A stretch of DNA of 64,000 bases. It comes from Dermabacter sp. Lineage in GTDB: Bacteria; Actinomycetota; Actinomycetes; Actinomycetales; Dermabacteraceae. Positions 1-64,000 of the stretch are shown piece by piece; within the stretch, counting starts at the first letter, position 1, and the number at the start of each line of letters is the position of its first letter. Below the pieces are notes generated by a model. The model did no database searches. It worked only from the letters and a program-made list of their open reading frames with translations, and was not told the DNA's origin. A program made the translations under genes and the position numbers. The DNA is taken from positions 62,001-126,000 of the forward strand of contig JAUNTX010000003.1 in the NCBI GenBank assembly GCA_030538475.1, given 5' to 3'.

Positions 1-2
1 AC

Positions 3-1988
3 CAGCTGCGGGACGGCCTCGCCCCGGTCGAATCGATTGCCCGCGCCACCGCCACGAGCGGCAGCGCCGTCATCTTCGCGGGTATGACCGTCATCATCGC
101 GCTCGTCGGCCTGTTCCTCACCCAGATCCCGTTCCTCACGGTCATGGGTATCGTCTCCGCGCTCGCCGTCGGCGTCAACGTCATCGCCGCCCTCACCCTC
201 CTGCCCGCGATCCTGGGCCTGTTCGGCGAGCGGATCCGGCCCCGCAAGCAGCGCGAGAAGGCCCGCGCAGCCGCTTCGACCGACTCCCCCGTCGGCCGCC
301 GCTCCTTCCGCCTCACGTGGGTCCGCGCCGTCACGAAGTTCCCGGTGCTCACCATCGTCCTCGTCATGCTGGGCCTTGGCGCCGTGGCCCTGCCCGCAAA
401 GGACCTCGGGCTCGCCCTACCCGATCAGGGGACCGACGCCGCGGGGACCACCACGCGCGAGGCCTACGACATCATTTCGGACAAGTTTGGCCCCGGCTAT
501 AACGCGACGATCATGCTCACGGCCGACATCATCAACACGACAGACCCACTCGGCGTGGTGGACACCCTGAAGGAGGACATCGAGGGCATCGACGGCGTGC
601 AGAGCGTCCAGCTGGCCACGCCCAACCGGGGCGCCGACATGGCCGTCGTGGTGCTGCACCCCGAGGAAGGCCCCTCGTCCGAATCCACGAAACAGGTGGT
701 GCAGGAACTGCGCGGCCAGGCCGGAGCGTGGGAACGCGAGCTGAAGATTTCCGACATCACCGTCACGGGCTCCACCGCCATTGCCATCGACATCACCGAC
801 CGCCTCTCGGCCGCGCTCTTGCCCTTCGGCATCTTCGTGGTGGGCCTCAGCCTCGTGCTTCTCGCGATGGTCTTTCGCAGCATGTGGGTGCCCCTCAAGG
901 CCGCCGCCGGATTCCTCCTCTCCATCGGCGCCGCGTTCGGCGTGACTTCGATGGTCTTCACCTACGGCTGGGGCGCCGATCTCCTGCACGTCGCGAGCAC
1001 CGGGCCGGTCATCTCGTTCCTGCCGATCATCGTCATGGGCGTCCTGTTCGGACTCGCCATGGACTACGAGGTGTTCCTCGTGACCCGCATGCGCGAGGAG
1101 TACATTCACGGGCGCGACGCCCGCGCCGCCATCGAACGCGGCTTCGTGGGATCCGCGCCGGTCGTGATCGCCGCCGCGGCCATCATGGTGTTCATCTTCG
1201 CGAGCTTCATTCCCGAATCCACCTTCATGATGCAGCCCATCGCCCTGGCGCTGGCCGTGGGCGTATTCGTGGACGCCTACATCGTCCGCATGACGCTCGT
1301 GCCCGCGATCCTCGCCCTACTGGGCGATCGCGCGTGGCGCTTCCCCGCCTGGCTCGACCGCCTGCTCCCCCACATGGACGTGGAGGGCGAGGGCCTCGCC
1401 GTGGCGCTCGAGCACCGCGACTGGAGCGAGAAGCACGGCGCCGCCGCCGTCCGCTTGAAGGACGTGAGCGCGCCGATGCTGGATGGCCACGGAACGCTCG
1501 GCCCGCTCGCGGGCGCGCTGGATCCGGGAAGCATCACCCTCGTAGCAAGCGAGGACCGAGCCGCCCGCGACACCTTCCTCGCGCTCGCCGCCGCGAGGCT
1601 CGAGCCCACCCACGGCACCGTGTTCCTCATGGACCGCCAGGTGCCCGGGGAAACCGCGGGAGCCCAGAAGCACACGGTCCTCATCAGGGACGATGTGCGG
1701 CGGCGACTGCGCGACGCCTCCACCGACACCCGCCCGGGCATCATCTACGTGCTCGACTCCCTCAATGCCGTCATGGAGGCGGGAAGCGAGGCCACAGACA
1801 CGCTCGCGAGGCGGGTGCGCCAAGGCGCCACGGTCGTCATCGGGCTCGACACCGACCCCGACCGCTTCCTCGACGCGCTCCCCGACGCGAGCGTCTGCAC
1901 CATGCTTGACCTCGACAATCTCCAGGGGATCGACTCCCCCATCCTGCCTGCACACACCACGCCCGACACCGCGGAGGCACGCTCATGA
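3..1988 (+). CDS. MMPL/RND-family transporter with ABC-ATPase-like C-terminal tail (5' partial)
   Basis: This is the C-terminal 661 residues of an MMPL-type membrane transporter, which would move lipids or drugs across the cytoplasmic membrane using the proton gradient. The reading frame is open from base 3, before the first ATG at 84, and already matches the conserved MMPL stretch ending IFAGMTVIIALVGL, so the gene begins outside the window. A full second half follows: TM pair, extracytoplasmic loop (bases ~400-790), then a cluster of five or so TM helices with the family motif GLAMDYEVFLVTRMREEY near base 1055. After the last TM (base ~1330) a further ~200 residues resemble an ABC ATPase in layout (ITLVASEDRAARDTFLALAA where a Walker A would lie, then EPTHGTVFL, then IIYVLDSLNAV) but have no GKS/T. 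It overlaps the next gene by ATGA. Substrate unknown. Confidence 0.88.
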   Translation, partial: QLRDGLAPVESIARATATSGSAVIFAGMTVIIALVGLFLTQIPFLTVMGIVSALAVGVNVIAALTLLPAILGLFGERIRPRKQREKARAAASTDSPVGRRSFRLTWVRAVTKFPVLTIVLVMLGLGAVALPAKDLGLALPDQGTDAAGTTTREAYDIISDKFGPGYNATIMLTADIINTTDPLGVVDTLKEDIEGIDGVQSVQLATPNRGADMAVVVLHPEEGPSSESTKQVVQELRGQAGAWERELKISDITVTGSTAIAIDITDRLSAALLPFGIFVVGLSLVLLAMVFRSMWVPLKAAAGFLLSIGAAFGVTSMVFTYGWGADLLHVASTGPVISFLPIIVMGVLFGLAMDYEVFLVTRMREEYIHGRDARAAIERGFVGSAPVVIAAAAIMVFIFASFIPESTFMMQPIALALAVGVFVDAYIVRMTLVPAILALLGDRAWRFPAWLDRLLPHMDVEGEGLAVALEHRDWSEKHGAAAVRLKDVSAPMLDGHGTLGPLAGALDPGSITLVASEDRAARDTFLALAAARLEPTHGTVFLMDRQVPGETAGAQKHTVLIRDDVRRRLRDASTDTRPGIIYVLDSLNAVMEAGSEATDTLARRVRQGATVVIGLDTDPDRFLDALPDASVCTMLDLDNLQGIDSPILPAHTTPDTAEARS

Positions 1989-4375
1989 CCACGCATCTTT
2001 CCAAGCTCCCCAAGGCCCTCATCGTGGTGCTGCTACTCCCCCTCCTGGTCGCGGGGATCGGCGTGTGGGCCCTCAAGGACCGCGCCGAGGCGCTCTCCAG
2101 GGTTCCCGCGGCCGTGGTCAACCTCGACGAGGGCGCCGAAATGGAGGTCGATGGCGTCACGCAGACGGTGCCGTTTGGCCGGATGCTCGCGGGGGCGCTC
2201 ACGCAGCCCGGCACCGCCACGTCCGGGTCCGCCTCCACCGAGGGCGCGCTCGGGGCCGACGGCAATGCAAGCGCGGGATTCGACTGGCGCCTGACCACCG
2301 AAGCCGACGCCACCAAGGGCCTCAAGGACGGCACCTATTCCGCGATCGTCTACATCCCGAAGGACTTCAGCGCGCACCTGGCCACAATGGGCACGAAGGA
2401 CGCCACGCAGGCCACGGTGACGATCACGACGAACGACGCCTCGGGCCTCCTGGACTCCCTCGCGGGCCAGGCGATTGCCCAGGTCATCACGTCGGAGTTC
2501 AACAACGAGATGGCCCAGCAGTACCTCGAAGGCGTCTACCTGGGCTTCAACTCCCTGCAGGACGGGTACGAGCAGGCGGCGACCGGCGCCACCCAGCTCG
2601 ACGAGGGCGTGGTGAGCCTCGACAGCGGCGCCACCGAACTCGAGGGCGGTGCACGGCAGCTGAGCGAGGGCACGAGCACGCTCGCGACCGGCACGAACAG
2701 CCTGGCGGGCGGTACGCGCGGCCTCGCCACCGGCGCGCGCCAGCTCTCCGGGGGCCTCGGCCAGCTCGCTCGCGGCGCCGACCAGGTGGCCACGGGCACC
2801 GAGAGTCTCGAGGCGGGGATCAATGGCGATGGCACCGCCCAGAACCCGGGCCTGCGCGGCGGGGCGCAGCAGCTCGCGAACGGGGTCAATGGCGATGGGA
2901 CCGCTGAGAATCCCGGCCTGGAGGCAGGTGCCCAGCAGCTGGCCGACGGCCTCCAGACCTACGCCGACGGGACCGTCCTGGCCAAGGAGCAGTTGAACCA
3001 AGGCCTGAACGACGGCGTCGAGGCCGTCTTCACGACGCCCGCCGAGCCGGGCGGCCAGAGTTTCGAGGCGGGCCTTGACGCGCTTGCCGAGCAGTGCACG
3101 ATGGCGATCCAGGGTTCGGGGGGCGATCCCGAGTCCGCGGCTGCCCAGCAATTCTGCGGCGGACTCCAGCAGACCTCTGAGTCGGTACCCAAAATCAAGA
3201 GCGGCATCAAGGACGACGTGATTGGCGAGGGAATCAGCGCCGCCTTCGGGTCCCGAGACAAGCCAAATCCGCAGACCCTGATTACTGGCGCGGACCTACT
3301 GGCAAGCGGCGCGCAGGTCTCGGCCGAGAGAACCCCCGAACTGGTGGGCGGCATCAACGAACTCAACGGCGGCATCGCGCAACTGGGCGATGGGGCGCGC
3401 GAGTTGGCGCCGGGCGCCCGGCAGATCGCCGACGGCCTGCAGTCCTCGAGCGCGGGGGCCCGCACACTGTCTGGCGGCGCGGATGAGCTATCGACGGGCG
3501 CGGGCGCTCTCGCCACGGGCGCGGGCGAGCTCGCGGTCGGGGCGGACTCCCTGAGCGGTGGCGTCACGGCGCTGTCCGAGGGGACAACTGAGCTCGCGGG
3601 CGGGAGCGGGGAGCTGGCCGAGGGTCTGCGCGAGGGCGCGGCCGCCGTGCCCACCTACACCGACGAGGAGCGCGCGCAGCTCGCGGCAACGAGCGCCGAG
3701 GCCGTCTCCCTCGACGCCGTGCGCGAGCACGAGGTCAACGGGGGCTCGACCGCGACGTTCCCGTTTGCCGCGGCGCTCGGCCTCTGGCTCGGCGCCTTCG
3801 GCATCTTCCTCCTCTGGCCCGCTCTGCGACCGCGGCTCGTGGATTCGGCCCTGCCGATGTGGCGGGTGGCCCTCGCCTCCCTGATTCCCGCGGTGATCGC
3901 GGCGGCGGTGCAGGCCGTCCTCGTGCTCGGGATGCTCGTGGCCTTCGGCGTGCAGGTCCGCTCCCTCGTGGCGGTCGCCGCCGTCACGCTCACCTCCGCC
4001 GTGGTGTTCGCGGCCGTGCACCAGATGCTGCTCACCGTATTCGGGGTGAAGCTCGGGCGCATCATTTCGGTCATCGTGCTCGTGCTGCAGGTGGTCGCGC
4101 TCGTGGGGATCGTGCCGCTTGAGACGGCGCCGCCACTCCTGCAGTCGCTCACGGCGCTCATGCCGCTCACGGTGGCCACGCAGGGCCTCGTCCACGCCGC
4201 GCTCGGCGGGGCGATCATCACGACGGGCGGCACACTCGGGCTCCTCGCCCTATTCGGCCTAGTGAGCTTCGCGCTCACCCTGGTGGCCTCGCGCGGGGCG
4301 CGGCTCCTCTCCGCGGCGCGCCGCTCCCCCACCCGGCCCGAGCCGGGCGCGGGAATGTCGGCCCACATGGCGTGA
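1985..4375 (+). CDS. YhgE/Pip family membrane protein
   Basis: This 796-residue protein has the architecture of the YhgE/Pip (phage infection protein) family: one N-terminal TM helix (residues ~12-30), a long extracytoplasmic region, and about five C-terminal TM helices (residues ~600-780). The middle (residues ~195-560) is a long series of degenerate repeats of the form LxxGAxxLxxG, typical of the family and probably an elongated helical stalk. Two copies of an insert reading NGDGTAxNPGL lie at bases ~2818 and ~2887. It starts inside the stop codon of the MMPL gene (ATGA), so the two are translationally coupled and probably act together in the envelope. YhgE-like proteins are often annotated as ABC-2-type or type VII secretion-related, but their biochemical role is not settled. 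The family call is firm; the function is not. Confidence 0.88.
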   Translation: MTTHLSKLPKALIVVLLLPLLVAGIGVWALKDRAEALSRVPAAVVNLDEGAEMEVDGVTQTVPFGRMLAGALTQPGTATSGSASTEGALGADGNASAGFDWRLTTEADATKGLKDGTYSAIVYIPKDFSAHLATMGTKDATQATVTITTNDASGLLDSLAGQAIAQVITSEFNNEMAQQYLEGVYLGFNSLQDGYEQAATGATQLDEGVVSLDSGATELEGGARQLSEGTSTLATGTNSLAGGTRGLATGARQLSGGLGQLARGADQVATGTESLEAGINGDGTAQNPGLRGGAQQLANGVNGDGTAENPGLEAGAQQLADGLQTYADGTVLAKEQLNQGLNDGVEAVFTTPAEPGGQSFEAGLDALAEQCTMAIQGSGGDPESAAAQQFCGGLQQTSESVPKIKSGIKDDVIGEGISAAFGSRDKPNPQTLITGADLLASGAQVSAERTPELVGGINELNGGIAQLGDGARELAPGARQIADGLQSSSAGARTLSGGADELSTGAGALATGAGELAVGADSLSGGVTALSEGTTELAGGSGELAEGLREGAAAVPTYTDEERAQLAATSAEAVSLDAVREHEVNGGSTATFPFAAALGLWLGAFGIFLLWPALRPRLVDSALPMWRVALASLIPAVIAAAVQAVLVLGMLVAFGVQVRSLVAVAAVTLTSAVVFAAVHQMLLTVFGVKLGRIISVIVLVLQVVALVGIVPLETAPPLLQSLTALMPLTVATQGLVHAALGGAIITTGGTLGLLALFGLVSFALTLVASRGARLLSAARRSPTRPEPGAGMSAHMA

Positions 4376-4380
4376 GACTG

Positions 4381-4410
4381 CCGGTTCTCCCGCGGGCGCG
4401 GGAGAACCGG
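4381..4410 (+). terminator. Perfect inverted repeat just after yhgE
   Basis: Two 14-base arms, CCGGTTCTCCCGCG and its exact reverse complement, are separated by two bases and start 5 bp after the yhgE stop. The hairpin is very stable. There is no T-tract, so it may act as a Rho-independent terminator of the non-canonical actinobacterial kind or as an mRNA 3' end stabiliser. Its right arm is also the first unit of the tandem repeat array that follows. Confidence 0.5.
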
Positions 4411-4490
4411 GGCGTGCGCGGGAGAACGGGGGCTTGTGTGTGAGAGCAGCTGCGAGTCTGGGAGAACTAGCGCAGGCGCGGGAGAACCGG
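4391..4490 (+). repeat. Tandem array of five degenerate 20-bp units
   Basis: The core GGAGAAC recurs at 4401, 4421, 4461 and 4481, exactly 20 bp apart with one degenerate unit (TGAGAGC) at 4441. Best units are CGCGGGCGCGGGAGAACCGG (4391) and CGCAGGCGCGGGAGAACCGG (4471). The array fills the space between the yhgE stop and the promoter region of the sialic acid operon. Its role is unknown; it could be a local duplication of the hairpin arm. Confidence 0.75.
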
Positions 4491-4537
4491 AACCGGCACG
4501 CGAAAAACTCACGAGCCGTTTGGTAAAAACTCGGCAA

Positions 4538-4652
4538 AAGCGCCTCCATGGTCGTCGGACCTCTGATGTCGGATGTATGGTTGGGCTACGTGATTCGATC
4601 AAGTCGGATCACCCCATACCGATTCATTGACGAATCAAGGAGACGATCAACC
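4538..4652 (+). promoter_or_regulatory. Probable promoter/operator region of the sialoglycan operon
   Basis: This is the only sizeable gap before five co-directional sugar-uptake genes, so the operon promoter should lie here. An interrupted inverted repeat GATTC-N6-GAATC lies at 4621-4636, immediately before the ribosome binding site AAGGAG (4637-4642), and could be an operator. I see no convincing -35/-10 pair. Confidence 0.35.
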
Positions 4653-6002
4653 ATGGTTCAGGTATCCCGCCGCACCGCCCTTGTATCCACCGCTGCCGCC
4701 AGCGCCGCCCTGTCCCTTGCCGCATGCGGCGAGCGCCCCGGCTCCACCGGCGCCTCCGACGGCGGGGGCTCCGCACCGACCAAGGGCGCGCTCAACCTGT
4801 GGCACCCCTACACCCAGCCCGAGCGCCAGGCCGCTCTCCAAAAGGTTTTCGACGCGTACACGGCCGAAACCGGCGTCGAGGTCAAGGCCGAAGTTGTGGC
4901 CTTTGGTGACTTCCCGAAGCGCTGGCCGTCGGCCCAGGCGTCCAACACCCTGCCCGACATCGCCATCACGACCCCCGAGGTCGCCATGTCGATGTGGACG
5001 GCGGGCGCCGTGGAGTCGATGGACGACATCATCTCCGATGCCGGAGGCGAGGGCCTCTACGTGGACGGCCTGCTCGACCGCACCTCGCGTTATGACGGCA
5101 AGCTGTTCTGCCTGCCCCACTACGTTCACACGCGCCTCATGCACGTGCGCACTGACCGCCTCGCCGAAGCCGGCCTGAGCATGCCGAGCACCATGCCGGA
5201 GTTCCTGACCGCGGCCGAGGCCATGACCAAGGCACCCGACTACTACGGCTTCATTCCCCAGCTCTCGCAGAATGACGTGGGCGGCTCCTACCTCCTGTGG
5301 ATCATGGCGCAGGCCAACGGCGCAAGCCTGTTCACGAAGGACGGCAAGGTCACGCTCACCGATCCGGGTGTCGTGGACGCCGCTAACTGGCTCGGCACGA
5401 TCACGAAGAACGCTGCCCCCGCCTCGGCCGCCACCACCCCCATTTCGGAGACCTTCAACCTCATCAACTCCGGCTCGGCCTCCATGGCCACCACGTCGGC
5501 CGCCGGTATCGCCTCCGCTCTCGCCGAGGCACCCGAGGTCGCGGCGAATCTCGACGCCGTTCCCATGCCGAGCGGATCCGCGGGCGTCGGCAACCTCATC
5601 GGTGCCGTCTCCGTGGTCAAGCCCAAGACGAAGAACACCGTGGATGCCGGGGCGTTCATGAAGCTGCTGCTCCAGAAGGACCTCTACACCGAGTTCCTCC
5701 TGTGCCTGCCGCTGTTCCACTTCCCCGCCACGAAGGACGGTTCGGGTAGCGAGTTCTACGCCAACGAAACCATCACCCGCTACAAGGGCGCGGTGGACGC
5801 GACGATCGAGGGCATCGCCGAAGGTGCAGCCCCCGGCTTCGAGGAAGGCGCGAACCCCTACTCGGGCTCGTTCTTCTCCGCCGGTCGGATCGAAAAGGCC
5901 CTGCAGGACGTCGCCTTCAACGGGATCAGCGCGGCCGACGCCATGAAGTCCGCCCAGGACGACCTGCAGACCACGCTCGACGGCATTACAGAACGGCTCT
6001 GA
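4653..6002 (+). CDS. ABC transporter substrate-binding lipoprotein, family 1 (probable sialic acid/sialoglycan)
   Basis: This 449-residue protein is a family 1 extracellular solute-binding lipoprotein that would capture a sugar outside the membrane and deliver it to the permeases encoded next. The start at 4653 is chosen because AAGGAG lies 10 bases upstream; a longer open frame from 4548 has no such site and would bury the signal peptide. The N-terminus VSRRTALVSTAAASAALSL-AAC has a twin arginine, a hydrophobic core and a lipobox with Cys at residue ~26, so export by Tat followed by lipidation is likely. The motif LNLWHPYTQPERQAAL near residue 48 is typical of family 1. The same gene order (binding protein, two permeases, sialidases) is seen in Sat-type sialic acid transporters, so sialic acid or a sialylated glycan is inferred from context. 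Confidence 0.85.
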   Translation: MVQVSRRTALVSTAAASAALSLAACGERPGSTGASDGGGSAPTKGALNLWHPYTQPERQAALQKVFDAYTAETGVEVKAEVVAFGDFPKRWPSAQASNTLPDIAITTPEVAMSMWTAGAVESMDDIISDAGGEGLYVDGLLDRTSRYDGKLFCLPHYVHTRLMHVRTDRLAEAGLSMPSTMPEFLTAAEAMTKAPDYYGFIPQLSQNDVGGSYLLWIMAQANGASLFTKDGKVTLTDPGVVDAANWLGTITKNAAPASAATTPISETFNLINSGSASMATTSAAGIASALAEAPEVAANLDAVPMPSGSAGVGNLIGAVSVVKPKTKNTVDAGAFMKLLLQKDLYTEFLLCLPLFHFPATKDGSGSEFYANETITRYKGAVDATIEGIAEGAAPGFEEGANPYSGSFFSAGRIEKALQDVAFNGISAADAMKSAQDDLQTTLDGITERL

Positions 6003-6008
6003 TTCACC

Positions 6009-7010
6009 ATGGCTGACTCTTCCACGCCACTCAAGGACGGGCGGCCCGCCTCGGCGCCGTCGCCCGCCCTCTCGCCAAAGAACATTGGTGCCCCTCGCCG
6101 CCGCTCCGTGCGCCAAAAGGGCGTCAAGGGCTTCCTCGACCATCACTGGGTGGCCATCTTCCTCATTCCCGGGATGCTGTGGATGGGCGGCCTGCTCGCC
6201 TACCCGATCCTTATGAACATCTGGCAGAGCCTCACGAACAAGAACCTTCAGTTTGCGGACTCGAAGTTCGTGGGCGGGAGCAACTACCTGTGGGTGCTTC
6301 AGGACGCGACGTTCTGGCAGGCGGGCATGCACTCGATTGTGTGGACCGTCGTCTCCGTCACGGGCCAGCTCCTCATTGGGCTCGCCGGTGCATTGGCCCT
6401 CGAACGGGTCTCGCAGGGACGCTGGCTCTACCGGCTCCTGCTCATCCTGCCGTGGACGTTCTCGTCCGTGGTCATGGCGGCTGTCTGGCGCCTCATGCTC
6501 GATGCCCTCTACGGCATCATGAACGGCTACCTGACCTGGGCCAATATCATTGACCAGCCGCTGTCGTGGTTCGGCGATGCCCGAACGGCCCTCGGTTCCG
6601 CCATCGTCGTCAACATCTGGTTCGGCGTCCCGTTCATGCTGCTCTCGCTCGTGGCGGGCCTCCAGACCATCTCCAAGGACCTGTACGAAGCGGCATCGGT
6701 GGACGGTGCGGGTTATTGGCGCCAGGTCTGGAACATTACGATTCCGGGCCTCGCCCCGATCATTTCCACCCTCGTGGTTCTTCGAACAATCTGGGTGGTC
6801 AACAACTTCGACATCGTCTTCCTCACCACCGGAGGCGGACCCTCCAACGCGTCGATGACCCTTCCGGTCTACGCCTACAACGTGGGCTGGGCGCAGTTTG
6901 AAGTGGGCAAAATGGCGGCGATCTCCGTGATCCTCACGGTGGTCCTGCTGATCCTTGCCCTCGTGTACTTCAAGGTCGTTGACGACAAAGTTAGCCACGC
7001 GGAGGACTGA
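6009..7010 (+). CDS. ABC sugar transporter permease (MalF-like)
   Basis: This 333-residue inner-membrane protein is the first permease of the sugar importer. A basic N-terminal tail (~45 residues) precedes about six TM helices. The cytoplasmic EAA loop, which docks the ATPase, is visible as EAASVDGAGYWRQVWNITIP (residues ~230-250). It lies 6 bp after the binding-protein gene and 5 bp before the second permease, so all are one transcript. No ATPase gene is present in the operon; as in many actinobacteria and firmicutes a shared MsmK/MalK-type ATPase encoded elsewhere probably energises it (inference). Confidence 0.93.
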   Translation: MADSSTPLKDGRPASAPSPALSPKNIGAPRRRSVRQKGVKGFLDHHWVAIFLIPGMLWMGGLLAYPILMNIWQSLTNKNLQFADSKFVGGSNYLWVLQDATFWQAGMHSIVWTVVSVTGQLLIGLAGALALERVSQGRWLYRLLLILPWTFSSVVMAAVWRLMLDALYGIMNGYLTWANIIDQPLSWFGDARTALGSAIVVNIWFGVPFMLLSLVAGLQTISKDLYEAASVDGAGYWRQVWNITIPGLAPIISTLVVLRTIWVVNNFDIVFLTTGGGPSNASMTLPVYAYNVGWAQFEVGKMAAISVILTVVLLILALVYFKVVDDKVSHAED

Positions 7011-7015
7011 CAGCA

Positions 7016-7882
7016 ATGAATACTTCCAGCACAGCCCCCGCCAAGCGTCGGCGCCGCAGCATCCAGAAGCCCGGGTTTGGTGCGCACGCACTGCTCATCG
7101 TCATGAGCGTGTTTGCCGCCTTCCCCCTCGTGTTCATGGTGCTCACCTCGATCAAGCCCTTTGGTGAGATCTACACGTTCCCCCCGGCGTTCTTCCCACG
7201 AAATCCCACGACCGCGCAGTACGACCAGCTGCTTACCACCACGGACTTCATGTGGCTTGTGGGCAACAGCCTGTTCGTGTGCCTCACCGCCACCGGTATC
7301 ACGACCATCCTCGCCTCGACGGCCGGGTACGCGCTCGCTCGCTCCCGGTTCCGCGGCAGGATCCTCCTGCTGCGAGGCACACTGCTCGCCTACATCTTCC
7401 CGCCCGTGCTCATCGTGGTGCCCCTGTTCACGATCTTCGCGGCGGCAGACCTCGCCAACTCCTACACGGCTCTCATCGCCGCGTATGTCATGTTGACGTT
7501 CCCGTATGCCGTCTGGATGCTCACCTCGTACTTCGCGAAGATTCCGAAGGCTATCGAGGAGGCCGCCACGATCGACGGGTGCTCGCCGTACCGCACCTTC
7601 TGGACCATCGCGGTGCCGCTCGTCGGCCCTGGTATCGCTGCCGTCACGATCTTCTCGTTCATCAACACGTGGAGTGAGTTCCTGTTCTCGCTCGTCATCG
7701 TGGGTGGCGGCGACAAGCGCACCGTGTCCGTGGGGCTCCAGCAGTTCCTCTCGGGAGACGTGGCCCAGTGGGGTCTGCTCATGGCAGGCAGCGTCATCGC
7801 GCTCGCACCGGTGATCGTCCTGTTCCTCATCTTCCAGCGTCAGATCATCGGCGGCCTCACCAGCGGCGCCGTCAAAGACTAA
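7016..7882 (+). CDS. ABC sugar transporter permease (MalG-like)
   Basis: This 288-residue membrane protein is the second permease of the importer. It has about six TM helices, the MalG-type N-terminus with a SIKPFGEIYTFPPAFFP stretch (residues ~45-60), and the EAA loop EEAATIDGCSPYRTFWTIAV (residues ~180-200). It would form a heterodimer with the preceding permease. It is followed after 26 bp by the sialidase gene, which ties the transporter to sialic acid. The specific substrate cannot be read from the permease itself. Confidence 0.93.
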   Translation: MNTSSTAPAKRRRRSIQKPGFGAHALLIVMSVFAAFPLVFMVLTSIKPFGEIYTFPPAFFPRNPTTAQYDQLLTTTDFMWLVGNSLFVCLTATGITTILASTAGYALARSRFRGRILLLRGTLLAYIFPPVLIVVPLFTIFAAADLANSYTALIAAYVMLTFPYAVWMLTSYFAKIPKAIEEAATIDGCSPYRTFWTIAVPLVGPGIAAVTIFSFINTWSEFLFSLVIVGGGDKRTVSVGLQQFLSGDVAQWGLLMAGSVIALAPVIVLFLIFQRQIIGGLTSGAVKD

Positions 7883-7908
7883 TCACCCCCATCGAAATGG
7901 AGAAAGAC

Positions 7909-10197
7909 GTGTCGTCTCACGACGAAACTTCCAGCCCTACCCCCACCACCGACTCCCCGAGCGCCCCCGTGGCAGCCTCGAGCGTGAGCCTGCGGTTCCG
8001 TTCCTCTGCCGACGGGCCACTGCTTGTGCGCGAAAGCCTCGATGGGAGTGGGAGTCTGGACCTCGCGATCCGCGAGGATCACCTCGTGCTCACCGTGAGC
8101 TACGAGGGAGAGAGCAGGGTGCTGGATGCCGAGGACGCCGATCATCTCAGCGACGGCATGGAGCACGCCGTCACGGTGACCGTCGGCCCCACGGGGACGC
8201 GCCTGTACCTCGATGGCTACGAAGTCTTTTCCTCCACCTCGGTGCTTCCACTGCCCGCCCCGTCGGCCTCGCGTCAGGTGCTCGGGGCGCCCGGCTCCCC
8301 CGTCGTGGACGGGCTCGAGGACGCAGCGCTGGAACTCGGTGGAGAGGCCATCCTTGCCGCCGTGCCCGCACCGGAGCCTTTCGTCGAGTTCGCTGCCGCG
8401 TTCCTCTCCCCCCGTGATGCGAGCCGCGTGGGCGCGCTGCCCAAGGGCTCGCTGCGCGCTCGGTTCCGCGTGCGGGGCGAGGGCCAGGGCGGAGTGATCG
8501 TGCAGGGCGCGAGCGCCGACGGCGCGCTCACCCTCGCGATCATCGACGGCAGCATCGACTACCGGGTGACGGACGCGACCGGGGAGGCGATGCACATCCT
8601 CGCCCCCGGCCGGTGGGACGATGGCAACTGGCACGACGTCGTGGTGACGAGCGGGTACGGCGCCACCACTCTCTACGTGGACGGTTACCAGGTGGGACGC
8701 GCCGCGGGCGTCTGCTTCTTCGCCGACGCCGGTGCCGTGGATCGGGTGAGCGTGGGTCAGGACTGCGAGGGCTCGCGCCTCTTTGGCGAGGCCCACGTGG
8801 CGATGATCTTCAGCGACGTGCTGTCGGAGCGTCACGTCAAGCGCATGGCCGGGGTGGCGCCGCTCGCCTCGACCGCCCTGTTCGACACCGGGTTCGAGGG
8901 CTCGCGCAGCTACCGCATCCCCTCCCTTCTCACGACCGCGAGCGGCGTGGTCATCGCCGGTGCCGATCAGCGCACTTCGATTGCCAACGACAGCCCGAAC
9001 CACATCAACTTCGTGGTGCGTCGAAGCCTCGACGGCGGCCACACCTGGGGGCCCCTGCAGACGGTGATCTCCTCCGTGGGCAGCGGCGCCAAGGGCGCTT
9101 CCGTGATCGACTCCCTCCTCGTGCAGGACCGCGACTCGGGACGCATCATCGCGCTCATCGACCACTTCCCCGGCGGCGTCGGCCAACCCAACGCCTCCGC
9201 CGAGATCGGTACCGACGAGGACGGCCGCCCCGTCCTGTACGACCGCGACGGGGCCCGCTACACGGCGCAGGCCGACGGCTCGATTCTTGACGCCGACGGG
9301 GACGAGACCGCCTTCACGCTCGGCGCCGACGGCATCGTGCGCGAGGGCGAGCGCGACCTCGGACACGCGGACCTCTACCCGCTCGCCGACGGCGCACCGC
9401 CCCTGACGAGCGCCCCCACGAGCTACCTGTGGATGGTCACGAGCGACGACGACGGCACCACCTGGTCGGATCCCGTGGACCTCACGCCCTCCCTCAAGCT
9501 GCCGTGGATGCGCTTCTTCGGCACCTCCCCCGGCACGGGCATTCAGGTGCGCGAGGGCCGCTACGCGGGCCGGATCGTCATGCCGATCTACTACAACCGC
9601 GAAGAAGGCGTCACGTTCTCGTGCGCCGTCGTCTACACCGACGATGCGGGCGAGACCTGGCACCTGGGCGAATCCCCCAACGACGGCCGAGCGCTGGGCG
9701 GCAGCATCCTGCACTCCCGGACCCTGACCGACGACCAGGCGTCCCTGCACGAATCCACGGTCGTGGAAACGGGCCCCGACGAACTGCTCGTGCTCATGCG
9801 CAACCAGCACGTCTCGGGCCGCGTCGCGGTGGCCCGCAGCCACGATGGCGGCCACAGCTGGGGGCCCGTGACCTTCGACGAGGAACTCACCGAGATTTTT
9901 AGCCAGCCGAACGCCATCGAGGTCGAGTTGACCGGCGGCGAGGGTCGAGCCATCGTGTTCGCCAACGCCTCCCAGATGCTGCCCTTCCGCGGATGCGGGG
10001 TGCTGCGCATGAGCAAGGACGGCGGCCACACGTGGCCCCATAACCGAGTGTTCAATCCTCGCCACTACGTCTACCAGTCGATGACTCAACTACCCGACAG
10101 CTCGATCGGGCTGCTGTGGGAGCGCGAATGGCACGGCCTGTTTTTCACCGCGGTACCGCTCGCCTGGCTCGAAGCCTCGCAGAGCACCATCAGCTAG
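7909..10197 (+). CDS. Sialidase (GH33), no signal peptide, probably cytoplasmic
   Basis: This 762-residue enzyme should hydrolyse terminal sialic acids from glycans. I chose the GTG at 7909 because GGAGA ends 5 bases upstream; an ATG at 7897 would add four residues. Two concanavalin A/laminin G-like modules (residues ~22-110 and ~160-320) precede the catalytic propeller. The propeller shows the YRIP arginine motif (residues ~335-338), the DQR stretch after it, Asp boxes of the SxDxGxTW type near 373, 511, 577, 644 and 702, an insertion domain (~410-500), and a C-terminal VYQSMTQLPDSSIGLLWE bearing the expected nucleophilic Tyr region (~720). No signal peptide or anchor is visible, so it may cleave imported sialyl-oligosaccharides inside the cell. 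It is clearly paralogous to the next gene. Confidence 0.93.
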   Translation: MSSHDETSSPTPTTDSPSAPVAASSVSLRFRSSADGPLLVRESLDGSGSLDLAIREDHLVLTVSYEGESRVLDAEDADHLSDGMEHAVTVTVGPTGTRLYLDGYEVFSSTSVLPLPAPSASRQVLGAPGSPVVDGLEDAALELGGEAILAAVPAPEPFVEFAAAFLSPRDASRVGALPKGSLRARFRVRGEGQGGVIVQGASADGALTLAIIDGSIDYRVTDATGEAMHILAPGRWDDGNWHDVVVTSGYGATTLYVDGYQVGRAAGVCFFADAGAVDRVSVGQDCEGSRLFGEAHVAMIFSDVLSERHVKRMAGVAPLASTALFDTGFEGSRSYRIPSLLTTASGVVIAGADQRTSIANDSPNHINFVVRRSLDGGHTWGPLQTVISSVGSGAKGASVIDSLLVQDRDSGRIIALIDHFPGGVGQPNASAEIGTDEDGRPVLYDRDGARYTAQADGSILDADGDETAFTLGADGIVREGERDLGHADLYPLADGAPPLTSAPTSYLWMVTSDDDGTTWSDPVDLTPSLKLPWMRFFGTSPGTGIQVREGRYAGRIVMPIYYNREEGVTFSCAVVYTDDAGETWHLGESPNDGRALGGSILHSRTLTDDQASLHESTVVETGPDELLVLMRNQHVSGRVAVARSHDGGHSWGPVTFDEELTEIFSQPNAIEVELTGGEGRAIVFANASQMLPFRGCGVLRMSKDGGHTWPHNRVFNPRHYVYQSMTQLPDSSIGLLWEREWHGLFFTAVPLAWLEASQSTIS

Positions 10198-10236
10198 TCC
10201 GTTGATTCGGACCTGACGACAGCACAGGAGTACATC

Positions 10237-12753
10237 ATGGAGATTTCCCGCCGACGGTTCGGTTTCCTTGCGGGGGCCGGATCGGTCACCGCCGCGGCAG
10301 TGGCCGCGAGCCCGCTCCCCGCCCACGCGGCACCCGGGACGCTCGCGCTCGCTGGCCCCTACGTGCTCGATGGCTCCGCTGCTCGTCAGGTCGACGACCT
10401 GGGTGCCCTGCGTGGAGCCACGCGCGGCACGCTGGGTCTGCGGTTCAGTGCCACCCGTGGGACGGGGCGGCAGGTCCTGCTGTCGCTGCGGTCCCCGTCC
10501 ACGGGCAAGGGCCTCACGTTCGGCCTCGAGAAGGGAAACCTCTTCGCTGCGATCGATGCTCCGGACGGCTCCGCCCCCACTCTCACGTGGCCGGTACGCT
10601 CGGACCGCGAGGGCGATCTGGCGGATGGCCACCCGCACTACGTGGCCTGGTCCGTCGGGGACAAGGGAACCGAAATCTCCGTGGGTGGCGTCCCCGTGCA
10701 TTGGGGAACGTCGCAGGCGTTCTTCGACCAGGTTCCTGCCGACGCCGTCCCGCTGCTCGGGGGCGAGCACGATGGGCAGGCGGTGACGTCACTGTTTGCC
10801 GGCACGATCGATCAGGTGTCGTGGAGCGATCACCAGCTCTCCGAAACGGAGATCGCCGCCCTGCATCCAGCCCTGGACACCGCTGAAAAGTGGACCCCGA
10901 TGACCGCCTACGCGCCCTCCACGGCGCTCAAGAACCGTCTTCCGGAGGTTGCGGGGATCGAGGCGTGCGCCGAAGGGACCGTCCACGCCGAGTTCCAGAC
11001 CACGCACACCGGCCTCAACACGATCCTCAGTGCAGGTAATACCGGGGCTCCGTCGACCAACTTCACGGTCGCCGTCAAGGGCGGCGCCCTGCTCGTCGAG
11101 GTCCGCTCCAACGGCACGAGCTTCGCGAACTTCTCCGTACCGGGGCACTGGAATGACGGCAAGCGGCACACCGTCACCGTCACCGTGTCCGCCACCAAGG
11201 GACTCGTCCTCTACGCCGATGGCTCACAGCTCGAACGACACACCAAGGCCCCGTTCTTCGCCTCGCTTGCCGGAATGAACGGCCTGTGGATCGGTGGAAA
11301 TCGCGACGATTCCGGCGACCAGTGGCAGTTCACCGGCCAGATCGGAGGCGTGAAGCTGTTCCGGCACGGCCTCCTCGAGCCGGAAGTTCGCCGCTTGCAC
11401 GGCCCGGCACCCACGACAACCCGCGCCCTCTTCGACATCGGCTACGCGGGCTCCGCCAACTACCGGATTCCCTGCCTCCTGCGCACCTCGCGCGGGACCC
11501 TCATCGCCGCCGCGGATCAGCGGCGCGCAAACCCGTACGACAGCCCCAACGACATCAACCTGGCCATTCGCCGATCCACGGACGAAGGCCGCACCTTCTC
11601 CGACGCAGATGTTGTCCTGGACTACCCCGGAGAAGGCTACGACGGGGCATCGGTGATCGATAGCGTGCTCGTCGAGGACCGCGGACGCGGATCCATCGTC
11701 TGCGTCGTCGATCGTTTCCCCGGCGGCGTGGGTCAGGGACAGGCCGTGACTGGCACGGGCTTCACGAGCGATGGCGAACAAATCCTGAAGGACAACTCAG
11801 GCGCCTCGTTCCTTCTCAAGGCCGACGGCAGTGTCACGACCGACGCTGGCACGCCCACGGATTACACGGTGGGGGCCGACGGCGCCGTCACCAAGGCAGG
11901 GGCTCCCGCGGGCAATATCCACCTCAAGGCGGGGACCGACCCCCAGCAGAGCCTGCTCGAGGCACGCACCTCCTACCTCGTGATGGTCCGCTCTACCGAT
12001 GACGGACAGACCTGGAGCGCTCCGAGCGACCTCACCCACCAGGTCAAGGCCGACTGGATGCGCTTTCTCGGCACCGGCCCAGGCAGCGGCATTCAGTTGC
12101 GTCACGGCGCGCAGGCGGGGCGACTCCTGGTTCCCGTGTACTTCAACAATGAACGGGCCAGTGCCGGCATCTACTCGAGCGCGGTGATCTTCTCCGACGA
12201 TGGCGGCGACACCTGGAAGCTGTCCACTTCCCCCAACGACGGCCGGACCCACAACGGGGTCACCTACACCTCCCGCACCCTCACCGTGAATGCGCTGGCC
12301 ACCCACGAACCCACGGTGGCCGAACTGAGCGATGGGCGCGTGGTCATGCTCATGCGCAATCCCTCCGGACGTATTCTGCGTTCGTTCAGCGCCGACGGTG
12401 GCTCCACGTGGTCCCTGCCTGATCGCCTCGAAGCGGTCCCGGATGTGTTCTCACAACCGAACGCCCTGACGTGGGATCCGGACGGCGATGGCGAGTGCCT
12501 CCTGTTTGGCAATGCCAGCCGCCGGTATCCCGGCCGCGACGGGCGCAATGGCCGCGGCACCGGCGTGATTCGCCGCTCCTACGACGGCGGCGATACGTGG
12601 GACCGCAACCGGGTGTTCCGCCCTGACTGCTACGTCTACAACAATCTCGCGCAGATGGGCGATGGGAGCATCGGCCTTCTGTGGGAGCTGGAGTGGGATG
12701 GCATCTACTTCACTCAGCTGCCCTGGTCGTGGCTCGAGGACTACGGCGCCTGA
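10237..12753 (+). CDS. Sialidase (GH33), Tat-exported
   Basis: This 838-residue enzyme is the secreted counterpart of the previous gene. The N-terminus ISRRRFGFLAGAGSVTAAAV has a twin-arginine motif and ends in AHA-A, a signal peptidase I site near residue 32, so export by Tat is likely. AGGAG lies 8 bases before the ATG. Two laminin G-like/CBM40-type modules (residues ~40-190, ~215-390) precede the propeller. YRIP is at residues 409-412, Asp boxes STDEGRTF, STDDGQTW, SDDGGDTW, SADGGSTW and SYDGGDTW follow, with an insertion domain (~490-570) and the terminal YNNLAQMGDGSIGLLWELE. There is no C-terminal sortase signal, so it is presumably released or held by its binding modules. It is last in the operon, 39 bp after the first sialidase. 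Confidence 0.94.
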   Translation: MEISRRRFGFLAGAGSVTAAAVAASPLPAHAAPGTLALAGPYVLDGSAARQVDDLGALRGATRGTLGLRFSATRGTGRQVLLSLRSPSTGKGLTFGLEKGNLFAAIDAPDGSAPTLTWPVRSDREGDLADGHPHYVAWSVGDKGTEISVGGVPVHWGTSQAFFDQVPADAVPLLGGEHDGQAVTSLFAGTIDQVSWSDHQLSETEIAALHPALDTAEKWTPMTAYAPSTALKNRLPEVAGIEACAEGTVHAEFQTTHTGLNTILSAGNTGAPSTNFTVAVKGGALLVEVRSNGTSFANFSVPGHWNDGKRHTVTVTVSATKGLVLYADGSQLERHTKAPFFASLAGMNGLWIGGNRDDSGDQWQFTGQIGGVKLFRHGLLEPEVRRLHGPAPTTTRALFDIGYAGSANYRIPCLLRTSRGTLIAAADQRRANPYDSPNDINLAIRRSTDEGRTFSDADVVLDYPGEGYDGASVIDSVLVEDRGRGSIVCVVDRFPGGVGQGQAVTGTGFTSDGEQILKDNSGASFLLKADGSVTTDAGTPTDYTVGADGAVTKAGAPAGNIHLKAGTDPQQSLLEARTSYLVMVRSTDDGQTWSAPSDLTHQVKADWMRFLGTGPGSGIQLRHGAQAGRLLVPVYFNNERASAGIYSSAVIFSDDGGDTWKLSTSPNDGRTHNGVTYTSRTLTVNALATHEPTVAELSDGRVVMLMRNPSGRILRSFSADGGSTWSLPDRLEAVPDVFSQPNALTWDPDGDGECLLFGNASRRYPGRDGRNGRGTGVIRRSYDGGDTWDRNRVFRPDCYVYNNLAQMGDGSIGLLWELEWDGIYFTQLPWSWLEDYGA

Positions 12754-12872
12754 CAGCCCGCCACAAACGCGCGTTCGTCATGGTCGGTCATGGTCGTGAC
12801 GGGCGCGGCCTGACCTGCACGCCACGCCTGCTGATTCCTGCTCCTATGGGTGCGGTACTCAGTTGAGGGATG
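12754..12872. other. Gap between convergent sialidase and dnaE2 genes
   Basis: The sialidase operon and the mutasome operon end facing each other here. A short 10-bp direct duplication (CATGGTCGGT) occurs near 12780. I see no clear bidirectional terminator hairpin. Confidence 0.5.
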
Positions 12873-15800
12873 TCAGCAGAAGTTGCGTGAGGTCGAGGTA
12901 GCCCCGAGGGGCAGGTCGAGGACGGCGTCGGCGAGGAAACTCACCACGCCGTCCTCGTTCTTTTCGACGATGCCTCGCAGGCGCACGGCGGAGGCGCTTC
13001 TCAGCAGGATCCGGTGGGAGCGCCAGAACCCCACCGAGCACACAACGTTGAGGATGCCCGTTTCGTCTTCCAGCCCGAGGAAGGTGACGCCCGAGGCGGT
13101 GGCGGGGCGCTGGCGGTGAGTGATGATGCCCGCGCTCCAGACGCGGGTGCCGTGCGCGATGTTTGCCAGGTGTGCGATGGGCTCCACGGCGTCCTCGGTG
13201 AGGCGCTCGCGCAACAGGGCCATCGGGTGAGCCTTGGCGGATACGCCCGTGGCCCACGTATCGGCGGCCATGAGTTCTGCCGCGCTCATTCCCGGCAGGG
13301 TCGGGGCCGTGTGGCCCACGTCGATGCCGGCGATGGTGCCGGGCGTGTCGCTGCGGGCGGCGCCCGCGGCCCACAGTGCGGCCCGTCGGCCCTGCGCGAG
13401 GCTGTCGAGAGCTCCGGCGGTGGCGAGTGCCTCCACCTGGCGTGTGCTGAGTCCCGTGCGCCGGGCAAGATCGGGCACCGAGGCGAACGGTCCGGAGGCG
13501 GCGCGGTCGTTGACGATCGCGTGCGCCAGCTCCGTGGAGATGCCCCGCACGGAGTCGAGACCCAGCCGGATTGCCGGCCCAGCCTCCGCTTCACGCCCGC
13601 GCACCTGCACGGGCGTGCCGCCGTCGGCTCCGGCGGCTGCTGCGCGAGAGGCGAAGGTGGGGGCACTGCGGCCGTCACCGAGTTCCAGTCCTGCCATCGC
13701 TGCGCTGTGGGCGATGTCCACGCCGAGCGTCGTGACGCCGTGCCTGCGGGCATCGGCCACGAGCGACTGCGGCGAATAGAACCCCATGGGTTGACTGCGC
13801 AGGAGCGCGGCGGTGAAGGCCGCGGGAAAGTGGCATTTGAGAAAGGCGCTGGCGTAGACGAGGTAGGCGAAGGAGTAGCCGTGGGACTCGGGAAAGCCGT
13901 AGCTGGCGAACGCCAGGATTTTGCGGAAGATCAGTTCGGCCTTCTCCCCCACGATGCCGTTGTTCGCCATGCCCGTGAACATCGCCTCGCGCATGTCGGT
14001 CATTTTCTGGGCGGATCTTTTCGATCCCATCGCGCGCCGCAACTGGTCGGCCTGCGCGGGCGTGAAGTCGGCAACGTCCACCACCATGTGCATGAGCTGT
14101 TCCTGGAACAGGGGCACGCCGAGGGTGCGGCCCAGTGATTTTTCGAGCAGCGGATGCAGGTAGGTCACCTCTTCCTGCCCGGAGCGGCGCCGCAGGTAGG
14201 GGTGCACGCTGCCGCCCTGAATGGGGCCGGGGCGGATGAGCGCCACTTCGACCACGAGGTCGTAGAACTTTCGCGGTTTCAGCCGGGGCAGGGTCGCGAT
14301 CTGGGCGCGGGACTCCACCTGGAAAACGCCGACGGCATCGCCCGCGCACAGCATGTCGTAGACCGCCGGGTCCTCTTGCGGCAGCGTTGCCAGCGTGAAG
14401 TCTTCGCCGTGCACCTCCCGCACGATCCGCAGGCAGTGATCGAGCGCGGTGAGCATCCCGAGCCCCAGGAGGTCGAACTTCACGAGCCCCGCGTCCGCGC
14501 AGTCGTCCTTGTCCCACTGGATCACCGTGCGCTTGTCCATGCGGGCGTGTTCGATCGGCACCACATCGATCATGGGCCGATCACACAGCACCATGCCTCC
14601 CGAATGAATCCCCAGGTGGCGCGGGGCATCGCGCAGTTGGAAGGCGATGGAGGTGACGTCGTCGGGCAGGTCGGCATCGCTCAGGGCGGTGAATGAGCGC
14701 TCCACCCTTTTCGCGTAGGCGTCCTGCTGCCCCACGCTGTAACCGAGGGCGCGGGCCGCGTCGCGCACGGCGAGCCTCGCCCGGTACGTGATGACGTTGG
14801 CGACCTGGGCGGCGTTCTCCCTGCCGTACTTGTCGTACACGAACTGGATCACCTCTTCGCGCCGGTCGGAGGCGATATCGATGTCGATATCGGGAGGCCC
14901 GTCCCGCTCAGGGGCGAGGAAGCGTTCGAAGAGCAGCCCGTGAAACACCGGATCCACCGAGGTGATGCCCAGGCAGTAGCACACCGCGGAGTTCGCGGCC
15001 GACCCCCGCCCCTGGCACAAAATCCCCTGCTCCTCGCAGAATGCAACGATGTCTTCCACGATGAGGAAGTAGCCGGGAAAACCGAGTTCTTCGATGACGC
15101 GCAGTTCGTGATCGATCTGCGCCCACGCTCCCGCCACACGCTCGCTCTCGCGGGGCCCGTACCGCTCCTCGGCTTTGCGGTAGGTCATTTCCCGCAGCCA
15201 CGTGGCCTCGGTGTGCTCTGCGGGCGTGGGAAACGGGGGCAGTGCGGGCGCCGACAGGGAGAGGTCGAACGCGAGCTGCGTCGCGAGGCGCGCGCTGGTG
15301 GTGACCGCGCTCGGGTAGCGGGGCACGAGGGCGGCCATGTCGGTCCCGGAGCGCAAGTGGGCAAGGCGCGAGGCAAGAAACGGGTTGGCATCCCCAAGGC
15401 TCATCCGTGAGCGCAGCGCCGCGTGAACATCGGCGAGCCGCTTCTGGTGCGGCTGCGCGTAGTGGGCGTTGGTCGTGGCCACGATGGGGAGCTGGTCGCT
15501 GGTGTAGCCGTCCTCTTCGCGCACGATCCGCGCGCCCTGGGTGAGGGCATCGTGCAGTTCCGATTCGAGCGCGTCCCCGGTCAAGGGCAGTTCGACGACG
15601 ACGCGAGGGGCGCCGTCCTCACGCGCGCGGGCACCGTCCGTGAGGGTGAGCAGGGCGCGGATTCCCCGGGCCGCGGCGTGGGCGGCCTCCTCCAGGTCTC
15701 CGCTCTCCAGCGCGGCGATAACGCCCCGGTGGACGGCCGATTTTCTGCAGCCGGTGAGCGCCACGAGGTGCCCGGAGCGGGCCGCCTGCGTGAGCCATGC

Positions 15801-16352
15801 GCGTCGGTACCGCGGCTGCCCCTTGTCCGGGCCATCGAGGTGGGCGCGCGCCATGAGGGCCGACAACTGCCGGTACCCGTCAATGCCGCGCGCCAGCAGG
15901 AGCAGGTGCTCCCCGTCGGGATCGCCCTGTCCGGTGCGCGGCTCGGCGCTGGTTTCTGGCCCGTCGGCCCCCAGCGCGGTGCCGAGCGTGAGTTCGGCCC
16001 CGTAGACCGTCGCCATTCCCGCCTGTTGGGCCGCTTTCATGAACCGGATCGCGCCGTAGAACCCGTCGTGGTCCACGAGCGCGAGGGCGGTGAGGCCGAG
16101 CCGCGAGGCTTCCTCCACCATCTCTTCGGGGCTTGCGGCGCCGTCAAGGAAGCTGAAGTGGGAGTGGGCATGGAGTTCCGCGTAGGGGATACGCGGAGCA
16201 TCCGGCCCTTCGCCGCCGGGCTCGGGGCCCTGCGTCGGGCGCGGGATCCCCGTGTGTTCAACAACGACGGGTGGGGCCACCTGCACGGGGCGATCGCTGA
16301 GGACCGCTTCAAGGTCCCGCCACGAGGGCGGCCCCAGGAACCAGCGGCTCAT
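12873..16352 (-). CDS. dnaE2: Error-prone DNA polymerase III alpha subunit DnaE2 (ImuC)
   Basis: This 1159-residue polymerase carries out translesion synthesis after DNA damage together with ImuA' and ImuB. The N-terminal PHP domain begins at AELHAHSHFSFLDG (residues ~58-71). The palm carries the catalytic acidic motif PPDIDIDIASDRREE near residue 485. A helix-hairpin-helix region (~930) and an OB-fold (~1050-1130) complete the DnaE architecture, and the length matches the DnaE2 subfamily. The start ATG lies 18 bp after the imuB stop, so it is the last gene of a three-gene operon under two LexA boxes. DnaE2 rather than the replicative DnaE1 is shown by this context and by the shorter C-terminus. 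Confidence 0.95.
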   Translation of the reverse strand: MSRWFLGPPSWRDLEAVLSDRPVQVAPPVVVEHTGIPRPTQGPEPGGEGPDAPRIPYAELHAHSHFSFLDGAASPEEMVEEASRLGLTALALVDHDGFYGAIRFMKAAQQAGMATVYGAELTLGTALGADGPETSAEPRTGQGDPDGEHLLLLARGIDGYRQLSALMARAHLDGPDKGQPRYRRAWLTQAARSGHLVALTGCRKSAVHRGVIAALESGDLEEAAHAAARGIRALLTLTDGARAREDGAPRVVVELPLTGDALESELHDALTQGARIVREEDGYTSDQLPIVATTNAHYAQPHQKRLADVHAALRSRMSLGDANPFLASRLAHLRSGTDMAALVPRYPSAVTTSARLATQLAFDLSLSAPALPPFPTPAEHTEATWLREMTYRKAEERYGPRESERVAGAWAQIDHELRVIEELGFPGYFLIVEDIVAFCEEQGILCQGRGSAANSAVCYCLGITSVDPVFHGLLFERFLAPERDGPPDIDIDIASDRREEVIQFVYDKYGRENAAQVANVITYRARLAVRDAARALGYSVGQQDAYAKRVERSFTALSDADLPDDVTSIAFQLRDAPRHLGIHSGGMVLCDRPMIDVVPIEHARMDKRTVIQWDKDDCADAGLVKFDLLGLGMLTALDHCLRIVREVHGEDFTLATLPQEDPAVYDMLCAGDAVGVFQVESRAQIATLPRLKPRKFYDLVVEVALIRPGPIQGGSVHPYLRRRSGQEEVTYLHPLLEKSLGRTLGVPLFQEQLMHMVVDVADFTPAQADQLRRAMGSKRSAQKMTDMREAMFTGMANNGIVGEKAELIFRKILAFASYGFPESHGYSFAYLVYASAFLKCHFPAAFTAALLRSQPMGFYSPQSLVADARRHGVTTLGVDIAHSAAMAGLELGDGRSAPTFASRAAAAGADGGTPVQVRGREAEAGPAIRLGLDSVRGISTELAHAIVNDRAASGPFASVPDLARRTGLSTRQVEALATAGALDSLAQGRRAALWAAGAARSDTPGTIAGIDVGHTAPTLPGMSAAELMAADTWATGVSAKAHPMALLRERLTEDAVEPIAHLANIAHGTRVWSAGIITHRQRPATASGVTFLGLEDETGILNVVCSVGFWRSHRILLRSASAVRLRGIVEKNEDGVVSFLADAVLDLPLGATSTSRNFC

Positions 16353-16370
16353 TCGCGCTCACCCCTCGCG

Positions 16371-18131
16371 TTAGTCATAGCAGCCCTCCACGCTCCACTG
16401 GCCCGCGTCGGACAGCAGGACGAGGCCGTCTCCGCTGTCCAGGGCGATCTGGAGGCGCGCCCCGCGGTGGGCGGAGGGCTGCGTGGGCGCCCACCATTGT
16501 TGATCGAGGATGACGGGGGCGCTGTGGAGCGCGATCTCGAGGGGCCTTTCACGCGGCAGGTGGGCGAGCGCGGCCGGCAACGGGTGCTCGCTTTCGCGCA
16601 CGAGGACGAGCGTGGCGGGGGCAGCATTCATGAGGCCCCGCGCCTCGACGTGCACCGGGGCGCCATCGCTATCGAGGAGGCGGGCCGCGGGCCTGCGCGC
16701 AAACACCGTGGTGGGCAGGGGACGCGGCAGCCGGCCCGGCCACGGCCCCGCGGGTTCGTGAGGCTCGGTACCGGAGCGAAACGGCACGGTGCCCGCTGCC
16801 TCCGCGAGGAGTCTGCCGCCGCCCGTCGTGGGTACGAGGACGGCGTTTTCGCCCGCGAGGGACTGGATGCGGGTGAGGGCGCGCGCCGCCCGCACGGCCA
16901 TGCTGCCCGCCTGCCCCCAGAGCGCGGGAGCGTGCAGGCTCGCGCTCGCCAGCTGGAGCGGAATGAGCTGCAGGTGCGTGATTGCGCCCGCCTCTCTGCC
17001 TCGGGCCGTCCTTGCCGCGGTGGCCGCTGCATTCGCGGTCCCCGCTCCCCCGCCCTCGCGTGTGCCGCGGGCGGCCACTTGCATGGCGCTGATCCAGCCG
17101 TCGCACTGCCAGCGCACGCGATCAACGATGTCGCTCGTGCTGAGCGCGCCGTCGTGGCGCCACGTGCGCTCCACTTCGTCGCCGTGCTCTGTGCGCGCCA
17201 CGATCCGCAGCCGCGTACACGCCGCGCCCCGTTCGCGCAGCACCCGGTCCAGTTCTTCGGCCATGGGCCGCGCCACGAAGGCCGCCTGATCCATGCGTTC
17301 GAGTGGCGGATCGAGCGCGCGCTCCACGAGGATCGGCTGCGGCGGGCGAATGCGCGGCGGCTCCGCGGGCTCCTCCCCGCGGGATAGAAGGTGCAGCAGC
17401 GCCACCTCCGCACCGAAGCGTTCCTGCACCGAGGCGGCGGGAAGCGCAGCGAAGTCCCCGAGCGTGGCAATGCCGAGTCGCCCCAGCAGGTCAATGACCT
17501 CGGCCCGATCCACGGGCGCGTGCGCACCGCGCCGCGAAGGCGTCAATCGCGCGCTCTGACCCACGGGGGCGTGGGCGAGCGCGGCGATGGGATGCGGGGC
17601 CAGGAAGCGGGCCGAGGCCCCTTCATGGATGCGCCTGCCGGTGAGGGAGGCGAGAATGGCGGCAAGGGGGCCGTCGGCGATTCCCACGGTGCATTCCCAC
17701 CCGGTGAGATCGGCAACGGCATCCACGAGAGCCTGGGCGAGCAGTTCTTCCCCACCGGCGTGGCGCGCGGGGCCGCGCGCGTGCATGAGCAGCATCCCGG
17801 GCGCGAGTGCTTCCACTCCGGAGGCGACGGTATCCACGGCGGCAGCTACGGCCTCGAAGATCACCCATTCGGTATCGCGGTCGCGTTCGGCGCGCATGAG
17901 TCCGGGGCAGAGCGCTTCGGCGCTGCGTTTCTTCATCCCCACCTCGACGCCCGCGGCGGCAGCGGCCGCGGAGACGGCGATGATCCGGTGGTTCTCGATC
18001 ACCGCAAACTCCTCGGGCACGGTCTCATCCGCGCGCTCGCGCGCCTCGATGGCGGCCACGAGCGGCCACGCGGGCACGCGCACGCACGCCGTCCGGGTCG
18101 TGGTGGCAGCCGTAGCCTCGGGCGGCGCCAT
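16371..18131 (-). CDS. imuB: ImuB-like inactive Y-family polymerase
   Basis: This 586-residue protein has a Y-family DNA polymerase fold but lacks catalysis. In active enzymes a DxDxFFAxVE motif opens the protein; here the equivalent is VRVPAWPLVAAIEA (residues ~12-25), and the SxDE motif of the palm is replaced by LLMHARG (near 110). That is the hallmark of ImuB, which bridges DnaE2, ImuA' and the sliding clamp. A helix-hairpin-helix segment (~210-245) and little-finger-like region (~270-370) follow, with a long C-terminal tail containing ALWG, possibly a clamp-binding element. The ATG overlaps the imuA' stop (TGATG), so the two are translationally coupled. Confidence 0.9.
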   Translation of the reverse strand: MAPPEATAATTTRTACVRVPAWPLVAAIEARERADETVPEEFAVIENHRIIAVSAAAAAAGVEVGMKKRSAEALCPGLMRAERDRDTEWVIFEAVAAAVDTVASGVEALAPGMLLMHARGPARHAGGEELLAQALVDAVADLTGWECTVGIADGPLAAILASLTGRRIHEGASARFLAPHPIAALAHAPVGQSARLTPSRRGAHAPVDRAEVIDLLGRLGIATLGDFAALPAASVQERFGAEVALLHLLSRGEEPAEPPRIRPPQPILVERALDPPLERMDQAAFVARPMAEELDRVLRERGAACTRLRIVARTEHGDEVERTWRHDGALSTSDIVDRVRWQCDGWISAMQVAARGTREGGGAGTANAAATAARTARGREAGAITHLQLIPLQLASASLHAPALWGQAGSMAVRAARALTRIQSLAGENAVLVPTTGGGRLLAEAAGTVPFRSGTEPHEPAGPWPGRLPRPLPTTVFARRPAARLLDSDGAPVHVEARGLMNAAPATLVLVRESEHPLPAALAHLPRERPLEIALHSAPVILDQQWWAPTQPSAHRGARLQIALDSGDGLVLLSDAGQWSVEGCYD

Positions 18132-19018
18132 CACTTCCCCCTCACGAGGGTGAGCGGCGCAGATGCGGGTGTAGGTGCAGATACCGGCACGGGCGAAGTT
18201 TCGGGCACGGGCACGAGCGTGAGGGCGGGGCCTCGCGAAACCACATGATCGACAGCGGCGACAGGGGCCACCCCGCGGGTCGGCAGGGAACGCACGGTTG
18301 CGGGGGCGGGCGCGACGGATGCCAGCATCCCCGTCACCGTCGGCAACCGCACATCAATGCCCGCCTGCCCCGGCGCGACCGCCTTGCCCGCGCTCGTGAG
18401 GTGCACGCGGCGAAAGCGGATGCGCCCGCTCCCGCACGCAAGACCGCCCCACGCCACATGGCGACTGGAGATCTTCAGATCGGAGCGCTCGTCACCACTC
18501 GTGGAGGCCATGCGCACGAGCAGCGATCCCTGGGTGCGTGCCCTCGCCGTGACGGAACGCCACAGGGCGGGCGGCAGCTCCATGTCTTCACCCATGACCA
18601 CCACGTCGATACCGTCCACGAGGGCGGAGAGGGCCGCGCCCGCGTGCGCCCCCGGCGTGGGAACAAGCACCGTTCGGGAGGGATCAATTCCCAGGTCCCC
18701 GAGCACGCCAATCCCCACGTGGGGCATCCCCACAAGCGCACACCACGACTCTTCCCCCATCGCCGCGCCCGCGAGGCTGAGCGCCACCGACGTGCGGCAG
18801 GCCCCGGCAATGCCCACGCTGCTGCCGGGCCTCAGCCCCCGCTCCGGCATGATCTGGGCGAGCGGCGCAGGAACGGGAAACCCCTGCACCTGCAGGGCAT
18901 CGTCGCGAGGCTGCGCCGGGGCGGAGGCGCTGCGTGCCGTCTTTTCCTCCGCCCGCCCCAGAACCTCCTGGGCCAGCGCCAGCCGCTGGGCACGCACATC
19001 GATAGCAGCGACGCTCAT
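18131..19018 (-). CDS. ImuA'-like RecA/SulA-related protein of the SOS mutasome
   Basis: This 295-residue protein occupies the ImuA' position in front of imuB and dnaE2. It has a RecA-like fold outline: GSSVGIAGACRTSVALSLAG (around residues 68-87) sits where RecA has its Walker A but lacks the GKT/S residues, and DVVVMGEDMELPP (~145) takes the Walker B position. It is therefore probably not an ATPase and works as a structural partner. I chose the ATG at 19018 because GAGGGGAGG lies 10 or so bases upstream; the upstream GTG at 19039 would place that site inside the gene and put the LexA box only 6 bp away. It is first in the SOS operon. Confidence 0.85.
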   Translation of the reverse strand: MSVAAIDVRAQRLALAQEVLGRAEEKTARSASAPAQPRDDALQVQGFPVPAPLAQIMPERGLRPGSSVGIAGACRTSVALSLAGAAMGEESWCALVGMPHVGIGVLGDLGIDPSRTVLVPTPGAHAGAALSALVDGIDVVVMGEDMELPPALWRSVTARARTQGSLLVRMASTSGDERSDLKISSRHVAWGGLACGSGRIRFRRVHLTSAGKAVAPGQAGIDVRLPTVTGMLASVAPAPATVRSLPTRGVAPVAAVDHVVSRGPALTLVPVPETSPVPVSAPTPASAPLTLVRGK

Positions 19019-19044
19019 CTGCCCCACACCTCCCCTCACACGAT

Positions 19045-19060
19045 CCGAACACGTGTTCGA
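19045..19060 (-). promoter_or_regulatory. LexA (SOS) box 1 of the mutasome operon
   Basis: The perfect 14-bp palindrome CGAACACGTGTTCG lies at 19046-19059 and matches the actinobacterial LexA consensus TCGAAC-N4-GTTCGA. It overlaps the region just downstream of a -10-like TAATGT (19061-19066, minus strand), so LexA bound here would block the promoter. It is 27 bp upstream of the chosen imuA' start. Confidence 0.9.
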
Positions 19061-19090
19061 ACATTAGTGCGACGAGCGGGTCAAAATCAA
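19061..19090 (-). promoter_or_regulatory. Promoter of the imuA'-imuB-dnaE2 operon
   Basis: On the minus strand TTGATT (19085-19090) and TAATGT (19061-19066) are separated by 18 bp, a plausible sigma-A promoter. It sits between the two LexA boxes, as expected for an SOS-controlled operon. The assignment is by pattern only. Confidence 0.6.
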
Positions 19091-19116
19091 GCAGACCGTT
19101 CGCTCAGACACCGTGG

Positions 19117-19132
19117 TCGAACATCTGTTCCC
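19117..19132 (-). promoter_or_regulatory. LexA (SOS) box 2, imperfect
   Basis: TCGAACATCTGTTCCC keeps one full half-site (TCGAAC) and most of the other (GTTC) with the correct 4-bp spacer. It lies upstream of the -35 element. A second, weaker box would strengthen repression by cooperative LexA binding. Confidence 0.75.
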
Positions 19133-19244
19133 AGTGTGGTGAGGGGGTGAGACATTTAAAGTCAGCGCCGGAGGGGCACTGCGGCGCTCTCGTGTTCAGG
19201 GGCATGGGCGCGGCACGCCAGCGAGATCGATGACAGCGCTGGCG

Positions 19245-22200
19245 TCAGCTCTCCGGCTCGTCACTTCCCGCGCCAAGCCCCCGGAACCTCTCGAAGAACC
19301 TGGAGAGCGCGTCGACGACCCGTTTCTTCTTCTCGCCATGACCGGCCTCGCGGTTGAATCGTGACACGGGTGGCAGGATGCGAGTGATCTCGGTGCCCGT
19401 CGTGCGCAGTTGACCATCGCGGAAGGCCGCATCGATGAAGGCTCGAGCCTCGTCAGGCTTGAGGTTCTCGGCTTCGATAATCGCCGTGAGCTCCGCGGCG
19501 CGTTTTGCCGCGACGAAAGCCTCCCACTGTTCGTCGACGCCGCCGAGCATTGAGACCGACTCGACGAAGTCTTCGACCAGGTCGCGTTTGCTACGCAGGC
19601 CCGGGCTGGCGCTGACCGCCCGAGAGATCTCGGCACGGATCTCCTTGTCGTCGCCGTCGCCTTTCTCGGAGCGCAGCTTCTCCACGAGCATCAGGATGTA
19701 GTCGACGTTGATCTCGACCTGCTTGACGAGTTCGATCTCGAAGACCACGTCCTCGTTGATAGGCGCCTTCTCACCGTCGTGCTCGCGAATGAACTCGTCC
19801 CGCAATCGCAGGTAGATGCTCGTGTAGTCCTGCCGCTGTCGCTCGGTGAGCGGATCGTTGTCGGCGAACTCATCGAATGAGGTCAGGATGTTCCGCAGGC
19901 GCAGGATATGGCCGAACAGCTGGATGAAGTCCTTCTTCGCCTGCTCGCTCACGATCGGCTCGCCGATCGGAAAGTGGGTCAGCAGCTCCTGCACCTTGCC
20001 CGTGTAGGTGCCGTAGTAGTCGTCGTACGGCTTGAGCAGCACGACACCTCGAGCGTCTTTGTTGCCGAATAGCTCGAGCGCGTGGTTGGTCTCCTCCTCG
20101 AGATCTCGGAAGGCAACGATGTTGCCGTAGGTCTTGACCGAGTTGAGGATGCGGTTCGTGCGCGAGTAGGCCTGGATCAGGCCGTGTGCGCGCAGGTTCT
20201 TGTCCACAAACAGGGTGTTGAGCGTCGTGGCATCGAAGCCGGTGAGGAACATGTTCACGACGATCACGAGGTCGATCTCGCGGTTCTTCATCCGCTGTGA
20301 CAGGTCCTTGTAGTAGTTCTGGAACCGGTCCGCGCTCGTGTCGTAGCTGGTCCCGAACATCTCGTTGTAGTCCTGGATCGCGTCTTCGAGGAACGTGCGG
20401 GTGTCGCTCGTGAGCGCTTCGGTGTCGAACGCTTCGTCGTCGAGGATGCCGTCGGCCTCCGCCTCGTTCGCACCGTAGCTGAAGATCAGGCCGATCTTCA
20501 GACGCTTGTCCGGTGGCAGCTGTTCCATCTGCAGCTGGAAGTGGTTGTAGTAGGTTCGCGCCGCATCGATTGACGCGGTCGCGAACAGCGCGTTGAAACC
20601 GCGAACACGCTTCTGCTGCTTGATCGCTTCCGCCTGGCGTCGACTCTGCACCGAGTCGGCGACGTTCGTGACGACGCCGTGCTCATAGCTCGAAGTGCGC
20701 TTAGTTTTCTGGTCGAAGTGCTCCAGGGTGTACTTCACGATCTCGCTGATCCGGCGCGGGTCCAGCAGCGCTTTCTCCCGGTCGATCGCTGTCACCTGCG
20801 CATCGTCGGGGGTCCCAATTTTCACAGTGTTGACGTAGTCGATCCGGAACGGGAGCACGTTCTTGTCCGTGATCGCGTCGACGATCGTGTAGGTGTGGAG
20901 CTTCTGACCGAAGGCCTGCTCGGTTGTCCGCAACTGCGGGTTGCCGCCGGTGCTTGAGTTCGCGGCGAAGATCGGTGTCCCGGTGAAGCCGAACAGGTTG
21001 TACTTCTTGAACGCCCGTGTGATGTCGGTGTGCATATCGCCGAACTGCGACCGGTGGCACTCGTCGAAGATGATGACCGCGTGCCCGGAAAACACTTCAT
21101 GGCCCTTGTTCGACTTGATGAACATGGACAGCTTCTGGATCGTCGTGATGATGATCCGCGCGCCCGGGTCTTCCAGCTGCTTCTTGAGGATCGCCGTGGA
21201 AGCGTTCGAGTTGGCCGCGCCTTTCTCGAATCGGTCGTACTCGCGCATCGTCTGGTAGTCGAGGTCCTTGCGGTCAACGACGAACAGCACCTTGTCCACG
21301 CTCGGGAGCCTGGAAGCGAGCTGCGCCGACTTGAACGAGGTGAGGGTCTTGCCCGAGCCCGTCGTGTGCCACACGTAGCCTCCGGCAGCGACCGTTCCGA
21401 GGGTGCGGTAGTTAGTGGAAATATCGATTTTCTGCAGGATCCGCTCGGTCGCGACGATCTGGTACGGACGCATCACCAGCAGATCGCGGTCGGCGGTGAG
21501 CACGCAGTACTTCGTGAGGATGTTCAGCAGAGAGTGCTTCGCGAGAAACGTGCGAACGAATGCCGTCAGCTCGGTGATCGGCTTGTTGGACGCATCGGCC
21601 CACCAGCTTGTGAACTCGAAGGAGTTGCTTGACTTCTTCCCCCGGCCCGGACTGGTTGCCTTCTGCGCGTCTTTCAGGTGTTTTGCGCGGGTGCTGTTGG
21701 AGTAGTACTTGGTCAGGGTCCCGTTGCTGATCACGAACAGCTGAACGTATTCGAACAGGCCGGAGCTGGCCCAGAAGCTGTCGCGCTGGTACCGACGGAT
21801 TTGGTTGAACGCCTCACGGATGTCGACGCCGCGGCGTTTCAGCTCGATGTGTACCATCGGCAGACCGTTCACCAGCACGGTCACGTCGTAGCGGTTGGCG
21901 TAGTTCGCGCCGCCTTCGCCCCGGTCGATCTCGTACTGGTTGATAACCTGCAGGCGATTGTTGTGGATGTTCGACTTGTCGATCAGCGAGATGTTCTTCG
22001 TCGAACCGTCGTCGCGCTTCAAGATCTGAACGTGGTCCTCCTGGACACGCACGGTTTTCTCGACGATGCCGTCGTTCTTTCCGGCGATCTTCGTGGTGAA
22101 GAATGTTTCCCACTCGGTGTCCGAGAATGTGATGCCGTTGAGGTGCTGGAGCTGGGCACGCAAGTTCGCGACCAACTGCGCCTCGGATGTGATCGACAGG

Positions 22201-22364
22201 TACTCGTAGGCCTGCGACTCCAGGAGACGAATCATCTCCCGCTCGAGCGCTGCTTCCGACTGGTACGCCTCAGCCTCAACAGTGTCCGAGACATATTCGG
22301 CGACAACCGTGCTCTCCGACGAGATCGCGATCGGATCGTACGTGCGTGCCTGCGCGTCACTCAT
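19245..22364 (-). CDS. hsdR: Type I restriction enzyme, R subunit (HsdR)
   Basis: This 1039-residue subunit translocates DNA and cleaves it when the recognition site is unmodified. The N-terminal nuclease shows an acidic residue followed by VHIELKRRG and NQIRRYQ (residues ~165-195), the ExK and QxxxY signatures of HsdR. The SF2 motor has Walker A HTTGSGKT (near residue 335), the DECH box in IIFDECHRSQFGD (~430), and helicase motif VI region LIQAYSRTNRILNS (~730). A helical C-terminal region (~860-1010) contacts the methyltransferase. Its start overlaps the hsdS stop by ATGA. It is the last gene of an operon with hsdM, an mrr-type gene and hsdS. Confidence 0.96.
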   Translation of the reverse strand: MSDAQARTYDPIAISSESTVVAEYVSDTVEAEAYQSEAALEREMIRLLESQAYEYLSITSEAQLVANLRAQLQHLNGITFSDTEWETFFTTKIAGKNDGIVEKTVRVQEDHVQILKRDDGSTKNISLIDKSNIHNNRLQVINQYEIDRGEGGANYANRYDVTVLVNGLPMVHIELKRRGVDIREAFNQIRRYQRDSFWASSGLFEYVQLFVISNGTLTKYYSNSTRAKHLKDAQKATSPGRGKKSSNSFEFTSWWADASNKPITELTAFVRTFLAKHSLLNILTKYCVLTADRDLLVMRPYQIVATERILQKIDISTNYRTLGTVAAGGYVWHTTGSGKTLTSFKSAQLASRLPSVDKVLFVVDRKDLDYQTMREYDRFEKGAANSNASTAILKKQLEDPGARIIITTIQKLSMFIKSNKGHEVFSGHAVIIFDECHRSQFGDMHTDITRAFKKYNLFGFTGTPIFAANSSTGGNPQLRTTEQAFGQKLHTYTIVDAITDKNVLPFRIDYVNTVKIGTPDDAQVTAIDREKALLDPRRISEIVKYTLEHFDQKTKRTSSYEHGVVTNVADSVQSRRQAEAIKQQKRVRGFNALFATASIDAARTYYNHFQLQMEQLPPDKRLKIGLIFSYGANEAEADGILDDEAFDTEALTSDTRTFLEDAIQDYNEMFGTSYDTSADRFQNYYKDLSQRMKNREIDLVIVVNMFLTGFDATTLNTLFVDKNLRAHGLIQAYSRTNRILNSVKTYGNIVAFRDLEEETNHALELFGNKDARGVVLLKPYDDYYGTYTGKVQELLTHFPIGEPIVSEQAKKDFIQLFGHILRLRNILTSFDEFADNDPLTERQRQDYTSIYLRLRDEFIREHDGEKAPINEDVVFEIELVKQVEINVDYILMLVEKLRSEKGDGDDKEIRAEISRAVSASPGLRSKRDLVEDFVESVSMLGGVDEQWEAFVAAKRAAELTAIIEAENLKPDEARAFIDAAFRDGQLRTTGTEITRILPPVSRFNREAGHGEKKKRVVDALSRFFERFRGLGAGSDEPES

Positions 22365-23581
22365 GCGGGTAGCTCCTTGAACGTCAAGAGAAGATCACGG
22401 TAATACTCGTACTGCTTGCGGCGAGCGTTGAGCTCGGCCGGGAGGCCGACGCTAAGGTCGTTGACGAGCGTGTGGAACCTGTCAAGGTCATCGACGATTC
22501 GGTTCTGCTCATCGAGGCTCGGAACTGGAATCATGAGCCCCGTTACCTGACCCTTACTCAGATGGGTCTGGTCAACTCCGTTATCGTATTTAAGTAGCCC
22601 ACGATTACGGTCGAGCAGAAAGTGAAGAAACTTTGGATTGAGCTGCGACGGATCCTTCACTGTAATCCGCGCTACCCGCTGGTTGATTGCATAGCCGTCG
22701 TCGCGATCAACAAAAAAAGTCCGTGCCAGTGCCCGCCCATTCGGCAGGTCACTAAGCACCAGCGCAACATCGCCAACCCGCCCCGGTGTGAGCACATCCT
22801 CAAGCGGAACATACCGATTGGCTTCACCGTTGCGTGAGATGAAACGTGCCGTCACGAGTGGAATTTCTGCACCGTCTAGAACAAGCTTCTCGTGAGCCTT
22901 GCCATTAGCATAAAAGGCAACTTTGTCCAAACGGTAGTGGGGAACCTCTTTGCTGAATGCCAGAAACTCGGCACGATAGTGCTCGTACTGGCAGCGCCGC
23001 GCCTGTAGCTCTTCCTCTAGCTCCGCCTCCAGTTCTGCTTCCAGCTTAGTGAACTTATCCAAGATTCGCACGATTTCACGCTGAACTTCAAGCGGAGGAA
23101 CGGGGAATTTAAACTTCTTGAATCCAGACATATCCACGCTGGCAAAACTTGACGTTGTTGTGTTACGTTGACACCACTCATCGAGCACAAAGCAGTAGTA
23201 GAAGATGAACTTAATGTCGAACCGGGCCGCAAAGTCTTCCTTGATGGAGAGCGAGGTGAATCTTTGATTGGAGAGGTGAGGCACAGCTATCAAGGCATGT
23301 TCTCCAATGGTTGCCGAGGTTGCCACGAGAATCGAATTCGCCGGAAACAGCCTTCCACCCTTCACAGCGCTTTCGTTGATGTACTGTAGCGACTCGTCGA
23401 GCAAACGACCATTCTCGCGAATGTCCTCCATTCGGAACCATGGAACAGTGCCGTCTGCCCAAGCCGTCGGGTCACTCTTCGAAGGCGTATAGCCACCTTT
23501 TATCGAGAAAATTTCTCGCAGCTCGTAGAACTCCACCCCATCCGGGCACAGCTCCTGGATCAGTTTCTCGATGCGGTTCAT
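22361..23581 (-). CDS. hsdS: Type I restriction enzyme, specificity subunit (HsdS)
   Basis: This 406-residue subunit sets the DNA sequence recognised by both the methyltransferase and the nuclease. Two target recognition domains (residues ~15-150 and ~215-340) are each followed by a conserved coiled-coil spacer: REIVRILDKFTKLEAELEAE (~160) and QNRIVDDLDRFHTLVNDLSV (~360), the second ending in RRKQYEYYRDLL and the first in a similar RRCQYEHYRAEFL. The recognition domains are clearly richer in A+T than the surroundings, as expected for modules acquired by recombination. It overlaps both neighbours by 4 bp. The recognition sequence cannot be read from the protein. Confidence 0.95.
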   Translation of the reverse strand: MNRIEKLIQELCPDGVEFYELREIFSIKGGYTPSKSDPTAWADGTVPWFRMEDIRENGRLLDESLQYINESAVKGGRLFPANSILVATSATIGEHALIAVPHLSNQRFTSLSIKEDFAARFDIKFIFYYCFVLDEWCQRNTTTSSFASVDMSGFKKFKFPVPPLEVQREIVRILDKFTKLEAELEAELEEELQARRCQYEHYRAEFLAFSKEVPHYRLDKVAFYANGKAHEKLVLDGAEIPLVTARFISRNGEANRYVPLEDVLTPGRVGDVALVLSDLPNGRALARTFFVDRDDGYAINQRVARITVKDPSQLNPKFLHFLLDRNRGLLKYDNGVDQTHLSKGQVTGLMIPVPSLDEQNRIVDDLDRFHTLVNDLSVGLPAELNARRKQYEYYRDLLLTFKELPA

Positions 23582-24504
23582 GCGAAGAAGTCCTCGTCGA
23601 TCTCAACAACCTTGTAGGTCTCTTTGACCTGTACGCCGACGCCGTAGCGGATCATGAGTCCGGTGAGCCGGGCACCATCGATCAGGATGATGCGTGTTGG
23701 CACGTTCTCGGCGTAGAGGCGCGCTCCTTCGGAGAACCGGCTCGTCGTAATGAAGACGCCACTGTCTGCTTTACCGCTGAGTGCTCCGACGAACGCCTGC
23801 AGGTCGGGACGGCCCACGGAGTTGTCACCCTTGTAGCGCTTGGCCTGGATGTAGACGCGGCTGAGGCCCAGGATGTCCTGGTCAATCACGCCATCGATGC
23901 CGCCGTCGTTACTGATCTGCGTGACGCTACCGGCCCCGGTGGTGCCGCCGTAGCCCATTGCCAGCAGCAAATCCACGACTGCCTGTTCGAAGAAACCCGG
24001 ATCCTTCCCCTGGAGCCGGGCAAGTAGCTCGACCGCGACCTCGTCGTGGATACGTTCAACGCCGCTCTGCACCTGCTCGATGGGCGTCATCGACGATTCT
24101 TTGGCCGGTGCGGTCGATGCAGACTCAGCCGTCTTGGGGTCCGTGGATGCCACGTACTCGCGGATCGGCGAACGGGGGTCTGCACCGAGCGCCTTGATAT
24201 CGCGCTCCTTGGCACCGTTCGGAAACAGTTCGATGAGCTGCCTGCCCGCATCGGTGATCTGGTAGTGACCGCGCCTCGGTCGCGTGAGCGCACCAACATT
24301 CGTCAGGAACGAGACACCCCAGCCGATCCGATTCTTGTACTTCTCCTGACTTCCCGACGGGAGCAACTCGCGCCGCTGTTCATCCGACAGTCCAACCTCG
24401 TCGGCGGTCATTGGCTGCAACTCGCGCGAGTGCCGCACCACGCCGTCGCTCATGACGCGCAGCGTCGGGATCATGAAGCCTTCCCAATTGGGCATCTCCG
24501 TCAT
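23578..24504 (-). CDS. Mrr-family restriction endonuclease inside the hsd operon
   Basis: This 308-residue protein matches Mrr in length and plan. An N-terminal winged-helix domain (residues ~10-100, with TDAGRQLIELFP near 87) is followed by a PD-(D/E)xK nuclease: NDGGIDGVIDQ (~205) supplies the Asp and VYIQAKRYKG (~220) the QxK. Mrr enzymes cleave methylated DNA in E. coli. Here the gene sits between hsdM and hsdS with ATGA overlaps on both sides, so it is co-translated with a methyltransferase that makes methylated adenines. It may therefore have a different trigger, or restrict foreign methylation patterns; this is inference. It could alternatively be a passenger. Confidence 0.88.
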   Translation of the reverse strand: MTEMPNWEGFMIPTLRVMSDGVVRHSRELQPMTADEVGLSDEQRRELLPSGSQEKYKNRIGWGVSFLTNVGALTRPRRGHYQITDAGRQLIELFPNGAKERDIKALGADPRSPIREYVASTDPKTAESASTAPAKESSMTPIEQVQSGVERIHDEVAVELLARLQGKDPGFFEQAVVDLLLAMGYGGTTGAGSVTQISNDGGIDGVIDQDILGLSRVYIQAKRYKGDNSVGRPDLQAFVGALSGKADSGVFITTSRFSEGARLYAENVPTRIILIDGARLTGLMIRYGVGVQVKETYKVVEIDEDFFA

Positions 24505-26072
24505 GACCGCGTGCCTTCCAGGTCTGCCACAATCGCGTCGATAGCGGTACGAAGCTCAGCCTGGCGCGCCACGATGCGCGCGATCTCCGCATTCAACTCC
24601 GTGATGTCGACTTCTTCGCGGGTGTCCTCGGCCTCGACGTAGGAGGACACCGCGATGTTGTAGTCGTTGGCGGCGATAGCCTCGTTGCTCACGAGCGCCG
24701 CGAAGTAGTCCTCGGGCTCGCGCGTCGTGAACGCTTCAAGGATTCGCCCCTGGTGCTCCTCGAGCAGCTTGTTCTTGTTGCCCACCCGCGTGAACTCGGC
24801 CGATGCGTTGATGAACAGCACGTCACTGGTCTTCTTCGACTTCTTCAGCACAAGGATGCAGGTGGCGATCGTGGTCCCGAAGAACAGGTCAGCCGGAAGC
24901 TGGATAACGGCGTCGACGTAGTTGTTGTCGATCAGATACTGGCGGATCTTCTTCTCCGCTCCCCCGCGATACAGCACGCCGGGGAACTCAACAATCGCCG
25001 CCGTGCCGTTGACTGCCAGCCAACTGAGAATGTGCATCGTGAAGGCAAGGTCGGCCTTCGACTTCGGCGCGAGGACACCGGCCGGCGCGAACCGCTCGTC
25101 GTTGATCAGCAGCGGGTTGGCATCGCCCTCCCACTTGATCGAATACGGCGGGTTGGAGACGATCGCCTCGAACGGCTCGTCGTCCCAGTGCTGGGGGTCG
25201 ATCAGGGTGTCTCCGTGGGCGAAGTTGAACTCGGTGTAGTTCACGTCGTGCAGGAACATGTTGATCCGCGCGAGGTTGTACGTGGTCAGGTTGATCTCCT
25301 GACCGTAGAACCCTCCGCGAACTTTATTCTCGCCGAGTACCTTGTTGAACTTCAGCAGCAGGGATCCCGAGCCGACCGCCGGATCGTATACCTTGTTGAC
25401 CTGCGTTTTGCCGACCACCGTGATGCGGGCCAGCAGCTCGGAGACCTCCTGCGGCGTGTAGTACTCACCACCGGACTTGCCCGCGTTTGCGGCGTACATC
25501 TGCATGAGGTACTCGTAGGCATCGCCGAACAGGTCAATCGAGTTGTCCTCCCAGCGCCCCAGGGGCAGGTCACCGATCGCATCGAGCAGCTTCACCAGCT
25601 TCTGGTTGCGCTTGGCGACCGTCGAGCCCAGCTTGTTGCTGTTCACGTCAAGGTCGTCGAACAGCCCCTTGATGTCGTTCTCGCTCTCGGTGCCGACCGC
25701 GGAGCCCTCGATGTTCGTGAACACGCGCTCGAGCGTCTCGTTGAGGTTCTCGTCCCGCGCCGCGCGCTCCCGCACATTGGCGAACAGGTCGGACGGCAGG
25801 ATGAAGAAGCCCTTGTCCGCGACGAGCCCATCGCGAGCGAACTCCGCCTCTGAGTCGCGCATGCGCGTGTAGTCGAACCACGTTTCACCGGCCTCGTGTT
25901 CCCCCTTGTTGATGAAGGCGGTGATGTTCTCCGAGATGAACCGATAGAACAGCATCCCCAGCACGTAGGACTTAAAGTCCCAGCCGTCGACGCTGCCGCG
26001 CATGTCGTTGGCGATGCGCCAGATCGTCTTGTGCAGCTCGGCGCGCTGCGCCTCTTTGGTGCTCGGTGCCAT
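24501..26072 (-). CDS. hsdM: Type I restriction-modification N6-adenine methyltransferase (HsdM)
   Basis: This 523-residue subunit methylates adenine in the site chosen by HsdS. An N-terminal helical domain (residues ~10-150) precedes the catalytic domain with the SAM-binding motif VYDPAVGSGSLLLK (~215-228) and the catalytic NPPYS (~290). I chose the ATG at 26072 because AAGGAGA lies about 10 bases upstream; the longer frame from 26096 would include that site, and an ATG at 26080 meets a stop after two codons. It is first in the hsdM-mrr-hsdS-hsdR operon, all joined by 4-bp overlaps. Confidence 0.95.
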   Translation of the reverse strand: MAPSTKEAQRAELHKTIWRIANDMRGSVDGWDFKSYVLGMLFYRFISENITAFINKGEHEAGETWFDYTRMRDSEAEFARDGLVADKGFFILPSDLFANVRERAARDENLNETLERVFTNIEGSAVGTESENDIKGLFDDLDVNSNKLGSTVAKRNQKLVKLLDAIGDLPLGRWEDNSIDLFGDAYEYLMQMYAANAGKSGGEYYTPQEVSELLARITVVGKTQVNKVYDPAVGSGSLLLKFNKVLGENKVRGGFYGQEINLTTYNLARINMFLHDVNYTEFNFAHGDTLIDPQHWDDEPFEAIVSNPPYSIKWEGDANPLLINDERFAPAGVLAPKSKADLAFTMHILSWLAVNGTAAIVEFPGVLYRGGAEKKIRQYLIDNNYVDAVIQLPADLFFGTTIATCILVLKKSKKTSDVLFINASAEFTRVGNKNKLLEEHQGRILEAFTTREPEDYFAALVSNEAIAANDYNIAVSSYVEAEDTREEVDITELNAEIARIVARQAELRTAIDAIVADLEGTRS

Positions 26073-26219
26073 TAGGGCATGTCTCCTTCGCGCCACGGCG
26101 CGCTCACGGTGTTAGCGGGTTGATACTCAAGGGTAGTGGGCGCCAGTGGCACTGGACGGGATGCGGGCCCACGAGTCCGACGCGCGTCGTCCGCACCGCG
26201 CGTCGGGCGCCATGTGCGC
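26073..26219. promoter_or_regulatory. Upstream region of the hsd operon with displaced hairpin
   Basis: The hsd promoter must lie in this 147-bp segment, but I cannot pick a clear -35/-10. A strong inverted repeat with 10-bp arms (CCGACGCGCG at 26177-26186 and its complement at 26197-26206) is described separately. Confidence 0.45.
26177..26206 (-). terminator. Hairpin downstream of the methyltransferase 3' remnant
   Basis: Arms CCGACGCGCG and CGCGCGTCGG enclose a 10-base loop. Read on the minus strand it begins 14 bp after the stop codon of the duplicated methyltransferase 3' end at 26220, so it looks like that gene's original terminator, left behind when the island inserted. There is no T-tract. 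Confidence 0.5.
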
Positions 26220-26356
26220 TCACCTCGTCACATAGAACGCAACAGCCGAGGAGGCCGCGACGTTGAGTGAGTCCACGCCACCGGCCATGGGGATGATGAC
26301 GCGGCGATCAAGCATGGAATCGGCTCGCTCGCTCATGCCGTGGCCTTCGGTGCCGA
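26220..26356 (-). pseudogene. Remnant: duplicated 3' end of TrmH/SpoU methyltransferase gene (island boundary)
   Basis: These 137 bases match 28747-28883, the 3' end of the intact methyltransferase gene, at 129 positions (8 mismatches) in the same orientation, including the stop codon. The frame encodes the C-terminal SPOUT motif, GTEGHGMSERADSMLDRR then IPMAGGVDSLNVAASSAV. Homology stops sharply at both edges. It is best read as the displaced original gene end, i.e. one att-like boundary of a ~2.5-kb insert whose other boundary is at 28747. The accumulated mismatches show that the event is not recent, or that the incoming end came from a related strain. Confidence 0.85.
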
Positions 26357-26425
26357 CCTCGAACCCGATGGCCCCTACCGAAACCACACAGCACCACCCC
26401 TGTGCGTTTTGAGCGTTTGATGGCG

Positions 26426-26431
26426 TAGAAT
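26426..26431 (+). promoter_or_regulatory. -10 box of the antitoxin-like gene
   Basis: TAGAAT ends 6 bases before the ATG at 26438. This is the spacing of leaderless actinobacterial promoters, although GGAG in the same gap could instead serve as a very close ribosome binding site. Confidence 0.45.
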
Positions 26432-26437
26432 GGAGAC

Positions 26438-26839
26438 ATGGCTGGAGCAATCACGCAAGACAAGGCATTGCGGCTGCGCGAAGCGGTAGACGAAGCGCTA
26501 CGCGTCGCGCCGGAGATCACGGACAGCGCCCGCGCAGCGTTCGCCCGGCTGGTCGACGTGCTCGAGACCAGTGACGACGCGGTCGTATTCCCTGCCGAAG
26601 CGACGATTTCCACAAGCCATGCGGCCGCGCTGCTCGGCGTCAGTCGAATGACCGTGGTGCGGCTGGTCGACCGTGGCGAGATGCGAGCGCAGACCAGCGC
26701 CGTGCACCGGCGGATCCCGGTGGCAGAGCTGGCGCGCTACCAGGCAGAGACTCGAACGCGGAGGCGCTCGGCGATGGCCGAACTCGCCGGCGACGTCACC
26801 GAGGACACCCCCGCGGACCGGGTGATCGAGACCCGGTGA
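26438..26839 (+). CDS. Helix-turn-helix (excisionase-type) DNA-binding protein, probable antitoxin
   Basis: This 133-residue protein has a MerR/excisionase-type helix-turn-helix, ISTSHAAALLGVSRMTVVRL (residues ~68-87), followed by VDRGEM and the strand RRIPVAELARYQ that are typical of Xis-like domains. The N-terminal ~60 residues are helical with no motif I recognise. Its stop overlaps the GTG of the PIN-domain gene, the usual arrangement of antitoxin before toxin, so it probably binds the toxin and represses the pair. In the known family, such HTH partners precede PIN proteins of the PIN_3 type. An alternative is an excisionase of the island, but no integrase is present. Confidence 0.75.
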   Translation: MAGAITQDKALRLREAVDEALRVAPEITDSARAAFARLVDVLETSDDAVVFPAEATISTSHAAALLGVSRMTVVRLVDRGEMRAQTSAVHRRIPVAELARYQAETRTRRRSAMAELAGDVTEDTPADRVIETR

Positions 26840-27414
26840 GTGACACAGCAGGGAGCACCCGAGTCGCCATCCTCGACGCGTGCGTACTGGTGCCGATCAG
26901 ACTGGCGACAACGTTGCTGTGGCTATCCGAAGCCGGGATCTTCGAGCTGCTCTGGTCGGACCGTATCCTCGATGAGGTGCAGCGCAACCTCCCGAAGCTC
27001 GGCATCAGCGAGGAAAAGGCTGCCCACCGAGTGCGCACGATGCGTGTCGCCTTCGGGGAAGCCGCACTCGTCGACGACTTCGACCATCTGATCGCGGACA
27101 TGACCTGCGACCCGAAGGACCGCCACGTGCTCGCGGCCGCCGTGCGTGCTGAAGCCCGCGCGCTCGTGACGTTCAATCTCAAGGACTTTCCATCAGATTC
27201 GACGAGAGGCTGGCAGGTCGATGCCGTCCACCCGGACACGTTCCTGACCGGCTTGCTCGCCGAGGACCCCGTCGGGGTCGTCGAGGCCCTGCGTCGGGGT
27301 AGCGCCGACCTGAGAAACCCGGCGCAGACGGCCACCGAGTTCCTCTCCTCGCTGGCCGCGACGGTGCCGATCTTCGCCAACCTGGCCACCGAGCACATTC
27401 GCTCCCGCACGTAG
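26836..27414 (+). CDS. PIN-domain ribonuclease, probable toxin
   Basis: This 192-residue protein is a PIN-domain (VapC-like) protein. The first acidic residue is in VAILDACVLVPIRL (residues ~9-22), further acidic positions lie in WSDRILDEVQRNL (~42-54), and the C-terminal signature is DPKDRHVLAAAV with LVTFNLKDFP (~93-120). These are the metal-binding acidic clusters of PIN ribonucleases. About 60 residues follow the domain (ending near 27410), longer than minimal VapC toxins. The GTG start overlaps the upstream stop codon (GTGA), so it is co-translated with the HTH gene. RNase toxin activity is inferred from family and context. Confidence 0.85.
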   Translation: MSDTAGSTRVAILDACVLVPIRLATTLLWLSEAGIFELLWSDRILDEVQRNLPKLGISEEKAAHRVRTMRVAFGEAALVDDFDHLIADMTCDPKDRHVLAAAVRAEARALVTFNLKDFPSDSTRGWQVDAVHPDTFLTGLLAEDPVGVVEALRRGSADLRNPAQTATEFLSSLAATVPIFANLATEHIRSRT

Positions 27415-27665
27415 AGCCCCGATGAGCAGCGCTCCTCTCCGGTCGCAGCGCTTGTCAGCGCCGACCAGGACGAGGCCTTGGCCACGCTCACACACAAGGG
27501 CGGTGACTCGGTGCACGGTAAAAGACCTGGCAATGCATGGGGCTGTGATGATGCCTGAAGCGACAAGGGGAAACTCAGCGGTCGCTACATGTCCATGAGA
27601 CCCAGGATTGAGTGTCGGAGCGAGCGGAGTCGAACTCCAGCCAAGAGCCGGGATCAGGTTTCGTC
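27415..27665. other. Gap inside the island, no gene recognised
   Basis: This 251-bp stretch separates the convergent PIN gene and transporter gene. I see no credible coding frame, tRNA, or transposon end in it. It may be debris from earlier rearrangements in the island. Confidence 0.4.
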
Positions 27666-28661
27666 TCATTCAGAAGTTGTCAACAAGACGCCTGCCGAGG
27701 TCGGCTCACCCGCCCGGCCCTTGCGTACCCGGACGAGCCGGGGCACGAGTCGGACGAACACGACCATCGCGACGAGCTCGACCATCGTCTGCGTGACCAC
27801 AACCAGCGGTGCCAGGTCGAACGCCGCGGGCAGGGCGAGGACTAGCGGGAGCACGACCAGCGAGTTCCGGGTAGCGCCGCTGAATACGATCGCGCGTCTG
27901 CCGGGTACATCGAGGCCGGCTACACGGCTGGCAAGCATCCCCACCGGGACCATGACGGCGGCGAAGAGGACGAAGACCGGCACCGCCAGGAGCAAGGAAC
28001 CGAGCCGCGCTCCCACTCCAGCGACCTGCGAGGCGACCACGACCGCGAGAGTGGCGATCATCAGCGGCACCATCGCGCCCATAACGACCGGCTCGGCCTT
28101 CCGCCCGTGCCGGGTCCGAGCAGCGGCGAGCTGGGTGAGCCCGGCGGCGACCAGGGGCAGAGCGATGATGAGAACGAACGCCTCGACGAACGGGGCGAAC
28201 TCGACGGAGCCGACGACCTCGGCCCCGACGAACAGCCACAGGTAGACCGGCAGCAGGAGCATCTGCGCGACCATCAGCAGCGGCACAGCCGCGAGGAGCC
28301 GCTCCTCGTCGCCGCCGGCCAGTCCCGAGAAGACGATGACGTAGTCGATGCACGGGGTCAGCAGTACGAACAGCACTCCGACGAGCAGCGCCTCGTCGTG
28401 CGCGACGATCCGCGACAGCAGCCCGACGAGCAGCGGCACCAGGACGAAGTTGAGGACGAGGACGGTCGACAAGAAGCGCCAGTCCCTGAACGCCTGCCCA
28501 ATCCTGGCGAAAGGGATGCCGACGAACGTGGCGTAAAGCAGCAGCGCCAGTACGGGGTGGATCGCGATCTCGGCCGGTTGGGCGACCGCGGGCCAGGCGA
28601 GCCCGGCGACGGCCCCAAGTGCCAGCCCGGCGACGTAAAGCGCCACCTGATGGCGCTCCAT
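27666..28661 (-). CDS. Arsenite/bile-acid:sodium-symporter-type transporter (ACR3-like)
   Basis: This 331-residue membrane protein has about ten TM helices and belongs to the bile acid:sodium symporter/arsenical resistance superfamily. Signature stretches are LLLYATFVGIPFARIG (residues ~38-53), LLTPCIDYVIVFSGLAGGD (~97-115; Cys in the TPCxDYV motif is typical of the ACR3-like group) and FSGATRNSLVVLPLVLALP (~255-273). I chose the ATG at 28661 because family members begin near MERHQ; the frame is open further upstream but would run into the duplicated methyltransferase end. No arsR or arsC is adjacent. Arsenite efflux is the likely role, but transport of another anion is possible. Confidence 0.8.
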   Translation of the reverse strand: MERHQVALYVAGLALGAVAGLAWPAVAQPAEIAIHPVLALLLYATFVGIPFARIGQAFRDWRFLSTVLVLNFVLVPLLVGLLSRIVAHDEALLVGVLFVLLTPCIDYVIVFSGLAGGDEERLLAAVPLLMVAQMLLLPVYLWLFVGAEVVGSVEFAPFVEAFVLIIALPLVAAGLTQLAAARTRHGRKAEPVVMGAMVPLMIATLAVVVASQVAGVGARLGSLLLAVPVFVLFAAVMVPVGMLASRVAGLDVPGRRAIVFSGATRNSLVVLPLVLALPAAFDLAPLVVVTQTMVELVAMVVFVRLVPRLVRVRKGRAGEPTSAGVLLTTSE

Positions 28662-28746
28662 CCATTCCACGATCGGTCGCGCGCCGTACCCTTCAGCCGC
28701 AGGTCCCCCGTGGTCGCGTCGACGCAGTCCACGCCGAATTCGAGGC

Positions 28747-28883
28747 TCACCGCGTCGCATAAAACGCAACAGCCGAAGAAGCCGCGACGTTGAGTGAGTC
28801 CACGCCACCGGCCATGGGGATGGTGACGCGGCGATCAAGCATGGAGTCAGCTCGCTCGCTCATGCCGTGGCCTTCGGTGCCGA
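28747..28883 (-). repeat. 137-bp direct repeat (gene-proximal copy)
   Basis: This is the copy inside the intact methyltransferase gene, 94% identical to 26220-26356. Together the two copies bound the segment carrying the HTH/PIN pair and the transporter, an att-like arrangement with a gene 3' end as target. No integrase gene lies between them. Confidence 0.8.
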
Positions 28884-29568
28884 ACACGAGGGCGAGCCGC
28901 GGGTGGTCCTCGGCGACCAGCTCATCGAGGGTGATCGCTCCCTCACCGAGGGTCATCCCGGCCACGACGTAGCCTGCCGCCTGGAGCTGGTCGATGCCGC
29001 TTGGCCACGGGTCGATCCGGGTCCAGGGGACCTGGAAGACGGTGCCCATGGAGACGCGGATGGAGCGGCGGTAGAGGGGGTCGGCGCAGCGCGGGGTCAC
29101 GAGCACGGCGTTGATGCCGAGGGCGGCGGCGGAGCGGAAGCAGGCGCCGACGTTGGTGTGGTCCACGAGGTTTTCGAGGATGACGAGGCGGGAGCGGCCG
29201 TCGGCGGCGTCGGCTGCGTCGAGCAGGTCTTCGAGGCTTGGCTGGGGCGGGCGCTGCATGGAGGCGAGGGCGCCGCGGTGGACGTGGAAGCCGGTCGTGG
29301 TTTCGAGTTCGGCCTCGCTGGCGACGAACACGGGCACGTCGGGCGTGCGGGTGAACAGGGGCGCGAATTTGGTGAGCCACCGCTCGCTCATCATGAAGGA
29401 GCGTGGGGTGGCGCCTGCGGCGAGGGCGCGGTCGATCACGTTGTAGCTTTCGGCCATGAAGAGGCCGCGTTCGACTTCGAGGGTGGTGCGGAGTTTGACG
29501 TCGGTCATGGCGACGTAGTCGGCGAGCAGCGGGTGTTCGGGCTCGTCGGCGAGGTGAATGAGGGGCAT
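28747..29568 (-). CDS. TrmH/SpoU-family RNA 2'-O-methyltransferase
   Basis: This 273-residue enzyme transfers a methyl group to a ribose 2'-OH in rRNA or tRNA. The SPOUT motifs are complete: NVGACFRSAAALG (motif 1, residues ~136-148), IRVSMG (~170), FGTEGHGMS (motif 2, ~226) and IPMAGGVDSLNVAASSAVAF (motif 3, ~247-266). The N-terminal ~100 residues form an RNA-binding domain. Its last 137 bases are duplicated at 26220, so the 3' end now present was probably supplied by the inserted island. It lies 8 bp after the ABC ATPase gene upstream and is probably co-transcribed with it. The target nucleotide cannot be deduced. Confidence 0.92.
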   Translation of the reverse strand: MPLIHLADEPEHPLLADYVAMTDVKLRTTLEVERGLFMAESYNVIDRALAAGATPRSFMMSERWLTKFAPLFTRTPDVPVFVASEAELETTTGFHVHRGALASMQRPPQPSLEDLLDAADAADGRSRLVILENLVDHTNVGACFRSAAALGINAVLVTPRCADPLYRRSIRVSMGTVFQVPWTRIDPWPSGIDQLQAAGYVVAGMTLGEGAITLDELVAEDHPRLALVFGTEGHGMSERADSMLDRRVTIPMAGGVDSLNVAASSAVAFYATR

Positions 29569-29576
29569 GGACCGAG

Positions 29577-30368
29577 CTAGCCCAGCTCGACGGCGCGGGC
29601 GAAGAAGCGCTCGCCCGCCGTATCGAGGACGAGGGGCAGGCCGAAGGTGCGCGTCAGGTTTTGCGAGGTGAGGGTGTCGCCAATGGGGCCGGAGGCCACG
29701 ACGGCGCCGTCGCGAAGGAGCAGTGCGTGGGTGAAGCCCGGCGGGATTTCCTCGAGGTGGTGGGTGACGAGGACGGTCACGGGGGTCGCGGGGTCCTTCG
29801 CGAGTGTGGCGAGCGAGCGGACGAGTTCTTCGCGGCCGCCCACGTCGAGGCCGGAGGCCGGTTCGTCCAGGAGCAGAAGTTCGGGGTCGGTCATGAGGGC
29901 GCGCGCGGACAGCACGCGCTTCTTCTCACCGGTGGAGAGGGTGCCGAAGGTGCGCTCGGCAAGGTCCGCAACGCCGAAGGCGGCGAGGAGCCTGTGGGCC
30001 CGCTCGAGGTCTTCGGCCTCGTAGGTCTCGCGCCAGCGGCCGACGACGGAGTACCCGGCGGTGACCACGACATCGAGGGCGGTTTCCGAGGCCGGGACGG
30101 AATCGGCGAGTTCCTGACTCGCGAGGCCGATGAGGGGCCGAAGCTCGAAAACATCGACGCGACCGAGGGTTTCGTCGAGGATCTGCACGGTGCCGCTCGT
30201 GGGATGCAGGCGCGAGGCGAGCAGCCGCACGAGGGTGGACTTTCCGGCGCCGTTCGGCCCGAGGATCACCCAGCGCTGCCCCTCGTCGATGCGGAGATTG
30301 ACCTTGTCCAGCAGTGTCTTGCCACCGCGCCGAACCACCACATCGCTCATCTGTGCCACGCAAACCAT
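29577..30368 (-). CDS. Stand-alone ABC transporter ATP-binding protein
   Basis: This 263-residue protein is a single ABC ATPase. Walker A is GPNGAGKS (residues ~37-44), the signature is LSTGEKKRVLSARAL (~143-157), Walker B is LLLLDEPASGLD (~163-174), and the H-loop is LVTHHLEE (~200). The start ATG at 30368 gives a normal N-terminal strand; a GTG two codons upstream is also possible. No permease is adjacent. Similar lone ATPases are often annotated as iron-siderophore or molybdate type (YlmA/ModF-like), but the partner is unknown. It precedes the methyltransferase gene by 8 bp. Confidence 0.9.
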   Translation of the reverse strand: MVCVAQMSDVVVRRGGKTLLDKVNLRIDEGQRWVILGPNGAGKSTLVRLLASRLHPTSGTVQILDETLGRVDVFELRPLIGLASQELADSVPASETALDVVVTAGYSVVGRWRETYEAEDLERAHRLLAAFGVADLAERTFGTLSTGEKKRVLSARALMTDPELLLLDEPASGLDVGGREELVRSLATLAKDPATPVTVLVTHHLEEIPPGFTHALLLRDGAVVASGPIGDTLTSQNLTRTFGLPLVLDTAGERFFARAVELG

Positions 30369-30501
30369 GCCCACCAGCCTACGGCAGCTTGACCGCGCGC
30401 ACGCGCAAAGGCACAGGACACGCAGCCACCTGACCGCTCACGCCTCAGTACACTGCACACAGCACGCGATTTTCGCGCGCACCCGAGCCGAAGGAGCCCT
30501 C

Positions 30502-32070
30502 GTGAGAGCACGTCGCCTTGCCCTTGCCCCGCGTCCCGGCGCCGATTCGCTCCCCACTCCCCTCGCACCCATCGCGGCGCGCATCGACGCCCTCGTGCAG
30601 GACTCGGATGCCCGCACCGAGTTTCCCACCGAGGCGCTCGCCGAGACGGCCCGCGCCGTGGACACGTGGCGCGAGCGGGCGCGGACGCACGTGGATCTCA
30701 CGGATATCGAGTTCGTGACGCTGGATCCCGCGGAGTCCACCGACCTGGATCAGGCGGTCCACCTGGAACGCACGGCCGACGGCTACCGGGTGCGGTACGC
30801 GATTGCCGACGTGCCGCTCTTCGTTGAGGCCGGTGGCGCGCTCGATGCGGAGGCGCGGATGCGGGGCTTCACGATCTACCTGCCGGATCGGCGCGTGCCC
30901 CTGCATCCCGAGGCGATATCGGAGGGAGCGGCCTCGCTCCTGCCCGGCCAGGTGGCTCCGGCGTTCGTGTGGGACATGGAGCTCGGGGCCGACGCTCGCG
31001 TGCGCGAGGTGTCGCTCGTGCGGGCGCTCGTGCGTTCGCGAGAAAAGCTGGCCTATGACGCGGCGCAAAAGGACCTGGATGCGGGCAATGGACACCCGCT
31101 GATGGAACTGCTGCAGGAGGTGGGCGACGCACGCGAGCTCCTGGAAGCCGAGCGTGGCGGCGCCTCACTCGGGGCTCCCGAACAGCGAGTACAGATCGAC
31201 GGCCCGCACCTGAGCCTCGCGTGGCGCGAGCAGCATCCGATCGAGCGGGCCAACGCGCAGATCTCGCTCATGACCGGGATGGTCGCCGCCGAGATCATGT
31301 GCGAGGCAGGCACGGGAATCCTGCGCACCATGCCGCCCGCACCGCCCGAAGCGGTTCAGCGGTTTCGTCGCCAGGCGGCCGCGCTCGGCGCGCCGTGGCC
31401 CGAGGACATGGCCTATGGCGATTTTCTTCGCACCCTGGACTGGACGAAGGGGCGGCACATGGCGCTCATCAACCAGGCGGCGAGCCTGTTTCGCGGCGCG
31501 GGCTACGAGGCCTTCACGGACGGGCAGGTGCCGGAGAACCCGATCCAGTCGGCCCTCGGGGCGCCGTACGCGCACACGACCGCGCCGCTGCGGCGGCTCG
31601 TGGACCGCTTCGTCCTCGCCCTCTGCTTCGCCCACACATCGGGCGAGGCCGTCGACCCCGACCTGTTGGCGGCCCTCCCGCGCGTGCCCGAGCTCATGGC
31701 GAGCGCGGCCCGCGTGGCCGGAGCGCTCGAACGCGAGGCGCAGGAGATCGTGGATGTTGCTGTGCTCGCCACCTATAGCGGCGAGCGCCTCGGAGGGACC
31801 GTGATCGATCATCGCCCCGCCAAGGGCTCGAACGGCCAGTCCTCCGGTCCCCGGATCGAGGTGCAGTTCCGCGAGCCCCCGCTGAGTCGCTGGGTGCGTG
31901 CGGAGGCCGAGGTGGGCACGCGCGTGAGCGCGCTCGTCGCCCAGGTAGATACCGACGCCGGCACGACCGAGTTTTCGGACGTGCGCCCGGAGCCGGACCA
32001 CCACGCCGGGCCCGGGACCGTGGGCTCGGCCCCGTTCAACTCCGAGGGGCCGACGGCTGCCCGAACCTAG
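30502..32070 (+). CDS. RNB-domain exoribonuclease (RNase II/R-like, minimal)
   Basis: This 522-residue protein contains the RNB catalytic domain of RNase II/R, a 3'-to-5' exoribonuclease. The active-site motif TLDPAESTDLDQAV (residues ~73-86) keeps three of the four acidic residues of E. coli RNase II; the fourth is Gln, as in many actinobacterial relatives. The C-terminal active-site motif YAHTTAPLRRLVDRF (~355-369) is present. Cold-shock and S1 domains at the ends are short or missing, so it is smaller than RNase II (~640). The GTG at 30502 has AAGGAG five bases upstream. Its stop shares the CTAG tetranucleotide with the stop of the convergent glgA. Confidence 0.9.
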   Translation: MRARRLALAPRPGADSLPTPLAPIAARIDALVQDSDARTEFPTEALAETARAVDTWRERARTHVDLTDIEFVTLDPAESTDLDQAVHLERTADGYRVRYAIADVPLFVEAGGALDAEARMRGFTIYLPDRRVPLHPEAISEGAASLLPGQVAPAFVWDMELGADARVREVSLVRALVRSREKLAYDAAQKDLDAGNGHPLMELLQEVGDARELLEAERGGASLGAPEQRVQIDGPHLSLAWREQHPIERANAQISLMTGMVAAEIMCEAGTGILRTMPPAPPEAVQRFRRQAAALGAPWPEDMAYGDFLRTLDWTKGRHMALINQAASLFRGAGYEAFTDGQVPENPIQSALGAPYAHTTAPLRRLVDRFVLALCFAHTSGEAVDPDLLAALPRVPELMASAARVAGALEREAQEIVDVAVLATYSGERLGGTVIDHRPAKGSNGQSSGPRIEVQFREPPLSRWVRAEAEVGTRVSALVAQVDTDAGTTEFSDVRPEPDHHAGPGTVGSAPFNSEGPTAART

Positions 32071-33263
32071 CGCCCGCGGGCCGCGAGGACCTGCCGGTAC
32101 ACCTCCATGGTGCGCTCACCGATCGAGTCCCACGAGAAGTGCTCGCGGGCCCGCTCCTGCGAGGCGACGCCCCAGCGCCGCGCCCGCTCGGGATCGCGCA
32201 CCATGTCGTTGAGCGCGGCCGCGAGATCAGCCACGAAAGCCTCCGGGTTCACGGGGGTGCCGGTGCCGTCGCTCACCTGTTCGATGGGGACGAGGATCCC
32301 GGTCTCGCCGTGGACGATGACCTCGGGGATCCCGCCGGTGGCGGTGCCGACGACGGGGATGCCGCATGCCATCGCCTCGAGGTTCACGATGCCGAGCGGC
32401 TCGTAGATCGAGGGGCACACGAAGGTTGTGGCGTGCGTGAGGAGCTGGGTGAGTTCGTGGCGGGGCAGCATCTCGGAGATGAGGAATACGCCGTCGCGTT
32501 CGCCCTGGAGGTCGGCCACGAGGCCTTCAACCTCGGCGGCGATCTCCTTCGTGTCAGGCGCGCCCGCGCACAGCACCACCTGGACGCCCGCATCGAGGTC
32601 GCGCAGGGCGCGCAGCAGGTAGGGCAGGCCCTTCTGGCGCGTAATGCGCCCCACGAAGATGACGGTCGGGGCGCCCGGATCGATCCCGAAGCGCGCGTGC
32701 ACATCGGTGGCCGGGTTCGGCGCCCACTGCTCAACGTCGATCCCGTTGTGGACCACGAAGACCCGGCTCGGATCAACGTTCGGGTAGGAGCGCAGGATGT
32801 CCTCGCGCATACCGCCCGAGACCGCGATGATGCCGTCGGCGTTCTCGTAGGCGGTCCGTTCGGCGAAGGAGCTGAGCTGATAGCCGCCGCCGAGCTGCTC
32901 GGCCTTCCAGGGGCGCAGCGGCTCGAGGGAGTGGGCGGAGACCACGTGCGGGATGTCGTACAGCTGCGAGGCGGCGAAGCCCGCGAAGTTCGCGTACCAC
33001 GTGTGCGAATGCACGAGGTCGGCGCCGCCGCAGTCCTCCGCCATCGCCAGATCCACGCCGAAGGTCTGGAGGGCGCCGTTGGCCTCGGCGAGGGTTTCGG
33101 GCACGGGGTAGGCCTGGACGCCCTCTTCGTCCCGTTCGGCGCCGAAGCAGCGCACGCGCACGTCGGCGTGGCCACGCAGCACGCGCGTGAGTTCCTCGAC
33201 GTGGACCCCGGCACCGCCGTAGACCTCGGGCGGGTACTCCTTGCTCAGAATGTCGACTCGCAT
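32067..33263 (-). CDS. glgA: Glycogen synthase / maltose-1-phosphate synthase, GT4 (GlgA/GlgM type)
   Basis: This 398-residue glycosyltransferase uses ADP-glucose. The N-terminus MRVDILSKEYPPEVYGGAGV and the short length match the corynebacterial/mycobacterial GT4 type, whose mycobacterial member (GlgM) makes maltose-1-phosphate for the GlgE pathway, rather than the longer GT5 GlgA. The GT-B nucleotide site shows GRITRQKGLPYLL (~205) and the ExxxxxxxE motif is in PSIYEPLGIVNLEAMACG (~300). The ATG at 33263 was chosen by family N-terminus; the upstream frame is GC-driven extension. It is divergent from glgC, which makes its donor, as in mycobacteria. Confidence 0.93.
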   Translation of the reverse strand: MRVDILSKEYPPEVYGGAGVHVEELTRVLRGHADVRVRCFGAERDEEGVQAYPVPETLAEANGALQTFGVDLAMAEDCGGADLVHSHTWYANFAGFAASQLYDIPHVVSAHSLEPLRPWKAEQLGGGYQLSSFAERTAYENADGIIAVSGGMREDILRSYPNVDPSRVFVVHNGIDVEQWAPNPATDVHARFGIDPGAPTVIFVGRITRQKGLPYLLRALRDLDAGVQVVLCAGAPDTKEIAAEVEGLVADLQGERDGVFLISEMLPRHELTQLLTHATTFVCPSIYEPLGIVNLEAMACGIPVVGTATGGIPEVIVHGETGILVPIEQVSDGTGTPVNPEAFVADLAAALNDMVRDPERARRWGVASQERAREHFSWDSIGERTMEVYRQVLAARGR

Positions 33264-33465
33264 GTTCACGTGTTCCACCTCTCCGGGGCCGCTTCGCGGG
33301 CCTCGTGATCCCGCCACCACCCATCGTAGACATCGCGCCGCGGGCCTGCTGGGACCGCCGGAACCGAGCGCCTTCCAACGCTCGGTCTCCTGCTGCCCGT
33401 CCAGCCGGTGAACAACGGGACTCTCGATTAGTGATGAACATTACCTTTGGGCTATTCTCGCAGGT
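33264..33465. promoter_or_regulatory. Divergent glgA-glgC promoter region
   Basis: The 202-bp gap must hold promoters for both genes. On the plus strand TATTCT (33453-33458) ends 7 bases before the glgC ATG, the spacing expected for a leaderless mRNA. No clear -10 was picked for glgA. Confidence 0.6.
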
Positions 33466-34713
33466 ATGGTCGCAACGAAGGTCCTCACAATTGTCCTCGC
33501 CGGCGGAGAAGGCAAGCGCCTCATGCCGCTCACGCTCGACCGCGCCAAGCCAGCGGTCCCGTTCGGCGGCTCCTACCGCCTCATCGATTTCGCCCTGTCG
33601 AACATCGTGAACTCGGGATACCTGCAGGTCGTGGTCCTGACCCAGTACAAGTCGCACTCGCTGGACACGCACATCGCCAAGACGTGGCGCATGAGCTCCC
33701 TGCTCGGCAACTACGTGGCCCCCGTGCCCGCCCAGCAGCGCATGGGCAAGCACTGGTACCTCGGCAGCGCCGATGCGATCTACCAGAGCCTCAACCTCAT
33801 CCGCGACAACAAGCCCGACTACGTGGTGGTCGTGGGCGCGGACCACGTGTACCGCATGGACTTCTCGCAGATGGTGGAGGACCACATCGACTCCGGCCGC
33901 GACTGCACGGTGGCCGCAATCCGCCAGCCCATCGAAGAGTCCGATCAGTTCGGGGTCATCGAAGTGGATCCCGCCGATCCCACGAAGATCGCCCGGTTCG
34001 TGGAAAAGCCCACTGACACCCAGGGCCTCGCCGACGACCCCTCCTCCGTGCTCGCCTCCATGGGCAACTACGTCTTCACCGCCGACGCCCTGGTGAAGGC
34101 CGTGACCGAGGACGCCGAGACCGAGGGCTCGAAGCACGACATGGGCGGCGACATCGTCCCCTATTTCGTGGATCGGGACAGTGCGGGCGTGTACGACTTC
34201 ATCCGCAACGACGTGCCGGGCTCGACCGACCGCGACCGCGACTACTGGCGCGACGTGGGAACGCTCGACGCGTTCTACGACGCCCACATGGACCTCATTT
34301 CGATCCACCCCGTGTTCAACCTCTACAACACGGACTGGCCGGTGTTCACGGAGTCGCGTTCGGCGCTCGCTCCCGCGAAGTTCGTCCACGCCGGACCGGG
34401 GCGCGTCGGCACGGCCGTCGATTCCATCATCTCCGCAGGCGTCGTGGTCTCCGGCGCCCAGATCTCCAACTCGGTGGTCAGCCCCGGCGCCCAGTTCCAC
34501 TCGTGGGCGTCGATCTCCGACTCGGTGATCATGGACAACGTGATCGTGGGCCGACACTCGCAGATTCACCGCGCCATCATCGACAAGGACGTGGTGATCC
34601 CGCCGCGCACCCAGATCGGGCTGGACCGCGAAGCGGACCTCGCGCGCGGGTGGACCGTCACGGAGTCCGGCATCACGGTCGTGGGCAAGGGAACGATCAT
34701 CGAGCCGCAGTAA
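33466..34713 (+). CDS. glgC: Glucose-1-phosphate adenylyltransferase (ADP-glucose pyrophosphorylase)
   Basis: This 415-residue enzyme makes ADP-glucose from glucose-1-phosphate and ATP, the first committed step of glycogen synthesis. The nucleotide-binding stretch [19 protein letters not shown] (residues ~12-30) and [14 protein letters not shown] (~32-45) are diagnostic, with the catalytic region [14 protein letters not shown] (~124). The C-terminal left-handed beta-helix (~300-400) carries the hexapeptide-type repeats. Length matches the family. There is no good Shine-Dalgarno sequence; a -10 box 7 bp before the ATG suggests a leaderless transcript. It is divergent from glgA and followed by serB after 46 bp. 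Confidence 0.97.
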
Positions 34714-34746
34714 CGCTCAGTCGCCACAGCACCGGGGCTGCCCGGC

Positions 34747-34752
34747 TACGCT
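34747..34752 (+). promoter_or_regulatory. -10 box for leaderless serB-like gene
   Basis: TACGCT ends 7 bases before the GTG at 34760, the same spacing as at glgC and the DUF3866 gene. It gives this gene its own start site in addition to any read-through from glgC. Confidence 0.5.
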
Positions 34753-34759
34753 GGATGCC

Positions 34760-35404
34760 GTGACTTCTTACCGCGGCCTGCTCGCCTCCGATGTTGATTC
34801 GACCTTCCTCACGCAGGAGGTCATTGAACTCGTCGCCGATCACGCTGGCGTGCGCTCTAGGGTCGAGGACATCACGACCCGTGCGATGCGCGGCGAACTT
34901 GACTTTGCCGCCTCGCTTCGCGAGCGCGTCTCGCTGCTCGCGGGGCTCGACGCCGGGCTGCTCGATGAGGTTGCCGGGAAGCTTCAGCTGCGCGACGGCG
35001 CCCGCGAGGTGGTCGAGGCCGCACACGCCGCGCACTGGCGGATCATGCTCGTCTCCGGCGGCTTCACGCCGATCATCGCGCCCCTTGCCGCCTCCCTCGG
35101 CATCCACGAGGTCGTGGCCAACGAGTTCGAGGTGAAGGACGGCCTGATCACCGGGAAGGTGTCAGGAAGGATCGTCACGGGCGAGGTTAAAGCGGCCGCC
35201 GTCGCCTCCGCCCAGCAGCGCTACGGGATTGCGCCCGAGCGCACGATCGCAATGGGCGATGGCGCGAACGATGCGGCCATGATGGCCCATGCCGCGGTCC
35301 GCGTCGGCGTGCTGCCGAAGCCCGCGCTGCGACCGCACCTCACCATGGAGGTCGGCGCGTCACTGCGGCCCGTGGCGGATCTGATCGCTCGCCTCGGACA
35401 CTGA
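34760..35404 (+). CDS. serB: HAD-family phosphoserine phosphatase-like protein (SerB)
   Basis: This 214-residue HAD phosphatase resembles SerB, which releases serine from phosphoserine in the last step of serine synthesis. The catalytic motif is SDVDSTFLTQEV (residues ~10-21; nucleophilic Asp and general acid Asp two apart), motif II is MLVSGGF (~96), motif III/IV is MGDGANDAAMM (~163). It is the short form with no N-terminal ACT domain, as is usual when the gene follows glgC in actinobacteria. The last two codons and the stop lie inside the first unit of a 17-bp tandem repeat array. Confidence 0.85.
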   Translation: MTSYRGLLASDVDSTFLTQEVIELVADHAGVRSRVEDITTRAMRGELDFAASLRERVSLLAGLDAGLLDEVAGKLQLRDGAREVVEAAHAAHWRIMLVSGGFTPIIAPLAASLGIHEVVANEFEVKDGLITGKVSGRIVTGEVKAAAVASAQQRYGIAPERTIAMGDGANDAAMMAHAAVRVGVLPKPALRPHLTMEVGASLRPVADLIARLGH

Positions 35405-35480
35405 TGGCGCCCGGGCACTAATGACGCACGCGCACTAACGGCGCACGGGGACCAGCAGCACTGGGGCGCTAACTGCGCAC
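35396..35480. repeat. Tandem array of five 17-bp units spanning two stop codons
   Basis: Units start at 35396, 35413, 35430, 35447 and 35464, exactly 17 bp apart. The best are GGGCACTAATGACGCAC (35413), GCGCACTAACGGCGCAC (35430) and GGGCGCTAACTGCGCAC (35464); the first keeps 13 of 17 bases of the second unit's pattern and the fourth is strongly degenerate. The first unit contains the serB stop and the last contains the stop of the convergent sixA-like gene. A related unit, GCGCGTTAACCGCACAC, lies at 40811-40827 after the glycerophosphodiesterase gene. Function unknown. Confidence 0.75.
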
Positions 35481-36005
35481 GAGGGTGTGCAGCACGAGCG
35501 AGGCCTCGTTGAGGTCCTGCCACGAATCGGCACTCGAGGTCAGCACGCTCATGGAGCCTGTCGGCACCCCGATCCGCACCTGAGCCAGCGAAGAGGTCTC
35601 CGAGGCATCCTCGTTCGCCAAGAAGGCGGCCGCGCGGCTCATCGTCGGCTCGTGCGCCACGACGAGCACCACCCGATGCTGATCGTCCACCTGGCGGATC
35701 GCCTCGAGGGTGTCGCCAAGGCCGCCCAGATAGAGGTCATCGAGGATCGAGACGTCGGCGTCGGATTCGGCGAGCGTCTCCTGCAGCGCCTCCCACGTTC
35801 CCCGGGTCCGGGCCGACGGCGAGACCAGGACCTTGCTCGGGTGAATCCCCTGGGAGGCCAGGTATTCGCCCACGAGCCGCGCCTGGGTGACGCCGCGGTC
35901 GGTGAGCTCACGCTCACTATCGGTGCTGCCGGCCATGTCTGCTTTGCCGTGCCGCATGAGAAGTAGGAGCCGACTGGGAGGTTCCTCGTTCACGAAAGTA
36001 TTCAC
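35469..36005 (-). CDS. SixA-like histidine phosphatase
   Basis: This 178-residue protein is a histidine-phosphatase (phosphoglycerate-mutase-like) enzyme of the SixA group. The catalytic histidine is in LLLLMRHGKAD (residues ~13-23), the second Arg region is VSPSARTRGTWEAL (~59-72), and the second catalytic His is in VVLVVAHEPTM (~108-118). SixA acts on phosphohistidine in signalling proteins, but members of this group also act on small metabolites. A GTG at 36005 is used as start; the ribosome binding site is weak. It is convergent with serB, and its last codons fall within the 17-bp repeat array. Confidence 0.87.
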   Translation of the reverse strand: MNTFVNEEPPSRLLLLMRHGKADMAGSTDSERELTDRGVTQARLVGEYLASQGIHPSKVLVSPSARTRGTWEALQETLAESDADVSILDDLYLGGLGDTLEAIRQVDDQHRVVLVVAHEPTMSRAAAFLANEDASETSSLAQVRIGVPTGSMSVLTSSADSWQDLNEASLVLHTLVRS

Positions 36006-36052
36006 CGTGCCTGGGTAGTACGAATCAGAAGGTCGAGCGCGAAGCGGTGGCC

Positions 36053-36763
36053 CTAGTGTCCCATCCCCAGTCCGCCATCCACGGGAATGACGGCGCCCGA
36101 GATGTACGCGGCATCATCACTCGACAGGAAGGCGGCCACCTTGGCCACTTCGAGGGGGGCGGCGAAGCGGGCGGCGGGAATGGAGGAGAGGTACTGCTTC
36201 TTGAGGCCGTCGTCGAGGGCCGAGGTCATTTCGGTCTCGATGTAGCCGGGCGCGATGACGTTGGCGGTGATGCCGCGCGAGCCGAGTTCCCGGGTCAGCG
36301 CACGCGCCATGCCGATGAGGCCAGACTTCGAGGCGGCGTAGTTGACCTGGCCGGGCGATCCGTACAGCCCCACGACGGAGGAGATGAGAATGATGCGGCC
36401 CTTCTTCGCCCGCATCATCCCTTTGATGACGCGCTTGACGGTGCGGAAGGTGCCGCTGAGGTTGGTATCGACCACGTTCGTGAACGAATCGTCGCTCATC
36501 CGCAGCATGAGCTGATCGTCGGTGATGCCCGCGTTCGCGATGAGGACCTCGACGCTGCCGTGCGCAGCTTCGATCTCCGCAAAGGCGGCGTCGAGCGAGG
36601 CGCCGTCGGTGACGTCGGCCTTCACGGTGAGGGCGCCTTCCGGGCCGCCGGTTCCCGAGCGCGAGGTCACGGCAACCCTGTCCCCCTGGGCCACAAAATA
36701 TTCGGCGATCGAATACCCGATGCCTCGATTACCGCCGGTCACCACGACGCTCCGTGCGCTCAC
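36053..36763 (-). CDS. fabG: 3-oxoacyl-[ACP] reductase FabG-like short-chain dehydrogenase
   Basis: This 236-residue SDR enzyme most likely reduces 3-oxoacyl-ACP with NADPH in fatty acid elongation. The cofactor loop TGGNRGIG (residues ~9-16), NAGIT (~79), and the catalytic Ser (ISSVVG, ~127) and YAASK (~141-145) are all present, and the length matches FabG. The GTG start has GGAGG 6 bases upstream. In mycobacteria fabG is followed by inhA; here the next gene on the same strand is the SixA-like phosphatase 47 bp away, so no enoyl reductase is coupled. Another SDR activity cannot be excluded. Confidence 0.88.
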   Translation of the reverse strand: MSARSVVVTGGNRGIGYSIAEYFVAQGDRVAVTSRSGTGGPEGALTVKADVTDGASLDAAFAEIEAAHGSVEVLIANAGITDDQLMLRMSDDSFTNVVDTNLSGTFRTVKRVIKGMMRAKKGRIILISSVVGLYGSPGQVNYAASKSGLIGMARALTRELGSRGITANVIAPGYIETEMTSALDDGLKKQYLSSIPAARFAAPLEVAKVAAFLSSDDAAYISGAVIPVDGGLGMGH

Positions 36764-37040
36764 CGCATTCCTCCCACGCTAGGTCAACAAGGTTGTTACC
36801 GCTCACTCTATCGCGGCGCGCGGACGCGGGGCCGACGTACGGGCTGGCGAGCAGCGGGCACGGCCGGATCCGACTCGCACGGCGCTCGCCAGGGTGGGCA
36901 GGAAGCCCCATCGGAGGGCCTGGAAGCCACCCGCCGGATGAAATACGATGGTCATGTTTCCCACCACAGGCGCATTCCTCCTACGGGTCCCCAGTGCCCG
37001 CACCCCCGACCGTGCGCCGCTTCCACAAAGGACTGTTTTC
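36764..37040. promoter_or_regulatory. Divergent region between fabG and a membrane protein gene
   Basis: This 277-bp gap holds the promoters of two divergent genes. Apart from a good ribosome binding site (AAAGGAC, near 37027-37033) before the membrane protein gene, I found no confident motif. Confidence 0.4.
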
Positions 37041-38066
37041 ATGGCCTATCGTTTCAATCCGCCGCCGAACTGGCCCATCCAGGAGCCGGGCTGGACTCCC
37101 CCGGAAGGCTGGCAGCCGGATCCCGCATGGGGCCCGGCCCCGCACGACTGGAACTTCTGGCTGGACGATGACGGCTCGGCCGCCGCCGACGCCCCCGGAA
37201 TCGAAGGCCCCGGAGGCGCCGACATCGCCGCGGCAGGCTCGGCGGGCTCCCTCGCCCCCTCCGCCGGGCTCCCCGCCGCTGCCCCGGCAGCGCCGTCGTC
37301 CTACGACTACGGTTCGAGCGAGCCCCGCCCCGCGGGCGGCGCCGCCGCGACGCAGGAGTATTCGGGAAGCGCGCCGGAATACAGCGCCCCGTCGGCCCCC
37401 GCGAGCTACTCGGCCTCCGGCCCGGGCAACGGACAGGAGCCCCCGAAGGGCTGCGTGGCACGCTTCTGGTGGCTCGGCTGCATCATTCTCGCCGTGCTGG
37501 CTCTCATCGTTGGCGGCATCGGCCTGGTCACGGTCATGCTGCTGAACAACGGCTCCTCCACCGAATCGGATCCCACCCCCTCGGCCGGAACGCCGACCGC
37601 GAGCCCCACCGCTGACCCCAGCGGCTCGAGCGCCCCCACCGCCGCCGCACCGGCCGACGGCTCGGCGACCAGGGATATCTACAACTACCGCGGCAAGGGC
37701 AAGGTCACGATCACGACCGAGTGGATTTCGAACGATAACCTCCCGGCCTCGAGCTACGACGGCACGATTGAGCCCGCCACGAGCGGGCAGTACCTCGCGG
37801 TGACCGCGACCGTGGAAGCGACCGAGGGCGAAGTCTTCTTCAACCCCTACGAAATCGAGGTGAAGACCCCCTACGGCGGTCTCCTCGATCTGTCCTCGAA
37901 CTCCTACTCGCAGGCCGACGGCGGCCTCGGCGGCACGGTCGACTACCTGCAGCCGGGCACGACCGCCACGATGCGGGTGCTGTACGACGTCCCCGTCAAC
38001 GGCGGCCTCGTGGTGCAGTGGGACGGCGACGACTCCGGTCAGACCTGGGAAGTTCCCGTTCCTTGA
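37041..38066 (+). CDS. Single-pass membrane protein with Pro/Trp-rich N-terminus and DUF4352-like ectodomain
   Basis: This 341-residue protein begins with a Pro/Trp repeat, NPPPNWPIQEPGWTPPEGWQ (residues ~6-25), found at the cytoplasmic end of many actinobacterial membrane proteins. A low-complexity Ser/Ala/Pro linker leads to one TM helix (WWLGCIILAVLALIVGGIGL, ~142-161), a Ser/Thr/Pro-rich linker, and a ~115-residue beta-rich outer domain (YLAVTATVEATEGEVFFNP, ~251-269) resembling DUF4352/immunoprotective extracellular domains. The ATG at 37041 is chosen by AAAGGAC upstream. The next gene overlaps its stop codon and shares the N-terminal repeat, so they are paralogous at that end. Function unknown. 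Confidence 0.75.
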   Translation: MAYRFNPPPNWPIQEPGWTPPEGWQPDPAWGPAPHDWNFWLDDDGSAAADAPGIEGPGGADIAAAGSAGSLAPSAGLPAAAPAAPSSYDYGSSEPRPAGGAAATQEYSGSAPEYSAPSAPASYSASGPGNGQEPPKGCVARFWWLGCIILAVLALIVGGIGLVTVMLLNNGSSTESDPTPSAGTPTASPTADPSGSSAPTAAAPADGSATRDIYNYRGKGKVTITTEWISNDNLPASSYDGTIEPATSGQYLAVTATVEATEGEVFFNPYEIEVKTPYGGLLDLSSNSYSQADGGLGGTVDYLQPGTTATMRVLYDVPVNGGLVVQWDGDDSGQTWEVPVP

Positions 38067-38566
38067 CCTCTCGTTACAACCCGCCACCTCACTGGCCCGA
38101 GCCTCCGAGCCCCGGTTGGCAGCCCCCCGAGGGTTGGCAGCCGGGGCCCGGCTGGCGTCCGGCGCCTGCGGGGTGGCGTTTTTCGTGGGACGCTGACGCC
38201 GAGCCACCGGCCCCGTCGGTGGCCGTTACTCCCACGGAGTCGATGAGGGCGACGTCGTCGGCGCCCGTGCGCGCGGCCGCGTACCCGGTCACGGTTTCCC
38301 TGCCCGGCGTGCTCGAGGCGGGAAGCGTGGCCAAGGACACGTACGGTTTCCCGCCACCCCCGAAGCGTGAATCCTCCCCTCGGTGGCGGCGTGCGCTCAC
38401 GTGGATCGCGGCGCTCGTCGGTCTGGTCATCGCCGCGGCCACGATCGTGCTGTTCGTGTGGCTGTACCAGTACGCCACGTCATCGCTGCCCAGCCCGGCG
38501 GCAGCCTCGGTGCTGTCGCTGCCCCACGCCGCTGCTGGCGCCATCGGGTCCACCCCCGGTGGATAG
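38063..38566 (+). CDS. Small membrane protein sharing the Pro/Trp-rich N-terminus
   Basis: This 167-residue protein starts at a TTG that overlaps the previous stop codon (TTGA). Its first 35 residues repeat the upstream protein's module (YNPPPHWPEPPSPGWQPPEG), followed by a disordered linker, a basic stretch and one TM helix (LTWIAALVGLVIAAATIVLF, near residues 112-131). There is no large outer domain, only ~35 residues. It seems to be a truncated relative of its neighbour. The TTG start is inferred from overlap and from the conserved N-terminus. Function unknown. Confidence 0.65.
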   Translation: MTSRYNPPPHWPEPPSPGWQPPEGWQPGPGWRPAPAGWRFSWDADAEPPAPSVAVTPTESMRATSSAPVRAAAYPVTVSLPGVLEAGSVAKDTYGFPPPPKRESSPRWRRALTWIAALVGLVIAAATIVLFVWLYQYATSSLPSPAAASVLSLPHAAAGAIGSTPGG

Positions 38567-38939
38567 CGGCCCCGCTGTTCCTTCGCCCCCTCCCGGATCC
38601 TTCGATCCCGGCGCTCCGCCGCGCCCCCGCAGCGCGGATATTTCGCGGCGCACCCGCAGCTACCTCATCAACATGTCGATCCGCCTCGCGTGCCTAGGCC
38701 TCATGCTCGTGGTACCCGGCGGGTGGAAGCTCGTCATGCTCGCGGGCGCGGTCATCATCCCCCTCATCGCCGTCCTACTCGCGAACGACCCCGACCTCCA
38801 CGGATCCGGGCAGCCCTCCTTCGCGGGCGGGCGCGGCGAGCTTGAGGCGCGCGAGGTGCTGACAATTCAGGCCGATCCCGACCGCACTATCGTGGTGGAG
38901 CCCGACGATATCCCCACCGAGGAGCCCGAGAGTCCGTGA
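38559..38939 (+). CDS. DUF3099-family small membrane protein
   Basis: This 126-residue protein matches the actinobacterial DUF3099 pattern: a short Pro-rich tail, SADISRRTRSYLINMSIR (residues ~27-44), then two TM helices (CLGLMLVVPGGWKLVMLAGAV, in two parts, and IIPLIAVLLAN) and an acidic C-terminus. The GTG at 38559 overlaps the preceding gene by 8 bp. The following SURF1 gene overlaps by GTGA, so four genes here are one transcript. Function unknown. Confidence 0.75.
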   Translation: MDSGPAVPSPPPGSFDPGAPPRPRSADISRRTRSYLINMSIRLACLGLMLVVPGGWKLVMLAGAVIIPLIAVLLANDPDLHGSGQPSFAGGRGELEAREVLTIQADPDRTIVVEPDDIPTEEPESP

Positions 38940-39907
38940 CGCCCCGTCAAGTACTGCTCACGCCGCGCTGGGCCGCGGCCGCTGGGCTCGTGATCCTCGC
39001 CGTGGCCCTGTGCATCGTGCTGGGCCTGTGGCAATTTCACCGCTTCGAGGATCGCAGCGAGGGCGTCACCACCATCGCCCGCAACTTCGATGCGGCGCCC
39101 GTGGCGCTCAGCACCGTCCTGCCCACCGCCAACTCGGCACTCACGGCCGACGACGACTACCGAGTGGTCGAGGCACACGGCACCTATTGCGCGAGCGAGG
39201 ACTGCGTCCTGTACGTCCGCAATCGGTCCCTCGGTTCCTCCGTGGGCTTCTGGCAGGTAGCGCCGTTCACGACCGACGACGGCATGACCGTGCTCGTCGT
39301 GCGCGGCTGGGTCCCGGCCTCGTCCACGGAATCGGCGCCGGGCGCTCACCCCGAGATTCCCGAGGGGCCGATCATCCTGACGGCCCGGCTGCGGCCCGCG
39401 GAGCGTCAGCTGACCGATCGGGACCAGATCGACGGCCAACTCCAGTCGGTCAACGCGGCCGACGTGCAGGCGCAGGTCCCCGACCTGCCGCACCTGGCCA
39501 CCGGCGCCTACGGAATCATGGCAGACGAGAGCGGCCCGGGCACGGGCGGCATCGAGGCGCCCCAGGCGCTCGCCCGCCCGGAGACGACGCGCGGGCCGCA
39601 CCTGTCCTACGCATTCCAGTGGTGGGTCTTCGCGCTGTTCTTCCCCATCGCCCTCGTGGTCACGGCGCGGCGGGCGCTCGCCGATGCGCGCACGAGCGAC
39701 GAGGAGACACCGGCCACCGCGCGCGGCTCGGAGCATTCCGCACAGGTGCCGACCGAGCAGAGTGGACATCCCGAGCGCCGGGCCTCGCAGCACGGGAGAC
39801 CCCAGCGTGAGAGCTCGCAACGTCGGGCTCCGCAGCGCCGCGCCCGGACCCGCTCACGCGATGAAGAAGACGAAGACGCGTTCTTGGACGAACGCGAGCA
39901 CCTCTGA
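38936..39907 (+). CDS. SURF1-family protein (cytochrome oxidase assembly)
   Basis: This 323-residue protein is a SURF1 homologue, a membrane factor for assembly of the haem-copper cytochrome c oxidase. It has the SURF1 plan of two TM helices, residues ~13-34 (LGLWQFHRFEDR just after the first) and ~218-240 (YAFQWWVFALFFPIALVV), enclosing an outer domain with VRNRSLGSSVGFWQVAPF and LVVRGWVP. The last ~80 residues are a disordered Arg/Glu-rich tail not found in all members. The GTG start overlaps the stop of the DUF3099 gene, the usual neighbour of SURF1 in actinobacteria. Confidence 0.88.
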   Translation: MTPRQVLLTPRWAAAAGLVILAVALCIVLGLWQFHRFEDRSEGVTTIARNFDAAPVALSTVLPTANSALTADDDYRVVEAHGTYCASEDCVLYVRNRSLGSSVGFWQVAPFTTDDGMTVLVVRGWVPASSTESAPGAHPEIPEGPIILTARLRPAERQLTDRDQIDGQLQSVNAADVQAQVPDLPHLATGAYGIMADESGPGTGGIEAPQALARPETTRGPHLSYAFQWWVFALFFPIALVVTARRALADARTSDEETPATARGSEHSAQVPTEQSGHPERRASQHGRPQRESSQRRAPQRRARTRSRDEEDEDAFLDEREHL

Positions 39908-39981
39908 TCCCCGCGAACATCACCCCTCCACCCCGGCCTCCGGCCCCACGGCCCCATGCCCCTTCGATCCTGGAAGCACAG

Positions 39982-40797
39982 ATGACACCTCCCGAGCGCC
40001 CGACAACTCCCCAGCGCCGCTACTTCCCCGGGCCCGTTCCGCGCGCCCTCGCCCATCGCGGCCTCGCCCTGCAGGGCGAAGAAAACACCCTCGCCGCCTT
40101 CCGCGCCGCGATCCGCGCGGGCGCCCACGTGATCGAGACCGATACCCGCGCGAGCGCCGACGGGGTGGCGCTCACCTTTCACGACGCGATGACGGGCAGG
40201 GTGTGCGCGGAGGACCTCGAGGTGGCCACGACGCGGGCGGCGACCCTCACGCGGATGCCCGTCGGCCAGTCCTTTGCCGATGACGCTCGCATCACCCGCC
40301 TGGACGATGCGCTCGCCGCGCTGCCCACCGCGCTTTTCAATATCGACGTGAAGGACGCCCGGGCCATCGAGCCCACCATCGAGGCGATCGCCCGCGCCGG
40401 GGCTGAGGCCCGCGTGTGCCTCACGAGCTTCAGCCCCGCCATCGCCCGCGAGGCCAGCAGGGCCCTCGCCGCGCGCACCGGCCACGTGCCCGTGCGCAGC
40501 GCGTCGGCCGATACGGTCGCGCTGTTTCGCCTCGCCGTGAGCGCTGGCGCCCCCGACGTTGCTGTGCGCCGGCTCCTCTCGCCGTTCGCGGCGCTCCAGA
40601 TCCCCGTCGCCCACCGCGGGATCCCGCTCGTCTCCCCCCGCACCATCGCCGCGGCGCACCGCGCAGGCTGCGAGATCCACGTGTGGACCATCGACGAGGC
40701 GCCGCACATGCGGGCCCTGATCGAGATGGGGGTCGATGGTATCGTTACTAACCGCGTCGATGTGCTCGCCGACGTCTGCGCCCGGGCCTGGGAATAA
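39982..40797 (+). CDS. glpQ: Glycerophosphodiester phosphodiesterase
   Basis: This 271-residue enzyme hydrolyses glycerophosphodiesters to glycerol-3-phosphate and an alcohol. GDPD motifs are AHRGLALQGEENTLAAF (residues ~21-37, catalytic His/Arg and the ENT), HVIETDTRASADG (~47-59, metal-binding Glu and Asp) and LTFHD (second catalytic His, ~63). The C-terminal barrel strands VHVWTID-type motif appears as IHVWTIDEAP (~231) with GVDGIVTNRVD near the end. There is no signal peptide, so it acts in the cytoplasm. A related 17-bp repeat unit follows its stop codon. Confidence 0.92.
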   Translation: MTPPERPTTPQRRYFPGPVPRALAHRGLALQGEENTLAAFRAAIRAGAHVIETDTRASADGVALTFHDAMTGRVCAEDLEVATTRAATLTRMPVGQSFADDARITRLDDALAALPTALFNIDVKDARAIEPTIEAIARAGAEARVCLTSFSPAIAREASRALAARTGHVPVRSASADTVALFRLAVSAGAPDVAVRRLLSPFAALQIPVAHRGIPLVSPRTIAAAHRAGCEIHVWTIDEAPHMRALIEMGVDGIVTNRVDVLADVCARAWE

Positions 40798-40810
40798 GGC
40801 CCGCGCACTC

Positions 40811-40827
40811 GCGCGTTAACCGCACAC
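40811..40827. repeat. Solitary 17-bp repeat unit
   Basis: GCGCGTTAACCGCACAC matches GCGCACTAACGGCGCAC of the array at 35396-35480 at 13 of 17 positions. It also lies just after a stop codon. The preceding bases CGCGCACTC may be part of a decayed neighbouring unit. Confidence 0.45.
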
Positions 40828-40876
40828 GGGCCATAGACCGCCCAGACCGCTTGACCTTGGGAAGAAGGATTCGTTC

Positions 40877-41230
40877 ATGAACTCTCGCTCACTGCGAGGA
40901 ACCCGTCTCGGTTCGCTCTCGATGGAAACCGACGAGGGCGTTCTTGCCGCGCCGCGGCAGGAAGCGAAGTACGACTGCCCGAACGGCCACACCACCATCC
41001 TCCCGTTCTCCGTGGAGGCCGACGTCCCCCTCGTGTGGGAGTGCCGCTGCGGGATGACCGCCGTGCTGCGCGACCACGAGAAGCCGGACGACAAGCCGGG
41101 CAAGCCGCAGCGCACCCACTGGGACATGCTGCTCGAGCGCCGTTCGGAAGAAGACCTCCAGGTGCTCCTGGATCAGCGCCTCGAGCTGCTGCGCTCAGGC
41201 CGCCTGCACTCCAACCGTCACTTCCTGTGA
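40877..41230 (+). CDS. rbpA: RNA polymerase-binding protein RbpA
   Basis: This 117-residue actinobacterial transcription factor binds RNA polymerase and group 1/2 sigma factors and stabilises the open complex. All parts are present: the basic N-terminal segment MNSRSLRGTRLGSLSMETD, the core domain with cysteines in YDCPNGH and WECRCGM, and the sigma-interaction domain ending HWDMLLERRSEEDLQVLL and the terminal LRSGRL. Length is typical. GAAGGAT lies 8 or so bases before the ATG. A clear intrinsic terminator follows within the convergent fxsA gene. Confidence 0.97.
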   Translation: MNSRSLRGTRLGSLSMETDEGVLAAPRQEAKYDCPNGHTTILPFSVEADVPLVWECRCGMTAVLRDHEKPDDKPGKPQRTHWDMLLERRSEEDLQVLLDQRLELLRSGRLHSNRHFL

Positions 41231-41234
41231 TCGG

Positions 41235-41876
41235 CTAGTCTCGGTCCCCATCGGGACCAAGAACGTCGCCCTCGAGAACCGGGGGCGGCGTTTTTTGTTG
41301 CGCGCTTCCGGGGGCCGACGATCCCGGCGCGCCCGTCCCGGAGGTGCCAGTGGCGGTTCCGGTGGTTCCGGGGCGCGGCGCGCCCCGGGTGCCCGCATCG
41401 GTGGTCGTGTCGATGATGATCTCGCCATCGATCACGGGCCTGCGGCCCCCGAAAACGATGCGCCTTCTCCCGGCGTCCTGGCCAAGCCCGCTCTTCTTCA
41501 CGGCTTGGCGCTGCACGGGAGTCAGGAGCAGGATCAGGCCAGCCACGTCGGTGATGAGGCCCGGGAAGAAGAACAGGAGCGCGGCGAGCATCGTGAACGC
41601 GGGGCGCGACATGTGCTGCTTCATCTCCCCGCGACCTGCGACGGCGCGATACACGGAGACGAGGCGCGTGATCGACTGCTGGCCAGCGGCAATGACGAGC
41701 GCGAAGCCGATGATCCAGCCGATCACGACGGCGAGGATCGCCCACCAGACGCTCGTCTGGACGGCAATCGTGATGAGCAGGGCCAGTTCGAGGATGCCGA
41801 GCAGCAGCACGCCCGCGGGAAGCATCCACGCGCGCCACAGGCCGCGGGGTGCCTTCTGGTTGTCCGGTGTGGTCAT
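41235..41876 (-). CDS. fxsA: FxsA-family membrane protein
   Basis: This 213-residue protein belongs to the FxsA family, small inner-membrane proteins (E. coli FxsA eases exclusion of phage T7 by the F plasmid when overproduced). About four TM helices occupy residues ~15-110, with the family stretch FFFPGLITDVAGLILLLTPV (~98-117). A long Gly/Thr/Pro-rich tail follows. The ATG at 41876 overlaps the stop of the mannosyltransferase gene (ATGA); a longer upstream frame is antisense-like noise over that gene. It is the last of four overlapping genes. Confidence 0.85.
   Translation of the reverse strand: MTTPDNQKAPRGLWRAWMLPAGVLLLGILELALLITIAVQTSVWWAILAVVIGWIIGFALVIAAGQQSITRLVSVYRAVAGRGEMKQHMSRPAFTMLAALLFFFPGLITDVAGLILLLTPVQRQAVKKSGLGQDAGRRRIVFGGRRPVIDGEIIIDTTTDAGTRGAPRPGTTGTATGTSGTGAPGSSAPGSAQQKTPPPVLEGDVLGPDGDRD
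41243..41258. terminator. Small hairpin between rbpA and fxsA stop codons
   Basis: GGTCCC-CATC-GGGACC forms a perfect 6-bp stem with a 4-base loop, at the 3' ends of the two convergent genes. It may help define either 3' end; there is no T-tract on either side. Confidence 0.35.
41263..41296 (+). terminator. Intrinsic terminator of rbpA, inside fxsA
   Basis: An 11-bp stem (ACGTCGCCCTC pairing with GGGGGCGGCGT, two G-U pairs) with a 7-base loop is followed by TTTTTT at 41291. It is 33 bp after the rbpA stop and lies within the antisense 3' coding region of fxsA. It is the most canonical terminator in the window. Confidence 0.85.
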
Positions 41877-42619
41877 GAGCGTCCCTTTCGTCCCAGGGCC
41901 GTCAGTTGCGCGATGCGCCGCTGAAAGCCCCACATGCTGATCTTCACCATGGCCTCCGTGACGATCCCCCCGCTCATCTTGGAGTAGCCCTGTTCGCGTT
42001 CGTCGAAGTCGATCGGCACCTCTCGAATCCGCAGTCCGGCTTCGGCGGCGCGCCTCGTCATATCGACCTGGAAGCAGTAGCCCTGGCTCGCGATGTCCCC
42101 GTGCCGCATGAGGCTCCGCAGGGCGTCGGCCCGAAACGCGCGATAGCCAGCGGTGGCGTCGTGCACCGCAATGCCGAGCGCGATCCTCGCGTACATGTTC
42201 GCACCGCGGGAGAGCAGCGTGCGGCGCTTCGGCCAGCGATGCACCGCTCCCCCGGGAATCCACCTCGAGCCAATCGCGAGATCGGCGCCGCGCTCAACCG
42301 CATCGAGCAGGCGCGACAGCTGTTCGGGGCGATGTGAGGCATCGGCGTCCATCTCGCACACCACCTCAAAGTCGCGTTCGAGCGCCCATGCGAATCCCGC
42401 GAGGTAGGCGGGGCCGAGCCCGGCCTTCTCCGTGCGCTCCAGCAGGTGCAGTCGCTCGTCGGCGCGTGCCTGCTCCGCGACCCACGCGCCCGTGCCGTCG
42501 GGAGAGCCGTCATCGACCACGAGCACGTGGACCTCTGGCTGGGCGGCAAGGAGCCGGGCCAGCGTTCGGGGCAGCGCCTCGCGTTCGTTGTAGGTGGGGA
42601 TCACGACGAGGACCGTCAT
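41873..42619 (-). CDS. Polyprenol monophosphomannose synthase (DPM1-like GT2)
   Basis: This 248-residue glycosyltransferase transfers mannose from GDP-mannose to polyprenyl phosphate, making the mannose donor for lipoglycans and for protein O-mannosylation. The GT2 signature VVIPTYNEREALPRTL (residues ~5-20), VVDDGSPDGTG (~38-48), the DxD-type CEMDADASH (~89-97) and QGYCFQVDMTRRA (~188-200) are typical of DPM1/Ppm1. It overlaps the lnt gene by 4 bp. In mycobacteria Ppm1 fuses an Lnt-like domain to this synthase; here they are two adjacent genes. Confidence 0.93.
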   Translation of the reverse strand: MTVLVVIPTYNEREALPRTLARLLAAQPEVHVLVVDDGSPDGTGAWVAEQARADERLHLLERTEKAGLGPAYLAGFAWALERDFEVVCEMDADASHRPEQLSRLLDAVERGADLAIGSRWIPGGAVHRWPKRRTLLSRGANMYARIALGIAVHDATAGYRAFRADALRSLMRHGDIASQGYCFQVDMTRRAAEAGLRIREVPIDFDEREQGYSKMSGGIVTEAMVKISMWGFQRRIAQLTALGRKGRS

Positions 42620-44208
42620 GGGCGCCTTCTCTCATCGTCCATCCGGGCCCGCGTGGCCACGGCGCGGGCCAGGGCCGCCACGGCGATGACCACGGTGATC
42701 AGCGAGATCAGCTCGCCGTACCGCATCGCCGGGGTGATGCCGGAGCGCAGCGGAACGTCGGCGCTCATGGTGCCCGCCGTCCAGTGGTCGAGCGAGTCGA
42801 GGACGCGCCCTTCGGGGGTGAAGATCGCTGAGTGGCCGACGGTCGAAACGTGAACGATGCTGCGCCCGGAAATCACCGAGAAGACCCGGGCCTGGGCGAG
42901 TTGCTGGATCGCCTCGTGGGAGGAGCCGAACAGCGCGTTGTTCGACTGCACGACGATGACCTCGGAGCCCTCCTGGACCGAGGTGCGCACGAGGTCTTCG
43001 TAGGCGATCTCGAAGCAGATGAGGACGCCCACCTGCACGTCATCCACGCGGATATCGCCCACCTCGGTACCGGCTGCCATATCGACGGAGACGAGGTCGG
43101 TCTTGTCGGTCAGGCGCGAGAAGAAGTCGCGCGCGGGAATGTACTCGCCAAACGGCACGGGGTGCTGCTTGGCGTATTCCTGGCCCGTAAGCCCCTCGTC
43201 CGAGACGAGGAAGGACTTGTTGAGGCGCTCGCCCTCGCCGTGCGGCACCTGGCCGCCGACCAGCAGCGGCGCCCCCGCTTCACGCGAGAGGCGTTCGAGC
43301 ACCGCGAGGCGCGCGGGGTCCTCCGGCAACGCCCAGCCGGTCGAGTCTTCCGGCCACACGATGAGGCGCGCGGACGGATTCGTGGCCACAAAACGCTCGG
43401 TTTCGGCCGCGTGGTTGGCGAACATCGCTTCCGGCAGGTAGTAGGAGCCGGGCGGGGGCGGCTCGACGTTGCCCTGCACCGCCGCGATGGCGAGGCTCTG
43501 CTGGTGGGCGGGCACCTCGTTCGACGGGCGGGGCGTGAGCACCGCGGCGAGGACGATGGCGACGATCACAGCCGACGGCCACACGGCCATGACGCCGTTG
43601 CGCCCGCGTCGGCGGCGCACCCCGAGGGCCATGAGGACCGAGAAGACGTAGGCGCCGAGCAGGCCCGTGACCACGCCGAGGCCCACCGTGCCCACCCAGG
43701 GCCCGAAGTTCAGCAGCGGTGAGGACTCGTAGGCGAAGGCGCTGATCGCCCAGGGAAGGCCGCCCCACGGCAGCGTCGAGCGCGCGAGCTCGATGGCTGC
43801 CCACACGAACGCGGCGCCGAGCGCGCTCCAGAATCCGATGCCGTGGCGCACGTAGATGAGGCGCACCACGATGGCGTAGGCGCCGAAGAACAGGGATTCG
43901 AGCAGGGCGAGGGCCAGCCAGGGCGTGAGCCCGGCGTAGATGTTCGCCCACTCGAACAGCGGCACGAAGGCCGCGAGCCCCGCGATGATCCCTGACAGTC
44001 CCGCGGTCAACCAATGCCGGGTGAACGCGGCGATGTTCAGCAGGCCGAGCGCGAGCGGTAGGAGAAACCAGAGCCCATACGGGGGAAAGCCGAGCATGTA
44101 GAGGGCGCCCGCGACGGCGGCAAGGAAGAGCGCGAGCGGCCACGGCGTGAACCGCTCGCCATCAAAGCGCGGCCGCACCGTGGCCGCGGGCGTGGTCTTG
44201 ACGCTCAC
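42616..44208 (-). CDS. lnt: Apolipoprotein N-acyltransferase
   Basis: This 530-residue integral membrane enzyme adds the third acyl chain to the N-terminal Cys of lipoproteins. About seven or eight TM helices (residues ~20-225) precede a periplasmic-type nitrilase domain with the catalytic triad: Glu in VWPEDSTGW (~285), Lys near EYAKQHPVPFGEY (~345) and Cys in LICFEIAYED (~395). A final TM helix lies near residue 505. Its targets would include the lipoproteins encoded at 4653 and 62005. It overlaps both neighbours by 4 bp. Confidence 0.94.
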   Translation of the reverse strand: MSVKTTPAATVRPRFDGERFTPWPLALFLAAVAGALYMLGFPPYGLWFLLPLALGLLNIAAFTRHWLTAGLSGIIAGLAAFVPLFEWANIYAGLTPWLALALLESLFFGAYAIVVRLIYVRHGIGFWSALGAAFVWAAIELARSTLPWGGLPWAISAFAYESSPLLNFGPWVGTVGLGVVTGLLGAYVFSVLMALGVRRRRGRNGVMAVWPSAVIVAIVLAAVLTPRPSNEVPAHQQSLAIAAVQGNVEPPPPGSYYLPEAMFANHAAETERFVATNPSARLIVWPEDSTGWALPEDPARLAVLERLSREAGAPLLVGGQVPHGEGERLNKSFLVSDEGLTGQEYAKQHPVPFGEYIPARDFFSRLTDKTDLVSVDMAAGTEVGDIRVDDVQVGVLICFEIAYEDLVRTSVQEGSEVIVVQSNNALFGSSHEAIQQLAQARVFSVISGRSIVHVSTVGHSAIFTPEGRVLDSLDHWTAGTMSADVPLRSGITPAMRYGELISLITVVIAVAALARAVATRARMDDERRRP

Positions 44209-45008
44209 CGAGAGGACTCCCCCGGCCCGCCCGCGACCTGCGCGAGCAGGGCGTCAGCATCGTGCAGCACCCGCCCCTCGTGCAGGGTCAGCACGGCGCT
44301 CGGAAAGCTCCCGCCGGTGAGGTCGGGAAGCATGGGTGTGCGCGAGCGGGGATCGGTGGACCACGTTTGGATGCGCTCGTCGTTGCCGCGCACCACGAGG
44401 TCCCACGGCTCCCACACCACGAGGGAAGCGGGCGCGCCGGGATTGAGCGAGCCGGGATGGTCCTCGCCGCGCAGTCGGCGCGGAGCGCGGGTCGAGGCGA
44501 GGAAGGCCGCGCGGTCGCTCATGCGGCGCTCGCTCGGCGGCGCGTAGGCGGCGGCATACAGCCACGCCCACGGGCTCGCTTCCGAGCCGCCGGAACCAAA
44601 CGCGAAGGGCGTGCCGCTCGCGGCGAGCGCGAGGAAGTCGGTCTCGGGCGCGCTCTCGGGAGCCACGAGGACGGGTGGGGCCGACGAGTCCGCGAAACGC
44701 CCGCTACGAGCGTCCTCGCGGGAGGTGATTCCGCGGGCCGCCGCGTCGGCGTCGCCTTCTGGACCGGCGCCGCCCTCAGTGCTTGGGCCCGCTTCCGGGG
44801 CCAGCAGGTCCACGAACGAAGGGGTGATGAGGTGACCGTCGAGGTCCACGCGCACGAGAGTCGGATCGTCACCGAACAGGGTGAGCGCGGAATCCGTGGG
44901 ACCGATCCACGTCACCTCGTTGCCGGTGACGACAAGGGCCGAGGCCCCGGGATCGGCGGTGCTGTAGACGGTGGCATTCACGAAGAGCACCTGCGGCGCG
45001 GGGCTCAT
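44205..45008 (-). CDS. Core-deleted amidohydrolase-like protein
   Basis: This 267-residue protein has the two ends of a YtcJ-type amidohydrolase but not the middle. The N-terminus reads LFVNATVYSTADPGASALVV and VDLDGHLITPSFVDL; in active enzymes the latter continues into a metal-binding HxH, which is missing here. The C-terminal part keeps GTPFAFGSGGSEASPWAWLY, MSDRAAFLASTRAPRR and TWSTDPRSRTPMLPDL. Normal members exceed ~400 residues. About 60 residues of Gly/Ala/Glu-rich linker replace the barrel core. The frame is intact and overlaps lnt by ATGA, so it is expressed but probably not catalytic. It may be a structural relic kept for translational coupling. Confidence 0.7.
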   Translation of the reverse strand: MSPAPQVLFVNATVYSTADPGASALVVTGNEVTWIGPTDSALTLFGDDPTLVRVDLDGHLITPSFVDLLAPEAGPSTEGGAGPEGDADAAARGITSREDARSGRFADSSAPPVLVAPESAPETDFLALAASGTPFAFGSGGSEASPWAWLYAAAYAPPSERRMSDRAAFLASTRAPRRLRGEDHPGSLNPGAPASLVVWEPWDLVVRGNDERIQTWSTDPRSRTPMLPDLTGGSFPSAVLTLHEGRVLHDADALLAQVAGGPGESSR

Positions 45009-45050
45009 GGGGCAACTCCTTCGAGAACTGGGACGGGCGCGACAAGCGCT

Positions 45051-47819
45051 CTACATATCCTGGGCGATGATCCCGCGTAAAAGCTGAAGGCGAGCCTTCC
45101 TCGCGGTCGCGGCCACCGCCTGGTGCTCGCTGCCGCGCAAGTGGGCAATGTGGTCCAGCAGATCCACCACGCTGCGCACGTGGCGCACGAAGTCGCCGGG
45201 GGCCACCGGCTCCCCCTGGAGCGCGTCGGCGAATCCCGCGCCGCGGGCCCAGCGGTACACGGGGGCGGCAAGCCCCGGATGCGGCGGCGGGCTCAGCTCG
45301 AGCCCTGCGCGCCGCTCCACGGCATTGACCTCGTCGGTCAAGACGTCCAGGGCGTGCAGGGTCCGGGCGAAGGCCCGGTCAGGAATCTGCTCGGGGCTCA
45401 CCGATTCGCGGCGCGGCTCGAAGCTCAGCGCGCTCGCCACCGCCGCGAGCGTGGCGGGGCCGAGGTCGGTGAGGGCCCCGTCGGTCAGTGCCCCGCACAC
45501 GATCAGGTCGCGGTCGGAGTAGATGCGCTGCAGCACGTGCGCCTTGTCCGTGAGCTCCGCGTAGCCGTCATCCGTGGTGGGGCCCAGGTAGCCGAGCTCG
45601 CGCAGCACCCGGATCACCGCATCGAACTGGCGGCCCAGGAACGAGGTGCGCTGCGCGATGGCGCGTTCGGCCCGATCCCGCTCGCGCACCGCCTTGCGGT
45701 AGCGGGACATCCAGCGCATGTGGGCATCGCGCTCGGGGCACGCGTGGCACGGATGCTCCCGCATCCGCTCCCTCAGCGCCAGCAGCTGGGCATCGCTCGC
45801 GGCGGTGCTCGGGGCGAGCGAGCGCGAACGCTCGCGCACGGTATCTTTCGCGGAGGATTCTCCCGCGAGGCGCCCGCGGAGGGCGGCGGCCGTGTCGCGG
45901 CGCACTTTCGCGGCGCGGAGCCTGTCGGCAGAGGGCGTACGCATCGTGTCCAGCACCATTGGCGTCGCCGTGAAGTCCCGCGCCCCAAGCTCCCGCACCT
46001 GGCCCTCGGTGGTCACGACCGTGACCTGGGGCCCGCGCACCGTAGATTCGTGGGCGATGACCACGGCAAAGCCCTGGCGGCGCCCGCCCGGGATCGCCAC
46101 GATATCGCCGCGGCGCAGCTTGCCCACGGCCGTGGCCGTCTGGTCCTGCTGCCGGTGCGAACGCTCGCGGCTGAGCGCCTTCTCCCGCTCGGCAATGGCC
46201 TCCAGAATCTCGGCGTATTCCTCGATGTCCCCGGCCTCGCACGTGAGCGCGCCGCGGTACTGCTCGACCGTCTCCTCGAGCTCGCGCACCTTGCGCGCCT
46301 GGCTCACGACGGAGCGATCCGTGTGGAACTGAGCGAATGAGCTTTCCAGCGTGGTGCGCGCTTCCGCGACCGTGAAGCGCTCGAGGAGATTCACGGTCAT
46401 GTTGTACGTGGGCCGAAACGCCGACTTCAACCGGTACGAGCGCTTCGAGGCGAGACCGGCGACCATGCGGGCGGTGCCCGCGTCGTTCACAACCGCGACC
46501 GCGTGCCCCTCAACGTCGATCCCGCGGCGCCCGGCACGGCCCGTGAGCTGCGTGTACTCCCCCGGCGTGATGTCGGCGTGCTCGACGCCGTTGTACTTCG
46601 TAAGCTTGTCGAGCACCACCGTCCGCGCGGGCATGTTGATGCCGAGCGCGAGGGTTTCGGTGGCAAAGACCACCTTGACGAGCCCCTCGGAAAAGAGCTG
46701 CTCGATCACCTGCTTCACGGCGGGCAGCTGCCCGGCGTGGTGAGCCGCGATCCCGTTCATCGCCGCCCGCTCGATCTGCCCGAGGCCGAGCGCGTCGGCA
46801 TCCGCGTCGCTCAGATCGGCAAACGCCGCCCGAAAGGCCGTGCGGATCCGCGACCGCTCGGCATCGTCGGTCAGGCGCACGTGGGCGCGCATGAGCTGGC
46901 CGACGGCCTGATCGCACCCGGCGCGCGAGAAGATGAAGAAGATGGCGGGCAGGAGGGCTTGCTTCTCGAGCAGGTGAATGACGTCGGCCCGGCTCATCGG
47001 CCTGGGCCGCATCACCTGGTCGTGGCGCTGATCCCGTCGGCCCCGGTAGCCGCGCCTGCCGCCCCGCTCCCGCGGGCCCTTCGCGGCGCGGGACCGCTCG
47101 TCTTTCCCGCCCCGGACCTCGGCGAGGGCGGGGTTGATTTCGCGGTAGCCGCTGCGCGAGCTCGGCCCGTGGGAGGGCACCGCCTCGCCGTCGAGCCCCA
47201 CGAACACGTCCATGAGTTCGTGGTCCACGAGCACGTGCTGCCACAGTGGCACCGGGCGTCGCTCGGAGACGATCACCTCGGTGTCTCCCCGCACCTCCGC
47301 GATCCACGCCCCGAACTCCTCGACGTTGGAGACGGTTGCGCTCAGCGCCACGATCCGCACGGAGCGCGGGAGGTGAATGATGATCTCTTCCCACACCGGG
47401 CCCCGCAGGCGATCGGCCAGGTAGTGCACTTCGTCCATCACCACGGAGGCGAGCGAGTGCAGGGTCGGGGAATCCGCGTACATCATGTTCCGCAGGATCT
47501 CCGTGGTCATCACCACGACCTCGGCCTCGGGATTGATGCTCACATCCCCCGTGAGCAGGCCGACGCGTTCGTGGCCGAGCCAGTCCACGAGCTCGCGGTA
47601 CTTCTGGTTGCTGAGCGCCTTGATCGGGGCCGTGTAGAAGACCTTCTGGTGGGCCTCGACGCCGAGGTGGACGGCGTATTCGCCGACGATGGTTTTGCCC
47701 GCCCCCGTGGGCGCGGCCACGAGCACCGAGCGCGAGGCATCGAGCGCGTCCATCGCCGCCAGCTGGAAGGGATCCAGGGGGAAGTCGAAGCGGGAAAGGA
47801 AGCGGGTGCGCGTGCTCAT
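45051..47819 (-). CDS. helY: DEAD/DEAH-box helicase, SKI2/MTR4-like (HelY)
   Basis: This 922-residue SF2 helicase resembles HelY of mycobacteria and the eukaryotic RNA helicases SKI2/MTR4. Walker A is AAPTGAGKT (residues ~35-43), the DEVH box is in MDEVHYLADRLRGPVWEE (~125-142), and motif VI is QLTGRAGRRGIDVEG (~430). A basic Arg/Gly-rich loop (~235-275) interrupts the two RecA domains, and a C-terminal MTR4-type helical domain (~650-900) includes a CHACPERDAHMRW cluster. The ATG at 47819 has GGAG just upstream. It follows the lipid kinase gene by 8 bp. RNA processing or decay is the inferred role. Confidence 0.93.
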   Translation of the reverse strand: MSTRTRFLSRFDFPLDPFQLAAMDALDASRSVLVAAPTGAGKTIVGEYAVHLGVEAHQKVFYTAPIKALSNQKYRELVDWLGHERVGLLTGDVSINPEAEVVVMTTEILRNMMYADSPTLHSLASVVMDEVHYLADRLRGPVWEEIIIHLPRSVRIVALSATVSNVEEFGAWIAEVRGDTEVIVSERRPVPLWQHVLVDHELMDVFVGLDGEAVPSHGPSSRSGYREINPALAEVRGGKDERSRAAKGPRERGGRRGYRGRRDQRHDQVMRPRPMSRADVIHLLEKQALLPAIFFIFSRAGCDQAVGQLMRAHVRLTDDAERSRIRTAFRAAFADLSDADADALGLGQIERAAMNGIAAHHAGQLPAVKQVIEQLFSEGLVKVVFATETLALGINMPARTVVLDKLTKYNGVEHADITPGEYTQLTGRAGRRGIDVEGHAVAVVNDAGTARMVAGLASKRSYRLKSAFRPTYNMTVNLLERFTVAEARTTLESSFAQFHTDRSVVSQARKVRELEETVEQYRGALTCEAGDIEEYAEILEAIAEREKALSRERSHRQQDQTATAVGKLRRGDIVAIPGGRRQGFAVVIAHESTVRGPQVTVVTTEGQVRELGARDFTATPMVLDTMRTPSADRLRAAKVRRDTAAALRGRLAGESSAKDTVRERSRSLAPSTAASDAQLLALRERMREHPCHACPERDAHMRWMSRYRKAVRERDRAERAIAQRTSFLGRQFDAVIRVLRELGYLGPTTDDGYAELTDKAHVLQRIYSDRDLIVCGALTDGALTDLGPATLAAVASALSFEPRRESVSPEQIPDRAFARTLHALDVLTDEVNAVERRAGLELSPPPHPGLAAPVYRWARGAGFADALQGEPVAPGDFVRHVRSVVDLLDHIAHLRGSEHQAVAATARKARLQLLRGIIAQDM

Positions 47820-47827
47820 GATCTCCG

Positions 47828-48748
47828 TCAGGTGGCCGGTGGTGGAGCCAGGATACGCACGGCGCCTGGGCACACCGTGGCGCTCACGGGTAGGGCGAAG
47901 CGCGCCTCGCCGTCGCTAAAGGCGAGGAAGTGGCGGTCCTCGTCGAGGCCCACGCGGACGCTGTGCACGCGCCGCACCCGAAACTCCGGGATCCGCACGT
48001 GGGTGCCGCGAAAGACCCGAGGAAAGATGCCGAGCAAGCGCGCGCGGCTCACACCGGCCACGCTCACGAGCTCCAGCTCGCCGTCTCGCGGATCGGAGGA
48101 GGGCGAATAGCGCATGCCACCGCCGAAGACCCCGGTATTGCACACGGTCAGCAGGGAGGCGCGCAGCCTTTCGCGCGGCCCACCGTCAACTTCCATCCAG
48201 TAGCGGCGGGGCGTGAAGTGGAGGACTTCGCGCAGCAGCGCCCCGACGTAGCCGTAGCGCGAGCGATTGGCGCGCGCGTTGACCAGGGCGTCGAAGCCGA
48301 GCGCCACGTTGCCGAGCGCGAGGCACGTGCTCGTGGAGCCGTCCGGATTCTCGCGCGTGACCTCTATGGCATCGACGCTCTGCACGGGGCGCGAGAGGGC
48401 CTCGACGATGATCCGCACCGCTTCGTCGGGTTCGTCGATGGGAAGGTCGATGGCGCGCGCGAAGTCGTTGCCCGAGCCCGCGGCGACGATGCCGAGCCGC
48501 ACTGGGGTGCCGGCGACGATGCTCGCGCCGAGGGCAACGGTGCCGTCGCCTCCGACAGCGACGAGGGCCGTGAGGGTCGAGACCACATCGAGGGCCCGAG
48601 CCCTCGCCACGGCAGCATCGGGACCGGACACGTCCACGACGGACAGTCCCGCCGCGGTGAGAAGGGTGCTCACGTACCGGCCCGTGGCGTGAGCCGATCC
48701 GTTCGCGGCAGCGGGGTTGGCGAGCAACCCCACCCGCAGTCGTCTCAT
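47828..48748 (-). CDS. Diacylglycerol/sphingosine kinase-family lipid kinase
   Basis: This 306-residue enzyme has the DAGK/YegS fold and would phosphorylate a membrane lipid. The nucleotide site shows GLLANPAAANGSA (residues ~7-19), LVAVGGDGTVALGA (~63-76, GGDGT motif) and GIVAAGSGNDFARAI (~86-100). A beta-sandwich C-terminal domain (~130-295) binds the lipid head group. It overlaps the tatC stop by ATGA, so it is co-translated with the Tat genes. The natural lipid substrate is not evident. Confidence 0.9.
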   Translation of the reverse strand: MRRLRVGLLANPAAANGSAHATGRYVSTLLTAAGLSVVDVSGPDAAVARARALDVVSTLTALVAVGGDGTVALGASIVAGTPVRLGIVAAGSGNDFARAIDLPIDEPDEAVRIIVEALSRPVQSVDAIEVTRENPDGSTSTCLALGNVALGFDALVNARANRSRYGYVGALLREVLHFTPRRYWMEVDGGPRERLRASLLTVCNTGVFGGGMRYSPSSDPRDGELELVSVAGVSRARLLGIFPRVFRGTHVRIPEFRVRRVHSVRVGLDEDRHFLAFSDGEARFALPVSATVCPGAVRILAPPPAT

Positions 48749-49626
48749 CGATCCTCCGAGTAGTGGGAATCGATAGACGAGGGCAATTCGATGGGGGCCG
48801 GGGCATCGTCGATCTGACTGGCCTCATCCACACTGAGCGCGCCCTGCTCCTTCACGCGCTTGCGCTCGCGCCGACGCTCGAAGACGTAGCTCACGCCCAC
48901 CGCACCGAAGAACAGGAGGATGAACGGCGAGGTGACGAGGAACAGGGTGATGGGTTCGGGAGTGGGCACCATGACGGCGGTGAAGACGAAGCTGAGGAAG
49001 ATCGCCCAGCGCCAGCCCTTGATCATCTTCTTGACCGGGAGCATCCCCACCATGTTGAGGCCCACGAGGAACACGGGGTAGATGAAGGCGATGCCGAAGA
49101 TCATGCAGGTCTTGACCACGAGCTCGATGTAGTCGCGGAACTCGACGAGCTGGTAGACGTCCTTGTTCGGTCCGAACGTCATGAGGATAGGGATCGCTCG
49201 CGTGATGGCGTAGTAGCCACCGAGGATGCCCGTGAGAAAGAGCGGGAAGGCGGCCAACACGTAGCCGAGCGCGTACTTGCGCTCTTGCGCGTGAAGGCCC
49301 GGCATGATGAACAGCCACGCTTGCAGCATGATCATGGGGATGCTGAGCGCCACGCCGATGTACGCGGCCAGGCGCAGGTGGGTCTCGAAGCTTCCGCCGA
49401 CGCCGCCGATGTTGATCTGCACGTTGTAGCCGGTGATGCGCAGTTCCCTGAACGGAACTGCGAGCAGCTCGTATACCGGGTAGTACAGCCACCAGCCCGC
49501 CACAGAGAACAGGACCACGGTGATCGCCACGATCACGAGGCGATTGCGCAGCTCGATGAGGTGGTCACCGAGCGTCATCCGCCCTTCACTGTTCTTGGGG
49601 GTGCGCTGCTTCTTTTTTCTTGCCAC
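48745..49626 (-). CDS. tatC: Sec-independent protein translocase subunit TatC
   Basis: This 293-residue protein is the signal-peptide receptor of the twin-arginine translocase. Six TM helices are visible, with the family N-terminal motif MTLGDHLIELRNRLV (residues ~17-31) that binds the twin-arginine signal, and the conserved Phe/Glu region FEVQ-like segment replaced here by VGGSFETHLRLAAYIG (~70-90). A basic N-terminal tail of ~16 residues and a charged C-tail of ~50 flank the core. The start is a GTG with a weak ribosome binding site. It follows tatA and is coupled to the lipid kinase gene. Confidence 0.95.
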   Translation of the reverse strand: MARKKKQRTPKNSEGRMTLGDHLIELRNRLVIVAITVVLFSVAGWWLYYPVYELLAVPFRELRITGYNVQINIGGVGGSFETHLRLAAYIGVALSIPMIMLQAWLFIMPGLHAQERKYALGYVLAAFPLFLTGILGGYYAITRAIPILMTFGPNKDVYQLVEFRDYIELVVKTCMIFGIAFIYPVFLVGLNMVGMLPVKKMIKGWRWAIFLSFVFTAVMVPTPEPITLFLVTSPFILLFFGAVGVSYVFERRRERKRVKEQGALSVDEASQIDDAPAPIELPSSIDSHYSEDR

Positions 49627-49649
49627 GGGAAGTGCCGTCCTTCACCTGA

Positions 49650-49680
49650 GTCCCGGCCCTCAAGGCATGAGGACCGGGAC
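49650..49680 (-). terminator. Hairpin between tatA and tatC
   Basis: Arms of 13 bases (GTCCCGGCCCTCA and TGAGGACCGGGAC, one mismatch) enclose a 5-base loop in the 91-bp gap. With no T-tract it is more likely a partial terminator or an mRNA processing/stability element that keeps TatA in excess over TatC. That role is inference. Confidence 0.5.
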
Positions 49681-49717
49681 GCGTGTCACCACGGAAATGA
49701 ATGAGGGGTGAAGCGGA

Positions 49718-49993
49718 TCAGTCGCGGCGGTAGCGCTCTTCAGCATCCGCGTCGCGCACCGGTTCGGCCGGGCGGTCATCGCGCGGATCGTACTGACGAT
49801 CCTCGCCCGCGCGGGGCTCCACAGCGCCCTCGTCCTTCGGATCGTCCTTGCGCATTTCCTGAACCTCGCTCTTGAAGATGCGCATCGACTGCCCCATGTT
49901 GCGGGCCAGGCCCGGAAGCTTGTTCGCGCCAAAGAGCAGGATCACGAGAACGATGAGGAGAATGATCACCCAGGGCTGTCGGAAAAAGTTCAT
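49718..49993 (-). CDS. tatA: Twin-arginine translocase pore subunit TatA
   Basis: This 91-residue protein has the TatA plan: an N-terminal TM helix (WVIILLIVLVILLFGANKLP, residues ~8-27), the FGxxKLP hinge, an amphipathic helix (GLARNMGQSMRIFKSEVQEM, ~28-47) and an acidic, charged tail. TatA oligomers form the pore used by folded twin-arginine substrates. It is separated from tatC by a hairpin. No TatB-type gene is present, as usual in many Gram-positive minimal systems, though actinobacteria often have tatB elsewhere. Confidence 0.96.
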   Translation of the reverse strand: MNFFRQPWVIILLIVLVILLFGANKLPGLARNMGQSMRIFKSEVQEMRKDDPKDEGAVEPRAGEDRQYDPRDDRPAEPVRDADAEERYRRD

Positions 49994-50108
49994 GCCTGAC
50001 CACCATTGATAGAAAGTTCGCTAGGCGGCCGGTCCAGAAGTGACCGGCCACGGATTCATGGTGCCACACGCGTGCCGCCTTTGGACGGCGCTCGGTGGCC
50101 GCCCCAGC

Positions 50109-52079
50109 CTACTCCTGATCGGTGAGGATGAAGGTCTCAGCCACGCGGTGCACGGCGCTGCGCAGCGGCGCGGGCGCGATCACCCGGGCGCGCGAGCCAG
50201 TCTCGAAGATCGCGGCCACGAGCGCGTGCGGGGACCGGGAAGACACCCGCGCGTAGGTGAGTCCCGTGCGCGAATCGTAGCGGGTGCCCGCGCTCGAGAA
50301 GGCCTCCAACAGCCAGTGCGCGCCCGCCTGGACCTCGAGCAGGACGCTCGAGGTATCGAGCCCCTGGAGGATCGACGGCGAGGTGCCGTCACCGCACGCG
50401 GGAGCAGACTCATCGCCCGGCGCCCACGCCGCGACGATCCGGTCCATGCGAAACTCCCGCACATCGCCCGCGAGGTGGCACGTGGCCTCGACGTAGACGG
50501 TGCCGTACATGCTGAGCATGCCGCGCGGGGACACGTCGCGCACGCTCACGCCCGGACGATCCGGCGGCGAATACATGATGCGCACGCGCGTGCCGCCCTG
50601 CAGAGCGTCCTCGATGAGGCGGGGAATCCTCGCCTCCGTCGGCTCCTGGCGGGCGGGCTCCTCGTGCCCCGTACCGTCCTCGGCGGCGCTGCGCAGGCGC
50701 TGCTCCCCGAGGATCCCCGTGAGGAGCGTGCGCACGTTGAGCAGGGCCGACGGGGAAAAGAGATCATCGACCGGTCCGAGCGCCTCGATGCCGAGCAGCA
50801 GGGCGCTCGCCTCCGAGGGCGTGAGGGTCAGGGGCACGGCCAGGGCGTCGGCCCCGCGGATGCTCACCACGCCGCCTTCCCACTGCGCGTCCACGAGTTC
50901 GTCGATCCCCGAGGAGTAGTCCCCCGCCATGTAGAGGGTGCGCAGATCGCGGTCCAGATCGTCCGTGGAGATGCCGAAGTGCGCGGCCATCTCCTCGAAT
51001 CCCACTTCGCCGTGCGCATACACGTAGGCAATCTCCGCGCTCAGGCGCGCCAGGTCGTCGTCGCCGCGACCCACGTCCCTCGGCTTGGCGGGGCGGGCGA
51101 GCGGGAGGCGGGCCACGTCATCCTCGCTCACGTCGGCCTCGCCCGTATGGGCCTCGCGCACGCGCTCGCGGATGCGGCGCCACTCATCGACCACGAGCGC
51201 GTCGCCCTCGAGCGCGACCCACATCGGCTCCGCAAGGGCAAGGGTGAGGGCGCGCGCGTGGGCCGCGGGCGGGATCTCGAAGGCGTCCTCGTGAGCGCCG
51301 ACGCCGCACTGGGCGCGCAGGGCGAGGGCCTTGTAGGGCTCGACGCGTGCCGCAATGGCCGCGTGGGCGTCCGTGCCCGCGGCCTCGGGCCCCACGAGAT
51401 CGGCGAAGGAGTTCACGGCCTCGCGCGGGTGCGTGGCGGCCCCGGCGTCGAGCGGCGTGCTTTCGATGCGGCTCACGCGAAAGAGCCGGGGAGCCTCGCG
51501 CACGAGGTCGAAGCCGTACACGTACTCGCGGCCCTCGTGCGTGCCTACCTTCCACGGCTCGACGTGGCGCTGCTCGGCCTCGCGGCCCGGCGCAGTGCGA
51601 TAGGTGAAGGTCACGGCGCGTGTGCCCGCGTAGGCCTCGAGGAGCGGGCTGAGCGCCGCGGAGGCCCCGAGCCTGCCGAGAGAGCCCCGCCCGTTCGTCG
51701 TAATCCCTTCGGAGGCGAGCTTGGCGCGCACCCTGGCCCCGAGTCCCGAGCCGCGCTCCGTGCTCCACATCGCCGCCGCGGCGGCCAGCACCGCGCGCTC
51801 TTCGGGGCCCGCCTCAAACGTGCGGCCCGCACCGTCCGAGGTCACGAGGCGGTAGCGCGGCGTCTGCGGATCCAGCGGATCGGGCTCGGTACGAATATCG
51901 AGGCCGAGCTTGTCGAGGCGCGCCAGATCCCGCACGAACTGGCGACGCTTGGTCGCCGCACCGCCCTCCCCGTAGCCGGGCACGAGGTGCAGGAGTTCGC
52001 TGCGGCTCAGGCCGCGCCGGGTCGCGGCGAGCGTGAGCGCGAGGCTGAGGAGTCGTTCAACATTCTGCGTGGGTGGCAC
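50109..52079 (-). CDS. pafBC: PafBC: fused WYL-domain DNA-damage regulator
   Basis: This 656-residue protein is a natural fusion of PafB and PafC, each with a winged-helix domain and a WYL domain. The first HTH is near residues 5-60 (NVERLLSLALTLAATRRGLS), the first WYL domain ~135-210 (VTFTYRTAPG, VEPWKVGTHEGREYVYGFD); the second HTH is ~345-400 (LSAEIAYVYAHGEVGFEEMA) and the second WYL domain ~500-570. In mycobacteria PafB and PafC are separate genes whose complex activates DNA-repair genes independently of LexA. A -10 box 6 bp before the GTG suggests a leaderless mRNA. The gene precedes tatA, the conserved actinobacterial order. Confidence 0.92.
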   Translation of the reverse strand: MPPTQNVERLLSLALTLAATRRGLSRSELLHLVPGYGEGGAATKRRQFVRDLARLDKLGLDIRTEPDPLDPQTPRYRLVTSDGAGRTFEAGPEERAVLAAAAAMWSTERGSGLGARVRAKLASEGITTNGRGSLGRLGASAALSPLLEAYAGTRAVTFTYRTAPGREAEQRHVEPWKVGTHEGREYVYGFDLVREAPRLFRVSRIESTPLDAGAATHPREAVNSFADLVGPEAAGTDAHAAIAARVEPYKALALRAQCGVGAHEDAFEIPPAAHARALTLALAEPMWVALEGDALVVDEWRRIRERVREAHTGEADVSEDDVARLPLARPAKPRDVGRGDDDLARLSAEIAYVYAHGEVGFEEMAAHFGISTDDLDRDLRTLYMAGDYSSGIDELVDAQWEGGVVSIRGADALAVPLTLTPSEASALLLGIEALGPVDDLFSPSALLNVRTLLTGILGEQRLRSAAEDGTGHEEPARQEPTEARIPRLIEDALQGGTRVRIMYSPPDRPGVSVRDVSPRGMLSMYGTVYVEATCHLAGDVREFRMDRIVAAWAPGDESAPACGDGTSPSILQGLDTSSVLLEVQAGAHWLLEAFSSAGTRYDSRTGLTYARVSSRSPHALVAAIFETGSRARVIAPAPLRSAVHRVAETFILTDQE

Positions 52080-52138
52080 GGCTCCACACTAGTGCGCGGT
52101 GGCGAATCCGGCGCACCGCAGCGCCTAGGCTGGTGGCC
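52080..52138. promoter_or_regulatory. Back-to-back leaderless promoters of pafBC and the DUF3866 gene
   Basis: In this 59-bp gap TAGTGT (minus strand, 52086-52091) ends 6 bases before the pafBC GTG, and TAGGCT (plus strand, 52126-52131) ends 7 bases before the DUF3866 ATG. Both spacings fit leaderless transcripts. There is no room for conventional leaders. Confidence 0.6.
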
Positions 52139-53257
52139 ATGATTCGTCTCGAAGTGGCGCGCGTTCAGCAGATGCGCGATGTATGGCCGGGCGTCACGCG
52201 CGCGTGGGTGACAAGCGAGGCCGACGGCGCCCGGCTGAGCGCGCTCGCCTACACCGCTATCGTCGGCGAGCTGAATCTCGGCGATCTGGTCCAGGTGAAC
52301 ACGAACGCGCTGCGACGGGGGCTCGGCACGGGCGGCGATGCCTTCGTGGTGGCGCGCGTTCCCAGCCCCACGGGAGGAGATGCTGCCGACGCAGCTGACG
52401 AGCCGCGCGGGCACATGATGAAGGCCCGATACACGCCCCAGCAGATGCTCGTGGACGCCCTCGACGATCCGGCGAGCCCGCACCATGGCATCATCGATGC
52501 GGCGCGGAGCCTCGACGCCTTACCCGTCGTGGTCGCCGACCTCCATTCCTCGCTCGGATCTATCGCGGCGGGGGTGCTCGCCGAGCGCCCCGGCGCCCGC
52601 ATCGTCTACCTGCACACTGACGGCGCCGCCCTGCCGGCGGCCTATTCGCGCCAGAATGCCGCGCTTCGCGACGCCGGAATCCTTGCCGCGACGATCAGCA
52701 CGGGCCAGTCGTTCGGTGGGGATGCGGAAGCGGTCTCCACCCCGTCGGCCCTCATGGCGGCCCGCCACGTATACGGGGCCGACGTCGCCATCGTGAGCCA
52801 GGGCCCCGGCAACCTCGGCACGGGCACCACGTGGGGATTCTCCGGCGTCCAGGTGGCCGACGTGCTCAACCAGGTGGGCGCGCTCGGAGGGGTACCCATC
52901 GCGGCCCTGCGCGTCTCCGAGGCCGATCAGCGTGCGCGCCACGCGGGGCTCTCTCACCACAGCGCGACGGTCCTCGAGACCCTCACCTACCCCTCGGTCC
53001 TGCTGCCCGTGCCGGAGGCCGAGCTCACGGCCGTCGATGCCGAGGTACGAGACGCCCTGGTCTCCATCAACGCTCGTCGCGTGGCGGCGGGTCGCCCGGC
53101 GCACAGCTTCCAGCCAACGCCCAGGGGCGGGCTCCTGGAGGCGATTGCGGCGCTCCCGAGCCCCGTCAGCACGATGGGTCGCGGGCTCGACGAGGATCCG
53201 TCGGCCTTCCTCTATGCCGCCCTCGCGGGCCGGGCTGCCGCACGGGTCGCCGCGTAG
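52139..53257 (+). CDS. DUF3866 family protein
   Basis: This 372-residue protein matches the actinobacterial DUF3866 family. Recognisable stretches are LGDLVQVNTNALRRGLGTGG (residues ~49-68), KARYTPQQMLVDALDDP (~98-114), VVADLHSSLGSIAAGVLA (~139-156) and VSQGPGNLGTGTTWGFSG (~218-235). Repeated Gly-rich turns suggest an alpha/beta enzyme-like fold, but no catalytic function is established. It is single, divergent from pafBC and convergent with the PH-domain gene. The start is the ATG 7 bp after a TAGGCT -10 box. Confidence 0.85.
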   Translation: MIRLEVARVQQMRDVWPGVTRAWVTSEADGARLSALAYTAIVGELNLGDLVQVNTNALRRGLGTGGDAFVVARVPSPTGGDAADAADEPRGHMMKARYTPQQMLVDALDDPASPHHGIIDAARSLDALPVVVADLHSSLGSIAAGVLAERPGARIVYLHTDGAALPAAYSRQNAALRDAGILAATISTGQSFGGDAEAVSTPSALMAARHVYGADVAIVSQGPGNLGTGTTWGFSGVQVADVLNQVGALGGVPIAALRVSEADQRARHAGLSHHSATVLETLTYPSVLLPVPEAELTAVDAEVRDALVSINARRVAAGRPAHSFQPTPRGGLLEAIAALPSPVSTMGRGLDEDPSAFLYAALAGRAAARVAA

Positions 53258-53282
53258 GTCGCCGAGGATCCGGGCGCGGGGC

Positions 53283-53762
53283 CTATTCGGGCTCGGCCGG
53301 GGAGGCCGGTCCCTCGCTCGTGCCGTAGCGGGCGATGAGGGCGTTGAAGGCGCGCGCCTGCGCCACCCCGTAAGCCCCGTCGGCGCGCTGAAGCGCCATG
53401 AGCGCCACCGTGTCGCCGTTCGCGAGGTCCAGATGCGCCCACGGGTCGCCCTCTGGAAAACTCACCGCGAAGAGCTCGGGCCACGTGAACCGCGCGGTCG
53501 AGAACAGGTTCTTTACCCGCACGCCCTCGGGCGTAGCCGCGATCTGCACGTCGGCCTGCCGGTGGCAGAACCACGCCACCACCGCGCCAAACAGCAGAAA
53601 CCCGAGGCGATCGCTCCAGTGCGAGTTCTCCGCGGGCAGCACGACGGCCATGACGATCGATGCGGCGAGGACCAGGGCGCCGATGCCGAGCGCCCAGCGC
53701 CTTGCCACCCGCGGCCGAAACAGCGCGGGCAGATGAGGCGCGGGCGCCGTCAGATCCGACAT
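53283..53762 (-). CDS. PH-domain-like small membrane protein
   Basis: This 159-residue protein has two TM helices (residues ~22-42 and ~50-66) followed by a bacterial PH-like domain (VQIAATPEGVRVKNLFSTAR then FTWPELFAVSFPEGDPWAHL). Proteins of this kind occur widely in actinobacteria next to hisG. The ATG at 53762 is used; it overlaps the 3' end of hisG by 13 bp, so it is probably co-transcribed with the histidine genes. A longer frame to 53867 would lie antisense-free over hisG and is unlikely. Function unknown. Confidence 0.75.
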   Translation of the reverse strand: MSDLTAPAPHLPALFRPRVARRWALGIGALVLAASIVMAVVLPAENSHWSDRLGFLLFGAVVAWFCHRQADVQIAATPEGVRVKNLFSTARFTWPELFAVSFPEGDPWAHLDLANGDTVALMALQRADGAYGVAQARAFNALIARYGTSEGPASPAEPE

Positions 53763-54607
53763 GCCTGAATGTCCGTCACGATGATGGCGCGCGCCCCCGC
53801 CTCGTACAACTCGTCCATGATCCGGTTCAGGTGCGTGCGCGAGACCATCGCGCGCACCGCGTACCAATCGCGGCCGTGCAGCGGCGAGACCGTCGGCGAC
53901 TCGAAACCGGGCGTGATCGCGACCGCGCCCTCCATCTTCTCGGCCGGAATGTCATAGTCCAGCAGCACGTACTCGCGGGCCACGAGCACGCTCTTGAGGC
54001 GGCGAATCATGACGTCGAGGGTGTGCTGGGCATCCTCGGCCAGCACGAGGCCGGGCCGGGAAAACAGCACCGCTTCGCTGCGCATGATCGGCTCGCCAAA
54101 CGTTTCCAATCCCGCCGCGCGCAAGGTCGAACCCGTCTCGACCACGTCCGCGATCACGTCGGCGATCCCGAGGCGAATGGAGCTTTCGACCGCGCCGTCG
54201 AGGTGCACCACGGACGCCTCGATCCCGTGCCGCTGAAGGTACTCCCCCACGAGTCCTTCATAGCTCGTCGCGATCCGCGCGCCCTGCAGGCTCGAGCGGT
54301 CGCGCTCCACGCCCGCGGGCGCGGCGAAGCGGAACGTGGACAGGGCGAAGCCGAGCTTCATAATGATCGTCGCGGGCGTGGCCGCATCCAGGAGCATGTC
54401 CTCGCCAGTGATGCCCACGTCGACCGTGCCGGTGCCCACGTAGACGGCGATGTCTCGCGGGCGGAGGAAGAAGAACTCGACGCCGTTGGCGTGGTCAACG
54501 AGCACGAGTTCCTTGCTCGAGGAACGGCGAACATAGCCGGACTCGGAGAGGAGTTCCGAGGCGGGCTCGTGGAGCGCGCCCTTGTTGGGGACCGCAATGC
54601 GCAACAT
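53750..54607 (-). CDS. hisG: ATP phosphoribosyltransferase (long form)
   Basis: This 285-residue enzyme catalyses the first step of histidine synthesis, joining PRPP and ATP. It is the long form, which is hexameric and has a C-terminal ACT-like domain for feedback inhibition by histidine (residues ~210-285). Typical stretches are RIAVPNKGAL (~3-12), YVGTGTVDVGITGEDML (~55-71), and IADVIADVVETGSTLRAAGL (~150-169, PRPP loop). The ATG at 54607 is fixed by the conserved N-terminus. hisE lies 86 bp upstream, as in mycobacteria. Confidence 0.96.
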   Translation of the reverse strand: MLRIAVPNKGALHEPASELLSESGYVRRSSSKELVLVDHANGVEFFFLRPRDIAVYVGTGTVDVGITGEDMLLDAATPATIIMKLGFALSTFRFAAPAGVERDRSSLQGARIATSYEGLVGEYLQRHGIEASVVHLDGAVESSIRLGIADVIADVVETGSTLRAAGLETFGEPIMRSEAVLFSRPGLVLAEDAQHTLDVMIRRLKSVLVAREYVLLDYDIPAEKMEGAVAITPGFESPTVSPLHGRDWYAVRAMVSRTHLNRIMDELYEAGARAIIVTDIQACRI

Positions 54608-54693
54608 GGCAGGTGACTTTCTGTAACGACGGACGGGGGTGCGCGGGGCGCAGGGATCGGGGTCGAGGCTTGGGGTCTGGGCTTGAGCTGGGG

Positions 54694-54957
54694 CTACAGC
54701 TTGGCGTAGATCTGGTCGAGCGTGAGGCCCTTCTTCACCATCATCACCTGCACGTGGTAGAGCAGCTGGCTGATCTCGAGCGCGGCATCGTCCTCGCTCT
54801 CGTACTCGCACGCCATCCACACTTCGGCGGCTTCCTCCACGATCTTCTTCCCGATCCCGTGGACCCCCGAATCCAGCTCAGCGACGGTGAGCGATCCCTC
54901 CGGGCGCTGCTCGGCCTTGGTCTGAAGTTCCGCGAAGAGGGCATCAAAAGTTTTCAC
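54694..54957 (-). CDS. hisE: Phosphoribosyl-ATP diphosphatase
   Basis: This 87-residue all-helical enzyme hydrolyses PR-ATP to PR-AMP, the second step of histidine synthesis. The MazG-like metal-binding residues are in [18 protein letters not shown] (residues ~39-56) and [17 protein letters not shown] (~58-74). Length matches stand-alone HisE. The GTG start is preceded at 6 bp by a TACGGT -10 box (54964-54969), suggesting leaderless translation. It begins the hisE-hisG-PH gene set. Confidence 0.95.
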
Positions 54958-54963
54958 ACCGCT

Positions 54964-54969
54964 ACCGTA
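54964..54969 (-). promoter_or_regulatory. -10 box of leaderless hisE
   Basis: TACGGT on the minus strand ends 6 bases before the hisE GTG. There is no Shine-Dalgarno sequence in the gap. Confidence 0.45.
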
Positions 54970-55016
54970 GCCGGGAAGGATGGGAGGCGGGCGGCGCGCT
55001 CACATCCCGAATGCCG

Positions 55017-55036
55017 CCCGCGGGTGCGCCCGCGGG
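55017..55036. terminator. Hairpin downstream of rpe
   Basis: CCCGCGGG-TGCG-CCCGCGGG makes an 8-bp perfect stem 13 bp after the rpe stop (minus strand). No T-tract follows. It could end the rpe transcript before hisE starts. Confidence 0.45.
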
Positions 55037-55049
55037 ACGGACGGGGTGC

Positions 55050-55724
55050 TCAGTGCCGGTGGGCGGTAGCCAGCGCCCGCAGGGTCTCGATCTCCTTCGC
55101 CGCATCCGGCGCCTTGTAGATCGCGCTTCCTGCCACGAACACGTTCGCGCCCGCATCGGCCGCCCGCTCAATCGTGGACGCCGAAATGCCACCATCGACC
55201 TGGATCGACACGTCGAGGTGCGAAGCGGAAATCGCCGAGCGTGCCCGGCGGATCTTCGGCAGCATGACGTCGAGGAACGCCTGGCCCCCGAAGCCCGGTT
55301 CGACGGTCATGATGAGCAGCATGTCGAACTCGCCGATGAAGTCGAGGATCGGCTCGATGGGGGTGGCCGGGCGCAGCGCGAGCCCCACGGCCACGTTCTT
55401 GCGCCGCAGCTCACGCGCCAGGCGAATCGGCGCGGCGGAAGCCTCGAGGTGGAAGGTCACCGATTGCGCACCCGCCTCCGCGAACAGCGGCGCCTGCGTA
55501 TCCGCATTCTCGATCATGAGGTGGGCATCGACGGGGATGGGGCTGCGCCGCACGATCTGCTCCACCATCGACGCCCCAAACGTGAGGTTCGGAACGAAGT
55601 GGTTGTCCATGACATCCACGTGCGCGGCCTGGGCCGTCGCGATGCGGTCCAGTTCGGCACCGATCTGCATGAAGTCGCAATTGAGGATCGAGGGGTGAAT
55701 GGCGGTGGCATCGGTGGAATACAC
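55050..55724 (-). CDS. rpe: Ribulose-phosphate 3-epimerase
   Basis: This 224-residue TIM-barrel enzyme interconverts ribulose-5-phosphate and xylulose-5-phosphate in the pentose phosphate pathway. Active-site stretches are IHPSILNCDF (residues ~9-18), HVDVMDNHFVPNLTFG (~36-51), VDAHLMI (~67-73), MTVEPGFGGQAFLDVMLPKI (~136-155) and VDGGIS (~173). The GTG start has AGGAGA 6 bases upstream. It follows rsmB by 76 bp in the same direction. Confidence 0.96.
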   Translation of the reverse strand: MYSTDATAIHPSILNCDFMQIGAELDRIATAQAAHVDVMDNHFVPNLTFGASMVEQIVRRSPIPVDAHLMIENADTQAPLFAEAGAQSVTFHLEASAAPIRLARELRRKNVAVGLALRPATPIEPILDFIGEFDMLLIMTVEPGFGGQAFLDVMLPKIRRARSAISASHLDVSIQVDGGISASTIERAADAGANVFVAGSAIYKAPDAAKEIETLRALATAHRH

Positions 55725-55800
55725 GGCGTCTCCTGGTGTCTCGCGCGAAAATCTCGGGGGCTAACGGGGATGTCTGTGCTGTCGGGAATATTCGGTGCTG

Positions 55801-57357
55801 TCAGGCGGTGGGGAGCTTGCGGAGCAGGGCGAGGAACATCGCGTCGGTCCCGTGCACGTGCGGCCATAGCTGCACGTAGGGGCCGTCCCCGAGGTCCATC
55901 TCCGCGCCGGGCCGCACGCCCTCCATGAGCGGCGCGCGCGCATCGAGCACCTCGATATCCGTGCGGCGGCGCAGAGCGTCCTTGATCACGAGCATCGTTT
56001 CAGCCACGTGCGGGGAGCACGTGACGTAGGCGATCACGGCACCGTCGGCCGCGGCGTCTATGGCGCTTGCGAGCAGCGCGCGCTGCACCTGCCCGAGCTG
56101 GCCCAGATCGCCCGGCTGCTTGCGCCAGCGAGCCTCTGGCCGACGCCGAAGGGCACCAAGGCCGGAGCACGGCACGTCGGCGAGGACGCGCGAGAACTCA
56201 CCGGGGAAGCGTTCGCCGAGGGCGGTCGCGTCCGCGGTGAGGGTGTCGATCTCCGCTCCGGCTTCGGCGAGGGTGCGCACGGAGCGCTCGACGAGGCGGG
56301 TGCGGTGCTCTTGCAGTTCGACGGCGAGGACCTCGGCGTCGCGCTCGATGCTGAAGCCTGCCAGGAGCGCGGTCTTGCCGCCCGGGCCCGCGCACATGTC
56401 GAGCCAGCGGGCGTCGTCGGCCTGGACGAGCGCGTCGGCACCGATCGCGAGCGCGAGGGCGACGAGCTGCGAGCCTTCGTCCTGCACCGCGGCGCGGCCT
56501 TCGGCCACGGGCGGGATCTGCCCGGGATCGCCCGAGGGCCACGTGGCGCCCACAATCGAATATTCGGCGGCGCCGGCCCCGAACTCCTCAAGTTCGGAGG
56601 CATCGGTGAGGCCGGGGCGCATTACGAGGCTCACGCGCGGGGCGCGGTTCTGGGCGGCCAGCAGGTCCTCGAGTTCTTCCGGGGCGCGCCCGTGCACCTT
56701 GAGCGCGTCGCGCAGGGCCCGCACGATCCACACGGGGTGCGAATACACGAGCGCGAGGTAATCGTCTTCGTGGGTGGCCCGATCCGGGGCGATGATCTCC
56801 ATCCACTCCTCGAGCGTGTGCTGGCCCACCTTGCGCAGGACCGCGTTGACGAGCGAGGCGGAGCCCGCGCCCGTGACATCGCGGGCAAGACCCACAGTTT
56901 CGGAGGCCGCGGCGTGCGGGGAGACTGCCATGTCGAGCAGCTGGTAGGCGCCGAGGCGCAGCACGTTCAGTACCGACGGCTCGATTTTTGCCAGTGGCCG
57001 ATCCACGCATTCGGCGAGCACCGCGTCCAGGCGGCCCTGGGCGCGCAGGGAGCCGTAGAACAATTCCGTGGCGAACGCGGCGTCGCGCCCGCTCACGCGG
57101 TGCTTGCGCAGCACCGTGGGAAATACGAGGTTCGCGTAGGCCTCGTTCTCGGTTACCTCGCGGGTGGCCTCGTAGGCGGCTAGGCGCGACGGGGTGGTTT
57201 CGCGCCGACGCTCGCTCGGGCGCGCGCTTGAAAATCCCTTGCGGGAGGCGCCGCGACCTCGCGAGCCACTGCGTTCGTGGCCCGCGCTGTTGCGGTGGCG
57301 CTGCGTGTGGCCGCCCCGGCTCCGGCCCTCGCTCCCGCCTCGTGCGTGCTCGCTCAT
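55801..57357 (-). CDS. rsmB: 16S rRNA (cytosine-C5)-methyltransferase RsmB-like
   Basis: This 518-residue enzyme methylates a cytosine in 16S rRNA (C967 in E. coli). A disordered Arg/Gly/Ser-rich N-terminal tail (residues ~1-55) precedes a NusB-like domain (~58-190), then the SAM domain with WLDMCAGPGGKTALLAG (~315-331), LADVPCSGLGALRRRPEARW (~409-428, catalytic PC motif) and YVTCSPHVAE (~453, TCSPH second Cys). The usual E. coli length is ~430, and the extra length is the tail. It overlaps fmt by ATGA, the usual fmt-rsmB pairing. Confidence 0.94.
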   Translation of the reverse strand: MSEHARGGSEGRSRGGHTQRHRNSAGHERSGSRGRGASRKGFSSARPSERRRETTPSRLAAYEATREVTENEAYANLVFPTVLRKHRVSGRDAAFATELFYGSLRAQGRLDAVLAECVDRPLAKIEPSVLNVLRLGAYQLLDMAVSPHAAASETVGLARDVTGAGSASLVNAVLRKVGQHTLEEWMEIIAPDRATHEDDYLALVYSHPVWIVRALRDALKVHGRAPEELEDLLAAQNRAPRVSLVMRPGLTDASELEEFGAGAAEYSIVGATWPSGDPGQIPPVAEGRAAVQDEGSQLVALALAIGADALVQADDARWLDMCAGPGGKTALLAGFSIERDAEVLAVELQEHRTRLVERSVRTLAEAGAEIDTLTADATALGERFPGEFSRVLADVPCSGLGALRRRPEARWRKQPGDLGQLGQVQRALLASAIDAAADGAVIAYVTCSPHVAETMLVIKDALRRRTDIEVLDARAPLMEGVRPGAEMDLGDGPYVQLWPHVHGTDAMFLALLRKLPTA

Positions 57358-58310
57358 GCGTTCTCCTTCGCTGCTGCTGAATCGATGCGGTCCCCGGTGC
57401 TAAGGCGGGCGCCGCGCGCGAAATCGGCGGCGGCCATCTCCTTCTTGCCCGCGGGGACCACGCGCGTGATCTCAAGCGGTGTGGTGGCGGTGCCGAGGAA
57501 CAGGTACTTCTTCGTCACGCCCAGCTCTCCCGGAGCAAGGCGCATGTTGTCCGGCGCGGCCTCGAGCCCCACGCCGGTGAGACGAACGCGCACCCCGCCG
57601 ATCTCAACGAAGGCGCCCGGGCTCGGCGCGTGCGCCGCGATGTGGGCGCGCACCGCTACGGCGGGGCGTGCGGGATCGACCGGCAGGTCGCGGGCATTGA
57701 TTTTCGTGGCGTAGCTCACGCCCTCGGTGCTCTGCTCCGTCAGCGTGAGCCGCCCGGCCTCGAGGGCATCGAGCACCTCGACGAGCACTCCGGCACCCAG
57801 CTGGGCCATGCCCGCAAGCGCCTCTCCCGCGGTCTCGGTCGCGCCGAACGTGTAGGGCGCCACCTGCGCGAGGGGGCCGGTGTCCATGCCTTCATCGAGG
57901 CGAAAGACGCTCACCCCCGAGGCGGTGACGCCCGCTTCGATGGCCCGTTGCACCGGCGCGGCCCCGCGGAAGGCGGGAAGCAGGGAGAAGTGCAGGTTGA
58001 ACCAGCCGCCGGGCACGAGGTCGAGGACGGCGCGGTCCAGGAGCTGCCCGTAGGCCACGACCGGCGCGGCCTGCACATCGAGGGCAGCGATCTGCGCCTT
58101 CGCCTCGTCGCTGCGTACGCGCACGGGATCAAGGATTGGGACGGACCGCTGCGCCGCCCATGCCGCGACGGGCGAGGGTTGGAGCGTGCGGGAGCGGCCC
58201 CGGCGGGCGGGCGGCTGGGTGAGGACGGCCGCCACCTCGTGCCCGGAATCAGCGAGGGCATCGAGTGCGGTCACGGCAACATCGGGGGTGCCGGCAAAAA
58301 GTACGCGCAT
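57354..58310 (-). CDS. fmt: Methionyl-tRNA formyltransferase
   Basis: This 318-residue enzyme formylates initiator Met-tRNA using 10-formyl-tetrahydrofolate. The N-terminus MRVLFAGTPDVAVTALDAL, the catalytic stretch NLHFSLLPAFRGAAPVQRAI (residues ~103-122), and DEGMDTGP (~137-144) are diagnostic; the C-terminal OB-like domain occupies ~205-310. Length matches the family. It is the first gene of the fmt-rsmB pair, joined by a 4-bp overlap. There is no def gene next to it. Confidence 0.96.
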   Translation of the reverse strand: MRVLFAGTPDVAVTALDALADSGHEVAAVLTQPPARRGRSRTLQPSPVAAWAAQRSVPILDPVRVRSDEAKAQIAALDVQAAPVVAYGQLLDRAVLDLVPGGWFNLHFSLLPAFRGAAPVQRAIEAGVTASGVSVFRLDEGMDTGPLAQVAPYTFGATETAGEALAGMAQLGAGVLVEVLDALEAGRLTLTEQSTEGVSYATKINARDLPVDPARPAVAVRAHIAAHAPSPGAFVEIGGVRVRLTGVGLEAAPDNMRLAPGELGVTKKYLFLGTATTPLEITRVVPAGKKEMAAADFARGARLSTGDRIDSAAAKENA

Positions 58311-58391
58311 GATGCCAGCCAGTCTATCCGCCCACCCGGCCGCACCTGTGGGCTGCCGGGCGGTTGCGTGTGTCCGCAGCGACGGCGCTGA

Positions 58392-59228
58392 TCAACGCTC
58401 CGCGGCGTCGATCATCTCGGTTGGTTCGTCGTCGATCACAACATCAGCGTCGACGATATCCTCGTCTTCCGCAGCGCGGTGCCCCGGCTTCGTGAGCTCA
58501 AGGCTCGCCAGGTGCTTCTGCAGCCGCTTGGACATGGGAAGAAAAGTGCCGAGCGTTAGACCGCCAGAAACCACCGCTCCGAGCACAGGAATCGCCTTCG
58601 CGACTCCACCAGCGAAGAGCTTCTTGGTCATGCTGACCCCGAGATAGCTTGCGACCTTCTTAACCACCGGATAGAGCACGCCCTTTGTGAGAGCCTTCTG
58701 GGGTAGCTTCTTCGCGACATTGGCAGCGATCATGGCAGCTACCTTCGTCACACCGTTCTGCGCGATTTGCACGCCGAACATGACGCCCACAAAGAGGGTC
58801 AGCATGCTCTCTGTGGCTTCGTCCATCTTGTCGCCGTCCTCTGCGAAGAGGTCCGGCCAGCCGTAGATGTAGGCGAGCTTCTGGGAGATCCGCAGCATGT
58901 GGCCGATGTACTGAGCGAGGTCCGCGGGCACCGTGCCGATCATGGCGAATCCGCCGGGAATCCCTGCGAGCGCGGAGAGGCCGGTGACCTTGCTCGTCTC
59001 GTACTTGATCGCAGTGTTGGCGATCTCGTTGAGGGAGCTTAGCGGAATGTTGGCCGCGGCGGGGCTCTCTGCGATTGCCCGCTCGATCTGCTGTTCGGTG
59101 CAGTGGCGCTCTAGTGCTGTGCGTAGGTAGGAGGCTCGATTGATCCTCACGCCGGGCAGCCTTGCTGCTGCGTCCAGCACCTGTGAGAACTTCGAGCCAG
59201 GGTTCTCGATCTGTTGGTGTTCGGTCAT
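58392..59228 (-). CDS. EcsC-like / hydrophobic protein of unknown function
   Basis: This 278-residue protein has no clear catalytic motif. A polar N-terminal helical part (residues ~1-80) is followed by amphipathic or hydrophobic segments (GLSALAGIPGGFAMIGTVPA ~87-106; ESMLTLFVGVMFGVQIAQNG ~138-157; GGVAKAIPVLGAVVSGGLTL ~205-224) and an acidic C-terminus. The ISQKLAYIYGWPDL region and Gly-rich loops resemble EcsC-family proteins. Base composition looks lower in G+C than its neighbours, which hints at transfer. A TAGTAT box 6 bp before the ATG suggests a leaderless transcript. It stands alone between fmt and priA. Confidence 0.6.
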   Translation of the reverse strand: MTEHQQIENPGSKFSQVLDAAARLPGVRINRASYLRTALERHCTEQQIERAIAESPAAANIPLSSLNEIANTAIKYETSKVTGLSALAGIPGGFAMIGTVPADLAQYIGHMLRISQKLAYIYGWPDLFAEDGDKMDEATESMLTLFVGVMFGVQIAQNGVTKVAAMIAANVAKKLPQKALTKGVLYPVVKKVASYLGVSMTKKLFAGGVAKAIPVLGAVVSGGLTLGTFLPMSKRLQKHLASLELTKPGHRAAEDEDIVDADVVIDDEPTEMIDAAER

Positions 59229-59234
59229 GGGGTC

Positions 59235-59240
59235 ATACTA
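59235..59240 (-). promoter_or_regulatory. -10 box of the EcsC-like gene
   Basis: TAGTAT on the minus strand ends 6 bases before the ATG at 59228, giving a leaderless-type start. The remaining gap up to 59382 shows nothing else recognisable. Confidence 0.5.
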
Positions 59241-59382
59241 CTGGGGAGAATCAGACAGTGAGGGCGAGTCGTGACGCGAGAACACGCCACGGGCGCGAGC
59301 GAGGAATTGTCGCAGTCATCACCGAACCATCCGACCAACACCACCACCGCAAGCATCGCGGCTGCCGGGCGCCGCGAAGGAG

Positions 59383-61572
59383 CTAGAACACGTGCGGCGG
59401 ATCCACCTGGATGCGCAACTGGCCCGGAATCTTCTTTGCGCTGTGCACGAGCGCCGACGCCCGAACGGCGGCGACGAGCGCGGGCGCCTGATCGATCGGG
59501 GCGCGCACGATGATGCGGGTCCGCGCCTCTCCCCCGTCGCTTCCCTCCGCGTCCATCTCGGTGGGCCCAAAGATCCCCACCTCACTGCCGAGGTCGGCGT
59601 GAGCCAGCCACCTCTCGCACGCCTCGCGATCACCGCTGACCTCCACAACCTTCGTGGTGGGCGGAAACATCAGCTCGGCCCGCTGGGTGAGCACAGCATC
59701 GATGAAGGCGAACGAGCGCGGCTGCACGAGCGAGCGCAGCGCGGGATGCGGGGCGCGGCACAGCACGAGCACCTGCCCCTGATCGGCGAAGGTGCGGGTT
59801 GCGGCGATGACGTGGCTGAAGCGCCGCACCGCCTCGGTATCGGCGTCGTAGGTGGCGCGCGCGAGCGATTGATCGGCGTCCACGATGAGCGCGGCCGCAT
59901 ACCCGGCCTCCGGCAGCGGTTCGGCCCCCGGGGTCGCCACGACGATGGTGCCCGCGCTCACCTCGGCGTCGGGCACCACCCCTTCCGCGCCGCCGGAGAC
60001 CAGCAGGCGAGCCTCGGGGAAGGCGCGGCGCAAATCCTCCGCGGTGCGCGAGGAGCCGAGGACGAGGGGGCGAAACTCCGTGCGGGCGCACTCGGGGCAG
60101 CGATAGGCCGCGTGCGAGCGCGAACAGACGCGGCACGTGAGCACGGCCTCTCCCCTGCCGCGGCTGGGCAGGAGCGCGTGGCAGGTCAGGCACGAGGCGC
60201 GCGTGCCACAAAACGTGCAGGCGAGCGACGGCGCCCATCCGGAGCGAGGGACGTGAACGAGCACGGGCCCGAGCCGGAGGCCCTCGCGGATGCGCTGATA
60301 GGCCAGGCGCGGCAAGCGCGAATACCCGGCGGCGCCCTCGCGTTCGCGCAGGTACTCGTCCATGAGCTCCACGCGGGGGTGGGTTGCGGCATACGGGTAC
60401 GGGCCGGTGCGCGGCACCGGACGCGCGGGCAGGCTCACGAGCGTGCCGCGGTGCTCGAGGGAGCGCAGGAAGGCCGACGCCGTGGGCGCGAGGAACAGCA
60501 CGCCCGCGCGCTCCAGGTAGCTGCGGCTCAGGGCCACGGTGCGCGCATGCGGGTAGGGGGCACGCGGCTCCTCGTACAGATCGTCGTCGGGGTCCCACAC
60601 GAGGATGAGGGCGAGATTCTTGACCGGGGCGAAGGCGGCGCTCCTGGTCCCGATCACCACGCGCGCGCGGCCATCGAGGATCGAGAGGAACGCCGAGTAC
60701 CGACGCTGGGGGCCCGCGGCGCTCGAGAGGGTCAGGGCGTCGATGCCCGCGGCGGCGAACGCGGCCTGGGCCCGTTCCACGTCCCGCTGATCGCTCGCGA
60801 GGATGATCGCCCCCTGGTCGGGGTTCAGCGCACCGACGGCCTCGACGGCGAGCGCGCACCACGCATCCACGGGATCCAGCACAATCGAGGCGCGCGGGGT
60901 GGCCCCCTCGCGACTCGTCGCGTGGCCGAGGAAGGCGGCCAGCCCCGGGTACTTGGTCGCGTACAGGCGCTCGGGAGCGGGCGGGTCTTCGGTTTCCGGC
61001 GCGTCTTCGCGAGCGGCGGCGTCCTCGCTCTCGGCGTCCGCCACACTGTCGGCGTCCGCGACGGCCTCCGCCCGATCCTTCTCGCGCCGCGCCTGAGCCG
61101 AGGCTTCGGCGGCGGCGCTGCGCGGGGGCACGGCGAGGCGCAGCACGTCGGTCACCGAGCCCGCGTAGCGCGCGGCCACGTCCTCGCACAGGCGAAACAT
61201 GGACTCGTCGATCACCACGTCCTCGCTCACGAGCGCCTTCAGGGGCGCGAGCGGCCGCGTGGTCTCGGGCAGGGCGTGGCGCGAGCGGACGAGCGCCTCG
61301 CGGTCGCGGCCCGAGAACTGGACGCGTACCCGCTGACCGGGGACCACGTGCGCGAGCGAGGCGGGCACCGCGTACTCGAACAGCCGGTCCAGGTGCGGCA
61401 GCACGCCAAACACGTGGACGCGCGCCACCGGATCCACCTCGGCCACCTCAAATCCGGAGGTGAGGGCAAACGGCGGGCCACTCGGCTCCCCGTCGGCCCC
61501 GCCCGGCGGGAGTGCCGGGTTCGCGGCACGCGAAGCGGCCCCTTCCACGGGAGGGAAGAGGCCGTCGTTCAC
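59383..61572 (-). CDS. priA: Primosomal protein N' PriA, helicase motifs lost
   Basis: This 729-residue protein is the actinobacterial form of PriA, the replication restart factor. The N-terminal DNA-binding domain (residues ~35-130) contains RVRVQFSGRDREALV. Where E. coli PriA has Walker A (GVTGSGKTE) this protein reads LDPVDAWCALAVEAVG (near 225), so ATP binding is lost, as known for mycobacterial PriA. The zinc region is intact, with four CxxC pairs (CTFC, CLTC, CRVC, CPEC; residues ~446-495). The GTG at 61572 is the likely start, 14 bp after the FKBP stop; an upstream open frame only shadows the FKBP gene. Confidence 0.9.
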   Translation of the reverse strand: MNDGLFPPVEGAASRAANPALPPGGADGEPSGPPFALTSGFEVAEVDPVARVHVFGVLPHLDRLFEYAVPASLAHVVPGQRVRVQFSGRDREALVRSRHALPETTRPLAPLKALVSEDVVIDESMFRLCEDVAARYAGSVTDVLRLAVPPRSAAAEASAQARREKDRAEAVADADSVADAESEDAAAREDAPETEDPPAPERLYATKYPGLAAFLGHATSREGATPRASIVLDPVDAWCALAVEAVGALNPDQGAIILASDQRDVERAQAAFAAAGIDALTLSSAAGPQRRYSAFLSILDGRARVVIGTRSAAFAPVKNLALILVWDPDDDLYEEPRAPYPHARTVALSRSYLERAGVLFLAPTASAFLRSLEHRGTLVSLPARPVPRTGPYPYAATHPRVELMDEYLREREGAAGYSRLPRLAYQRIREGLRLGPVLVHVPRSGWAPSLACTFCGTRASCLTCHALLPSRGRGEAVLTCRVCSRSHAAYRCPECARTEFRPLVLGSSRTAEDLRRAFPEARLLVSGGAEGVVPDAEVSAGTIVVATPGAEPLPEAGYAAALIVDADQSLARATYDADTEAVRRFSHVIAATRTFADQGQVLVLCRAPHPALRSLVQPRSFAFIDAVLTQRAELMFPPTTKVVEVSGDREACERWLAHADLGSEVGIFGPTEMDAEGSDGGEARTRIIVRAPIDQAPALVAAVRASALVHSAKKIPGQLRIQVDPPHVF

Positions 61573-61586
61573 GGTCGGTGAGGGCG

Positions 61587-61961
61587 TCAGCGCGAGCTCA
61601 CACCCACGAGGTCGCACACGAACACGAGGGTTTCCCCGCCCTTGATGACGCCGGGAATCCCGCCGGGACCGTATGCGAGGGTGGAGGGGATCTCGAGGCG
61701 GCGGCGGCCGCCCACCTTCATGCCCTGCACGCCCTGGTCCCAGCCGGGGATGACCTGGCCGACGCCGAGGGTGAAGCGCAGCGGTTCGCCGCGATCCCAC
61801 GACGCGTCGAACTGGGCGCCGTCGGACAGGGCCACGCCGACGTAGTGCACATCAACGACGTCGCCCGCGCCTGCTTCGGGGCTGTCGCCGATGGTTTCGT
61901 CGATGATGACCAGTTCGGTGGGCTCGCTCGTGGATTCCACGCTGACCTGAGGCTTGCTCAT
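61587..61961 (-). CDS. FKBP-type peptidyl-prolyl isomerase (cytoplasmic, minimal)
   Basis: This 124-residue protein is a single FKBP domain that speeds prolyl isomerisation in the cytoplasm. Motifs are VDVHYVGVALSDGAQFDASW (residues ~40-59), FTLGVGQVIPGWDQGVQGMK (~68-87), RRRLEIPSTLAYG (~91-103) and TLVFVCDLVGV at the end. AGGAGAG lies about 10 bases before the ATG at 61961. It follows the FKBP lipoprotein gene by 43 bp, so the two isomerases are probably on one transcript with pafA. Confidence 0.95.
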   Translation of the reverse strand: MSKPQVSVESTSEPTELVIIDETIGDSPEAGAGDVVDVHYVGVALSDGAQFDASWDRGEPLRFTLGVGQVIPGWDQGVQGMKVGGRRRLEIPSTLAYGPGGIPGVIKGGETLVFVCDLVGVSSR

Positions 61962-62004
61962 AAGGGTTCTCTCCTGGGGTGGTGAGGGGTTGATGGTGGT
62001 GCGG

Positions 62005-62964
62005 TTACTGGACTTCGAGGGCGCTCGGGGAGGCCACGTAGAGGACGTCGGCGACGAACAGGAGGGTCTTTCCGGCCAGCTCGCTCGTGCTCTCCCCCTC
62101 GTTGCCGTAGGCCACGGCGGGCGGAAGGGCGAGCACGACCTGGCTGCCCGCGGCGACGCCCACGAGGCCCGAGTCCCAGCCTTCAATGACCTGGCCCTGA
62201 CCGAGCACGAAGCTAAACGGTGTGCCCCGGCCCCACGACGAATCGAACTCTTCGCCCTCCCAGGTCCAGCCCCGGTAGTGCATGACGAGGGTGTCGCCGA
62301 CGGCAGCCTCGCGGCCGCTGCCCCGCTGAGCGAGCGCGGTGATCTGCGCGGTGGGGGCCGGGCCCGTGGGCGGGGCATCGAGCGTGGGGCTGCCGTCCTC
62401 GCCGAGCGTGAAGGAGGGAAGCTCCGGGGGCAGGGGCTCGGCGGTGCCGTCGGCCCGCTGGAGTGCGACGCCGTCGATATCGCCCACCTGGATAACCTGC
62501 TGGCCGCCCGCCTCTCCCGCCATGAGGAAGCGCGAGCCCGCCGTCTTGTCGACGAAGAAGGTCGCGGCCTCGGGGCCGATTGTCTCGGCGTTCACCTGGA
62601 ACACGCCGAACGCGGAGGAGGCCCACTGGGAAGCGAGCAGGTCCCCCGTGGAGGGGTCAAAGAAGGCCGAACGGGTGATGATCGTGGAATCCTCCGTGAC
62701 CACAGTTCCGCTACCGCTGCTCACGAGCGCGGAATGGGAGCCGGTGAAGCTCAGCGGCGCGGACAGCGCGATGGACGGCTCCTGGCCGACCTCGCCGCTG
62801 ACCGTGACGCCCGAGAGCACCTCGGCTGAATCCTTGGCCGCTCCCCCATCCGATCCGCCCGCGTCAGAGGCAGGGGACGTTGAGTCCGGGGATGAGCACG
62901 CCGCGATGGAGGCGGCGGTCCCGGCCACGAGGGCGGCGCCCATGAGGCGTCTGCGAGAAATCAC
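62005..62964 (-). CDS. FKBP-type peptidyl-prolyl isomerase lipoprotein
   Basis: This 319-residue protein is a membrane-anchored isomerase. The N-terminus VISRRRLMGAALVAGTAASI then AAC has a twin arginine and a lipobox (Cys at residue ~24), so Tat export and lipidation are likely. An FKBP-like but degenerate N-terminal half (~50-200) is followed by a canonical FKBP domain (DTLVMHYRGWTWEGEEFDSS, ~228-247; GQVIEGWDSGLVGVAAGSQV, ~257-276; LPPAVAYG). The GTG at 62964 has AAGGAC 6-9 bases upstream and overlaps the pafA stop (GTGA). It would help fold exported proteins. Confidence 0.92.
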   Translation of the reverse strand: MISRRRLMGAALVAGTAASIAACSSPDSTSPASDAGGSDGGAAKDSAEVLSGVTVSGEVGQEPSIALSAPLSFTGSHSALVSSGSGTVVTEDSTIITRSAFFDPSTGDLLASQWASSAFGVFQVNAETIGPEAATFFVDKTAGSRFLMAGEAGGQQVIQVGDIDGVALQRADGTAEPLPPELPSFTLGEDGSPTLDAPPTGPAPTAQITALAQRGSGREAAVGDTLVMHYRGWTWEGEEFDSSWGRGTPFSFVLGQGQVIEGWDSGLVGVAAGSQVVLALPPAVAYGNEGESTSELAGKTLLFVADVLYVASPSALEVQ

Positions 62965-64000
62965 GGCAGTCCTTTCCACCCGGCATCGGATGCCGGGGCG
63001 TCGGAGTTCAGGGTAGCCAGCAGCTCTGAGACCTCGCTGTTCTCGGTCTCGAAAGGATCGAGCAGTGTGATGGGCCTCGCGCCCGCCACGTTGAGGCGCA
63101 GGGTGGTCCAATCGGCCACCACGTCGGCCCCCGCGGCCCGCGCGGCCCTCAGCACCTGGGAGCGCAAGTGGGCGCGGGTCGTCTCCGGCGCGTGGGCGCG
63201 CGCGTGCGCGACCTGCTCGTCGGTCAGGACCTTCGGCGCGAGGCCGCGGCGCTGCAGCGCGAAGAACACGCCGTTCTCGGGATCGATGTCGTGGAAAGCG
63301 AAGTCAAGCCTGCGCATTTGCGGATCGTCAAGGCTCACCTGGCGCCGGGCCGCGACCGCGGTAAACAGCTCGTGCTTGATGGCCCAGTCCAGTTCCCGGT
63401 TCACGAGCGAGAAGTCCTGCGACTCGAGGGCGCGAAGCCCCCGATCCCACAGGTCCACGAGCTCGGGCGCCACATCATCGAAGGTGCCGGTGACGGCCTC
63501 GAAGTAGCGGCGCTGAATCTCGAGCGCCGTGGTGAACGAGCCGTCCTCGAGAAGCAGCGGCGTCGAGCCCGTCAGATCGCGGGCGATCGTGCGAATGTCC
63601 TTGATCGGATCCGCCAGCTCGATCCCGCTGAGCCCGCGGCCCTCCTCGATATAGCGCAGAACCTGGCTCGTCATCTCGAACCGCAGCCACGTGGAGATCT
63701 CGCTCATCGTGGAGTCCCCGGAGATGACGTGCAGGCGCCTAAAGCGCGACGGGTCGCCGTGCGGCTCGTCGCGCGTGTTAATGAGCGGGCGGGCCCTCGT
63801 GGTGGCCGACGAGACGGTCTCCCACATGTGATCGGCGCGCGGGGAGAACCCGAAAACGGGGCCGTCCTCCGTCGGCAGCACCCCGCCCGAGCCCGTAAGG
63901 ATCTGGCGGGTCACGAGGAAGGGAATGAGCAGGCGGGGCAGGCGCGTGAACTCCCCGCGCCGCTCCACCATGTAGTTCTCGTGGCTGCCGAACGAGTTCC
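62961..64000 (-). CDS. pafA: Pup--protein ligase PafA (5' partial)
   Basis: These ~346 C-terminal residues belong to PafA, which attaches the prokaryotic ubiquitin-like protein Pup to lysines of target proteins for proteasomal degradation. The frame is open through base 64000 (SFGSHENYMVERRGEFTRLP at the edge), so the start lies beyond the window. Diagnostic stretches are RLHVISGDSTMSEISTWLRF (bases ~63670-63730) and LDFAFHDIDPENGVFFALQR (~63250-63310). The C-terminus ends SDAGWKGLP. Its stop overlaps the start of the FKBP lipoprotein gene (GTGA). Confidence 0.96.
   Translation of the reverse strand, partial: NSFGSHENYMVERRGEFTRLPRLLIPFLVTRQILTGSGGVLPTEDGPVFGFSPRADHMWETVSSATTRARPLINTRDEPHGDPSRFRRLHVISGDSTMSEISTWLRFEMTSQVLRYIEEGRGLSGIELADPIKDIRTIARDLTGSTPLLLEDGSFTTALEIQRRYFEAVTGTFDDVAPELVDLWDRGLRALESQDFSLVNRELDWAIKHELFTAVAARRQVSLDDPQMRRLDFAFHDIDPENGVFFALQRRGLAPKVLTDEQVAHARAHAPETTRAHLRSQVLRAARAAGADVVADWTTLRLNVAGARPITLLDPFETENSEVSELLATLNSDAPASDAGWKGLP

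Follow-up and report, generated by a model that had tools for sequence, protein, structure and literature searches.

A five-gene Dermabacter operon joins a CUT1 importer to a signal-less and a predicted Tat-exported sialidase and probably belongs to a NanR-like regulon

Five genes on the plus strand at 4653-12753 of the window (the whole 64 kb stretch of DNA analysed) are separated by gaps of 6, 5, 26, and 39 bases. The sequence-only reading had proposed a single operon here, and it is real, with the gene families confirmed by Pfam. The features of the locus, together with tatC (whose window position is its C8 coordinate minus 62000), are as follows.

4653-6002, plus strand: binding protein (SBP), a Tat lipoprotein of SBP_bac_1 type (CUT1; Pfam), with ATG 4653 after GGAG
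6009-7010, plus strand: CUT1 permease, UgpA/MalF type (Pfam BPD_transp_1)
7016-7882, plus strand: CUT1 permease, MalG/UgpE type (Pfam BPD_transp_1)
7909-10197, plus strand: sialidase 1, signal-less and predicted to be cytosolic, in which two LamG domains accompany a GH33 propeller (Pfam BNR_2 and LamG; structural model)
10237-12753, plus strand: sialidase 2, predicted to be Tat-exported, with a Tat signal, LamG domains, and a GH33 propeller (Pfam BNR_2 and LamG)
4555..4573, no strand assigned: candidate operator of NanR type, TCGGACCTCTGATGTCGGA, in which the TCNGA half-site occurs three times in 7-base steps
48925..49566 (C8:110925-111566), minus strand: tatC, encoding the core of the Tat translocase, on which export depends (genome search)

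The SBP_bac_1 protein and the two MalF/MalG-type permeases make up a CUT1 ABC importer. The operon carries no ATPase, a common though not obligatory companion of such importers, and no nanA, nanE, or nanK. Sialidase 1 starts at GTG 7909, preceded by GGAG, and an alternative in-frame ATG at 7897 is without consequence. Sigma-70 promoter prediction returned no hits, and no Rfam family matched within the window. Overall, the operon is a novel arrangement of already known parts.

Sialidase 1 begins with MSSHDETSSPTPTTDSPSAPVAASSVSLRF and runs straight into a LamG domain, and its AlphaFold model (mean pLDDT 82.8) shows residues 1-20 at low confidence with no N-terminal helix. The earlier claim that the first sialidase lacks a signal peptide is borne out, and the enzyme would be cytosolic. 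The best structural match of the model is C. perfringens NanI (Z 53.7, 2.2 Å over 428 residues), as compared, by fold score, with Z 45.1 for the intramolecular trans-sialidase RgNanH. The protein has the GH33 propeller, RIP arginine, Asp-boxes, and conserved Asp, Glu, Arg, Arg, and Tyr; sialidase 2, also nearest to the hydrolytic NanI by sequence comparison, shares this set. Read against NanI, the arginine triad, Asp, Glu, and Tyr are kept in both enzymes, where we take them to have their GH33 catalytic roles. A degenerate sialidase 1 was considered and found unsupported, the catalytic residues being intact and the model confident.

Sialidase 1 belongs to a widespread signal-less actinobacterial family. 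None of 26 members, from very different genera, has both a twin arginine and a hydrophobic stretch in the N-terminal region; one further sequence with a broken reading frame (L017) was omitted from this count and from the tree. Hydrophobicity alone failed as a signal test, and only its combination with twin arginines separates the sialidase types: five sialidase-1-type rows (L010_s1, L013, L090, L091, L094) score 1.63-1.79 vs 1.68 for sialidase 2, their high-scoring stretches lying inside or leading into LamG. Nan or Sat genes lie near the family in 14 of 25 loci. The same-genus genome G041 has its orthologue inside a nan cluster, and the order in G330 is SatABCD-sialidase-CUT1-NanA-NanK-NanE. 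The order-wide searches scored the best 2, or up to 4, candidates per genome, so that misses are possible. In the tree, sialidase 1 clusters with the G041 enzyme (100/98) and with its Kocuria counterpart (100/99), and the same is true of sialidase 2 and the second Kocuria sialidase (99/99); two distant rows, C4 and C12, have very long branches. A local duplication of the two sialidases was rejected, since each groups with orthologues from other genomes. Gardnerella NanH1 probably belongs to the sialidase-1 family, and three members of the order with small genomes (G276, G313, and G402) presumably resemble it by size.

Sialidase 2 starts with MEISRRRFGFLAGAGSVTAAAVAASPLPAHA, which reads as a Tat signal with a twin arginine, a hydrophobic stretch, and Ala-x-Ala, and TatC is encoded in the genome; the enzyme would thus be exported. 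The SBP starts with MVQVSRRTALVSTAAASAALSLAAC, a Tat lipoprotein signal. Both assignments agree with the sequence-only reading, whose view of Tat export as unusual is not supported for this genome: twin arginines occur in all five lipoprotein SBPs examined in this genome and in the Kocuria sialidase 2 orthologue. Judged from these N-termini, Tat export is routine in the Dermabacter genome, and the Kocuria orthologue has kept it. As judged from the search listings, none of the papers matched in our literature search dealt with Tat-exported sialidases.

The functions absent from the operon are encoded elsewhere. Contig C7 carries a complete nan cluster comprising a regulator, a SatABCD-type importer, nanA (C7:103774-104661), nanK (named from position and similarity), and nanE (C7:105842-106426). 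A canonical nan cluster, defined as nanA, nanK, and nanE within 10 ORFs, is therefore present on C7 and absent from the operon. The sole OB_MalK ATPase of the genome, at C6:88578-88721, is a UgpC match (476.8 bits vs a cut-off of 432) and an orphan with no transporter gene adjoining; we infer that this single UgpC/MsmK-type protein pairs with the CUT1 importer. None of the hits of the genome searches for NanE, DHDPS-family genes, and OB_MalK ATPases falls within the window. The searches for nan genes and an MsmK-type ATPase suggested earlier were thus both productive, and the statement that ATPase and catabolic genes are missing, while true of the operon, misleads for the genome. The idea that missing catabolism is a feature of the system is not supported, as the C7 cluster is linked to the operon by a common promoter motif. 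The genome also has four Gfo/Idh genes, among which there may be a NanOx. A candidate fifth sialidase at C6:104044 reads as a GH32-like protein below the Pfam cut-off.

The core of this motif, TCNGAYRTCNGA (two half-sites), lies at 4562-4573, 79 bases upstream of the operon, and is the single match in the 64 kb window. It recurs in the C7 nan cluster and upstream of a third, exported sialidase on C4. In total, ~558 kb of the own genome hold three sites, all upstream of sialic-acid genes, and 398,119 sampled bases hold none. The motif was defined after viewing the window, G041, nan, and C4 sites, which are not independent; the loci of 24 relatives are. There, 13 of 14 copies precede sialic-acid genes by ≤500 bases (expected 0.09, from base composition only), with distances anchored on tblastn match starts rather than start codons. 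At L040, the site is 37 bases upstream of an MFS gene and ~380 upstream of the sialidase. Because of this distribution at sialic-acid genes, the operon, which has its operator in common with the nan cluster, is probably part of a NanR-like regulon. The C7 regulator scores 78.9 bits against the NanR profile, below the cut-off of 260, and we infer both its identity as NanR-like and its ligand. The operator TCNGA-N2-TCNGA was not found described in the partial texts of our literature search, with Egan 2015 (B. breve NanR) outside its scope.

The sequence itself shows the order of the genes, their domains and signals, the catalytic residues, the number of ATPases, the nan cluster, and the common motif. 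Combined, these features suggest a sialic-acid-responsive scavenging operon in which sialosides are imported and cleaved inside under NanR-like control, a model to which we give even chances. The Tat-exported sialidase would trim host sialoglycans outside the cell, and the CUT1 system, powered by the UgpC/MsmK-type ATPase, would import a saccharide that carries sialic acid, with a short sialylated oligosaccharide as the likeliest candidate, from which cytosolic sialidase 1 would then release sialic acid. Free sialic acid would enter mainly through the SatABCD-type importer, and NanA, NanK, and NanE would degrade both pools. The NanR-like regulator beside the nan cluster would probably repress the operon, the nan cluster, and the third exported sialidase via TCNGAYRTCNGA. 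Import of the intact sialoside is plausible.

Several observations run against this model. The nearest SBP relatives among the matches listed (41-42%) lie beside permeases and Gfo/Idh genes, with no sialidase nearby. A NanOx at one of these, L047, was considered and rejected; both Gfo/Idh proteins are nearest inositol dehydrogenases, all below cut-offs, and the L047 neighbourhood therefore does not identify the SBP ligand. Near the sialidase 1 orthologue, a sialate:H+ MFS symporter (monosaccharide class) occurs in 9 of 25 loci vs a CUT1 importer in 1. The operon has no galactosidase or hexosaminidase for the remainder of an imported glycan, and 15 of the 24 relatives' loci are without any TCNGAYRTCNGA copy.

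A rather unlikely alternative is that the importer takes up Neu5Ac or its anhydro form, as SatABC or SatXYZ do, fed by the exported sialidase, with the cytosolic enzyme carried along from nan clusters and acting on minor substrates. Pneumococcal CUT1 SP1681-3 is reported to take up sialic acid and R. gnavus SAT2/SatXYZ 2,7-anhydro-Neu5Ac (PMC3302838, PMC10017367, PMC10955332), and Li and Huang place SBP_bac_1 transporters of actinobacterial nan clusters in ST7 (PMC8754123). The frequent adjacency of monosaccharide symporters to cytosolic sialidase genes points the same way, but the SatABCD-type importer already serves free sialic acid, the operon has no NanOx-like gene, and both sialidases are nearest hydrolytic NanI rather than intramolecular trans-sialidases. 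Neutral oligosaccharides are the usual cargo of CUT1 systems, and an acarbose/maltose binder is among the solved SBPs closest in sequence. Both fit an importer of desialylated remnants left by the exported sialidase, with sialic acid entering only via the nan cluster; this is improbable, as it leaves the co-operonic cytosolic sialidase without a substrate, and the operon has no glycosidase for the remnants. The LamG domains of sialidase 1 are akin to those found in secreted, glycan-binding enzymes, which would fit an exit by a non-classical route or lysis, with both enzymes acting outside; this is highly unlikely given the signal-less family and its nearness to nan or Sat genes.

Signal-less sialidases are common among host-associated actinobacteria, and an operon in which one is coupled with a dedicated importer and an exported partner, as the import-and-cleave model has it, allows a direct test of its role. 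Tentatively, and with somewhat more doubt than confidence, we propose that this operon supplies the missing importer partner of signal-less actinobacterial sialidases (Gardnerella NanH1/Actinomyces type), with two parallel sialoglycan routes under an undescribed NanR operator, TCNGA-N2-TCNGA, in several actinobacterial families. The TCNGAYRTCNGA operator makes it possible to trace a sialic-acid regulon through the sequences of related genomes and reaches regulon pieces outside the nan cluster that, going by the part of the survey literature covered, cluster-based surveys would miss (PMC8754123).

Among known systems, the nan locus of Kocuria sp. 36 (L010) encodes orthologues of both sialidases, of which the first is signal-less and the second carries a Tat signal, but there the pair is divergent and sits in a SatABCD-nanAKE locus alongside an MFS symporter, not CUT1. 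To our knowledge, the S. pneumoniae SP1681-3 genes do not share an operon with an intracellular and an exported sialidase. SP1681-3 (SatABC) with MsmK is alike in being a CUT1 importer of sialic acid that lacks an ATPase of its own, with one CUT1 ATPase per genome reported (PMC3302838). C. perfringens, whose NanI has the solved catalytic domain nearest to those of the Dermabacter sialidases, is described as having a similar two-compartment set (intracellular NanH, secreted NanI and NanJ) under sialic-acid control, whereas its sialidase genes lie apart from the nan operon and each other, with a different promoter repeat (PMC4509764). Gardnerella NanH1 is likewise a signal-less GH33 enzyme with lectin-like domains, but is reported as nearly inactive on 4MU-Neu5Ac, and the excerpted accounts describe no importer partner (PMC11388281, PMC10940449). 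This low reported activity runs against our model; the 2024 report suggests that NanH1 may have uncharacterised intracellular substrates or may lack activity (PMC11388281). The B. longum subsp. infantis cluster is reported to combine signal-less sialidases NanH1 and NanH2, import-then-cleave, an ABC importer, and nan genes (PMC10298468, PMC10629584), and its 83 kDa NanH1 is similar in size to sialidase 1, a likeness that is not an orthology claim. In the portions of those reports covered, no exported partner is described, whereas Dermabacter has a CUT1 importer, nan genes on another contig, and a Tat-exported sialidase, as predicted, within the operon itself.

Five forward-strand genes separated by gaps of 6, 5, 26 and 39 bases make up the operon at 4653-12753.

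Genes of the operon
4653-6002, forward strand: Tat-lipoprotein binding protein (SBP; SBP_bac_1)
after the SBP, forward strand: two CUT1 permeases
7909-10197, forward strand: sialidase 1, LamG-type lectin domains and GH33 propeller, GTG start at 7909, no signal
10237-12753, forward strand: sialidase 2, same architecture, predicted textbook Tat signal at the N-terminus

An MMPL gene and a YhgE-like gene lie upstream, and a convergent error-prone DNA polymerase gene lies downstream. The MMPL-type transporter gene at 84-1988 encodes 200 C-terminal residues that have no Pfam match and, by eye, a worn ABC ATPase likeness. The gap separating the YhgE-like gene from the operon carries, at 4380-4510, GGGAGAAC-like units (6 copies listed, likeness 65-100%) at steps of exactly 20 bases, together with a perfect 14-base hairpin.

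Residues lining the NanI active site are kept in both sialidases. The predicted structure of sialidase 1 (mean pLDDT 82.8) matches NanI best, at Z 53.7 over 428 residues; NanA scores 52.4, and the intramolecular trans-sialidase of R. gnavus 45.1. This ranking favors hydrolytic activity but is no proof of it. The two enzymes fall into separate old clades of the sialidase tree. Sialidase 1 occurs in 3 of 47 family genomes, including its own, and the SBP at E 1e-50 in its own genome only. Across the 396 genomes of the order, with two candidates scored per genome for either sialidase and up to four for the SBP, sialidase 1 is matched in 17 (1e-80) and the SBP in 3 (1e-60). The sialidase 2 query returned the same 17 genomes; outside its own genome these matches fall at sialidase-1-type places, and Kocuria sp. 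36 therefore holds the sole close orthologue seen (47%).

The sequence-only reading reported no nanA/nanE/nanK-type genes in the operon. A search of the genome (2.53 Mb, 13 contigs) found a single NanE; of two DHDPS-family genes, one adjoins it on contig C7. This stretch encodes a GntR-type regulator and an importer assigned to the SatABCD type by similarity and order, whose Tat-lipoprotein SBP_bac_5 is accompanied by permease and ATPase genes. NanA, a ROK-type protein (taken for NanK on its position and similarity), NanE and a DUF4862 protein are also encoded here; the catabolic set is therefore present in the genome. DUF4862 genes recur in or beside sialic-acid loci, with matches in 11 loci, own genome counted (L028 10556-11437, L039 14579-15490 and 9 further relatives' loci). 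The whole genome holds a single OB_MalK ATPase, which scores over the UgpC cut-off and adjoins no transporter gene, and at least one further CUT1 set, on C12, likewise has no neighboring ATPase; the shared MsmK-type ATPase suggested by the sequence-only reading is thus well supported.

Two further loci encode sialidases. A second importer operon on C12 (157000-176000, L030; 799-10150 within it) combines Opp-type ABC genes and a GntR regulator with two further proteins: one of 517 residues that neither Pfam nor NCBIfam matches, and a signal-less 524-residue GH33 sialidase with intact catalytic residues. The same stretch carries a CRISPR-like array at 17800-19001 (repeats of about 36 bases, steps of 70-74 bases, at least 16 copies), which runs to the end of the stretch read. 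On C4, an exported sialidase (L029 8553-10931) has a NEW3-type domain C-terminal of its catalytic part and lies behind the motif described below; its orthologue in the same-genus genome G041 adjoins the nan cluster.

Comparison of promoter regions gave a common motif, TCNGAYRTCNGA, a candidate NanR-type operator. The 64 kb window has one copy, at 4562-4573, preceded in step by a third half-site at 4555; shuffling predicts 0.32 occurrences of the core in the whole window, and base composition predicts 0.0016 of the three-half-site form. Within the genome, 97,006 bases surrounding selected loci, sialic-acid ones among them, contain two copies, one before SatA and one 11 to 26 bases before the C4 sialidase start, and a 398,119-base genome sample has none (expected about 0.87). 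Among 24 relatives' loci (472,035 bases), none used in writing the motif, 13 of 14 sites lie no more than 500 bases in front of a sialidase, nan, Sat or regulator gene; these upstream regions total 29,004 bases, and 0.09 sites are expected in them. The motif is missing from 15 of the 24 loci, including Kocuria, where a different, TAGGACGTCCTA-like palindrome seen by eye in the promoter comparison may take its place. It was found neither before the C12 cytosolic-sialidase operon nor before the ATPase.

The sequence itself shows the domains, the signals, the number of ATPases, the nan genes and the motif; localization, cargo and regulation are inferred. In the likeliest reading, exported sialidase 2 would free sialic acid outside the cell, SatABCD would take up free sialic acid, and the CUT1 system would take in a sialylated saccharide for trimming by cytosolic sialidase 1. 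The nan enzymes would break down sialic acid from both routes, and a NanR-like repressor would control all three motif-bearing promoters.

Near sialidase-1 relatives, nan or Sat genes occur at 14 of 25 loci, a sialate:H+ MFS at 9 and a CUT1 importer at one (genome G330; SatABCD, sialidase, CUT1 and NanA-NanK-NanE, contiguous). G041 has its sialidase-1 orthologue within the nan cluster; the stretch read around our nan cluster has none. The G330 permeases share 37-40% identity with those of the window, and the CUT1 sets of G157 and G310, with no sialidase nearby, are closer (52-55%); the sialidase-CUT1 association may therefore have arisen twice. Because relatives of the enzyme often adjoin monosaccharide symporters, the sialidase 1 substrate may reach the cell by ways other than CUT1. 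These neighborhoods, together with a CUT1 class that includes Neu5Ac and 2,7-anhydro-Neu5Ac importers, are the strongest reason for caution about import of sialylated saccharides.

In the portions of the literature drawn on here, the operon's parts are described individually: intracellular sialidases with import in B. infantis (PMC10298468), an intracellular and secreted sialidase set in C. perfringens (PMC4509764), import of sialic acid by a CUT1 system in S. pneumoniae, which has a single CUT1 ATPase (PMC3302838), and six actinobacterial nan clusters that contain CUT1 genes (PMC8754123). Those portions mention neither the five-gene combination as a single operon apart from nan genes nor a TCNGA operator. 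The operon thus appears to combine known parts in a new way.
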